Made by a program: the position numbers and the translations under genes. Shown here piece by piece: positions 1-34,867 of a stretch of DNA of 34,867 bases. The first letter of the stretch is position 1; each line of letters begins with the position of its first letter. Where the stretch lies: positions 1 to 34,867 of IMG/VR virus record IMGVR_UViG_3300005557_000002, one strand, 5' to 3'. The notes under the pieces are model-generated. The model was not told the origin of the DNA. It worked only from the letters and a program-made list of their open reading frames with translations, and did no database searches. The DNA is from a virus.

Positions 1-75
1 GCGATCAAAGAAATTGAAGAGCGCGGCAGTGGCCTGTCATCCCCTAAAAGTGGGAGGGCGTTTGATGAACAATAG
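1..75 (+). CDS. 3' end of an unknown gene (partial)
   Basis: The frame that is open from the first base runs 24 codons to TAG at 73-75. The peptide ends ...SGRAFDEQ and is mostly polar and charged. It overlaps the next start (ATG at 65) by 11 bases, the same tight overlap used throughout this gene string, which supports it being a real gene tail. Too little is present to assign a function. Confidence 0.5.
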   Translation, partial: AIKEIEERGSGLSSPKSGRAFDEQ

Positions 76-292
76 ATTGTTTTCCGCGCTCAAGATGCGC
101 TATCCTGACATTCGCTACAGTCCTGCACCGGATTGCCCACGGTGCGAGGGCTGTGGAGAGCGGTACTACGCACATGGGATGTTCATCAGTGCTGGCTGGC
201 GACCGTGCTTGTGCCTGTATACCGAGCATAGGCACTTGCAAGCAGCATCCAGGCTCAACGCGTGGAAGCGAGCAGAGTTTAGAGAGGAGTAA
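65..292 (+). CDS. Small zinc-binding-like protein, unknown function
   Basis: A 75-residue protein. ATG at 65 is preferred over the in-frame ATG at 14 because the SD GGGAGGG lies at 53-59, about 5 bases ahead of it. The middle carries CPRCEGCGE (about residues 24-32) and later PCLC, a Cys pattern typical of small phage zinc-ribbon or treble-clef proteins. The rest is basic and aromatic. The metal-binding role is inferred from the Cys spacing only; no specific family is recognised. It ends one base before the next start at 294, so the two are probably co-transcribed. Confidence 0.6.
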   Translation: MNNRLFSALKMRYPDIRYSPAPDCPRCEGCGERYYAHGMFISAGWRPCLCLYTEHRHLQAASRLNAWKRAEFREE

Positions 293-293
293 C

Positions 294-434
294 ATGCTAG
301 TTAATATACTTTGGATAGTATTTACAGTTTGTCTGCTGCTCACATTCGTTGCGGTAGTTATGGCGAGATATAAGCAGAAGGAAGAGGAGACGCCTGGACT
401 GGATAGAGTGCTGTTTAGAAGAAGGAGAAGATGA
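294..434 (+). CDS. Small single-span membrane protein
   Basis: A 46-residue protein starting at ATG 294 behind the SD GAGAGGAG (282-289). Residues 2-23 form one uninterrupted hydrophobic segment (LVNILWIVFTVCLLL...), followed by a charged tail that ends in five arginines. By the positive-inside rule the C-terminus should be cytoplasmic. No family is recognised. Its position in the early region, before the HTH gene, gives no clear role. A longer in-frame start at 153 exists but has no SD and overlaps the previous gene throughout. Confidence 0.55.
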   Translation: MLVNILWIVFTVCLLLTFVAVVMARYKQKEEETPGLDRVLFRRRRR

Positions 435-493
435 TGAACAATAGAGAGATGTACGGATATACGGATATTATCATCAGCAATACTTGTGGCTAC

Positions 494-522
494 TTGCGTC
501 TGTCTGCAAGTTATGCTACTAT
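494..522 (+). promoter_or_regulatory. Sigma-70-like promoter for the HTH gene at 561
   Basis: A -35 TTGCGT (494-499), 17-base spacer and -10 TACTAT (517-522), with TG one base upstream of the -10 (extended -10). It lies about 40 bases ahead of the start codon at 561, with SD AAAGGA at 546-551. It is one of several TGN-type promoters in this window. Confidence 0.5.
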
Positions 523-560
523 TCTAGATAGTAACGGTCAATCAAGAAAGGATCGAGGCC

Positions 561-761
561 ATGATCAACATGCAGGAACGGTTCTTTACGCCAGAGCAGA
601 TTGCAGAAACGCTGCAAGTCTCAGAAGACACAATCATGCGTCTCTTGAGAGAGAAGATGCTCAAAGGAACCAAAGTCAGGAATCAGTGGCGCATCAAAGA
701 GAGCGACCTGGAGAAGTTCCTGGAAGAAAACAGCAATATCCAAGAGGAACAGGACAAATAA
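561..761 (+). CDS. Excisionase-family helix-turn-helix DNA-binding protein
   Basis: A 66-residue protein with the pattern of the HTH_17/excisionase (MerR-like winged helix) family: FFTPEQIAETLQVSEDTIMRLLRE forms the two helices of the HTH, GTKVRNQWRIKESDLEKFL the wing and last helix. This family covers phage Xis proteins and small regulators that bend DNA. The SD AAAGGA sits 9 bases ahead of ATG 561, and a promoter is visible at 494-522. Because this frame is clearly coding, the very long overlapping frame that starts near 431 cannot be a real N-terminus for the downstream HNH gene. It could be a control protein rather than a true Xis; a second HTH of the same class lies directly before the integrase at 8117. 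Confidence 0.8.
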   Translation: MINMQERFFTPEQIAETLQVSEDTIMRLLREKMLKGTKVRNQWRIKESDLEKFLEENSNIQEEQDK

Positions 762-766
762 ATAAA

Positions 767-782
767 GCCAGCGTATGCTGGC
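767..782 (+). terminator. Perfect 6-bp hairpin after the HTH gene
   Basis: GCCAGC, GTAT loop, GCTGGC: a compact stem-loop 5 bases after the stop codon at 761. It lacks a following U-run, so it is at best a weak or factor-dependent terminator, or an mRNA 3'-end stabiliser. Confidence 0.35.
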
Positions 783-873
783 AGACAACAATTGAAAATT
801 TTGTAGCATTCAGGTCATCAGCTCTGCTGTGGAAGGTTAAAGCTAATGACCCTAGGATTCGCTACCCTGTTTT

Positions 874-952
874 TATAATACATAACCTTGCAAGAAAACG
901 CAAGGTCTTGTATAGCAGAACATGGGTAGACGATAGAAAGTGTGTACCCATG
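874..952 (+). promoter_or_regulatory. Promoter-like -10 and two hairpins leading into the HNH/AP2 gene
   Basis: A consensus TATAAT lies at 874-879, but no good -35 is seen. It is followed by a 7-bp stem (ACCTTGC 885-891 with GCAAGGT 900-906) and then an 8-bp stem, CATGGGTA (921-928) with TACCCATG (945-952). The ATG start codon of the HNH gene (950-952) is inside the second stem, and the purine-rich candidate SD (AGAAAG, about 935-940) is in its loop. Folded RNA should block translation initiation. Confidence 0.45.
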
Positions 953-1708
953 GAAGATGACAATTCAAGGATAATCCTCCTTAATCGCGGACAGGAAGTT
1001 ATTGTAGACGAAAAATGGTTTAGAGAACTAAATCAACGCAGATGGCACATTCGCGATGGCTATGCAGCAGCAAATATTGACGGCGAGCGGACTTACATGC
1101 ATCGTCACATCCTTCCTCCGCCAAAAGGCTACCTCGTTGACCATATCAACAGAAACAGGCTCGATAATCGCGAAGCAAATCTTCGGATAGTTACACATGT
1201 GCAAAATGCTCAAAACAGAGCATACCACAAGAATAATAAAACTGGCTATAAGGGCGTGTTTTTCCATGAAAACACGCAAATATATACTGCTGCGATACGC
1301 CAAGGTGGCAAGCTCCGTTATCTTGGTCAATTTAATACCGCGATAGAAGCAGCAATAGCATACAATAAAGCGGCTATCGAAATTTGCGGAGAATATGCTT
1401 GGACCAATCCAATAGATGAAGCAGCGCCTTTGTTCACACAGCCCCCTGTAAGCACCTATACATCTTGCGATCCATGGGAATGCAAAAATGATGGTAGCTA
1501 CAGTATGACCATAGGAAGTGCATATGCTGATATATGCCCGTATATCTCCAGATCCAAGACATACTATCGGGCAACCGTGCAAGGCCCCAACACTCCTCGA
1601 CTGCAAGAGAGTCTCTTTATTACTATTGATGAGGCAAAGGGATGGTGTGAGCAGTGGATACACCACTTCGATGAATACCAACAACTCAAAAAAGCAGCAG
1701 AGCGATAG
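950..1708 (+). CDS. HNH homing-endonuclease-like protein with AP2 domain
   Basis: A 252-residue protein. About residues 10-60 match the usual N-terminus of HNH/AP2 endonucleases (RIILLNRGQEVIVDEKWFREL...). The HNH_3 core follows (MHRHILPPPKGYLVDHINRN...NREANLR; His in VDHIN, Asn in NRLDN). An AP2 DNA-binding domain comes next (GYKGVFFHENTQIYTAAI...YLGQFNTAIEAAIAYNKAA), then a C-terminal region with no clear family. Such free-standing enzymes cut phage DNA and spread by homing. ATG 950 is chosen because the fold begins there and the upstream frame overlaps the HTH gene in another phase. It sits between an HTH gene and the primase, a typical intergenic site for a homing gene. Its start codon lies in a hairpin. 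Confidence 0.8.
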   Translation: MEDDNSRIILLNRGQEVIVDEKWFRELNQRRWHIRDGYAAANIDGERTYMHRHILPPPKGYLVDHINRNRLDNREANLRIVTHVQNAQNRAYHKNNKTGYKGVFFHENTQIYTAAIRQGGKLRYLGQFNTAIEAAIAYNKAAIEICGEYAWTNPIDEAAPLFTQPPVSTYTSCDPWECKNDGSYSMTIGSAYADICPYISRSKTYYRATVQGPNTPRLQESLFITIDEAKGWCEQWIHHFDEYQQLKKAAER

Positions 1709-1728
1709 ATAGAAGAAGGAGTGTGTCC

Positions 1729-4149
1729 ATGTATACCATCTCCTCTATTATCGATGTGGTAACGGGCCTCGGGTGGTCGGTTATCCCTGTCGGCCTCAAC
1801 AAAAAGCCTCTGTTCTCTTGGAAGCAATACCAGCAGGAACGTGCTAGTGTTGAACAGATAAACCAGTGGCAAAAGCAATACAACCCGCCTGCGTGGGCGG
1901 TGATCACCGGGTCTATCAGCAACCTCATCATTCTTGATGGCGATGGGGAACCCGGGAGAAATACATTTGAGTTGCTAGGGCTCGATCCGCATAGGCGGAC
2001 GGGCTCAGGCGGCTTGCATTGTGATTTTGAGCACCCCGGCTGGTTTGTTCCCACTCTTAATAGCAAGTCAAAGATAGAGCTAGGGGAACGCTGGCCGGGG
2101 CTCGACATTCGTGGTGACGGTGGCTATGCCGTCTTTTGTGGCAAGAACACCAGTGGCGAGTATGTCTGGTTGCGCGCCCCCGGCGAGTTGGATAGTTTAG
2201 ACATACTACCTGATGACTTGCGTATCTTCCTGGGTCTGCTCAATCCACCACAAGAGAAGACATCCCGACCAGTAGCAGATATCGCACTTGAGAGGGCGCT
2301 TCGCGATGTCTCCATAACAGGTCGCGATAATGCTTGCTTCAAGCTGGCTAAGCAACTGCATGATAATAGCTACTCCCAGGTGGAAGCGGAATCCATCTGC
2401 ATGGAATTTGCTAGACGGGCTCCCACCCATAACACTAAGGGCAAAGTTGAGCCATTCACTGAGGCCACCGCACGGGCTAAAGTCGCTTCTGCCTATTCCT
2501 ATACCAAGCGCGACCCCTGGTCAAGCACTACTACCTACAGCCAGGAGCATCCTCAAAGTGGGAATGGCAGTAACCCACCAGAGTCTAACATCAATTTAGA
2601 TAGTCTTCGTACTTACGTTGATGAGCGCAATACAGAACGCCTAATCGAACGGCATGGTAAGAACCTACGTTATTGCGCAAAGTGGAAAAAATGGCTTGTG
2701 TGGGATGGGAGACGGTGGTGTATATCTGAAGCTGAGAAGGTTATTAGTCTTGCTAAAGAGACTATTAGGGCTATGTACGTAGAAGCATTAGATATTGACG
2801 ATGATGAGAGAAAGCGTACTATGCTAAAGCATATTATGCGTTCTGATAAAATCAGCATGTTTGAAGCAATGGAGAGATCTGCACGTGCTGATTTACTCAT
2901 ATCGCCTGATGACCTGGATAAGAACAACATGCTCTTTAACGTGCTAAACGGCACATTAGATCTAGGTACATACACCTTTCGCAAGCATAACCGAGCTGAT
3001 CTCATCACACGCTTGGCTCCAGTTGTCTATGACCCTAATGCGACTTGTCCATTATGGACTGCCTTTTTTGATCGGTTCTTCCCAGAGAACCCAGACCTTC
3101 AAGCATTCATCCAGCGAATTGCAGGGTATTGCCTTACTGGTGATACCTCTGAAAAGGCAACCTTCATTGGTCATGGAGGTGGTAATAACGGGAAAAGCAC
3201 GCTTCTCAACACACTGATGACCATGATGGGAGACTATGCCGATCAAATCGCTACTGAGACTCTGATGGTTAAGCGATACGATAAGGCCATAGCCAACGAT
3301 ATAGCAAAGCTAAAAGGCTTGCGTCTGGTGATTGCCAGCGAGGGCGAAGAAGGCCAGCGACTAGCAGAGTCGAAAATCAAACAGATGTCAGGAGGTAGTG
3401 ACCACCTCGTTGGTGAATTCAAGTATGGAGAGGAATTTACGTTCATCCCTACGCACAAGATTTTTCTTGGCACTAACCACCTACCCCAAATACGAGGAAC
3501 TGACCCAGCTATCTGGAATCGCTTGAAGCTCATCCCCTTTGCTGAGACAATCGACCCTAGCGAGGCAGATCTCCACTATATCGATAAGCTGAAAGCCGAG
3601 CTGTCAGGTATTCTTAACTGGGCTTTAGCTGGTAACAAGAACTGGAGAGCTCAGGGAATCGGGAGGAATCCCGATGTTGAGAAGTCAACCGCATCTCATA
3701 GAGCTGAGATGGACATTCTCAGACATTTTCTAGAGGATCGCTGCGTCATCAAAAAGAATTGCCGTGTTGCCATAAGTGAACTGTATAAGGCATATGTGGA
3801 ATGGTGTGATAAGAATACCGAGATTGCGTTTAATACACGACGGTTTCGCGCCGCTTTGCTTGAGCGGGGTTTTACACAGGATAAGGATGATAAAGAGCGT
3901 TTTTGGAGAGGGATTGGTCTCCTTGATTCTGACAAAACTGACAATCCTGACACGAATTCAACAAAAGTCCCTTACGTAAAAAACGTTGAAAATAGTTTTA
4001 GTAAAACTCAGTCAGATTTGTCAGAAACGTCAGGAAAATCTGATAGATCTGCAGCTCCTGATCGTGCCTGCCTTCATTGCGGTACTAGAAACTGGCAGTG
4101 GGATAGCTTGCTAGAACGCTATACATGTGGAAGTTGCAATCACGGATGA
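1729..4149 (+). CDS. Bifunctional primase-polymerase / D5-type helicase
   Basis: An 806-residue replication protein. Residues 1-165 match the prim-pol (archaeo-eukaryotic primase) fold seen in phage and plasmid primases, with WSVIPVGLNKKP near the start, LDGDGEPG, GSGGLHCDF and LDIRGDGGYAV. The central and C-terminal part is the D5_N/P4-type superfamily 3 helicase, with Walker A GGGNNGKST around residues 482-490 and the downstream FLGTNHLPQIRGTDPAIWNRL segment. The last 25 residues form a zinc ribbon (CLHC...CGSC). It should prime and unwind DNA at the phage origin. ATG 1729 is preferred to GTG 1723 because the SD AGAAGGAG ends at 1721, leaving one base before the GTG but a normal 7 before the ATG. 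No origin could be identified by eye. Confidence 0.9.
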   Translation: MYTISSIIDVVTGLGWSVIPVGLNKKPLFSWKQYQQERASVEQINQWQKQYNPPAWAVITGSISNLIILDGDGEPGRNTFELLGLDPHRRTGSGGLHCDFEHPGWFVPTLNSKSKIELGERWPGLDIRGDGGYAVFCGKNTSGEYVWLRAPGELDSLDILPDDLRIFLGLLNPPQEKTSRPVADIALERALRDVSITGRDNACFKLAKQLHDNSYSQVEAESICMEFARRAPTHNTKGKVEPFTEATARAKVASAYSYTKRDPWSSTTTYSQEHPQSGNGSNPPESNINLDSLRTYVDERNTERLIERHGKNLRYCAKWKKWLVWDGRRWCISEAEKVISLAKETIRAMYVEALDIDDDERKRTMLKHIMRSDKISMFEAMERSARADLLISPDDLDKNNMLFNVLNGTLDLGTYTFRKHNRADLITRLAPVVYDPNATCPLWTAFFDRFFPENPDLQAFIQRIAGYCLTGDTSEKATFIGHGGGNNGKSTLLNTLMTMMGDYADQIATETLMVKRYDKAIANDIAKLKGLRLVIASEGEEGQRLAESKIKQMSGGSDHLVGEFKYGEEFTFIPTHKIFLGTNHLPQIRGTDPAIWNRLKLIPFAETIDPSEADLHYIDKLKAELSGILNWALAGNKNWRAQGIGRNPDVEKSTASHRAEMDILRHFLEDRCVIKKNCRVAISELYKAYVEWCDKNTEIAFNTRRFRAALLERGFTQDKDDKERFWRGIGLLDSDKTDNPDTNSTKVPYVKNVENSFSKTQSDLSETSGKSDRSAAPDRACLHCGTRNWQWDSLLERYTCGSCNHG

Positions 4150-4157
4150 GTAAGGAC

Positions 4158-4191
4158 ACAATAGTATATTGTTCACATAGTCATTGACTAT
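4158..4191. promoter_or_regulatory. Two adjacent 15-bp palindromes (possible operators)
   Basis: ACAATA-gta-TATTGT (4158-4172) and ATAGTC-att-GACTAT (4177-4191) are each perfect 6-3-6 inverted repeats, separated by 4 bases and centred 19 bp apart. They fill most of the short gap between the primase stop (4149) and the next start (4210). They could be repressor sites or small RNA hairpins. No convincing promoter hexamer pair was found around them. Confidence 0.35.
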
Positions 4192-4209
4192 AAGACGAAA
4201 GAGGATAAG

Positions 4210-4536
4210 ATGGAACAAAATGGAGAAAGACTTTACATGGTTGATGGTCAACCAAAAGCTGAAATTGATGTGTACCTCACAGATGAGAGGGAAGCACCGT
4301 CTATCAAAGAGTGCCGTCATGCGGTTCTATGTATCAAAACAAAGGATACAAAAGGGGAAGATACGGATGGGTACGTTGTTTATGATCGGCTTCTCAATAG
4401 GATTGTAAACGGTGTTTTTGCTGAAGACTCTGAAAGTGCTCTGTACGTCGCGAAGCTGTACAACGAAGGACAAGGGAGATTAGATATGGCACCAAATGGA
4501 TATGCACTTGGATTGATTTATCCAGAGAAAGAGTAG
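4210..4536 (+). CDS. Hypothetical protein
   Basis: A 108-residue, rather acidic soluble protein starting at ATG 4210 behind GAGGATAAG. It has no Cys pairs, membrane span or motif I can name; the sequence alternates short strand-like and helix-like stretches (VDGQPKAEIDVYLTDE..., ESALYVAKLYNEGQG). The gene stands between the primase and the DNA-modification block. Two tandem palindromes lie just upstream, and an 88-base gap containing a possible leader peptide lies downstream. Confidence 0.6.
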   Translation: MEQNGERLYMVDGQPKAEIDVYLTDEREAPSIKECRHAVLCIKTKDTKGEDTDGYVVYDRLLNRIVNGVFAEDSESALYVAKLYNEGQGRLDMAPNGYALGLIYPEKE

Positions 4537-4561
4537 CGCGTTCACATAGTGAGATGAGAAA

Positions 4562-4580
4562 GAAGCAAGGAAGGCGAGAT
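4562..4580 (+). repeat. 19-bp direct repeat, left copy
   Basis: GAAGCAAGGAAGGCGAGAT is identical to 5719-5737. The two copies bracket the GNAT and TGT-like genes. Each copy contains a usable SD (AAGGAAGGCGAG) directly before a start codon: ATG 4579 here and GTG 5739 at the right copy. An exact 19-mer twice in a window this size is not expected by chance. Confidence 0.8.
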
Positions 4581-4632
4581 GAGAAAAGTGTGTGTAGATG
4601 AGCTGAGAAAGAGCGCGGATTATTATGATTAG
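4579..4632 (+). CDS. Possible 17-residue leader peptide coupled to the GNAT gene
   Basis: ATG 4579 follows the SD AAGGAAGGCGAG and reads MRKVCVDELRKSADYYD to TAG at 4630-4632, overlapping the GNAT start (ATG 4625) by 8 bases. The GNAT gene itself has only a weak SD, so ribosomes finishing this short frame could re-initiate on it. It may instead be the 5' relic of a gene replaced when the GNAT/TGT-like cassette was inserted, because its start lies inside the repeated sequence. Confidence 0.3.
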   Translation: MRKVCVDELRKSADYYD

Positions 4633-5059
4633 AAAAGCATCTCTTGATGATATAGATGCAGTAAAATGTATTGCAGACGCAAATAGGGACAGTATCGGGT
4701 TTGTTCTGCGTCCAGCGCTCATTGAAGCCATAGAACGAAGCTGGCTCATAATTTCTGAGTATGATGGCGAGATTGTCGGATTCTGCAATTATCGGCATTG
4801 CAGAAATGGACGCACGACAATCTATGAAATCTGTGTACGAGCAGATATGAGAAGACACGGGATAGGATATCAGCTCATTGAATATCTTATCCTGGAATCA
4901 TATGAGAAAAACCAAATATACATTCAATTAAAGTGTACTCTAGAAAATCCTGCAAATGCCTTTTATCAGAGACTAACTTTTCAATTGGAAGGTCGAGATG
5001 AAGGAAGGAAGAGACCGCTCAATATATGGCGATTTGTACTAAGAGAGGTACTAGTATGA
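4625..5059 (+). CDS. GNAT-family N-acetyltransferase
   Basis: A 144-residue protein with the full GNAT layout: an N-terminal IRKASLDDIDAVKCI motif, a WLIISEYDGEIVGFCNYR strand pair, an acetyl-CoA-binding motif A around RADMRRHGIGYQLIEYLI (R/Q-x-x-G-x-G/A form), and a C-terminal ENPANAFYQRLTFQLEGR segment typical of these enzymes. GNAT proteins transfer acyl groups to amines. The substrate is not visible here. The gene overlaps the next start by ATGA (5056-5059), so it is co-translated with the TGT-like protein, which hints at a joint job, possibly nucleobase or protein modification. Both genes sit between the 19-bp repeats. It could be a host-derived moron rather than part of a DNA-modification pathway. 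Confidence 0.8.
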   Translation: MIRKASLDDIDAVKCIADANRDSIGFVLRPALIEAIERSWLIISEYDGEIVGFCNYRHCRNGRTTIYEICVRADMRRHGIGYQLIEYLILESYEKNQIYIQLKCTLENPANAFYQRLTFQLEGRDEGRKRPLNIWRFVLREVLV

Positions 5060-5739
5060 TCGATCTCATCTACACCAGCGGGAACAACCGAAGATACGCT
5101 CAAATGACACTAGATGCAGGATGGCTTGTCGGCATGAGATCAGACAAACATGCATATGTACCTATATCCTTTATAGATATAGACTATAAGCATCCAGACT
5201 TCGAGAGGCATATGAGAGTAGTCCAGGAACACAACCCGCAGTACGCTATTGTGCCTGATATGAGTGATCAGTATGTGGACAAAGATGACGTGATGCGAGC
5301 ACTAAAACAAGCAGAGCAGCTCTCGGCTGTCTTCTGCGGATTAGTATTCGTAGTTCCTAAGCTGCCCAGGCAACTCGCCATGATCCCGCGTGATTTTGCC
5401 ATAGCATTCTCGGTTCCGACCAGCTACGGAGGTGCGATGTTCATGCTGTGGGACAAGGATGTGCAGGACGGTCTCGCAGATCGCCGTATTCATCTGCTCG
5501 GTGGCAATCCTCACATACAAATGCAGTATTGTATGCACCTCTCATCCTTTGCAAATGTTGTTTCTGCCGACGGTAATATGTTTCAGTTCATGAGTGGTGT
5601 GCAGAAGTATTGGCAGCATGGATCATGGAAGAAACACCCAAGAGCAGGGAAAGGCGACAAGGAAGTAACACATGAATGTATACAGTGGTCTTTGCAAAAT
5701 GTTAGTGAAGCGTGGAACGAAGCAAGGAAGGCGAGATAG
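5056..5739 (+). CDS. DUF6610-like protein, candidate TGT-fold (DpdA-like) enzyme
   Basis: A 227-residue protein; ATG 5056 has SD AGAGAGG and overlaps the GNAT stop. Recognisable blocks are AIVPDMSD (Asp 68), FSVPTSYGG (about 119-126), IHLLGGNPHIQMQ (about 145-157) and VVSADGN (Asp 172). The order HLLGG-NP...-SAD-GN parallels the H-Y-L-x-G-V-G-T-P-E ... F-D-C segment of tRNA-guanine transglycosylases, whose Asp is the nucleophile. I recall this pattern from proteins labelled DUF6610 in actinobacteria and phages. The inference is a base-exchange enzyme that could place a 7-deazaguanine in DNA, as phage DpdA does; the substrate is not shown and no preQ0 genes lie in the window. Its TAG overlaps the GTG of the methyltransferase. 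Confidence 0.55.
   Translation: MIDLIYTSGNNRRYAQMTLDAGWLVGMRSDKHAYVPISFIDIDYKHPDFERHMRVVQEHNPQYAIVPDMSDQYVDKDDVMRALKQAEQLSAVFCGLVFVVPKLPRQLAMIPRDFAIAFSVPTSYGGAMFMLWDKDVQDGLADRRIHLLGGNPHIQMQYCMHLSSFANVVSADGNMFQFMSGVQKYWQHGSWKKHPRAGKGDKEVTHECIQWSLQNVSEAWNEARKAR
5719..5737 (+). repeat. 19-bp direct repeat, right copy
   Basis: Identical to 4562-4580. It covers the last codons of the TGT-like gene and the SD of the methyltransferase (AAGGAAGGCGAG before GTG 5739). Confidence 0.8.
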
Positions 5740-6731
5740 TGAGTTACGCATACTACAATGATATAGATGCATTTTGTTGTAAAGTACTCAGGAAGAACAT
5801 TGCACTAGGGAATTTGCCAGGAGGCAAAGTTGATGAAAGAGACATCAGAGACGTTAAAGCAGCAGACTTTATGGGATATCAGCATGTCCATTTGTTCGCA
5901 GGAATCGGAGCCTTTGCTCTTGGGATGCGATGGGCAGGGTATCCAAGCAGCATCAGAACCTTTACGGGAGGTTTTCCCTGCCAAGATGTGTCTAATGCAG
6001 GGAAACGAGCGGGAATTGAAGGAGAGCATAGCGGACTCTGGAAAGAGATGTGCCGTCTCATTCAGGAAGCGATGGATAGCGGCATGGGACCGGATATCAT
6101 CATCTTGGAAAACGTCTCAGCTCTTATTCACAGGGGACTATCAACAGTACTCGGGGATTTGGCCGAAATCGGGATGGATGCAAGATGGTTCTGTCTACGA
6201 GCTTCAGATGTCGGAGCGCCCCACCAGCGAGAGCGAATATTCATTGTGGCCCACTCCGAGAGCAGAGAAGATCGGCGGGTACTCGAGCCCGGACTATCGG
6301 CCAACCTTAGCGCAGAAAGTCCAGATGTGGCCGACGCCCGCAGCACAGGACGGCAAGAATGCAACGTGTCCGCCATCGCAGGCAGACAGGGACACATTGC
6401 CGGGCTCAATGTGGAGGACCCCACAGGCGGACGAAAACGGCAGCATCAAGCCACCAGAGGAGAGAAAGGGACACAATCTCTCAATCTCCAATCAAGTCCA
6501 AGGCAACTTGAACCCGGAGTGGGTCGAAATGCTGCAAGGTTTTCCAGTGGGCTACACGGACATCAGTGGCCCGCAGGTCCAGGGGAGTCACAGCATGAAT
6601 GGGAGCCTCCAAGAACCGTTGTTGGCAAGCAACCCGATAGGGCAAAGCGCTTAAAGGCGTTGGGAAATGCAATAGTGCCGCAATGTGTGCAATATGTTGT
6701 AGAGCACATACTAGCGAACATGGGGAAATGA
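5739..6731 (+). CDS. DNA C5-cytosine methyltransferase (permuted phage type)
   Basis: A 330-residue enzyme that would methylate C5 of cytosine in phage DNA, probably against host restriction. Motifs from the N-terminus: YNDIDAFCCKVL...RDIRD (motif II/III-like region, before motif I), HLFAGIGAF (motif I, 51-59), GGFPCQ with catalytic Cys 81 (motif IV), ENV 124-126 (VI), QRERIF 163-168 (VIII), a variable target-recognition region about 175-300 with repeated VADA/VED-type units, and RLKALGNAIVPQ near 304-315 (X). Placing the NDI..RDIR region before motif I is a known arrangement in phage enzymes. The start is GTG 5739, overlapping the upstream TAG, with SD AAGGAAGGCGAG. A second reading frame overlaps residues 32-305. 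Confidence 0.9.
   Translation: MSYAYYNDIDAFCCKVLRKNIALGNLPGGKVDERDIRDVKAADFMGYQHVHLFAGIGAFALGMRWAGYPSSIRTFTGGFPCQDVSNAGKRAGIEGEHSGLWKEMCRLIQEAMDSGMGPDIIILENVSALIHRGLSTVLGDLAEIGMDARWFCLRASDVGAPHQRERIFIVAHSESREDRRVLEPGLSANLSAESPDVADARSTGRQECNVSAIAGRQGHIAGLNVEDPTGGRKRQHQATRGEKGTQSLNLQSSPRQLEPGVGRNAARFSSGLHGHQWPAGPGESQHEWEPPRTVVGKQPDRAKRLKALGNAIVPQCVQYVVEHILANMGK
5833..6654 (+). CDS. Alternate-frame protein nested in the methyltransferase gene (WPTP-repeat type)
   Basis: A 273-codon open frame, +1 relative to the methyltransferase. ATG 5833 follows a perfect SD AGGAGG (5819-5824) by 8 bases. The product is not random: ...SSSWKTSQ...YSGIWPKSGWMQDGSVYEL..., then SLWPTPRAE, QMWPTPAAQDG and MWRTPQADENG (Trp near 139, 166 and 194), then LNPEWVEMLQGFPVGYTD (about 226-243). 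I recall this series (YSG-WPKSG, repeated WPTP, LNPEWVE-GFP-G-TD) from phage and metagenomic proteins found with C5 methyltransferases. The two frames interlock, since GTGGCCGACGCC reads VADA in one frame and the bases one step on read WPTP. Function is unknown; translation is supported by the SD and the recognised motifs but not shown. Confidence 0.5.
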   Translation: MKETSETLKQQTLWDISMSICSQESEPLLLGCDGQGIQAASEPLREVFPAKMCLMQGNERELKESIADSGKRCAVSFRKRWIAAWDRISSSWKTSQLLFTGDYQQYSGIWPKSGWMQDGSVYELQMSERPTSESEYSLWPTPRAEKIGGYSSPDYRPTLAQKVQMWPTPAAQDGKNATCPPSQADRDTLPGSMWRTPQADENGSIKPPEERKGHNLSISNQVQGNLNPEWVEMLQGFPVGYTDISGPQVQGSHSMNGSLQEPLLASNPIGQSA

Positions 6732-6732
6732 A

Positions 6733-6975
6733 ATGCTACAAGTAGAACAAAATGTACCAAGTGAATATAGTACATTGTACAATAATTATGTAGCAGCGTT
6801 GAAAGACAAGCTAGAGTACATCATGTGGGTAGTACTCGATAGAGGTCACAAGACAATGATAGTTGAGAAAGAGAAGCACCAGAGAATGATAGAGCAGTTA
6901 TTGAGAAGTGGTGATGTGCAGCGTGTGAAGGTGGCAGAAGAGGTGATGAGAAGGAGTATAGGAACATGGGAATAA
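6733..6975 (+). CDS. Hypothetical protein, helical
   Basis: An 80-residue protein starting one base after the methyltransferase stop. It is predicted to be mostly alpha-helical (YVAALKDKLEYIMWVV..., KEKHQRMIEQLLRSGDVQRVKVAEEVMRR). No family is recognised. SD GGGGAAATGA precedes ATG 6733, and the gene overlaps the next start (6966) by 10 bases, so it belongs to the same operon. It could be a small helical regulator or partner protein; nothing in it points to an enzyme. Confidence 0.55.
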   Translation: MLQVEQNVPSEYSTLYNNYVAALKDKLEYIMWVVLDRGHKTMIVEKEKHQRMIEQLLRSGDVQRVKVAEEVMRRSIGTWE

Positions 6976-7214
6976 ATGAGTTCGAAAAGCTCATCTCGCA
7001 AGCAGGCCTCAACCTGCTCTCGAAATACGCACCTCGGTTCGTGGTGTCGCTCCGGGTACCTCAGCAAATTGGCACCCGCTACCTGTGTGAGACGATCAGT
7101 TACGCGCCTGCTGAATTTGCCATGCTTACACCAGAACAGGCAAAGCAGCAAATTGCAGCATGCAGGGCAAAGCTTGAGCGTGCTGCGAAGACGAAACGGG
7201 GGATGCTGAGATGA
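6966..7214 (+). CDS. Hypothetical protein
   Basis: An 82-residue basic protein starting at ATG 6966 behind AAGGAG (about 6951-6956). The region 20-50 looks beta-rich (RFVVSLRVPQQ...YLCETISYAPAEF) and the C-terminus forms a charged helix (EQAKQQIAACRAKLERAAKTKRG). No family is recognised. It overlaps the previous stop by 10 bases and the next start by ATGA (7211-7214), so the string is translationally coupled. Confidence 0.55.
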   Translation: MGINEFEKLISQAGLNLLSKYAPRFVVSLRVPQQIGTRYLCETISYAPAEFAMLTPEQAKQQIAACRAKLERAAKTKRGMLR

Positions 7215-7417
7215 ACAATGAGCTCATAAGAGAGGTCATCACTAGAAACGACAATAGTAACGTTCTTGCAACAATGGATAGAATTGAGTCAGAAGGATGG
7301 AAATTTGTAAAAGAGGAGAAAGTGCATGGACAGGATGATGTAACACAGCCAAACGGTTTTGTTTTCACATCTTATGTAAAGTTGTGTTTTACGAAAAGAG
7401 GCAATAGTGAAATGTAA
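7211..7417 (+). CDS. Hypothetical protein
   Basis: A 68-residue protein with ATG 7211 overlapping the previous TGA. It contains MDRIESEGWKFVKEEKVHGQDD...FVFTSYVKLCFTKR, a short helix followed by beta strands that resembles the small alpha/beta DUF proteins common in phage accessory regions. No specific family can be named. It overlaps the next start (GTG 7407) by 11 bases. Confidence 0.5.
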   Translation: MNNELIREVITRNDNSNVLATMDRIESEGWKFVKEEKVHGQDDVTQPNGFVFTSYVKLCFTKRGNSEM

Positions 7418-7688
7418 CCACAAGAATGTGCTGATAACAGAGCACATCTTGAGTAGATATACCTACACCATACTTGATGGACACTTGGCAGGGACGTACT
7501 CATCAGGTGCTCCATTGCCTCGGCAGTTCAATGTCAGTTGCCAGGACTGCGGTCTCAATAAGACATACCGCTATGAACCTGGCGAGTTCGGGCCTCATTC
7601 TAGCCCTGGGTGGCTGTACGACTGCATAGAGCAAGTGGTGTGCAAAAATTGGAGATTGCAACCAGCACCGGAAAGGAGGAAGGCATGA
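7407..7688 (+). CDS. Small zinc-finger-like protein
   Basis: A 93-residue protein starting with GTG 7407 (SD AAAAGAGG at 7394-7401). CNHK near the N-terminus and CQDC near residue 45 could bind one zinc ion; the segment between (YTYTILDGHLAGTYSSGAPLPRQFNVSCQDCGLNKTYRY) looks like a beta ribbon. This layout is common in small phage zinc-ribbon proteins. The role is unknown. The stop overlaps the next ATG (7685). Confidence 0.55.
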   Translation: MKCNHKNVLITEHILSRYTYTILDGHLAGTYSSGAPLPRQFNVSCQDCGLNKTYRYEPGEFGPHSSPGWLYDCIEQVVCKNWRLQPAPERRKA

Positions 7689-7813
7689 ACGAATACCAGC
7701 AACGAGCACTCAAGCATCATTGTCGCTTGGCAATTGAAACAGCGCATCCAAGATTTGGATACAAGAAAGGCACATATAGTATAGTTCTGACAATAAACTC
7801 AGGATATGAGTGA
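7685..7813 (+). CDS. Short hypothetical protein
   Basis: A 42-residue frame from ATG 7685 (SD GGAAAGGAGGAAGG) to TGA 7811-7813. It is basic at the N-terminus (YQQRALKHHCRLAI) and strand-like at the end (GTYSIVLTINSGYE). The frame continues past the TGA as an open, conserved-looking sequence (see 7859-8116), so this may be the front part of one gene split by a stop codon. Confidence 0.4.
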   Translation: MNEYQQRALKHHCRLAIETAHPRFGYKKGTYSIVLTINSGYE

Positions 7814-7858
7814 ATAGAAGAAGGATATGGAGGACCAGTTTGGCACTCCTCAGCGGCT

Positions 7859-8116
7859 ATGGCACCCGGATATGTGCCTAATGAACAGTTCTTACAGCAT
7901 GCAGCTCTTGACGCTCTACAGGGAATTGGCAATAAAGCGTTAGGAGAGTGGCATGAGTGGACAGGGACGTACTACCACATCAGAAGACGGCTATCGAAAG
8001 ACGAGCAAAAGAAAGTAGGCGACATGGTAGACGTGCGAGGTACAGATGAAGGCATCAGGAGAGCAGAAGCTGTACAGCGGTTTCTGCCTTCATATATGAG
8101 AGGGAGGATTGAATGA
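7859..8116 (+). CDS. Hypothetical protein (GGPVWH / RRRLS / VDVRGT family), start uncertain
   Basis: The first ATG in frame is 7859, giving 85 residues with LGEWHEWTGTYYHIRRRLSKDEQKK and MVDVRGTDEGIRRAEAV. I recall small actinobacterial and phage proteins with this series (GGPVWHAS...LGEW...HLRRRLS...VDVRGT). Here the matching front part, YGGPVWHSSA, is encoded at 7826-7855, upstream of the ATG, and the frame is open back to TGA 7811-7813 without any ATG, GTG or TTG. So either translation starts at ATA 7814 (AGGA about 9 bases ahead), the TGA is read through from the 7685 gene, or the N-terminus is lost. A competing 38-codon frame starts at ATG 7827 behind AAGAAGG. The function is unknown. 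Confidence 0.45.
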   Translation: MAPGYVPNEQFLQHAALDALQGIGNKALGEWHEWTGTYYHIRRRLSKDEQKKVGDMVDVRGTDEGIRRAEAVQRFLPSYMRGRIE

Positions 8117-8338
8117 ATGAATGAAGGAGAAAAGCTGCTCACCTTCAAAGAAGCGTACAAGTACCTCAGGGTGAGCAGATCAACACTCATACGCTTTATG
8201 AAGCGGGGTGATATAGCATATCACAAAGTGGGGCATAGCCTACGCTTCTATAAAAAAGATCTGAGGGAGGTAGTAAAGGCAGTGGATGTAAATGGTATGG
8301 GAAATCAGGTGGAACCGATTGACACTGAGGGGGACTGA
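8117..8338 (+). CDS. Excisionase-like helix-turn-helix protein
   Basis: A 73-residue protein with a clear HTH_17/excisionase pattern: LLTFKEAYKYLRVSRSTLIRFMKRGDIAYHKVGHSLRFYKKDLREVV (HTH, then wing, then a final helix). It lies 100 bases ahead of the integrase and in the same direction, the expected place for an Xis or integration regulator. The start is ATG 8117, with SD GGGAGG at 8102-8107; the ATG at 8113 stops after three codons. A pair of near-identical 12-bp repeats (8309-8350) straddles its stop codon and could be its binding sites. Confidence 0.75.
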   Translation: MNEGEKLLTFKEAYKYLRVSRSTLIRFMKRGDIAYHKVGHSLRFYKKDLREVVKAVDVNGMGNQVEPIDTEGD

Positions 8339-8350
8339 GTGGTACCGATT
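8309..8350 (+). repeat. Direct repeat pair GTGGWACCGATT, 30 bp apart
   Basis: GTGGAACCGATT (8309-8320) and GTGGTACCGATT (8339-8350) differ at one base and are spaced by 30 bp, close to three helical turns, so they face the same side of the DNA. They lie between the Xis-like gene and the integrase -35 box. They are candidate binding sites for Xis or integrase arm domains, or an operator. Confidence 0.45.
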
Positions 8351-8352
8351 TG

Positions 8353-8381
8353 TTGACTCCTGTTCTATTTCTTGCTAGAAT
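8353..8381 (+). promoter_or_regulatory. Integrase promoter
   Basis: -35 TTGACT (8353-8358), exactly 17 bases, -10 TAGAAT (8376-8381), with TG one base before the -10. Transcription should begin near 8388, giving a leader of about 53 bases that contains a small inverted repeat (ACTAA 8390-8394, TTAGT 8401-8405) and the SD AGGAGA before ATG 8441. This is the best promoter match in the window. Confidence 0.7.
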
Positions 8382-8440
8382 AGTATTCGACTAATCATCG
8401 TTAGTGCTAATTGAACCAAAGTTCAAAGCAGGAGAAGAAT

Positions 8441-9424
8441 ATGAGCACGGAAGTTACAAGCATCGTTGAGAGTACACAGCTTGATTTATGGATAATGGGA
8501 TGGTTGCACGAAAAGGGGACGATATCTGGTAGTAAAAAGACATTAAAGGCATATAGGGATACAATTGATAGATTTCGTCTTATGCTAAAACAGGCAAATC
8601 TAGACCTTGATAGTATCTCTAGTGATGAATATGGGTCTGGTATCACTATGAGGCAAGCTCTAAGGTTAAAGGCTCAAGAGTTCTCTACCTACTCAGAAAG
8701 AGGCATACAAGTAAAGCCTGCAACAGTGGAACAAAGACTTGCGGTTATCAGTAGCTTCTATGAGTATGCTATCAGACAAGAATATCTCTTGATCAATCCG
8801 ATTAAGATGATAGAACGTCCAAAGGTGCAAGACTATCAAACATCTCGAGCACTCACGCAGGAGCAAACTATGCAGGGCCTGGAAAGCATTGATCGAGAGA
8901 CACCTAGAGGTAAGCGTGACTATGCTATGATTTGTGTCCTTCTCTCTACCGGCCGCCGCGTCTCTGAAGTCGCAAACCTTGAGAGAAAGGATCTGCGTAT
9001 TGACTCAAGAGGCAATATCACTGTTACCTTTCTCTGCAAAGGGAATAAGATACTCACAGATGACCTACCAGAAGACACCTCTAAAGCTGTTCTTGAGTGG
9101 CTTCAAGCATACTATGAAGCCGATGTAAACAAGATCGATCCTCATGCAGCCCTCTGGATTAATCTTTCTCCCAGGAAGCATGGAAGCAAGCTTGATATGC
9201 GTAGCTTCTCCAATGTGTGTGAGAAATACTTCGGAACTGGCAAAGTTCATGCTATGCGCCATACATGGACTGTCAACATGCTCAAGGAAGGCGCAAATCT
9301 ACAGCTCATCAGGCAGAAGCTTGGGCATAGCTCACTAGAAACTACTGGCATCTATGCCGCTTCATTGGAGCAAAACGAAAACCCGTTCGCTGAGAGGATA
9401 GCGAAAAGAGCAGGAATTAAGTAG
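8441..9424 (+). CDS. int: Tyrosine site-specific integrase
   Basis: A 327-residue tyrosine recombinase. Residues 10-120 form the SAM-like core-binding domain (TLKAYRDTIDRFRLML..., VEQRLAVISSFYEYAIRQ...NP). The catalytic domain carries STGRRVSEV (Arg 173), CKGNK (Lys 200), HAMRH (His 270, Arg 273), LGHSS (His 296) and the nucleophile Tyr 305 in TGIYAAS. It would integrate the phage at an attachment site in the host chromosome. There is no long N-terminal arm domain, so it is of the short XerC/D-like size. ATG 8441 follows AGGAGA; an upstream in-frame TTG at 8411 has no SD. It has its own promoter. attP could not be recognised by eye. Confidence 0.9.
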   Translation: MSTEVTSIVESTQLDLWIMGWLHEKGTISGSKKTLKAYRDTIDRFRLMLKQANLDLDSISSDEYGSGITMRQALRLKAQEFSTYSERGIQVKPATVEQRLAVISSFYEYAIRQEYLLINPIKMIERPKVQDYQTSRALTQEQTMQGLESIDRETPRGKRDYAMICVLLSTGRRVSEVANLERKDLRIDSRGNITVTFLCKGNKILTDDLPEDTSKAVLEWLQAYYEADVNKIDPHAALWINLSPRKHGSKLDMRSFSNVCEKYFGTGKVHAMRHTWTVNMLKEGANLQLIRQKLGHSSLETTGIYAASLEQNENPFAERIAKRAGIK

Positions 9425-9436
9425 GAAAGGACACCC

Positions 9437-9673
9437 ATGAACTCTGAAGAAGCGGTCACCAACATGCAGGCGAATATGGCAGCACTGGAAGCCACAAAGC
9501 CAACGATGCAAGAGGCTACTGATGCACTGGCTACACTTGGCCCAGCTATGCATGTCGCTTGGGAGCATTGCCTGTCCGACGATGCACTATGGGCAATGAG
9601 AGCAAAGCATTATGGCAAACTGCGGACATGGTGGCTACGTCGGCAATTGAGAAGGGAAGGACACCACCCATGA
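9437..9673 (+). CDS. Hypothetical protein
   Basis: A 78-residue protein starting at ATG 9437 (SD AAAGGA about 6 bases upstream), 12 bases after the integrase stop. The N-terminal half is an Ala/Thr-rich helix (EEAVTNMQANMAALEATKPTMQEATDALATL); the C-terminal part is basic with several Trp and Arg residues (KLRTWWLRRQLRREGHH). The last region could contact nucleic acid or membrane, but no family is recognised. It overlaps the next ATG (9670). Confidence 0.5.
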   Translation: MNSEEAVTNMQANMAALEATKPTMQEATDALATLGPAMHVAWEHCLSDDALWAMRAKHYGKLRTWWLRRQLRREGHHP

Positions 9674-9876
9674 ACCAACTTGAAGCAGCACGCCTAGCAA
9701 AGTCAATCGTCAGATTAGAACAATTTACCGTCGAGATCAAAGGCGAAGACGACGAGTGCTGGCTCGTCCTCACTCCTACTATCGCCGATCCCGAGCACCC
9801 ATGGCTCTGGCATGAGATTAGGAAGCCAGTCGACTGGGCAAAGATAGCGATGTCAGAAAGGTCCAACGCACAATGA
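9670..9876 (+). CDS. Hypothetical protein
   Basis: A 68-residue protein. ATG 9670 overlaps the upstream TGA and has SD GAAGGA; the longer frame back to 9559 lies inside the previous gene and has no SD. The N-terminus is helical (LEAARLAKSIVRLEQF), followed by strand-like VEIKGEDDECWLVLTPTI and a Trp-rich end (HPWLWHEIRKPVDWAKI). No family is recognised. It overlaps the next start by ATGA. Confidence 0.5.
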   Translation: MNQLEAARLAKSIVRLEQFTVEIKGEDDECWLVLTPTIADPEHPWLWHEIRKPVDWAKIAMSERSNAQ

Positions 9877-10193
9877 ACCAACCCAACGATGACCACTCAC
9901 CAGACCTTGAAGAGCGCGTCAAAGACCTCGAGCAACTCTTTGGAAAGATCATCAAGAACGAGGAAGATCTGATCAAATTGTCGAAAAGGCAGACCTTTAA
10001 CGTGCGAGAGATCAGCGGCAGCGTTGGCAACTTGCAACTCGACGTCGGCGACCTGCGCGAGCGCTTCGATACCGTCGAAAGAAAGCTCGACAAGATTGAT
10101 ACGGCACAAGGCGAGCATACGAAGCGCTTCGATCGGATAGAGACGATAATGCTGCAGATTTTAGACCGATTGCCACAGCCAGAGGGGGAATAG
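9873..10193 (+). CDS. Coiled-coil protein
   Basis: A 106-residue protein made almost entirely of heptad repeats: LEERVKDLEQLFGKIIKNEEDLIKL, then VGNLQLDVGDLRERFDTVERKLDKIDTAQGEHTKRFDRIETIMLQILDRL. Such short coiled coils are frequent in phage and bacterial accessory regions and usually form homo-oligomers. No catalytic residues are visible. It is the last gene of the integrase operon; a hairpin with the form of a terminator follows 26 bases later. Confidence 0.6.
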   Translation: MNQPNDDHSPDLEERVKDLEQLFGKIIKNEEDLIKLSKRQTFNVREISGSVGNLQLDVGDLRERFDTVERKLDKIDTAQGEHTKRFDRIETIMLQILDRLPQPEGE

Positions 10194-10218
10194 CCACAAC
10201 TCGGAACAGAAACTTGGA

Positions 10219-10246
10219 ATAGTCCTAGCCACCACGCTAGGGCTAT
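10219..10246 (+). terminator. Terminator-like hairpin closing the integrase operon
   Basis: ATAG-t-CCTAGC (10219-10229) pairs with GCTAGG-g-CTAT (10236-10246) around a 6-base loop: ten base pairs with one internal mismatch, followed by TTCA. The U-run is short, so termination may be partial. Confidence 0.55.
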
Positions 10247-10306
10247 TTCATGCCCACAATACATTCCTCACACGTATACAAAAGTGTAGAACTATTCCCC
10301 ACGGCA

Positions 10307-10315
10307 TGGTATACT
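10307..10315 (+). promoter_or_regulatory. Extended -10 promoter ahead of the late region
   Basis: TG-G-TATACT (10307-10315) matches the extended -10 form used by the integrase and HNH promoters. The -35 region (TAGAAC at 10287-10292, 17-base spacer) is weak, as is common for extended -10 promoters. Transcription should start near 10322. Confidence 0.45.
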
Positions 10316-10321
10316 TTCCAC

Positions 10322-10466
10322 AGAGGCAAGCCCGCTCCTCTCGATTATGATTGCAGGCACGGCTTGAATATTGATCGTCTACCTCCTTTTGGAGAATGTA
10401 TTGTTTTTCTACCTTAGTTCTCCTAGTTCTGGGAAGAGACGCTACTATTCGGCTAGTAGCGTCTTT
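10322..10466 (+). ncRNA. Candidate leader RNA / small RNA upstream of the terminase operon
   Basis: No credible gene lies in 10194-10486. From the predicted start near 10322 to the strong hairpin at 10437-10464 is about 145 nt. The RNA could fold with AGAGG/CCTCT (10322-10326 with 10337-10341) or, alternatively, CAAGCC/GGCTTG (10327-10332 with 10361-10366). It contains CCTCCTTTTGGAG (10382-10394), a small stem whose 5' side resembles the anti-SD. It may be a free small RNA, or the leader of the late transcript ending at a conditional terminator, as in lambda pR'-tR'. This is inference from layout alone. Confidence 0.35.
10437..10466 (+). terminator. Strong hairpin terminator in front of the late genes
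   Basis: AGACGCTACTA (10437-10447), loop TTCGGC, TAGTAGCGTCT (10454-10464), an 11-bp perfect stem, followed by TT-CC. It ends about 20 bases before the start of the next gene, so it would block late transcription coming from 10307-10315 unless overridden. Confidence 0.6.
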
Positions 10467-10486
10467 CCACAATAGAGAGCGAATGA

Positions 10487-10813
10487 ATGAAAGAAAAGAC
10501 AGAAGAGCATACACCACCATATGGTCTAGGTGGAGTTGTTCTAGATGTAGCAGTTGATCCTATAGAAGAAGAGCAACCCTGTACACATCAGGGGCACTAT
10601 CGTCTTGCAGGTGGCTCCTACTGTGCTATTCGCATGTGTGTCAATTGCGGTAAATCATGGCGTATATGGATGAAGGGCGACTTTCCGGGTGAGTGTCCTG
10701 TAGCAGAGTGGGAGCCGATCAAAGAAGGTCTGGAAGTCGAAGAGCGTGTTGTAGGGAACTATGATGAAGCTGAGATTTATACTGAAGATGATGAGATAGA
10801 GCAGGAAGGATAA
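10487..10813 (+). CDS. Hypothetical zinc-ribbon-like protein with PPYGLGG motif
   Basis: A 108-residue acidic protein. Near the N-terminus is HTPPYGLGG (about residues 8-16), a motif repeated in the protein at 12937. The middle has CTHQGHY...YCAIRMCVNCGKSW, which could hold a zinc ion (Cys, His, Cys-x-x-Cys), and the C-terminus is strongly acidic. ATG 10487 is used; ATG 10483 is in another frame that soon stops. It is the first gene after the leader terminator and precedes the terminase genes, so it may be a packaging or late-regulation accessory. No family is recognised. Confidence 0.55.
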   Translation: MKEKTEEHTPPYGLGGVVLDVAVDPIEEEQPCTHQGHYRLAGGSYCAIRMCVNCGKSWRIWMKGDFPGECPVAEWEPIKEGLEVEERVVGNYDEAEIYTEDDEIEQEG

Positions 10814-10816
10814 GTT

Positions 10817-10927
10817 ATGACTATCACGGGTGATATGCTCATGACAGCACTGATCACTGCTATACTTGTGGTGATACTTGAAGCGGTTGTGTCGTTGCTG
10901 TTTGGTCGAATGTGGCCTCCTCGATAG
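10817..10927 (+). CDS. Very small membrane protein
   Basis: A 36-residue protein from ATG 10817 to TAG 10925-10927, behind SD GGAAGGA. Residues 6-28 form one hydrophobic segment (DMLMTALITAILVVILEAVVSLLF), followed by GRMWPPR. It fills the gap between two late genes and has the size of small holin-like or regulatory membrane peptides, but no lysis genes lie nearby. No family is recognised. Confidence 0.45.
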   Translation: MTITGDMLMTALITAILVVILEAVVSLLFGRMWPPR

Positions 10928-10934
10928 GATTGCT

Positions 10935-11432
10935 ATGTCAAGAGTTTGTACGATTTGTTCGCACGAAAAACGAGCTGAAATTGAAGCGGCAATCGTCACA
11001 GGGGGATCATATCGTCACATAGCGTCACAATTCGGGGTAGGGTACAAGTCGGTAGAAAGACATGCTACTGAGCATATCCAATCATCAGTCAAGCAGTCTC
11101 AAGAGGCAAAAGAAGAGGCTAGAGGTCTAGACGTTGTAAAACAGCTCAAGGATATAAACACAGTAACACTTGCTATCCTGCAAAAAGCAAAGGATACAAA
11201 GGATAAAGAGTGGTTAGCACTTCAAGCTATCGATAGAGTATGTAAGCAATTAGAGCTACAAGCCAAGCTGTTAAGCAATATAGATGATAATAAAGACGAG
11301 ACGATTAACCCAAGCTTAATGCCGTATGTAACAGAAGAAGAGATGACAACCATTAAGAATGTTGTAGAACGAGCGAAAGAACGAAAAGCGAAAGCAGAAG
11401 AGAACATTATACCGATGAGGAAACACGCGTGA
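10935..11432 (+). CDS. terS: Terminase small subunit candidate
   Basis: A 165-residue protein directly ahead of the large terminase and overlapping its start by 4 bases. The N-terminus has a Cys pair (VCTICSHEKRAEIE) followed by an HTH (GGSYRHIASQFGVGYKSVERHATEHI), then a long helical region (KQLKDINTVTLAILQKAKDT..., LALQAIDRVCKQLELQAKLL) suited to ring oligomerisation. This is the usual plan of small terminase subunits that recognise the packaging site. The start is placed at ATG 10935, the first Met of the fold; the frame is open further upstream into the previous gene. A role as a general HTH regulator is less likely given its place. Confidence 0.65.
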   Translation: MSRVCTICSHEKRAEIEAAIVTGGSYRHIASQFGVGYKSVERHATEHIQSSVKQSQEAKEEARGLDVVKQLKDINTVTLAILQKAKDTKDKEWLALQAIDRVCKQLELQAKLLSNIDDNKDETINPSLMPYVTEEEMTTIKNVVERAKERKAKAEENIIPMRKHA

Positions 11433-12946
11433 TTATCACAGAGTCCCTTTTGACTATGATGGAAGCTGAAGAGGCCAGGCGCAACTTCACACTCTTTGTG
11501 AAGCATGCCTGGCATGAGCTAGAGCCAGACACGCCACTGCTGTGGAACTGGCATCTCGACGCGCTCTGCATTCATCTCCAGGCACTCTACACCCGCGAAA
11601 TCACCCGTCTCCTGATCGGTATAGGCCCGGGCCACGCAAAATCCACCATTGTCTCTGTGATGTTCCCGGTCTGGTGTTGGGTAAATGATCCCTATTCTCG
11701 CTGGCTCTGTGCCTCGCATAGCCTCGATCTGGCTATTCGTGATAATCGCTATCGTCGTCGGTTGATCGAGTCTGAATGGTTTCAAGAGCGTTACGGGCAT
11801 CTGTTTAAGTTCGCGCATGATCAGAGATTGAAGTCCTACTATGAGAACGATAAAAAAGGGTATCATATGGCTTTAGCGGTCCGTGGATCTGGAACTGGAA
11901 AAAGAGCATCGCATTTATTGATAGATGACGCGCATAATGCGATGGAAGGGGAAGCCGATCAAAAAGCGGTGATAGAGTGGTTTGGCAAGACTTGGATTAG
12001 TCGCCTCAATGATCAGCAGCATGGGCCTATGGTCGTCGTCGGTCAGCGGTTGCGTGCAACTGATTTAATTGGACATCTGCTTGAATTAGGTGGCTGGGAA
12101 CATCTTTGCCTGCCAGAGGAGTTTGAACCTGATCGACGGAGTGTGACCAAGATTGGATGGCAAGATCCTCGCACACAAGAGGGAGAATTGCTCTGGCCAG
12201 AGAAGTTTTCCAGGGAAGTCCTTGATAGTCTGAAGAAATCGATGGGAAGCCTGGATTATGCTGCACAGTTTCAGCAGCGTCCGGTACCTGCTGGCGGCGG
12301 ACAATTCAAAAAGCAATGGTTCCGGTACTTTACTGCCGAAAATGACTATTACCAGCTAGAAACCGATGCTGGCTTCAAGCGGTTCCTCACAAAAGATTGC
12401 TGGCTGTTCATGACTCTCGATCTGGCTATCTCGACCAAGCAAACCGCGGATTATACCGTGATGTGCACCTGGGCTGTGACTCCTGATCGTGACTTGCTCC
12501 TCATAGGCCGACTTCGTGACCGCCTGGACAACCCTGCTCAGCAGCAGCAGACATCAGTGCTCTACCAACGATATCGCCCCAGCTTCATAAAAATTGAAAG
12601 CGTGGCCTATCAGCTTGCTCTTGTGCAACAACTTCGTAGACAAGGCTTGCCAGTCAAGGAATACAAGCCAGTCAAGGACAAGGTGGCTCGCGCGACAACG
12701 GCTGCTGTCTACTACGAGTCAAGCAAGGTGTTTCATCCCAAACAGGCATCATGGCTCCATGAGTGGGAAGATGAGCTTCTGTTATTCCCTCTGGGTGCTC
12801 ATGATGACCAGGTAGATAATGCATCAATGGCTTGTGAAGAGCTGGGCATGCCTCGCAGTGTAGGTGGTATGGTCGTCGACAAACCAACTGAAGAAGAGAA
12901 AGAGCGACAGCAGTATGAAGAGGAGGATGAATTAGCATGGCGATGA
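11429..12946 (+). CDS. terL: Terminase large subunit
   Basis: A 505-residue ATP-driven packaging motor and nuclease. Walker A-type GPGHAKST is at 66-73, Walker B LLIDDA near 163-168, and the RNase H-like nuclease has Asp 331 (TLDLAIS), Glu 390 (IKIESVAYQ) and Asp 459/460 with Asp 463 (GAHDDQVDNAS). Length and layout fit standard siphophage terminases. GTG 11429 overlaps the TGA of the small subunit. It pumps DNA into the prohead through the portal encoded at 13235. Confidence 0.93.
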   Translation: MIITESLLTMMEAEEARRNFTLFVKHAWHELEPDTPLLWNWHLDALCIHLQALYTREITRLLIGIGPGHAKSTIVSVMFPVWCWVNDPYSRWLCASHSLDLAIRDNRYRRRLIESEWFQERYGHLFKFAHDQRLKSYYENDKKGYHMALAVRGSGTGKRASHLLIDDAHNAMEGEADQKAVIEWFGKTWISRLNDQQHGPMVVVGQRLRATDLIGHLLELGGWEHLCLPEEFEPDRRSVTKIGWQDPRTQEGELLWPEKFSREVLDSLKKSMGSLDYAAQFQQRPVPAGGGQFKKQWFRYFTAENDYYQLETDAGFKRFLTKDCWLFMTLDLAISTKQTADYTVMCTWAVTPDRDLLLIGRLRDRLDNPAQQQQTSVLYQRYRPSFIKIESVAYQLALVQQLRRQGLPVKEYKPVKDKVARATTAAVYYESSKVFHPKQASWLHEWEDELLLFPLGAHDDQVDNASMACEELGMPRSVGGMVVDKPTEEEKERQQYEEEDELAWR

Positions 12947-13233
12947 ATGAAGAAGATAATTTTATCCCGCCTTATGGGCTAGGTGGCTATGCTGCTGACA
13001 TTCCTTCAGTTGTGCATCCTGTACCACCTATAGAAGTATGGAATGCGCTAGTAGCAGAAGTTGAAAGCAAAAGCACACATCCGTATAAGAACATAGCTAT
13101 GAATGTTCTAAGTGAGATGCGTAAATATGTAGGATATAGTTATGCTATAGACTTTAAGACACCCAGGGATGTAGAACGCCTTGCCATTGCTATACAAAGA
13201 TTTGTAGATACGAGAGAAAAGGAGCAAGAATAG
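12937..13233 (+). CDS. Hypothetical protein with PPYGLGG motif
   Basis: A 98-residue protein overlapping the end of the large terminase by 10 bases; SD GAGGAGGA lies 10 bases before ATG 12937. The N-terminal FIPPYGLGGYAAD segment shares PPYGLGG with the protein at 10487. The C-terminal half is helical (YKNIAMNVLSEMRKYVGYSYAIDFKTPRDVERLAIAI). No family is recognised. Its place between terminase and portal suggests a packaging accessory. Confidence 0.55.
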   Translation: MAMNEEDNFIPPYGLGGYAADIPSVVHPVPPIEVWNALVAEVESKSTHPYKNIAMNVLSEMRKYVGYSYAIDFKTPRDVERLAIAIQRFVDTREKEQE

Positions 13234-13234
13234 C

Positions 13235-14749
13235 ATGGCGATAAACTTTCCAAACTGGATACGCACAAAGAAGCGGCGTTCCCGTGTAATAGAACGTCCA
13301 TTCCAAGCGCCTACCTACCCCGCAGACTCGCATACCTCAGAGATGTTCGAACGCAACGTGGGCATCATCAATCTGGAAGCCGCAACGAAGCGCAGTGCGA
13401 AAGTTCCACAGCCCAGGGGACCCAAGAACCTCTCCATGGCATGGGATGACACCTCGTTAGGACTGGGTAGTGTTCAGACGCGGGAGGGCTTCCTGGATGA
13501 CAGGCAGAAGAAGGATACGTACTATCAGGTGTACTGCGGGAACCAGTGGGTTTCAGGCTGTGTAGATACCACCGCAGAACGCATGATCTCCGGTGGGTGG
13601 GAGACTGTCGAGATTGAGCAAGGGAAAGGCAATGCTGCCAATGAAGCGAAAGTAAAAGCGTTATTTGACTTTGAAGATGTAGAAGAAGATTTCTTGCAGT
13701 TTTTTAACTCAATTGCAACTGATTTACTTATTTTTGGTGAAGCCTTCTGCGAAATGGTCTACGGGCCTGATGGTCTTGTGAGAAACTTATATACTATTGA
13801 CTCTATCACGATGAATACGCAATTTGACATGCATGGAGTGATCACAGGGTATACCCAACGCTTGGAGAAGAGTACCGATGTTGTGGATTTTGAACCTCGC
13901 GAGATTATCCGCTGGTGGCTACCAGACCCACGTGCGAAGAAAAAAGCGCTATCCCCTATCGAGAAGCTCAAGGACCCGGTATTCCTGGATCGATCTATGG
14001 TTACCTGGGGTGAGAAGTTCTTTAGGCAAGGTGGCAAGCCGTCCTATTGGGTCGAGATGGGGCCTGACTCCAATGAAGACGATGCCGAACGATACCGTAA
14101 GTGGTACTCTGAAAACTATACTGGCATACAGAACGCGCATATACCGCCTATCATGTATGGAGGTGGCAAGATCCATGAGTTTGGTACGGGCTCTATTGAG
14201 ATAGATTTCGATAAGAGTCAGGACAAGCAGCGGGATAGGGCGCTGGTCGTCTATGGGGTGCCACCTGCTATGCTCGGTATTATTGAAAGCGGCAATATAG
14301 GCGGTGGTACGGGTGAGAGTCAGAACAAGTCATTTATCTATAATAAAGTCTTCCCATTAGAAAACAAGATACTTGAAAAGCTAAATTATAGAGCAGTCAA
14401 AACGGGACTGAATGTAGAAGACTGGCGGGTCCAAACGCGTCACGCAGATTACCGACAGGATGTAGATATCGCTACTATTGAGGATAAATCAATCAGAAAT
14501 GGTACTCTCACTATCAACGAAGCTAGACAAGAACGCGGACGTACCGATGTCCCGGGCGGCGACACACCTATTCTCATCTCTGCTACCACTATCACACCCG
14601 TATCTCATTTGGAGAGTCTAGAGCAAGAACAACAGCAGCAATCCGCTCAGGACGACCAGAATAATCCCGATGATCAACAAGGTGACCAATCGCCACAGAA
14701 CAACCAACAGCCTCCTCATAAGGATAAACAAGAGGAGGCTGAGCAGTGA
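13235..14749 (+). CDS. Portal protein
   Basis: A 504-residue protein between terminase and protease, the usual portal position. The body resembles SPP1/HK97-type portals: NQWVSGCVDTTAERM near residue 100, LIFGEAFCEMVYGPDG, the wing and stem regions, and GVPPAMLGIIESGNIGGGTGESQNKSFIYNKVFPLENKILEKLN near 350-385, typical of phage portals. The last 40 residues are a Gln/Asn/Asp-rich low-complexity tail, whose codons also form a 10-bp inverted repeat. It forms the 12-mer ring through which DNA enters and leaves the head. ATG 13235 follows AAGGAG. An HNH gene on the other strand ends 3 bases beyond its stop. Confidence 0.88.
   Translation: MAINFPNWIRTKKRRSRVIERPFQAPTYPADSHTSEMFERNVGIINLEAATKRSAKVPQPRGPKNLSMAWDDTSLGLGSVQTREGFLDDRQKKDTYYQVYCGNQWVSGCVDTTAERMISGGWETVEIEQGKGNAANEAKVKALFDFEDVEEDFLQFFNSIATDLLIFGEAFCEMVYGPDGLVRNLYTIDSITMNTQFDMHGVITGYTQRLEKSTDVVDFEPREIIRWWLPDPRAKKKALSPIEKLKDPVFLDRSMVTWGEKFFRQGGKPSYWVEMGPDSNEDDAERYRKWYSENYTGIQNAHIPPIMYGGGKIHEFGTGSIEIDFDKSQDKQRDRALVVYGVPPAMLGIIESGNIGGGTGESQNKSFIYNKVFPLENKILEKLNYRAVKTGLNVEDWRVQTRHADYRQDVDIATIEDKSIRNGTLTINEARQERGRTDVPGGDTPILISATTITPVSHLESLEQEQQQQSAQDDQNNPDDQQGDQSPQNNQQPPHKDKQEEAEQ
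14708..14741 (-). terminator. 10-bp inverted repeat at the portal/HNH junction
   Basis: CAGCCTCCTC (14708-14717) pairs perfectly with GAGGAGGCTG (14732-14741) across a 14-base loop. Read on the - strand it lies just after the HNH stop (14752) and is followed by TTGGTTGTT, so it could end the antisense HNH transcript. It lies within the last codons of the portal gene. Confidence 0.45.
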
Positions 14750-14751
14750 TT

Positions 14752-15744
14752 TTAGAGCAGGCGTCCTCCCTCGGGCCATTCCCAGGGGAATTTATTCCCT
14801 TTGCTGAGGTTGCAAGTAGGGCAAGTCAATACCAAGTAGTCAATACTGTTAGCAGGAATATCGCTGCCAGTAACTCTGCTGAGTGGAAAGGTGTGTTCGA
14901 TGTGGTAGATATACTTGCCCCTAGTCTTCTGGAATTTAGCATGTCCACAAGCAGCATAATAGCATCTGCCTTTCTGCCGCTTCAGTTGCTCTTGGATTTG
15001 AGCACTGGTATGTTTGCCTTCGATGCCCTTTTTTCTTGCTCTGTAGGCATGGCCTATTGTTTGATACATTACCTTGTTCTGCTGGTAATGTCTCTTATGG
15101 CGATCCTTAGTGTATTCTTTGTGTGCTTGATAGTATCGTTTGCTTCGTTTAGAAACGTGGTCTTTGTTAATCTCATTGTACTCCTTACAGTACTCTTTGT
15201 GCTCTTCTTTATGTGTATCGTTCCAGATTTTTTGACGTGCAAGGCGCTTGCCTCTGATTGTGGGTCGCATGCTATACTCTTTGCCTCTTTTGCTCTTGCA
15301 TCCCTTGCATTGATAGTCAAACCTTATTTCTTGCGCTGCACTACGATGAAAAAACTCTTCAGTCAATGGGTAGATGCTCTTGCATGTAGGACATCGCCTG
15401 TGCCCTTCAGGGACATCTGTGGTTTTAGGAGGTCTGGCAAGGCACTTCTTGCAATAAGGGTACAATCCGTCACTCCTCCCTTTGGCTCTAGAGAAGAAAT
15501 CTACAGTAGCAGGCTTGATTTCTTTACATTTGCTGCATCGCTTATGACCTTCTGGTATAGCAATGTGGGGCTTTTCCTTATTTTCTTTGTTGGATATCAT
15601 TACACAGCTTTTGCACTGAGTATTGAGCCCATCTTTTTGGCGTTTATGGGAGAAAAAATGTTCTTTGGTAGCAGGAAAGAATTGGTTACATTTCCTGCAT
15701 TGCTTGAGGGGAACATTGACGTTCTGGGGTACAATATCACTCAT
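14752..15744 (-). CDS. HNH endonuclease with three tandem zinc modules (antisense to the late operon)
   Basis: A 330-residue protein. Three modules of the form C-x2-C-x5-P-x-x-x-x-F...C-K-x-C occupy residues 16-125, joined by IPEGHKRC / VPEGHRRC linkers; two of them also carry DGL. A basic region of about 16-residue repeats (KRYYQAHKEYTKDRHKRHYQQNK) follows, then a C-terminal HNH domain (YIYHIEHTFPLSR...LVLTCPTCNLSKGNK) with zinc Cys pairs, ending PEGGRLL. Free-standing HNH genes of this kind are selfish homing elements; the zinc modules probably bind DNA. It opposes the structural genes and ends right after the portal stop. It is paralogous to 20683-21879, sharing the C-terminus and promoter/leader. 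The start ATG 15744 has SD AAAGGAG inside a small hairpin. Confidence 0.82.
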   Translation of the reverse strand: MSDIVPQNVNVPLKQCRKCNQFFPATKEHFFSHKRQKDGLNTQCKSCVMISNKENKEKPHIAIPEGHKRCSKCKEIKPATVDFFSRAKGRSDGLYPYCKKCLARPPKTTDVPEGHRRCPTCKSIYPLTEEFFHRSAAQEIRFDYQCKGCKSKRGKEYSMRPTIRGKRLARQKIWNDTHKEEHKEYCKEYNEINKDHVSKRSKRYYQAHKEYTKDRHKRHYQQNKVMYQTIGHAYRARKKGIEGKHTSAQIQEQLKRQKGRCYYAACGHAKFQKTRGKYIYHIEHTFPLSRVTGSDIPANSIDYLVLTCPTCNLSKGNKFPWEWPEGGRLL

Positions 15745-15833
15745 GGAAAGGCTAACTCCTTTTCATCACGCCTCCAGATGTTGACTGCATCGTGGGGGCA
15801 AAAACATGTTCAATTTATGAGATTATTATACCA
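15745..15833 (-). promoter_or_regulatory. Promoter and structured leader of the antisense HNH gene
   Basis: Read on the - strand: TGG-TATAAT (15833-15825), a leader, then the conserved hairpin at 15799-15770 (GCC-C-CCA-c-GATG, 7-base loop, CATC-TGG-A-GGC), then GTGATGA, then AAAGG (15762-15758) pairing with CCTTT (15751-15747) around the SD. The promoter block is about 90% identical over 32 bases to that at 16061-16095. Confidence 0.6.
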
Positions 15834-15857
15834 TAAATTGGCTTGGAGGGCTAGCCT

Positions 15858-16052
15858 GTGAATAATCCTAACGAGCATCAGAAAGTACGTTGCAGGAACA
15901 ACCATACTATCCTGCATTATGATGCACAAGGGTTGCATCTCCGTTGTAGGCATTGTAAGACAATCGAGATAAAACCCTGGGCAGAAGTATTGCAGATGTA
16001 CACATCCATTGCATCTTCACCAGAATTTGATGCTCGTATCTTGCATTCCTAA
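15858..16052 (+). CDS. Com-like small zinc-binding protein
   Basis: A 64-residue protein starting at GTG 15858 behind SD GGAGGG (15845-15850). KVRCRNNHTILHYDAQG followed by LHLRCRHCKTIEIKPW resembles the Com family of phage Mu-type small zinc proteins, (I/V)RC..C...LL......I.I.CPRCK, except that the first pair is Cys-x3-His here. Mu Com activates translation of the mom DNA-modification gene; related small proteins are frequent near phage head genes with unknown roles. It lies between the diverging promoters of two HNH genes. Function is inferred only from the pattern. Confidence 0.5.
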   Translation: MNNPNEHQKVRCRNNHTILHYDAQGLHLRCRHCKTIEIKPWAEVLQMYTSIASSPEFDARILHS

Positions 16053-16081
16053 TTGCTTCTCAAGCCGATTTATGGTATACT
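16053..16081 (+). promoter_or_regulatory. Promoter of the HNH gene at 16155
   Basis: -35 TTGCTT (16053-16058), 17-base spacer, -10 TATACT (16076-16081), with TG one base upstream of the -10. The block ATTTATGGTATACTAA matches the promoters of the two antisense HNH genes. The -35 overlaps the stop region of the Com-like gene. Confidence 0.6.
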
Positions 16082-16100
16082 AAGCTCATAAATATTGTGT

Positions 16101-16129
16101 GCCCCGGCGTTGCTGAAACAACCCGAGGC
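16101..16129 (+). ncRNA. Conserved leader hairpin (copy 1 of 3)
   Basis: GCC-C-CGG-c-GTTG, 6-base loop, CAAC-CCG-A-GGC, directly followed by GTGATGA. Copies 2 (15799-15770) and 3 (21939-21911), both on the - strand, keep the same stem lengths, a GCC/GGC base and an unpaired C on the 5' side, while inner pairs change together (CGG/CCG, CCA/TGG, GCG/CGC; GTTG/CAAC versus GATG/CATC). Confidence 0.6.
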
Positions 16130-16132
16130 GTG

Positions 16133-16156
16133 ATGACAGAAAGGAACTTCCGTCAT
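16133..16156 (+). promoter_or_regulatory. Hairpin covering the SD and start codon of the HNH gene
   Basis: ATGAC (16133-16137) pairs with GTCAT (16152-16156), then after one mismatch GAA (16139-16141) with TTC (16148-16150). The SD AAAGGA (16140-16145) is in the inner stem and loop, and the first two bases of ATG 16155 are in the outer stem. Folded RNA should limit initiation. Confidence 0.5.
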
Positions 16157-16754
16157 GAGTATCAGTATACCATCTTCAAAAATATGCATCCATTGCCACC
16201 AAGAAAAGTCCCCCGATGATTTCTACTATCCCTACAAAAATGTCTGCAAGCAATGTAATCTGGCCTATCAAAAAAGAGAGAGGCAAAGAATAAAGCTTCA
16301 GCAGCAGTCATTTCCACCTCCTGATGTTAATCAGACAAAACAGTGCAGAGCATGCAAAGAGATCAAAAATGTTGAGGCCTTTAAAAAGGATAAAGGGACG
16401 CGTGGGGGGTACATATCTCTTTGTAAGGCGTGTCATGTTAAGGAAGAGTATAAGAGGTCAACGACGAACCCCAATAGAACGCCCTCACGTCGATGGAAAA
16501 AGATAAATTTTACATACAAGGAGTACTGCCGAATGCTAGAAGAGCAAGGCGGTGTGTGTGCTATCTGTAAACAGTCGGAAACTATTGTCAATCGTGCTCA
16601 TAATACGCCTCTTCAGCTTGCAGTTGATCACAATCACGATACCGGACAGGTTCGCTCATTACTTTGCAGTGCCTGTAATTTAGCTGTAGAGAGAGTAGAA
16701 AGAGATATAGAGTATCATAAAAGCTTGCTTGCATACCTGGAACTTCACTCATGA
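16155..16754 (+). CDS. HNH endonuclease, endonuclease VII-like, with zinc modules
   Basis: A 199-residue protein. Two N-terminal zinc modules (CIHCHQEK...CKQC and CRACKEIKN...CKAC) resemble those of the antisense HNH genes. The catalytic part is of the recombination endonuclease VII type: YCRMLEEQGGVCAICKQ, then LAVDHNHDTGQVRSLLCSACNLAVERV, with the DHxHxTG and CxxCN signatures. It is probably a free-standing homing endonuclease inserted ahead of the capsid genes; a Holliday-junction resolvase role is possible, but the zinc modules and shared promoter/leader argue for homing. It has its own promoter, leader hairpin and terminator, so it is a self-contained unit. Confidence 0.85.
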   Translation: MSISIPSSKICIHCHQEKSPDDFYYPYKNVCKQCNLAYQKRERQRIKLQQQSFPPPDVNQTKQCRACKEIKNVEAFKKDKGTRGGYISLCKACHVKEEYKRSTTNPNRTPSRRWKKINFTYKEYCRMLEEQGGVCAICKQSETIVNRAHNTPLQLAVDHNHDTGQVRSLLCSACNLAVERVERDIEYHKSLLAYLELHS

Positions 16755-16774
16755 TGGATACACAGCGCGTTGAC

Positions 16775-16799
16775 AGGATAGCAGAATACATGCTATCCT
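16775..16799 (+). terminator. Terminator after the HNH gene
   Basis: AGGATAGCA (16775-16783), loop GAATACA, TGCTATCCT (16791-16799): a perfect 9-bp stem followed by TATTCTATATT. It lies 20 bases after the HNH stop. Confidence 0.65.
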
Positions 16800-16843
16800 T
16801 ATTCTATATTCGATTGAAATAAAGAGCTTTAGTCCAGAGAGAC

Positions 16844-16877
16844 ATAGGCCCATACCGAAGAGGTAAGGGCCTATTTT
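16844..16877 (+). terminator. Second hairpin with U-run, overlapping the protease initiation region
   Basis: ATAGGCCC (16844-16851) pairs with GGGCCTAT (16867-16874), with an inner TACC/GGTA stem (16853-16856, 16862-16865) around GAAGA, and is followed by TTT and the ATG at 16878. It has terminator form, but it also buries the only SD-like sequence (AAGGG at 16865-16869) of the protease gene. Confidence 0.5.
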
Positions 16878-18305
16878 ATGATTGAAACGAAATGGACACA
16901 AGCAGCAAGAGATGCATATTATGCTGAGCATCCTGAGAACTTTGCTGACCCTAAGAATAAAGCGTACCCCATAAAAGATGCGAACGACGTAAAAGACGCG
17001 TGGAACCTTGCTGGTCATGCTGCTAATCCTGATGCTGTACGCTCCAAGATCAAGAGTATCGCCGCACGCCTGGGGCTTACCTCTGCCCTTCCTGACACCG
17101 CCAAGGATGGCAAGAAAGAGGCGTCATCTGAGGCGACAAACCGCATAGCACGCGTCAAATCCGTTTTCTTGGAGGATGACACCACCTCTCTGAATGGCAG
17201 AAAGTACCCTGCACAGACTGTCAATCGTCTCATCCAGGCTGCTCAAGTCCAACTCTCCGATCCCAACGCCCTTCCTCTCACGGTCTACCTTTCCCATAAT
17301 GCTGCATTCGATGATGCTACTCAGGAGATTGTCGGCAAGGTTGCAGCTATCGGCAAGGAAGGTACCCAAGCTTTTGCGCTTATCGATGTACCCGATACGC
17401 AGGCAGGCCGTGAAGTGGTCAATCTGGTCAAAGGTGGCTACATCAAGTCGCAGAGCCTACGAGCCGTCAATGCTGAAATGTACATCGACCAGAACGAGCC
17501 ATATCCCCTAGTTGGCGGCGAAAATATCCGCCTCACTGGCATTGATTTCACCTCATCCCCAGGCATACCTAATGCACGCGTTGAATACGTCTCCGAATCA
17601 TCTGAATTTAAAGAACCTCAAAATATACGCGAAATCTTCCATACTTCTAAAGATACTTTACTTATTGAGGAACTATCTACTACACATCAGGAGAGCAAGG
17701 ATATTCCTGCATCTCCAGAAACAAAGGAGCCATTAATGACAGAAGAAGAAAAAGCTCAGCTCCTGAAGGAGTTCAGGGAGACTCTCCTGGCTGAACAGCA
17801 AGCTCAGCAGAAGGAAACTGAGAAGCAGCAAGATCCGCCTAAGCCTACTGCTGAAGATGCATTGAAGCTCTTGCAAGAGGCTGGCTACACCGTCCAAGCA
17901 CCAAAGACGCAAGAGCAACTTATGCAGGAAGCTCTTGATGCGAAGCTCTCTTCCATGCAAACCTCGGTTGAGCAGAAGCTTACCGAAATGCAATCTGTCT
18001 TTGAGCAGAAGGCTGTTGAAATGCAACAGAAGTTCAATCCTCGCTTCATTCCACAGCGCAAGAGTATGGTAGAAGGCTCAAATGCTGATGAGAAACCAGC
18101 AAAGAAGAACTACTATCGCAATGGGGATTATATGCGTGAGAAGATGAGAGATGTGAATGCACGTCTTGAGCTGATGGATCGCTCTCGGCCTAAGCCAGAG
18201 TGGTACAACGCCGAGCGGTTCTTGAAAGAACTTGAAATTGAGCTGATGGGATGGATGGATGCACAACATAGTTTTGATAATAAGTTAGAAGTAGGAGAGG
18301 TATAA
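16878..18305 (+). CDS. Capsid maturation protease with scaffold domain
   Basis: A 475-residue protein between portal and capsid. Residues 5-75 resemble the small DUF6582-type domain found in phage head genes (AYPIKDANDVKDAWNLAGHAANPDAVRSKIKSIAARLGL). Residues 90-240 look like a prohead serine protease (SLNGRKYPAQTVNRLI...LPLTVYLSHNAAFDD..., GGYIKSQSLRAV...LTGIDFTSSPGIPNARVEYV), with a candidate catalytic His in LSHNA and Ser in the SQSLRA or DFTSSPG segment. From about 287 on it is a helical, Gln/Glu-rich scaffold. It cuts the scaffold and capsid N-termini during head maturation. An internal start at 17736 may give a free scaffold protein. Confidence 0.75.
   Translation: MIETKWTQAARDAYYAEHPENFADPKNKAYPIKDANDVKDAWNLAGHAANPDAVRSKIKSIAARLGLTSALPDTAKDGKKEASSEATNRIARVKSVFLEDDTTSLNGRKYPAQTVNRLIQAAQVQLSDPNALPLTVYLSHNAAFDDATQEIVGKVAAIGKEGTQAFALIDVPDTQAGREVVNLVKGGYIKSQSLRAVNAEMYIDQNEPYPLVGGENIRLTGIDFTSSPGIPNARVEYVSESSEFKEPQNIREIFHTSKDTLLIEELSTTHQESKDIPASPETKEPLMTEEEKAQLLKEFRETLLAEQQAQQKETEKQQDPPKPTAEDALKLLQEAGYTVQAPKTQEQLMQEALDAKLSSMQTSVEQKLTEMQSVFEQKAVEMQQKFNPRFIPQRKSMVEGSNADEKPAKKNYYRNGDYMREKMRDVNARLELMDRSRPKPEWYNAERFLKELEIELMGWMDAQHSFDNKLEVGEV
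17736..18305 (+). CDS. Nested in-frame scaffold protein (internal start)
   Basis: ATG 17736 is codon 287 of the protease gene, and AAAGGAG lies at 17723-17729, a 6-base spacer; this is a better initiation site than that of the full-length gene. The product would be 189 residues, starting MTEEEKAQLLKEF and made of charged helices and a coiled coil (EQLMQEALDAKLSSMQTSVEQKLTEMQ). In lambda (C/Nu3) and other phages the scaffold is made from exactly such an internal start. It would fill the prohead and set its curvature. Translation from this site is inferred. Confidence 0.55.
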   Translation: MTEEEKAQLLKEFRETLLAEQQAQQKETEKQQDPPKPTAEDALKLLQEAGYTVQAPKTQEQLMQEALDAKLSSMQTSVEQKLTEMQSVFEQKAVEMQQKFNPRFIPQRKSMVEGSNADEKPAKKNYYRNGDYMREKMRDVNARLELMDRSRPKPEWYNAERFLKELEIELMGWMDAQHSFDNKLEVGEV

Positions 18306-18306
18306 C

Positions 18307-19743
18307 ATGCCCGCTAGTCTAAGAGAGATAAGAGAGAGCTTTTCGCTTTCTTCAACAGGTGGCTCCCTCAATCTTATCCTGAAACAAATCGACAGCACGC
18401 TCACTGAGTTGCAACGCAAGTGGGGACCGCTAGGCAGAGCTATCCCGCGTCAGACGTGGGAGACTGACATCTTTTACTTCAACACAAGGTCAGCACTTCC
18501 CCAGCCACAGCACTCGCTAGAAGCACCTCCGAACTCCGGAGTGGGCTCGGTAGCAGCAAGCAACTCGACCTACAAGCAGGGACAATTTCCAATCAAGCAT
18601 ACCGAGTCCATTGGCGACTTGTCCAAATTCATGGTACAGGTCGCACGTGCCAACGGGAACCTGTTCGACCTGGAGCTTGGGGCTCATGCCAAAGCGATGA
18701 CGTGGCTGGAGGAAACCACGCACATATATGGCTCAGCTCAGGCCACACTCAATACGAAGCGCCCTCAGTGGGATGGGATCGATATGATGGTTGCCAATGC
18801 CAATAAGATCGACGCCGGGACTCAACTTCTCGCATTTCAGATGATGGACAACGCCATTGACGCCGTTCGCGGTCGATATGCTCAAGAGCTTGGCATGGAC
18901 TACTTCTGGATGATGTCCCCAAAGATGCAATCTTACATCAACGGGTTGCACGTCCAGAACGCGCGTTACAATCAAGTGATGAAGCGCATGTTCTTGCGTG
19001 ATGACTATGGTGATCCGAGTGCACCTGTAGCAGATAATGCTATAGATGCAGGCGTTGAGGTTGAGTCGTATCGCAATATCCCCATCATCATTTCAAGTTT
19101 CATGGGCAATCAGGGCACCATGGGAACCATTAGCACAACTGGCAATACAGGGACTGGCTCCTCACTTGCTACCAGTCCTTACTACTACCGGGTGGAAGCG
19201 GTTACACGATATGGCTTGATGGCGGCCTCTGCTGAAGCTTCCCAAACGCCAGGAAGCGGGAATAACATTGTCTTGAGTTGGACAACACCAGCTCCAACGG
19301 ACGCCGACGGCAATGTGATCGACATCCTTGGCTACCGCATATTCCGCAGTACGGTAAGTGGCGCAGAGAGCCTGTATGCGCTGGTCGCAGCCTATGACAT
19401 CAATGACGCTGCGGTAACCTCCTTCACTGATACCGGGCTCATCCAAAACCCAGCAGTCACCAGTACGCTCTATTGGGCTACCGTTGCCTCCTCTGGTGCC
19501 AATGCCATTTCTGATGGCGTGACCTTCCCTCGTGTCCAGACTGGCACCCAGGTCACTGAGGATATCTACCTCATCCCACGTGATCCGGACATTCTCGTTT
19601 GCCCAGAAGTCAACCCGATTCAGACCGAGCTTCTCGCTGTCATCAATGCCAGATCGCGTCAATTTGCCTTGAATGCTGATAAGACGCTGGCGCTACGAGC
19701 ACCTGCGTTTGCTGCAAAAATTGGAAGAGTGAGGGCCGCATAA
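18307..19743 (+). CDS. Major capsid protein with inserted Fn3-like domain
   Basis: A 478-residue protein right after the protease/scaffold, with a strong SD (GGAGAGGT) before ATG 18307. The body resembles HK97-fold capsid proteins (WGPLGRAIPRQTWETDIFYF..., KHTESIGDLSKFMVQVARANGNLFDLE, MDYFWMMSPKMQSYING, ENIYLIPRDPD-type end strands). At about residues 275-385 lies an inserted beta-sandwich: SPYYYRVEAVTRYGLMAASAEAS...NNIVLSWTTPAP...ILGYRIFRSTVSG...FTDTGL, the signature of fibronectin type III domains. The HK97-like sequence resumes afterwards (EDIYLIPRDPDILVCPEVNPIQTELL). It forms the icosahedral shell, and the inserted domain is expected on the outer surface. Confidence 0.85.
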   Translation: MPASLREIRESFSLSSTGGSLNLILKQIDSTLTELQRKWGPLGRAIPRQTWETDIFYFNTRSALPQPQHSLEAPPNSGVGSVAASNSTYKQGQFPIKHTESIGDLSKFMVQVARANGNLFDLELGAHAKAMTWLEETTHIYGSAQATLNTKRPQWDGIDMMVANANKIDAGTQLLAFQMMDNAIDAVRGRYAQELGMDYFWMMSPKMQSYINGLHVQNARYNQVMKRMFLRDDYGDPSAPVADNAIDAGVEVESYRNIPIIISSFMGNQGTMGTISTTGNTGTGSSLATSPYYYRVEAVTRYGLMAASAEASQTPGSGNNIVLSWTTPAPTDADGNVIDILGYRIFRSTVSGAESLYALVAAYDINDAAVTSFTDTGLIQNPAVTSTLYWATVASSGANAISDGVTFPRVQTGTQVTEDIYLIPRDPDILVCPEVNPIQTELLAVINARSRQFALNADKTLALRAPAFAAKIGRVRAA

Positions 19744-20015
19744 TGTCAATTCTCATGTACCACGAACAGAATAGCGATGGGCATGTTGCTCTTAATGAAA
19801 AGATCATAGCAGGAGTGCACACGCCTGTAAGGAACTACCAGCAGAAAGGTCATTTTCTGGAGATAGATCCACCTGCTCATGCCAGAGAGCATGATGTTGA
19901 AGAGCTTCAAAAGTTGGGGCATCGTCTCGCCTCGCCAACTGAGCAGAATGCATATATGAAGCAGGAAAGAGGCAATCTTAGGGAACGGAAAACGCCAGGA
20001 TCATTGGAGGAATAG
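19743..20015 (+). CDS. Hypothetical head protein
   Basis: A 90-residue, hydrophilic protein whose ATG 19743 overlaps the capsid stop. It has no motif I recognise; HVALNEKIIAGVHTPVRNY is strand-like, and the second half is charged and helical (EHDVEELQKLGHRLASPTEQNAYMKQERG). Position after the major capsid gene suggests a minor head or decoration accessory. It ends directly before the next start (20016). Confidence 0.55.
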   Translation: MSILMYHEQNSDGHVALNEKIIAGVHTPVRNYQQKGHFLEIDPPAHAREHDVEELQKLGHRLASPTEQNAYMKQERGNLRERKTPGSLEE

Positions 20016-20588
20016 ATGCCAGTACAACAGCTTGATACCAATTATCGAACCATAGGCGGGCCAACTGATGGACAAAAAGCAACGTATTCTGTCGCAAAGG
20101 TTGGGCTGGTGCCTGCAAACAGTGCAACCGATATCTTCACAATCACAGCAGGCGGGCTACTTGTCAGAGTTACCCGTATCGAGATCGTAGGCACGAGCAC
20201 GGCTGCTACTGCTGCTGCTCTTGATGTACTATTGCTCAAGAGGAGTACTGCAAATACAGGAGGTACCTCAAAAGGTAGTCCCACATCTGTAGCCCATGAC
20301 AGCCAGAATGCACCTCCCAGTGCTACGGTACTCGCCTACACTGCTAATCCATCGGCCTTGGGAACACTTGTTGGCACTGCCATTCGTAACCAGAAGCTCA
20401 TGCTGGCGCTTGCCACCTACACTGCTACGGATTTCCCGCCAATGGATCGGGTGAACTGGGAATTTGGCAACCGACCAGCACAGGCGCTTGTCCTGCGACC
20501 TGGAGAGGTCCTTGCAATCAACTTGAATGGCGTCACACCTACGGCAACCGCGTCCCTGAATGTTGCAGCGGAATTTTCCGAGGAGTAA
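20016..20588 (+). CDS. Structural protein, possible head decoration
   Basis: A 190-residue protein rich in Thr, Ala, Gly and beta strands (TDIFTITAGGLLVRVTRIEIVGTS..., GEVLAINLNGVTPTATASLNVAAEF). The pattern is that of a small virion surface or head protein, and it follows the major capsid gene as decoration proteins often do. SD GGAGGAA precedes ATG 20016. No named family can be given. After its stop the + strand late operon is interrupted by an antisense HNH gene. Confidence 0.6.
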   Translation: MPVQQLDTNYRTIGGPTDGQKATYSVAKVGLVPANSATDIFTITAGGLLVRVTRIEIVGTSTAATAAALDVLLLKRSTANTGGTSKGSPTSVAHDSQNAPPSATVLAYTANPSALGTLVGTAIRNQKLMLALATYTATDFPPMDRVNWEFGNRPAQALVLRPGEVLAINLNGVTPTATASLNVAAEFSEE

Positions 20589-20682
20589 AGTAGAAGAAGC
20601 GTGAGAGGAAGTATAAGAAAGGAGGTGTGCTACGCCATACAGATTATCAATTGCATGCTGGCATAACTTGCTGTCTTTTAGG
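20589..20682 (+). other. Gap with an orphan consensus Shine-Dalgarno
   Basis: AAAGGAGGTG (20618-20627) is a full-length match to the anti-SD, but no normally spaced ATG, GTG or TTG follows; the only frame, from GTG 20627, is 19 codons. The HNH cassette on the other strand ends at 20683. It may be the leftover initiation region of a gene displaced by the cassette. Confidence 0.4.
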
Positions 20683-21879
20683 TTAGAGGAGACGTCCACC
20701 TTCTGGAAATTCCCAAGGGCACTTGTTTCCTTTGCTTTGATTGCAGTGAGGGCAAGTGAGAACAAGGTGAGAAATCTCATTACGAGGTTGAAGGTCTGTT
20801 CGTGTGATAGGGATGGTATGGTCAACGTGATAAACGTATTTCCCTTTGATCCTCTTGATCTTGGATCTGCAATAGTAGCAATAGTAACGTTGCCTCTTCA
20901 ACTGCTCTCGAATCTGTGCAGGGGTATGAGAGCCTGGAATGTTTTTAATACGAGCCCGACGATTGCGCGTGTAAATCCTAAGGTACTCTATGTACCATTC
21001 TTTGTGTGCTTGTCTATACTCCTTGCTATATTGCAGGCGCTTACCCTTATTGGCTGCATAATACATCTTTTGACGTTTGAGTATATCTTCCTTATGCAAG
21101 GCATAATGCTGTCGTTTCTTCTCTATGATCCATTCTCTGTTTTTATGCCAGTACTGTCTATCTCTTTGGGCTATACGTTCTCTCAGCAAGGGACGCCGCT
21201 CTCTTCGTCTTTGGTTTACTGCTTCTCTGTTTTGTTGCAAGTATTGTCTCTTTTCGTTTTGAGTACAAGCTTTGCATCGAGAGTACAATCCATCTTTAGA
21301 AGTTTTGCGTGCTCCAAAGTATTCACTAGTAGATGGCTTAATTTCTCGGCAACTCGAGCAGCGTTTTTGTCCTTCTGGAAGTTTCTCTATGGGCTTTCTT
21401 TTGAGCCTTCTCCTGTTACGGGTATATTCGTTTGCGCATTTTTTGCATCGAGACATAACTCCGTAAGCATACTCCTTGGCAGGATAAAAGAACTCGGTGG
21501 TTGCTGGAAGAATTTCTTGGCATTTAGAACACTGTCTATGTCCTTCAGGGATAGGATTAGGATTGGGCTGTTTCTTGCTTTCGCTATAAGCTCTACAGCA
21601 GATTTTGCACCAGGAATGCAGTCCACTTTTTTCCGTTCTACATGCATGAAAGTGTTGCATAGTGGCTGGTTTAACCTCTGTGCAATTTGGACAACGTTTG
21701 TATCCATCGGGCACAACAGGAGTTTTCCTTGGTTGAGGTTTCTTCCGCGCTTTGCAACATTTCTTGCAAAGCGTCCTGAGGTGATCTTGTTTGCTCCTAT
21801 CGGATTGAAAGTACTCAAGGGTGGCAGGATATTCTTGTTTGCACCCGTTGCAGCGTTTCTGTGGTATAGTATCACTCAT
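20683..21879 (-). CDS. HNH endonuclease with four tandem zinc modules (antisense)
   Basis: A 398-residue paralogue of the protein at 14752-15744. Four modules (CNGCKQEYPATLEYF...CKKC, CPNCTEVKPATMQHF...CKIC, CSKCQEILPATTEFF...CKKC, CSSCREIKPSTSEYF...CKAC) are linked by VPDGYKRC, IPEGHRQC and LPEGQKRC. A basic region of about 16-residue repeats follows (RQYWHKNREWIIEKKRQHY...), then the HNH domain (YVYHVDHTIPITR...LVLTCPHCNQSKGNK), ending PEGGRLL like its paralogue. It separates the head genes from the connector genes and opposes their direction. A large + strand open frame over the same bases is a shadow of it. It is probably a homing element whose module number differs from the sister copy. 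Confidence 0.83.
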   Translation of the reverse strand: MSDTIPQKRCNGCKQEYPATLEYFQSDRSKQDHLRTLCKKCCKARKKPQPRKTPVVPDGYKRCPNCTEVKPATMQHFHACRTEKSGLHSWCKICCRAYSESKKQPNPNPIPEGHRQCSKCQEILPATTEFFYPAKEYAYGVMSRCKKCANEYTRNRRRLKRKPIEKLPEGQKRCSSCREIKPSTSEYFGARKTSKDGLYSRCKACTQNEKRQYLQQNREAVNQRRRERRPLLRERIAQRDRQYWHKNREWIIEKKRQHYALHKEDILKRQKMYYAANKGKRLQYSKEYRQAHKEWYIEYLRIYTRNRRARIKNIPGSHTPAQIREQLKRQRYYCYYCRSKIKRIKGKYVYHVDHTIPITRTDLQPRNEISHLVLTCPHCNQSKGNKCPWEFPEGGRLL

Positions 21880-21970
21880 GGTACGTCTCCTTTAAGTTGC
21901 GTATCATCACGCCAGCGGTTGTTAGAGCAACGCGCTGGCAAACCCATATTTAGATGGGTTAATTATACCA
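21880..21970 (-). promoter_or_regulatory. Promoter and structured leader of the antisense HNH gene (copy 3)
   Basis: On the - strand: TGG-TATAAT (21970-21962), a perfect 7-bp palindrome AACCCAT/ATGGGTT (21960-21941) over the expected transcription start, the conserved hairpin at 21939-21911 (GCC-A-GCG-c-GTTG, loop CTCTAA, CAAC-CGC-T-GGC), then GTGATGA and the SD AAAGGAG. The start-region stem (TACG/CGTA) is weak here. Confidence 0.6.
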
Positions 21971-22028
21971 CAAAGCCGCCTCCAATGCCAGTTTACAGGG
22001 AGGAGGTGGTACTATCCCTCGCTTCTAC

Positions 22029-22934
22029 ATGACCCCCCAAGAAATTCAGGATACCCCACTCGGGCAAGGGTTGAGTGCTTCCATTTCTGCCTTACCAACA
22101 GGGCAAATAGATCGAATGCTAGCGAAAGCCTCAGCACGCTGTGACTCTGAGTGTAGACGCCGCTTGCAGGCCCCGGGCTCTACTACACTCTCACAGAACG
22201 CTAGTCCAGGGGCTACACAGCTCTCGCTTGCCTCTACAGTCACCTTGGATGAGCTTGACGAACAGGCTGTACAGATCGGTAGCGGATCGACACAGGAGAC
22301 GATCCTAGTCAAGTCTGGAGGTGTGAATGTCACGAATTGGGCATCTCCCTACCCAGGCACAATCAATCTTGCAAGTGCTACACAGTTCTCTCACAGCTCA
22401 GGAGATCCTGTAGTCTTTCTCTACAAAGAGACAACAGAGGCCGGTGGCGCGTCTAGCTCAGACCCATATGCAGAGGCAGCCCTTACACAAGAGGCTCAAA
22501 TTGCAGCGTCTCACATGCCATCCTTGCATAGTGGCCTGACACGTGTAGTTTTCTTGCGCAATTATCCCATTATCACTATATTAGCTATAGAACATGCATT
22601 TTCATTTACAACGCAATTTAATACAGTTGATGTAACTGCACAAATACCTGTACCTACAGAAGGATGGTACCGTTTCAGCCCCGGGAGCATGATATTGCGT
22701 GAAGGGATTATGCGCACAACGTACACGGGAGGTTTCCAGAATATACCAGATGACATAAAGGAGGCTACAAGCAAATTCTTTGCAGTGGCTATGAGGCAGA
22801 TGATTAACCCATATGGAACGATTGAACTGCATTTGGGTAAGCGTAAGCAGAAGTGGGCAGCAAGAGGTGGAGAGAAAGATCCTCTGGTAGAAGAAGCATG
22901 CCGTATTTTGAAGAAGTATAAGAGGACGGTATAG
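22029..22934 (+). CDS. Head-tail connector (adaptor) protein with beta insertion
   Basis: A 301-residue protein at the position of the head-tail adaptor (HK97 gp6-like). The helical ends fit such adaptors (IDRMLAKASARCDSECRRRLQ; IPDDIKEATSKFFAVAMRQM...). Residues 45-140 are a beta-rich insertion (GATQLSLASTVTLDELDEQAVQIGSG...). ATG 22029 overlaps the stop of a mini-frame (GTG 22008, eight codons) behind GGGAGGAGGTG, so initiation may be by coupling. It is the first late gene after the antisense HNH cassette. Confidence 0.6.
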   Translation: MTPQEIQDTPLGQGLSASISALPTGQIDRMLAKASARCDSECRRRLQAPGSTTLSQNASPGATQLSLASTVTLDELDEQAVQIGSGSTQETILVKSGGVNVTNWASPYPGTINLASATQFSHSSGDPVVFLYKETTEAGGASSSDPYAEAALTQEAQIAASHMPSLHSGLTRVVFLRNYPIITILAIEHAFSFTTQFNTVDVTAQIPVPTEGWYRFSPGSMILREGIMRTTYTGGFQNIPDDIKEATSKFFAVAMRQMINPYGTIELHLGKRKQKWAARGGEKDPLVEEACRILKKYKRTV

Positions 22935-22937
22935 ATT

Positions 22938-23480
22938 ATGGTGTATGGCGCTACTCAAAAAGGTCAAGATGATACATTGTTAAGTAGTGTTATTGTACCT
23001 GGAAACATCAATCCTATACCAATACAGGGTGGATACCAGATAACAGACTCAAATGACAATGTTTTGGCTCAAGTGTTGCTCAGTCTTGGCACGACTATTG
23101 CAGGCGAGGATATACCGAATGATCGGCTCAAGACCTCTAACGAAGTGGTCATGAGCAACACGAATACCCATAATGCTGTTTCAATCCTGAATGGTAGCCA
23201 AGGAACGACAAATAATGCAGTGTACTCAAATCCAATCAATAGTGCAAATTATCGGAAATATGCTATTGCAGGATGGGGAGCAAATGGCAACATTCAGCTT
23301 CTCTTACAGGTATCCTATGATGCCGGAAATACATGGTTATGGCATGTGAACGGTTTTGTAAATGCAGGTCAGTTTATCATGCAGCAAGGTGATATTATTG
23401 CACCGCTAGCTCGTTTAGTTGCAATAAATGTGAGTGGATCGACACAAAGCGTGACGGCTTATTTGTGCTTAGCGAGGTAA
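22938..23480 (+). CDS. Hypothetical structural protein, beta-rich
   Basis: A 180-residue protein with SD AGGACGG before ATG 22938. The sequence is strand-rich and polar (IQGGYQITDSNDNVLAQVLLSLGTTI..., NIQLLLQVSYDAGNTWLWHVNGFV..., VTAYLCLAR), resembling small virion beta-sandwich or spike-base proteins. No family is recognised. It is 3 bases from the glycosidase-like gene downstream and may be its partner or attachment protein. Confidence 0.55.
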   Translation: MVYGATQKGQDDTLLSSVIVPGNINPIPIQGGYQITDSNDNVLAQVLLSLGTTIAGEDIPNDRLKTSNEVVMSNTNTHNAVSILNGSQGTTNNAVYSNPINSANYRKYAIAGWGANGNIQLLLQVSYDAGNTWLWHVNGFVNAGQFIMQQGDIIAPLARLVAINVSGSTQSVTAYLCLAR

Positions 23481-23483
23481 GAA

Positions 23484-24590
23484 ATGGCAAGATTAGCAGC
23501 GACGGGGCGCACTCCATTGCAATGGTATGCGAATCGATCTGCCTACACGCCTCAAAACCTGGGCATGAACTATCCTTGGCTCAACAACCATGCTGGGGGA
23601 TCTGTCATCAACTATCTCACGACGCAATACAACTCGACACTGGTCGAGAATGATCTTGCGCTTATTGCGAGCTGGGGCGTCAAAATCATCCGGGCTTGGG
23701 GACAACTTGAGAGCGTGATGGACTGGACTGGAAACGCCTATACAATCAATACTACTTATGCAGCTAATCTAGATGATTTCCTTACAAGATGTGCTAATCA
23801 TAACTTACAGGTCATACTTGTTATTGGCGATGGCAAGTCAAGTGGTGGCTATTCCAATCTAGATGGTAAATTCCGATGGACATTCGTAAACTCATCTAGT
23901 ACATATTTAAGTGCATTATATACTTATGTAAATCATTTTAAGGCTCATGCTAATATTCTCATGTGGGAATTGCAAAACGAACCGTATGCAAATCTAACCT
24001 GGAGTGACAATGCTATCACATCAGGAGTGACCCAAGCGCAGTTACATGAATTTCTTGTTTCATGCTATAGCGTGGTCAAAGTTATCGTTGGAAGTACTTA
24101 TGTTGGATTTTCGGATTATGAGGAAGAACAGCAGAACGTCTATCAATTATTCTCTAATGCGACAAAACGAACAAATCTCGTTGATGACTGTACTGATGTG
24201 TACAGCATGCATATCTATCGAGCTGACCAGTGGCAAATTGCTGATTTTCGCAATCTAACTGGAAAGCCAAAGTGGTGCTCAGAAGTTGGTTCCTACAACT
24301 ACAGCGATCCGACTGGCGTGTCTCACGGGAACCAGCCAGGCTATAACGAGCTGATGAGTGATGGCCCGAATGGCATTTCAGGTATCAGTAATCCGTATTC
24401 CACAAGAAGTATCGCTGCAAAACTCATTAATTCAGGCTTTTCGCTTATCTTGCCATGGTCTATTGGGGACAATGATAGCGTCGTGAGGCATCTTTCAGAC
24501 GGCTCTCACATCGTAGGCTCATTGGGAGCGTGGATACAGGCGCAATTCAATGCTACACGCACTCTAGCAAGTGGGCGTCAACTAGTATGA
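23484..24590 (+). CDS. GH5-like glycoside hydrolase (TIM-barrel)
   Basis: A 368-residue protein with the layout of family 5-type cellulases/mannanases: LGMNYPWLNN near residue 27, VKIIRAWGQLE, ILMWELQNEPY with the acid/base Glu 166 in the NEP motif, VYSMHIYRADQW near 250, and KWCSEVGSYNY with the candidate nucleophile Glu 267, ending with SLILPWSIGD. Such enzymes cut beta-1,4-linked glycans. There is no signal peptide, so it may be a virion-bound enzyme that opens capsule or cell-wall polysaccharide, or act after lysis. Its place among connector genes is unusual; depolymerases normally sit near the tail-fibre genes. Subfamily and substrate cannot be told from sequence alone. Confidence 0.75.
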   Translation: MARLAATGRTPLQWYANRSAYTPQNLGMNYPWLNNHAGGSVINYLTTQYNSTLVENDLALIASWGVKIIRAWGQLESVMDWTGNAYTINTTYAANLDDFLTRCANHNLQVILVIGDGKSSGGYSNLDGKFRWTFVNSSSTYLSALYTYVNHFKAHANILMWELQNEPYANLTWSDNAITSGVTQAQLHEFLVSCYSVVKVIVGSTYVGFSDYEEEQQNVYQLFSNATKRTNLVDDCTDVYSMHIYRADQWQIADFRNLTGKPKWCSEVGSYNYSDPTGVSHGNQPGYNELMSDGPNGISGISNPYSTRSIAAKLINSGFSLILPWSIGDNDSVVRHLSDGSHIVGSLGAWIQAQFNATRTLASGRQLV

Positions 24591-24736
24591 GGCCAAAGTA
24601 TAATAGCTAATGCGCATATGTAGAAGATAAGTGCATATATGAAGCCTTCAAGCAGCGGCTTTTGTGTAAGCCAAGCACCTACGATGCCAGCAGTGCAGAA
24701 GAGGGCTGCGAGGCTTGTCAGAATGTAGATTTTCAT
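24578..24736 (-). CDS. Possible small two-span membrane protein, antisense
   Basis: On the - strand, ATG 24736 to TGA 24580-24578 encodes 52 residues with two clear hydrophobic segments, about 3-22 (IYILTSLAALFCTAGIVGAW) and 32-48 (FIYALIFYICALAIILW), separated by LTQKPLLEG. It fills the 183-base + strand gap between the glycosidase and the next gene, which has no convincing + strand frame. No SD precedes the ATG, so expression is doubtful; antisense frames can be hydrophobic by chance. A holin-like or moron membrane protein is possible. Confidence 0.4.
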   Translation of the reverse strand: MKIYILTSLAALFCTAGIVGAWLTQKPLLEGFIYALIFYICALAIILWPHTS

Positions 24737-24773
24737 GGCAACAGTCTAACGTACTATGTCAAGGGAGATAATC

Positions 24774-25136
24774 ATGGCAAGATACGCTTTAAGAACATTT
24801 GGAGCACCTGTACTATTACCTCCTGCAATAAGAATAGGTCCATATAGGTATATGACACAGAAGAGAGCTAATACTAGTATCAAAACAAATATCTACATGC
24901 AAATCGATGAAAACGAAGATATGCGCATTAAAAGCAATATGGGAGGTGCAGAACCTTCATTCTCGCATTGGGGCTATACCATTGGAGGTGTAGTGGACAT
25001 ACGGCTGGGTGATCTCTTAGTAGATCAAAATGCCGATATTGCAGGTCAAATTAATTCGTATCGTGTCGCTGGTAGACCTGAGCATTTTGATCTTGATCAC
25101 ACAGAGGTCCCGATTGACCTGATAGTCAAAACATAG
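24774..25136 (+). CDS. Head-closure / stopper-like protein
   Basis: A 120-residue protein at the position of the head-tail stopper. SD GGGAGA precedes ATG 24774; the longer frame from 24756 lacks an SD. The C-terminal segment GDLLVDQNADIAGQINSYRVAGRPEHFDLDHTEVPIDLIV resembles the end of phage head-tail joining proteins, in which a D...Y-x-V-x-G-x-P strand pair is followed by a terminal beta strand. It probably seals the packaged head below the adaptor. The N-terminal MARYALRTFGAPV shares a ten-residue pattern with the tail protein at 32238. Confidence 0.6.
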   Translation: MARYALRTFGAPVLLPPAIRIGPYRYMTQKRANTSIKTNIYMQIDENEDMRIKSNMGGAEPSFSHWGYTIGGVVDIRLGDLLVDQNADIAGQINSYRVAGRPEHFDLDHTEVPIDLIVKT

Positions 25137-25143
25137 AGGGAAT

Positions 25144-25557
25144 ATGCTTGAATTCTCATACACAATCGATCCTAGCGCACTTGACAAGATCAAGCAGTTT
25201 GCAGGATGGAAGCTCATCCTTGAAGAGGAACTGCTCAGAGCTCACAAGAAGAGTACCGATGCTCTCCAAGATGCGGCTAGAGCGAATATGCACTGGAAGA
25301 ATCCATCAGGCAAGCTTGAAGGCAGCCTGCAATCTCAGATTATGAACCCGTATGCCAGTTGGATGGGGACGGACCTCAAATATAGCCGTCGCAGGGAGTA
25401 CGGTTTTACGGGCATGACAGATAGTATAGGCAGGTACTATGCTCATGACCCGGGCCAATTTTACATGACGGATGCACTTAAGCAGAAGACGGGTGATATT
25501 GACGCGAACTTTACTGAAGCTGTCAATGCTGCTCTTACAAGATTAGGTGGCGCATGA
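25144..25557 (+). CDS. HK97 gp10-like neck/tail completion protein
   Basis: A 137-residue protein with the typical HK97-gp10 layout: a helical N-terminus (LEEELLRAHKKSTDALQDAARANMHWKNPSGKLEGSLQ) followed by TDLKYSRRREYGFTGMTDSIGRYYAHDPGQFYMTDALKQK and a terminal helix. The R-x-x-E-Y-G-F segment and the final DAL...F..AV..AL helix are hallmarks of this family. It joins the head and tail. SD GAGGGAA precedes ATG 25144. It overlaps the next start by ATGA. Confidence 0.75.
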   Translation: MLEFSYTIDPSALDKIKQFAGWKLILEEELLRAHKKSTDALQDAARANMHWKNPSGKLEGSLQSQIMNPYASWMGTDLKYSRRREYGFTGMTDSIGRYYAHDPGQFYMTDALKQKTGDIDANFTEAVNAALTRLGGA

Positions 25558-25814
25558 AGTACTTCAAGATGAGTCTTAGCGATTCAGGTAAAGCGCAAAG
25601 CGAGGTATGGCGTCGTCAAGCCTTGGTCGGTCTCAAGGCATCAAGCTTTCATACCAGTGGAAGCCTAGAGGTCTCTACCTGGACTGCAGATGTAGTTGGT
25701 GAGGCAATCTTTCGCCAAGTGCTCGTAGATATGCAAATTCAGCATGAGGAAGGTAACGAACAGCAGATTTTTACTTTCCTGGATAAACACTTTTCGTTAG
25801 ATGAAAGGAAGTAA
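25554..25814 (+). CDS. Hypothetical tail-completion region protein
   Basis: An 86-residue protein whose ATG 25554 overlaps the previous TGA. The pattern is mixed helical (AQSEVWRRQALVGLKASSF, TADVVGEAIFRQVLVDMQIQHEEG). No family is recognised. It lies between the gp10-like gene and the tail-terminator candidate, a slot that in many siphophages holds small neck proteins. Confidence 0.5.
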   Translation: MKYFKMSLSDSGKAQSEVWRRQALVGLKASSFHTSGSLEVSTWTADVVGEAIFRQVLVDMQIQHEEGNEQQIFTFLDKHFSLDERK

Positions 25815-25816
25815 AC

Positions 25817-26311
25817 TTGCCTTCTGGCCCTAATACACCAGCAATCTTGCAACAAATTAAGACCATGGCGCAAGGTGTCCAGGTTGGATCCTCCAACTTC
25901 TTCCAGTCTGCGAACTGCAAAGTGGGGCGCTTCAAGGATATTCGGGACAATCTGCCAGCATTCGAAGTCGTCCTGGGTCCTAAGGATGAGACCAAGCGGC
26001 AAACCAGCGGGGGCGCTCCTGTCGTAGGGGGAAGGATCGATGACTCGCAAGACTACACCTTTGAGGTCACGTTGGCATATTCGGATGCGGACTCTGAAAT
26101 AGTGGAAAGCACAACCTTGCCAGGCATCAGAGACGCACTCACACAGATGTTCCACGCCTCTGCAAATCTTGGCATGCCTGGGCAAGTACAGAGTAGCCAG
26201 CTCACCGGAATTGGTGAGTATTTGTATCTCATGAGAAGCGGTGAGATCTACCGCATGTATCGCAATGTGTTGCGTGTGCAATATCAATATAACGTTTTGA
26301 TGGTTCCATAG
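25817..26311 (+). CDS. Tail terminator candidate
   Basis: A 164-residue protein starting with TTG 25817 behind SD AAGGAAG. Strand-rich middle (RIDDSQDYTFEVTLAYSDADSEIVESTTLPGIRDALTQMF) and end (GIGEYLYLMRSGEIYRMYRNVLRVQYQYNVLMV) fit the small alpha/beta tail-terminator fold, where the last strands carry the consensus of an external R-x-x-L-x-x-x-Y ending. Position directly ahead of the tail tube gene supports it. It would cap the tail tube and bind the head. Confidence 0.6.
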   Translation: MPSGPNTPAILQQIKTMAQGVQVGSSNFFQSANCKVGRFKDIRDNLPAFEVVLGPKDETKRQTSGGAPVVGGRIDDSQDYTFEVTLAYSDADSEIVESTTLPGIRDALTQMFHASANLGMPGQVQSSQLTGIGEYLYLMRSGEIYRMYRNVLRVQYQYNVLMVP

Positions 26312-26321
26312 GAGAAAATGT

Positions 26322-26504
26322 ATGGAGACAAAGATAGCAGATGCCGATGGCAAGGTGGATCAAAACGGACATGAGGCGACGTATCCACCGGGTACAAAAG
26401 TCTTCTTTGAAGCGGGTGCCTACGCAGGCCACGTCTCGCCAGAAGTCCCAGAAGAAGAGAAACCAGCTAAGATACAAAAGAAGCAAATAGAGTCGAAAGA
26501 ATGA
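26322..26504 (+). CDS. Small hypothetical protein
   Basis: A 60-residue protein from ATG 26322 (SD GGAGAAAA; the ATG at 26318 is in another frame that stops early). It is acidic at first and Lys-rich at the end (PEEEKPAKIQKKQIESKE), without hydrophobic core segments, so it may be disordered. ATYPPGTKVFFEAGAYAGHV could form a small beta unit. No function is assigned; it lies just before the tail tube gene. Confidence 0.5.
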   Translation: METKIADADGKVDQNGHEATYPPGTKVFFEAGAYAGHVSPEVPEEEKPAKIQKKQIESKE

Positions 26505-26521
26505 AAGAAAGAAGGTAAGGC

Positions 26522-28240
26522 ATGAGTGGCAATTCGAGTCTGGGCAGGGTCGGTATTACGTTAGAAAGCCTCACCAATCCTGGGATGCAATTGGTGTTTG
26601 GACCGACGTCTGTATCATCCTTACCGGCGTCCCTCACCACGCAACCGAACGCCGTCCCGGGTCGGTCTGTCTTTTCCGGTGCCCGTCTGCTCATTGATGT
26701 GCGAGGTAACTTTGCGACGGGAACCATCACCATCACTGGCAAAGACTTTACTCAAGCTCAGAATGCAGCGACATCTACCACGCCTACGATACCTGTTGCC
26801 AGTACAGCGGCTAATACACAACCATATGAGTATGTAACACCTGAGATATATAGTACTGTTAATGCCTCTGGTGTGACAGTAACAGGTCTCACGGGTGGTA
26901 TTGTGCGTATCTGGGCAATACCAGTGGCAAGTACGCTGGTGCCTGCAATGCTTGAGGCACCAGAAGAGAAGATTGGCAAGCATTCACCACAAGAGCAACG
27001 AGGCACACTTTCCAGAAATACGAACTACAAGAACCTCAATAAGCTGGTTGAGATTGGGAAGTTTGAGCAGGATTTCTATCTAGACAATTGTGCTCAGTGG
27101 TTTGGACGCTCGGTTGTGGGCAGTAATCCGACCCAGGTGACCATACCCGCCTCTCCTGCCGTGCTCAAGACTATCACGGCTATTGCATCTTTTCCCGTTA
27201 CCCTTACCACGCAACCTAATACTATAGGCCCTGGAAACATCATACAGCTTGTGGTGACCGGATCGGCAGCAGTCGGTACAGTGACCGTTGCTGGCACCAA
27301 TATCTTCGGTCAGGCTATAACAGAAACTGTCATTTGTGGCATGCCGGGTGCAGCCAATGGCGATGGTACCTACTACACTGAACAGCTCTTTGCCAGTGTA
27401 AATGCAGCTGGCATCACTGCGACTGGTCTTACTTCTGGCTCCGTCGCTTTCAATGGCATTCTCGGTATCCAGGAGACCTATCAGGTTGGTCTTGCTGGTA
27501 CAGGCGCTGGCGATAAGCTCCAATCAGTCTCACTTGAGCAGTACACAGGTGTTGACGCACTTACGCATCCGCTTACGTTCTGGGAAGAGGTCACGATTGA
27601 GGGGAGCACTGAGAAGGAGAACAAAATCACCTGCAAGGGCGGTGCTCAAGATCAATTCGCCATAGGGGATAGAACCGTTCTCAACATGGAGAATACCGCT
27701 GGTAACGTGCCATTCGGCTCTATTGGCGCACTCTCTGCGCTCTGGCAACCGCAAGAAGTTGGGATAGGTGGCTGGCAAACTGCATGGTTCATCGACCCAC
27801 TTTCAGGCACGGCAGGCACTACCGCATACAATCAGGTCCTGGACTGGAAGATCATCTTTAAGATCCCTCGCACGAGAAACTTCCCGGCAGTCAACAGCCA
27901 ACGCTTGCAATCGGTCACACGGAAGCAGCGTGAAACTGAGATTGAGCTTACCATTCTCTTCGAAGATCTTGTACAGTATGAGAAGTACCGGCAGAATGTC
28001 AAACAGCTTCTTCAAGCGCAATTCCTGAGTAACATCTATATGGGTACTACAGGAGGTACTACCTACTTTAAGAACTGGACATTTACTTTTCCTGCAAAGA
28101 TTATAGAAGCGAAACGAGACCCAACGAAGCTTGAAAGGGTAGAAGCAAAGATCAAATTCTCGACAGAGTACACAGATACTTTAGGCTACGAATTCAAGTT
28201 TGTATCACAGAACCAGTTACCTGCAAATTATGCTGCATAA
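26522..28240 (+). CDS. Major tail tube protein with two inserted Ig-like repeats
   Basis: A 572-residue protein at the tail-tube position. Two related beta-sandwich units are visible: about 35-135 (SSLPASLTTQPNAV...GTITITGKDF...ASGVTVTGLTGG) and about 222-320 (ASFPVTLTTQPNTI...GTVTVAGTNIFGQAI...AAGITATGLTSG). They share LTTQPN, GT(I/V)T(I/V) and the (S)VNA(S/A)G(V/I)T(V/A)TGLT block, so one arose by duplication. The rest (LEAPEEKIGKHSPQEQRG..., C-terminal KLERVEAKIKFSTEYTDTLGYEFKF) fits a tube protein. It should form the hexameric tube rings, with the extra domains probably outside. SD GAAGGTAAGG precedes ATG 26522. Confidence 0.75.
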   Translation: MSGNSSLGRVGITLESLTNPGMQLVFGPTSVSSLPASLTTQPNAVPGRSVFSGARLLIDVRGNFATGTITITGKDFTQAQNAATSTTPTIPVASTAANTQPYEYVTPEIYSTVNASGVTVTGLTGGIVRIWAIPVASTLVPAMLEAPEEKIGKHSPQEQRGTLSRNTNYKNLNKLVEIGKFEQDFYLDNCAQWFGRSVVGSNPTQVTIPASPAVLKTITAIASFPVTLTTQPNTIGPGNIIQLVVTGSAAVGTVTVAGTNIFGQAITETVICGMPGAANGDGTYYTEQLFASVNAAGITATGLTSGSVAFNGILGIQETYQVGLAGTGAGDKLQSVSLEQYTGVDALTHPLTFWEEVTIEGSTEKENKITCKGGAQDQFAIGDRTVLNMENTAGNVPFGSIGALSALWQPQEVGIGGWQTAWFIDPLSGTAGTTAYNQVLDWKIIFKIPRTRNFPAVNSQRLQSVTRKQRETEIELTILFEDLVQYEKYRQNVKQLLQAQFLSNIYMGTTGGTTYFKNWTFTFPAKIIEAKRDPTKLERVEAKIKFSTEYTDTLGYEFKFVSQNQLPANYAA

Positions 28241-28278
28241 TGAACATTTTATGCAAGATATTTAGTAAGAGGAAGAAT

Positions 28279-28716
28279 ATGAATGGATTTAATCCGAATG
28301 AAGTAGAGAGCATACGAGCTCCATGGTTCAAGCCTGGAGAGTACGTCATCATTCAAACTGAGATGACAGCAGGGGATGACGCGTGGATACAGGATCAACT
28401 CGTTCGCACTGAGATCGGCAAGCAGCTTGCCAAGCAAAACATGAACCTCAAGATCCAAGTGGGGTCTGTCAAGCTGGCTACTCTGAAGAGGATGGTCAAA
28501 GGTTGGAACGTTCTCAAAACCGTTCGTCAAGCTGATGGAACATCTGTAGAAATGCCTTTAGTTTTCTCACCTGAAAATATCGAAAAGCTTCCCAAAACCT
28601 ACTATGACTTTATCGCGAAAGAGATATCAGACCGCAATCCTGATATGGATGAGCAGGAACAGCAGGATTTTTTACCACCTGCCTCAGGAGTTATAGAGGC
28701 ACATCAGGAGAACTGA
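28279..28716 (+). CDS. Tail assembly chaperone (gpG-like)
   Basis: A 145-residue protein between tail tube and tape measure, the standard chaperone slot. ATG 28279 with SD AGAGGAAG is preferred to ATG 28240, which overlaps the tube stop and adds 13 basic residues. The sequence is helical and charged (WIQDQLVRTEIGKQLAKQNMN..., LATLKRMVKGWNVLKTV, PKTYYDFIAKEISDRNPDMDEQEQQ), as in other gpG-type proteins that bind the tape measure. Near its end is the slippery sequence for the longer form. Confidence 0.75.
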   Translation: MNGFNPNEVESIRAPWFKPGEYVIIQTEMTAGDDAWIQDQLVRTEIGKQLAKQNMNLKIQVGSVKLATLKRMVKGWNVLKTVRQADGTSVEMPLVFSPENIEKLPKTYYDFIAKEISDRNPDMDEQEQQDFLPPASGVIEAHQEN

Positions 28717-28898
28717 TACCTGAGATCAAGGATGCAACCATGTGGAACATTTACGGAAGTAAGAGCGACTACATGAGAGCACCTAGATTAGAAGCACATA
28801 GGCAGTGGATACGCTACCAAGCTGAACAACAGTATGAGCAAGAGAAGCAGAAGCAGATAGAGCAGCAGCAAAGAGAGGAGATAAATCGTGGCCGATGA
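28279..28898 (+). CDS. Tail assembly chaperone fusion made by -1 frameshift (gpGT-like)
   Basis: After codon 132 (TTA at 28672-28674) a -1 shift continues from 28674 in an open frame of 74 codons to TGA 28896-28898, giving a 206-residue fusion. The extension (TCLRSYRGTSGELIPEIKD..., then RLEAHRQWIRYQ and a Gln/Glu/Lys-rich tail) fills the otherwise gene-free 28717-28887 and runs 11 bases into the tape-measure gene. G/GT chaperones with a -1 shift are conserved across long-tailed phages. The site is described at 28668-28724. Confidence 0.75.
28668..28724 (+). promoter_or_regulatory. Programmed -1 frameshift signal
   Basis: T-TTT-TTA (28668-28674) is in the correct phase as an X-XXY-YYZ slippery heptamer. 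Eight bases later begins a stem: CTCAGG (28683-28688) with CCTGAG (28719-28724), enclosing a second stem ATCAG (28703-28707) with CTGAT (28713-28717). Both the phase and the spacing suit frameshifting. Confidence 0.75.
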
Positions 28899-31800
28899 TC
28901 TCTACTTGCGTATTGCTCTAGAGGCGCGTGACCTCGCTTCAAATATCGTCAAGAATGTTGGCAAATCTCTTGCCGATCTGAGTGGATCGGGAGCTCTTGC
29001 AGGCTCAGGACTTCTCCTTGCAGCAGGAGGAGCGGCACTTGTAGCGGGTGCTATTGCCTCAACTATCAAACCAGCAGCGGATTTTCAATCTCAGTTGACC
29101 AGCTTGGTTACGGGCGCGGGTGAACTTCCCCGAAATCTCAAGATGGTAGGGGCTGGTATTCAAGATATCGCTGTCGAGACGGGTACTGCAACCAAAGACC
29201 TGACCTCAGCTATGTTCATGATCAATTCGAGCGGCAAAATAGGCGCGGATGGCTTGCTGGTACTGCGAGCAGCGGCACAGGGGGCCAAGACTGACAATGC
29301 CGACTTAACCACGGTCACCAAAGCCTTAACCACCATCATGACGGACTATCATCTTCCAGCTTCACAAGCAGCTGCTGCAACTAATGAGCTGATAGCAGCG
29401 GCTAAAGCAGGAAAGATGCATATGCAGGATCTTGCAGGTTCAATGGGTATGGTTCTGCCAATTGCTCATAGCGCTCATGTCTCTTTTGCCGATGTTGGTG
29501 GCGCACTTGCCATGATGACCAATGCAGGCATGACGGCCCAGCGCGCTTCTCAAAATCTGGCATTTGCTCTTCGTGCTCTTGAAGCCCCCTCTGGCATCGC
29601 ACAGAGCTCTATGACGGATATCGGGCTAAAAGCTCAGGACCTCAAAGATACACTTTCCACAAAAGGTCTGCCTGCCGCTCTCCAACTTATTGAGGATCAT
29701 ATTGGCTCAAAGTTCCCAGCAGGAAGCATAGAAGCGACGACAGCACTCAAGAACATCATGGGAGGTGCAGCAGGTTTAAATGTCGCCTTACAGATTGGCG
29801 GCGAGAATATGGACGCTTATAGGAAGAATGTATCATCCATCACAGCAGCACTCAAAGCAGGTGGAACCTCGGTTGAGGGTTGGGATCTTGTTCAGCAGAA
29901 CCTGAATACAAGAATGCAGCAAGCGCAAGAGGTAGTAGAAGTACTCAGGATCAAGATCGGGACTGCTCTTCTGCCGATGGTGACCGCAATTGCAGGGGCT
30001 ATTATTCCCGTGATTACTGGTTTCTCCAACTTTATTAGCTGGTTGGATAAAGCAAATATGCTCGTCCCTATCCTCAGCGGCGTGCTAGCTGGCTGTGCAG
30101 CTCTCATCCTGGCAGTGGTAATTCCTGCGTTGGTGAGCCTGGCTGTAGCTGTCATAGGCGCTACATTGCCTTTCTATCTGGTAGCAGCGGCTATAGCAGC
30201 AGTTGTTGCAGCTTTCATCTACTTCTATAACAATTCCAAGCCATTTAAGGTATTCGTTGATAATTCAATTGTGTCTGTTAAATCATTTGCTGCAACGCTT
30301 GTGAATGATCTGAAGCCTGCGATGAAAACTGCTGAAAATGCCTTCCATAGTCTCCAGAATGAAGCACAGCTCGCTATGTTCTCTATCGTTGATGTGGTAC
30401 AGCAGAGTACATCAAAAGCAAAAGTTAGCGCACTCAGCAATACTATAGAGCAGAAGCAGAAACTGATTGCATCCTATGAAGAGCAAAGAGCACATATTCA
30501 AAGTGAGATGATCTATTTCCATGATGCTGTGCATATCAATACTCTTAAGGCAAAGCTCACAGCTATCAAAAATGCTCAAGATCAGGCACAGGGCGTTGTT
30601 ACGGCTGCTGCATGGCAGAGAATAAGCATTGAAGATGAGATGAAACGGCTTGACCCTGCCGTGAGGATGCACACACTCCAGATGAAGGATGTCAGTATTA
30701 GCCATTCCCTTGCTCAAGCTGAAGGCACTGTGAAAAACATTGCAAAGCAGCGAGCAGGCATCATAAACGAGATGCATCACGCTCATACTGAAGGTGCTAT
30801 GGAAGCATTGCAACTAAAGCTCAAGTCGATTGATCATGCACAGAAACAAGCCGATGGTGTTGTTGCTGCTATCACAAGGCAGAAGAATGGCGTAGAGCAA
30901 CTTATACAGCAACAAGGCTCTATTCTCATAAATGAGGCTATTATCAACGGCGCTATTGCGATGTGGCAAAACCTGCAAACTGGCACTATTTCAGCAGTTC
31001 GCGGCATAATGCCGGTGCTTCTCTGGCTATGGTCTGGTATGCAGATGCTTGGCTCCTTCATCGCCACACAATTCAAGCCCGTTTGGGATGAGCTTGTCCA
31101 TGTCTGGCAAACACAGATCGTTCCTGCCTTTTCGGGTCTTGCTCCAGTAGTTGAACCACTCAAAATGCTGCTTGGGGCACTGGCAATGGTTGTGGGGGTT
31201 GTTCTTGTTATCGCGTTGGGCGTGCTAGTCGGGGCTATCACGGGCGTTGCTAAAGGACTGGCCGGTCTCCTTATTGGAGTTGCACAAGTTGTGGGTGGCG
31301 TTATTCAGATATTTGGCGGGTTGGTTCAGTTTTTCTCTGGTATTGTGGCTTTTGTCGTTGATCTGGTAACAGGACAGTGGGGAAAGCTCATTCCTGATTT
31401 GCTTGTTATTTGGTATGGTATAGAGAATACTGTTGCTGGGCTGGTAAATGTTGTGACAGGACTGTTCTGGGCACTTGTCTGGGGAGTATGGGGACTTGTT
31501 TCCGGTTTTGTCATGGGCATTATCGGCTTTTTCATACATCTCTACAACGCGCTTGTGGGACATTCCATCATACCGGATCTTGTAAACGGTGCAATTGCCT
31601 TGTTCATGCAGCTCAATATCCGAGCTGTTCAACTAGTAATGCAGCTAGTAATGGGTGTCATTGGCTGGTTTGCTCAACTCCCGGGGCGTGCCGTTAGCTT
31701 CCTCTGGTCCTTGCCTGGAATGATCCAAAGTGTTTGGAATACTGTCATCGCAGATGCAACAAATGCAGGAGCAAATATTGTCAATGGAATAGCGAATGGG

Positions 31801-32241
31801 ATTAGAGGTGCAATAGGAGCTGTAGGAGGTGCTATTAGTGATGTCGGCAGTTTCATTTCCTCTCATCTGCCGCATTCTCCAGCCAAACTCGGACCTTTGC
31901 GAGATCTTGAGCTGCAAGGATCGATGATACCTAAGCAGATCTCAGAAGGTATTAAGGCAGGCAAACCAGTCCTGGACGCAACAATTAACTCTGAAATGCT
32001 CCATTCCTTCCGCTCACCCGGGCTCAATACCAGCATGGCAAGCTCATTTGTCGATAAAAGTCCATCCACCAGCAGCAGCTCGGTCGTGGTGAACAACAAC
32101 ACCATCAACGTTACCGTCAATGCTCCAGGTCGATCTCGCAATGAGGCGCAAGACATTGCAGACAAGGTAAAAGACGAACTAACAAAAGAACTGAATAGAA
32201 GTGGTGTTCTGGTATCGTGGGCGTCAGGAGGTAGAACTTGA
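28888..32241 (+). CDS. Tape measure protein
   Basis: An 1117-residue protein starting with GTG 28888 (SD AGAGGAG). The N-terminal 350 residues match the phage minor-tail/tape-measure family (ADFQSQLTSLVTGAGE..., GIQDIAVETGTATKDLTSAMFMINSSG..., MGMVLPIAHSAHVSFADVGGALAMMTNAGMTAQRASQNL). Hydrophobic stretches near 390-450 and 770-900 may insert into the host membrane at DNA entry; a coiled-coil part lies near 510-680. At about 1.5 angstrom per residue, 1117 residues would set a tail of about 165 nm. The stop overlaps the next TTG start. Confidence 0.9.
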   Translation: MADDLYLRIALEARDLASNIVKNVGKSLADLSGSGALAGSGLLLAAGGAALVAGAIASTIKPAADFQSQLTSLVTGAGELPRNLKMVGAGIQDIAVETGTATKDLTSAMFMINSSGKIGADGLLVLRAAAQGAKTDNADLTTVTKALTTIMTDYHLPASQAAAATNELIAAAKAGKMHMQDLAGSMGMVLPIAHSAHVSFADVGGALAMMTNAGMTAQRASQNLAFALRALEAPSGIAQSSMTDIGLKAQDLKDTLSTKGLPAALQLIEDHIGSKFPAGSIEATTALKNIMGGAAGLNVALQIGGENMDAYRKNVSSITAALKAGGTSVEGWDLVQQNLNTRMQQAQEVVEVLRIKIGTALLPMVTAIAGAIIPVITGFSNFISWLDKANMLVPILSGVLAGCAALILAVVIPALVSLAVAVIGATLPFYLVAAAIAAVVAAFIYFYNNSKPFKVFVDNSIVSVKSFAATLVNDLKPAMKTAENAFHSLQNEAQLAMFSIVDVVQQSTSKAKVSALSNTIEQKQKLIASYEEQRAHIQSEMIYFHDAVHINTLKAKLTAIKNAQDQAQGVVTAAAWQRISIEDEMKRLDPAVRMHTLQMKDVSISHSLAQAEGTVKNIAKQRAGIINEMHHAHTEGAMEALQLKLKSIDHAQKQADGVVAAITRQKNGVEQLIQQQGSILINEAIINGAIAMWQNLQTGTISAVRGIMPVLLWLWSGMQMLGSFIATQFKPVWDELVHVWQTQIVPAFSGLAPVVEPLKMLLGALAMVVGVVLVIALGVLVGAITGVAKGLAGLLIGVAQVVGGVIQIFGGLVQFFSGIVAFVVDLVTGQWGKLIPDLLVIWYGIENTVAGLVNVVTGLFWALVWGVWGLVSGFVMGIIGFFIHLYNALVGHSIIPDLVNGAIALFMQLNIRAVQLVMQLVMGVIGWFAQLPGRAVSFLWSLPGMIQSVWNTVIADATNAGANIVNGIANGIRGAIGAVGGAISDVGSFISSHLPHSPAKLGPLRDLELQGSMIPKQISEGIKAGKPVLDATINSEMLHSFRSPGLNTSMASSFVDKSPSTSSSSVVVNNNTINVTVNAPGRSRNEAQDIADKVKDELTKELNRSGVLVSWASGGRT

Positions 32242-34400
32242 CTTTAACGGTAGTGAATGGCAAGGACGTTACCAAATATGTACAAAACACGATAAACTTT
32301 GATCAAGCAATTAATGATCAGCTTCCAAAAGCTAATTTTGATGTGATAGACGACGGATGCTTGCTCTCATTTGATTGGGGTATGGAGTGTATACTCTGGG
32401 ATGAGAATGCACCAAATGCACCTACGTTCAATCCCGCTGTAACTGTACCAACAGTACCATCGCACAATATTCTACAGAATGCCATGACCATAAGCGGCTC
32501 TCCATGGTCAACATCTGGTGCACACGCGGGGCTTATTTCGTACACGCAAGCATTCGAAATGCAGATGATCTTCAATAATAACGTGCTCGGAGCGGGACTA
32601 CTCCAACAGACAACGCTTAATGGCTATGTCCATCCCGGACAGAACTACATGCTCTCTGCTTACATCAACATCGCAACCGCACTGGTCAATTGCCGCACCG
32701 TGATGATAATTGAGTTCCTGGATAGCTCAGGCAATACGATCATAGGCAATTATGCCTTACGCGCATTTGGGGCACCAGTAGAGTATAGCAATAACGGCAT
32801 CACGATCAACAATCAGGATGGAGTACTCTCCAACACACGCGTCTCTCTTCAGGCGACTGCACCCCCGGGAGCTGCAAACATCCGGGTATCACTTGGTGGC
32901 GAAACCATGGTGGCTGGTAGCAACTCAGGTACGTTCAAAATTGCCACCTTCCAGTTAGAGCCGATGTATTTCTCCGACCCCTCTGTGGATTGGAATGTCA
33001 GCTACCCCACGCCTGACTGCAACTACAACCAAGTGAACTGCTCGCAGATGCCAGACTTCACGGTCTCGCGCACCTGCCGTATCTTCTCAGGCTACATTGA
33101 TGACTTCAATGTGGATTATGATGGCCCGAATCGCACATGGCACATCTCTTGTGCAGGACCTGGTGCGCAATTGGAGAATGGCAATATTAACGCGGTGTTC
33201 ACTGGTCAGACCGATGCTACTATCCTCACCACACTGGTCAGCACCTATTTTGCTGGTCAGCTCTCGACTGTTGCGCCCAATAGCAGTAGCGCGGCTCCTA
33301 TCCAAACAGGCATCACAGAGGATAACATCACTTATGGTGACAATTCACTCAGAGAAGTAGCCAACGGTCTTACTGATAAATCTGGGTTTGTCTCTTTTGT
33401 AGACATGTACTACACTTTGCGTTATCAACCTTCATTCTACAATGTCGCCTCTTTCACTCTTGTTGAAGCACCGGATGAATCAGCCTCTTTTCCCTACTCT
33501 GTGTACAACTACAAGAAAGATGGAACACAGGTAAAGAGGCGCATTAAGATCACGGGTGGCAAATTCATTGCAACGGCTTTTGAGCAATTCAGCGGAAATG
33601 GCACAAATAAGATATTTACATTGGCAAACACACCATATTCAATGAATTCGCTTGTGTCGGCTGGTGTAACTCAGAGGGTGGGTATTGCAGGCAGGGATGG
33701 ATTTACAGGTCAGTACGATGTATTGATGAATAAGACTGCCAGGACGTTGCAATTTAACGCTGCACCGCCCAGCGGTACGAACAACATCACTGCGGTCTAT
33801 GGCTATGAAGCCCCGGTGAGCACGCAGGCTATTATGCAAGGCTCAGGGCTGCCTTCGCTACCTGCCTATGCTATCCCGCTCTTTGACAGCAAAGTCAACG
33901 ACACGAACATTATCAGCTTGACCAGTGCGACCCAGCGAGGTCTAGCGGAAATTGCCAAGAGCGGGAACCCAAGGGAGATCATCAAGGCAACTTCTGAGGT
34001 GTTCGCACCAGCAGGCGTAGCAGTCTACATCACGCATCAGAGGAACGGCATTATCAATAAGCCATATGTCATTCAGAGCGTGCACGGGCGCTACCTTGGG
34101 AACGGTATCAATGAGTATGATTATGTATTAGGCTCATTCAATCCTTCCATCATAGATCATCTGAGAAATGCTAACAAAGCCATGAATAGGAGCATAACGG
34201 TTAGCGGGGTAACAGCTCCTCAACAGGTGGATGTGGTAGCAATCGAAACTATATCCTATCGAGACTCTATTAGTGCTGTACCAGTGGCAAATTATGCAGT
34301 AGGGGTTTATGGGACTGGTTTATATGGTCAGTGTAGTTATGGTGGGCAAACAGGTGTTTACGGAGTTGCGCAATATGGTAGATCGACAATTTACGGGTAG
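32238..34400 (+). CDS. Tail protein (distal tail/baseplate type) with a CBM-like insertion
   Basis: A 720-residue protein directly after the tape measure, starting with TTG 32238 behind a consensus AGGAGGT. Residues about 80-250 form a jelly-roll unit resembling carbohydrate-binding modules (HNILQNAMTISGSPWSTSG..., LNGYVHPGQNYMLSAYINI..., VSLQATAPPGAANIRVSLGG...TFKIATFQLEPM). The flanking parts (CRIFSGYIDDFNVDYDGPNRTWHISCAGPGAQLEN..., REVANGLTDKSGFVSFVDMYYTLRY) fit a baseplate hub or distal tail protein. The last 40 residues are Tyr/Gly-rich repeats (YGTGLYGQCSYGG...). It probably forms the tail tip and binds host glycans. Confidence 0.7.
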   Translation: MTLTVVNGKDVTKYVQNTINFDQAINDQLPKANFDVIDDGCLLSFDWGMECILWDENAPNAPTFNPAVTVPTVPSHNILQNAMTISGSPWSTSGAHAGLISYTQAFEMQMIFNNNVLGAGLLQQTTLNGYVHPGQNYMLSAYINIATALVNCRTVMIIEFLDSSGNTIIGNYALRAFGAPVEYSNNGITINNQDGVLSNTRVSLQATAPPGAANIRVSLGGETMVAGSNSGTFKIATFQLEPMYFSDPSVDWNVSYPTPDCNYNQVNCSQMPDFTVSRTCRIFSGYIDDFNVDYDGPNRTWHISCAGPGAQLENGNINAVFTGQTDATILTTLVSTYFAGQLSTVAPNSSSAAPIQTGITEDNITYGDNSLREVANGLTDKSGFVSFVDMYYTLRYQPSFYNVASFTLVEAPDESASFPYSVYNYKKDGTQVKRRIKITGGKFIATAFEQFSGNGTNKIFTLANTPYSMNSLVSAGVTQRVGIAGRDGFTGQYDVLMNKTARTLQFNAAPPSGTNNITAVYGYEAPVSTQAIMQGSGLPSLPAYAIPLFDSKVNDTNIISLTSATQRGLAEIAKSGNPREIIKATSEVFAPAGVAVYITHQRNGIINKPYVIQSVHGRYLGNGINEYDYVLGSFNPSIIDHLRNANKAMNRSITVSGVTAPQQVDVVAIETISYRDSISAVPVANYAVGVYGTGLYGQCSYGGQTGVYGVAQYGRSTIYG

Positions 34401-34402
34401 CT

Positions 34403-34867
34403 ATGTTTAAGAGAAGAAAATACACAATAGAAGAGCATATCAAGTTCACAGGCATCGTTAAGGCGCGTGAGTTGCCCGCTGGCTGTACGCGGGAAGACTT
34501 CCTAGGCTGGTGGCCTAGACTTTCTGAAAAGGAGAGGGAGCGCTATACCGCTTATGAGCATAAAAATATTTTAACAAATAGTGGCAGAAATCAGCTATTA
34601 AATTTCATAGCATCAAATAATGTCGTTGTTGGCGCATTTGCTCAATACTTTGCGGTGGGAACCTTCCCCATCACGTCGGTTAGTCCTGGGGATACTCAGG
34701 TCCAAACCGAGATTTTCAGAGCCGTGCCGACATTGATCACGCTTACAGGTCAGCAAGTGAACATCTCGACCTATTTCGGCCCCAGTCAGGCTAACGGGAA
34801 CTATACAAATTGTGGATTGTGGGGAATTAATGCAAGTGCCACTTTGAGCAGCGGTACGCTCATGACG
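34403..34867 (+). CDS. Tail tip/fibre protein (partial, runs off the window)
   Basis: Open from ATG 34403 to the last base (155 codons, no stop). The N-terminal 60 residues are basic and include YTIEEHIKFTGIVKARELPAG...FLGWWPRLSEKERERY. Then comes a segment seen in many phage tail proteins: NILTNSGRNQLLNFIASNN...FAQYFAVGTFPITSVSPGDTQVQTEIFRAVP..., a beta-sandwich region with an upstream L-x-x-x-G-x-N-x-L helix. It is likely part of the tail tip or fibre. No strong SD is seen (GGG at 34395-34397). Confidence 0.6.
   Translation, partial: MFKRRKYTIEEHIKFTGIVKARELPAGCTREDFLGWWPRLSEKERERYTAYEHKNILTNSGRNQLLNFIASNNVVVGAFAQYFAVGTFPITSVSPGDTQVQTEIFRAVPTLITLTGQQVNISTYFGPSQANGNYTNCGLWGINASATLSSGTLMT

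Follow-up and report, generated by a model that had tools for sequence, protein, structure and literature searches.

We consider it likely, from sequence comparison, that three HNH endonuclease genes in a 34,867-nt viral DNA (the whole stretch analysed, hereafter the window) belong to cassettes with two opposed promoters, in which a predicted cis-antisense RNA of about 60 nt lies over the ribosome-binding site and would block translation. An earlier note had described a leader hairpin upstream of each gene (16101-16129 (+), 15799-15770 (-) and 21939-21911 (-)), with an unpaired C on its 5' side, GTGATGA directly after it and an extended -10 box, and all of these are present in the three copies. 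The reading of that hairpin as part of the mRNA has to be revised: the asymmetry of the mismatches, the fold energies and an opposite-strand -10 box at fixed spacing indicate a separate antisense RNA, and it is most likely the strand opposite the gene that forms the structured RNA.

The whole record contains exactly three occurrences of the sequence GGCGTGATGA, all at the HNH cassettes (Table 1). Genes B and C oppose the late genes and, therefore, their mRNA must come from a promoter of their own, which is present. At another HNH gene of the window (431-1708 (+), PHROG 99), no copy of the element was returned by the covariance search. A 64-codon Cys/His ORF (15858-16052 (+)), which resembles a small zinc ribbon, is located between cassettes A and B; its identification as a Com-like RNA-binding protein was discarded, as there was no PF10122 match in the window and the PHROG match was weak (E 0.13).

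Table 1. Genes, promoters and predicted antisense RNAs of the three HNH cassettes in the window
Cassette	Feature	Position (strand)	Description	Basis
A	Predicted antisense RNA	16101..16157 (-)	start ~16157; 5' hairpin 16156-16133, 3' hairpin 16129-16101; U-poor tail beyond	fold, covariation, geometry
A	Antisense extended -10	16164..16172 (-)	TGG TATACT	sequence and conserved A...TA motif
A	HNH gene promoter, extended -10	16073..16081 (+)	TGGTATACT	sequence; aligned in all close homologues
A	Shine-Dalgarno	16140..16145 (+)	AAAGGA; within 5' hairpin complement	sequence
A	HNH gene	16155..16754 (+)	Endonuclease_7 type (PF02945)	
B	Predicted antisense RNA	15742..15799 (+)	start ~15742; 5' hairpin 15743-15766, 3' hairpin 15770-15799	fold, covariation, geometry
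B	Antisense -10	15730..15735 (+)	TACAAT, GGG before it	
B	HNH gene promoter, extended -10	15825..15833 (-)	TGGTATAAT	sequence
B	Gene	14752..15744 (-)	zinc-ribbon repeats and weak HNH match PF13395, below curated cut-off	
C	Predicted antisense RNA	21877..21939 (+)	start ~21877; 5' hairpin 21878-21907, 3' hairpin 21911-21939	fold, covariation, geometry
C	Antisense extended -10	21862..21870 (+)	TGG TATAGT	
C	HNH gene promoter, extended -10	21962..21970 (-)	TGGTATAAT	
C	HNH gene	20683..21879 (-)	zinc-ribbon repeats and PF01844/PF13395	

Two covarying hairpins at the start of the gene

The inner pairs named by the earlier note do change together, and the compensated changes are real. In a MAFFT alignment of seven copies (the three of the window plus four from other contigs), 95.4% of the paired cells were standard pairs and 11 pairs were doubly changed, while slid controls of the same alignment gave 29-49% paired cells and 1-3 doubly changed pairs. 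Immediately 3' of this hairpin on the gene strand there is a second one, absent from that note, which covaries as strongly as the first and contains, on the gene strand, the Shine-Dalgarno together with the greater part of the start codon. Double changes were found at all 8 of its pairs in both the 15-sequence and the 34-sequence sets (covariation was assessed on 7, 14, 15 and 34 distinct sequences), and the same picture was obtained from the MAFFT alignment, which was fitted to no structure. Selection on RNA structure, as proposed before, is thus supported by compensated changes in both hairpins, and the homologues keep the stems as well as the compensation.

The Rfam 15 covariance models yielded no window match at the gathering score and no match to the element with E<=1, whether in the window or in the homologues, consistent with the earlier note, which did not recognise a known riboregulator. 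Any likeness to boxA or to HK022 put-like antiterminators was superficial. We also discarded a leader peptide from the conserved UGAUGA, because frames and stops vary between copies, and a long-range stem between the gene -10 and TATACC in read-through transcripts, which showed no compensation at variable positions.

Homologues and the genes that start inside them

Pattern scans of viral contigs returned four more independent copies (L005, L012, L019 and L022), each starting an HNH-type gene; L013 was near-identical to L012. When a scan required no hairpin but only the gene promoter, TTGCC and ACTATACC, two more true copies were obtained (L157, at the same locus as L152, and L160), and each had both hairpins. 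With a covariance model built from the seven copies (R1), the same viral records disclosed extra copies before GIY-YIG genes (L151, L153) and before a Vsr/DUF559-type gene (L152). Among 400 Chloroflexota genomes, R1 matched 9 and model R2 matched 17, and R2 also matched 21 of 296 Actinomycetota genomes. There were no matches in 49 genomes mostly of other phyla, a few Actinomycetota being included, or in 349 Pseudomonadota genomes at E<=1e-4. The last viral scan gave 22 stretches, 17 of them distinct. The element precedes a tyrosine integrase in the Gordonia phages Beenie and Adora, and an HNH gene in Gordonia phage Asapag and its relatives and in Microcystis phage MinS1. Homologues upstream of HNH genes, whose absence would have spoken against the earlier note, are therefore recovered by pattern and covariance searches. 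Those pattern matches in genome contigs that were inspected were chance matches in coding sequence, and BLAST of copy C against phage records produced only a chance-level match. Since close relatives of the element lie in Chloroflexota, we infer from these sequences that the host of the window phage belongs to that phylum (Ktedonobacteria-like). A hairpin similar to the 3' one was also seen upstream of rep in enterobacterial plasmids of small size, about 2.3 kb (L264:404-446, L267:213-255); its model score was weak (19.7 bits), and it may represent chance or a plasmid antisense RNA.

According to Pfam, the ORFs starting in the element encode Endonuclease_7, HNH, HNH_3, GIY-YIG, Vsr/DUF559, Cas1, Resolvase/Recombinase and phage integrase proteins. 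Others correspond to an HTH protein (HTH_17), to cysteine-rich proteins without assignment, or to short ORFs with an SSB or integrase gene after them. Hence, the element is indeed common to HNH genes but is not limited to them, as it is also found on other nucleases, recombinases and Cas1, and its link is with mobile-DNA enzymes generally. The suggestion that it goes with the mobile cassette is borne out. That the endonuclease itself binds the RNA, also suggested before, is unlikely, since several unrelated nucleases and recombinases carry the same RNA. The Cas1 genes (PF01867) that start inside the element belong to Chloroflexota and Actinomycetota and encode about 460-540 aa where complete (L186:6295-7914 (-), L187:6752-7573 (-), L199, L200, L214, L217, L218). 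In L186, DNA-methylase-like and helicase-like ORFs follow the Cas1 gene, and in L187 the frame breaks before the Cas1 domain ends. In a 13.7-Mb Chloroflexota genome (L162:1501-1732) the element is intact and the HNH-type gene is broken after 57 codons, with a serine-recombinase-like ORF downstream.

Some copies lack an ORF, have terminator-like hairpins downstream and, in some cases, lie near tRNA genes (ORF-less examples are L163:1501-1566, L183, L180 and L179); no cis action on a start codon is possible in them, and they are possibly stand-alone small RNA genes. The fact that such copies, including some beside tRNA genes, retain the hairpins and the -10 box, and that bulge and apex are conserved across unrelated target genes, would suit a free-standing structured small RNA with a function of its own, on a host protein or in trans, inside which mobile genes merely start. 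We regard this as an unlikely full account, because the Shine-Dalgarno and start codon are covered alike in every copy with an ORF and a random overlap would be less precise. A free-standing function and an antisense action are, however, mutually compatible.

The structured strand is probably opposite the gene

Read on the gene strand, the two hairpins would form a 5' leader of the endonuclease mRNA that hides the Shine-Dalgarno and the start codon and delays or tunes translation. The gene has its own promoter upstream, the second hairpin holds both signals, both stems covary on this strand, and there is precedent in T4 phages (I-TevI, segB and Aeh1 mobE; PMC2988022). We nevertheless find such a leader rather improbable, first because the gene strand is nearly devoid of G.U pairs and A.C is common. 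The non-Watson-Crick cells of both stems comprised 47 A.C, 4 G.U and 5 others, even though alignment had followed a gene-strand model, which would favour G.U tolerance (sign test of A.C versus G.U, p 2e-10, ignoring relatedness; the copies are kin and cell counts are not independent events). Since an A.C on the gene strand corresponds to a G.U on its complement, the mismatches fit wobble pairs in an antisense RNA. Within the second hairpin, the internal and conserved A.C "mismatch" is likewise a wobble pair on the antisense strand, where the 5' hairpin is one continuous helix.

The gene strand also folds less well than its complement. The antisense strand gave the better fold in 54 of 56 copies (mean -34.2 versus -28.2 kcal/mol) and in all 13 further actinophage-type copies. 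For antisense RNAs A, B and C, the energies were -29.3, -27.2 and -29.1 kcal/mol (z -5.72, -5.03 and -4.75, respectively), and 0 of 200 shuffles were as good in each case. Folding of the full gene-strand segments of copies A, B and C was modest (z -2.2, -1.8 and -2.3), as was that of the gene-strand hairpin holding the Shine-Dalgarno, whose mismatches suit the other strand. The predicted antisense element is, then, a structured small RNA with selection on its own strand. The covariance models represent the gene strand; when the antisense RNAs were aligned by MAFFT, the 5' hairpin came out wrongly placed.

An mRNA leader would leave unexplained both the copies without an ORF and a conserved opposite-strand -10 box at a fixed distance. 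All 46 coding copies carry the motif A...TA, which starts 4 to 13 nt past the first nucleotide of the start codon and is found in 0 to 15% of the downstream control windows. Its complement on the opposite strand reads TAnnnT, which corresponds to the invariant positions of a -10 box, and in most cases the G of an extended -10 accompanies it. Translated, the motif gives Ile/Val-Pro in the Chloroflexota phage group and a T-ending codon plus Thr in the GC-rich group, and the box is also kept in copies without an ORF; because copies differ in frame, some reading xTA CCx and others xxT ACC, and the box is present without an ORF, it is not a protein motif. For MSDTIP, too, a role as protein motif was rejected, the same nucleotides being read in different frames elsewhere and occurring also where no protein is encoded. 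The Ile/Val codon at the box is, within the Chloroflexota phage group, always ATA or GTA, ATA making up 24% of the Ile codons of the window phage. With the start set 6 nt past the box, the first paired base of the 5' hairpin falls at position 1-2 in 54 of 56 copies, a figure somewhat inflated by keeping, among several candidate boxes, that closest to the hairpin. A start point 6-7 nt from the box thus coincides with this base in these copies. In L151, L153, L165 and L230, which have a displaced start codon, the box stays with the RNA and not with the start codon. In the last viral set, the same search returned no box for 3 of its 16 copies. Inspection by eye revealed no consistent -35 element for the antisense promoter; the full TG of an extended -10 was present in only part of the coding copies, and several ORF-less copies have a complete TGn at the box. 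None of the window copies has a clear U-tract after the 3' hairpin and their terminator is, therefore, doubtful; a U-rich tail follows this hairpin in many GC-rich copies.

Finally, the paired inverted repeats could act as DNA, as a recombination or nuclease-recognition site marking the mobile cassette, which would agree with their near-palindromic sequence and with the many mobile-DNA genes among the carriers, but this is highly improbable because selection for a palindrome would neither prefer A.C to G.U on one strand nor preserve the -10 box and its spacing to the start point.

Proposed mechanism and relation to known systems

We propose that each cassette contains two converging promoters, about 80-90 bp apart. 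The extended -10 promoter TGGTATAAT would give the endonuclease mRNA, and the opposite-strand promoter (G-n-TAnnnT), located within the first codons, would give the compact antisense RNA of about 60 nt. The latter would be made of a 5' hairpin from nucleotide 1 or 2, a 3-nt linker and a GC-rich 3' hairpin bearing a bulged G, with a U-rich tail in many copies. By coordinates and sequence, it maps antisense to the 5' end of the gene and is fully complementary to the leader, the Shine-Dalgarno and the start codon. Once made, it would pair with its mRNA and block translation, so that the DNA-cutting enzyme would be kept low, and lower still as copies of the phage or element rise, as in the multicopy inhibition of IS10. 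For the three window copies, the predicted pairing was -126 to -135 kcal/mol with the cognate mRNA and -50 to -60 kcal/mol in cross combinations; cognate pairing being far stronger, each RNA would act mainly on its own gene.

The nearest known mechanism, by analogy, is that of IS10 RNA-OUT, an RNA of 69 nt that comes from the opposite strand and pairs with the translation start of the transposase (PMC5006887). In both cases a short opposite-strand RNA with its own promoter (here a predicted one) lies over the start of a DNA-cutting mobile enzyme, and it is this analogy that suggests an inhibition of translation growing with copy number. In contrast to RNA-OUT, the present RNA has two hairpins and no Rfam sequence or covariance match, and one homologous RNA is common to many unrelated genes in two phyla. 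On these grounds, the predicted RNA probably keeps mobile-DNA enzymes in check by repressing translation.

In the endonuclease genes I-TevI, segB and mobE of T4 and Aeh1, RNA structure over the ribosome-binding site is found on the mRNA itself (PMC2988022). Those hairpins resemble the present element in covering the ribosome-binding site of phage HNH/GIY-YIG endonuclease genes; however, they are mRNA structures described gene by gene, whereas here the better structure is antisense and one homologous family extends across nuclease folds. Also unlike I-TevI, there is no internal late promoter that escapes the hairpin: the gene promoter is upstream of both hairpins and its transcript consequently contains them, which the I-TevI late transcript does not. 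A conserved RNA beside an HNH gene also occurs in the HEARO or omega RNAs of IscB-type HNH nucleases. The present element differs from them in having no Rfam match, in its far smaller size, and in its position across the start codon, which it takes on recombinase and cas1 genes as well. In the titles and abstracts searched, which covered few subscription journals, we found none that described control of homing endonucleases by an antisense RNA.

An RNA acting solely as antisense does not need a conserved hairpin apex. Because the apex and bulge of the 3' hairpin are conserved in unrelated genes, the sequences suggest that a common host factor may bind or process this hairpin. We tentatively extend the proposal to a single antisense-RNA family that would serve as a portable off-switch for unrelated mobile-DNA enzymes, with a shared host factor and with stand-alone copies acting in trans. 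With equal reserve, such a switch might embrace HNH, GIY-YIG, Vsr-like and Cas1 enzymes and tyrosine and serine recombinases, in Chloroflexota, Actinomycetota and their phages.

To our knowledge, most of what is known on the control of homing endonucleases and other mobile-DNA enzymes against harm to their carrier comes from T4 and a small number of transposons. Antisense control as such is known, but a homologous antisense RNA common to unrelated mobile genes would be new. Moreover, a covarying "leader" may be the wrong strand of a structured RNA, which is relevant to RNA motif discovery. Cultured Gordonia phages offer testable cases. If true, the antisense proposal would mean a general layer of control over many unrelated mobile genes, and such genes could be found by the RNA alone.
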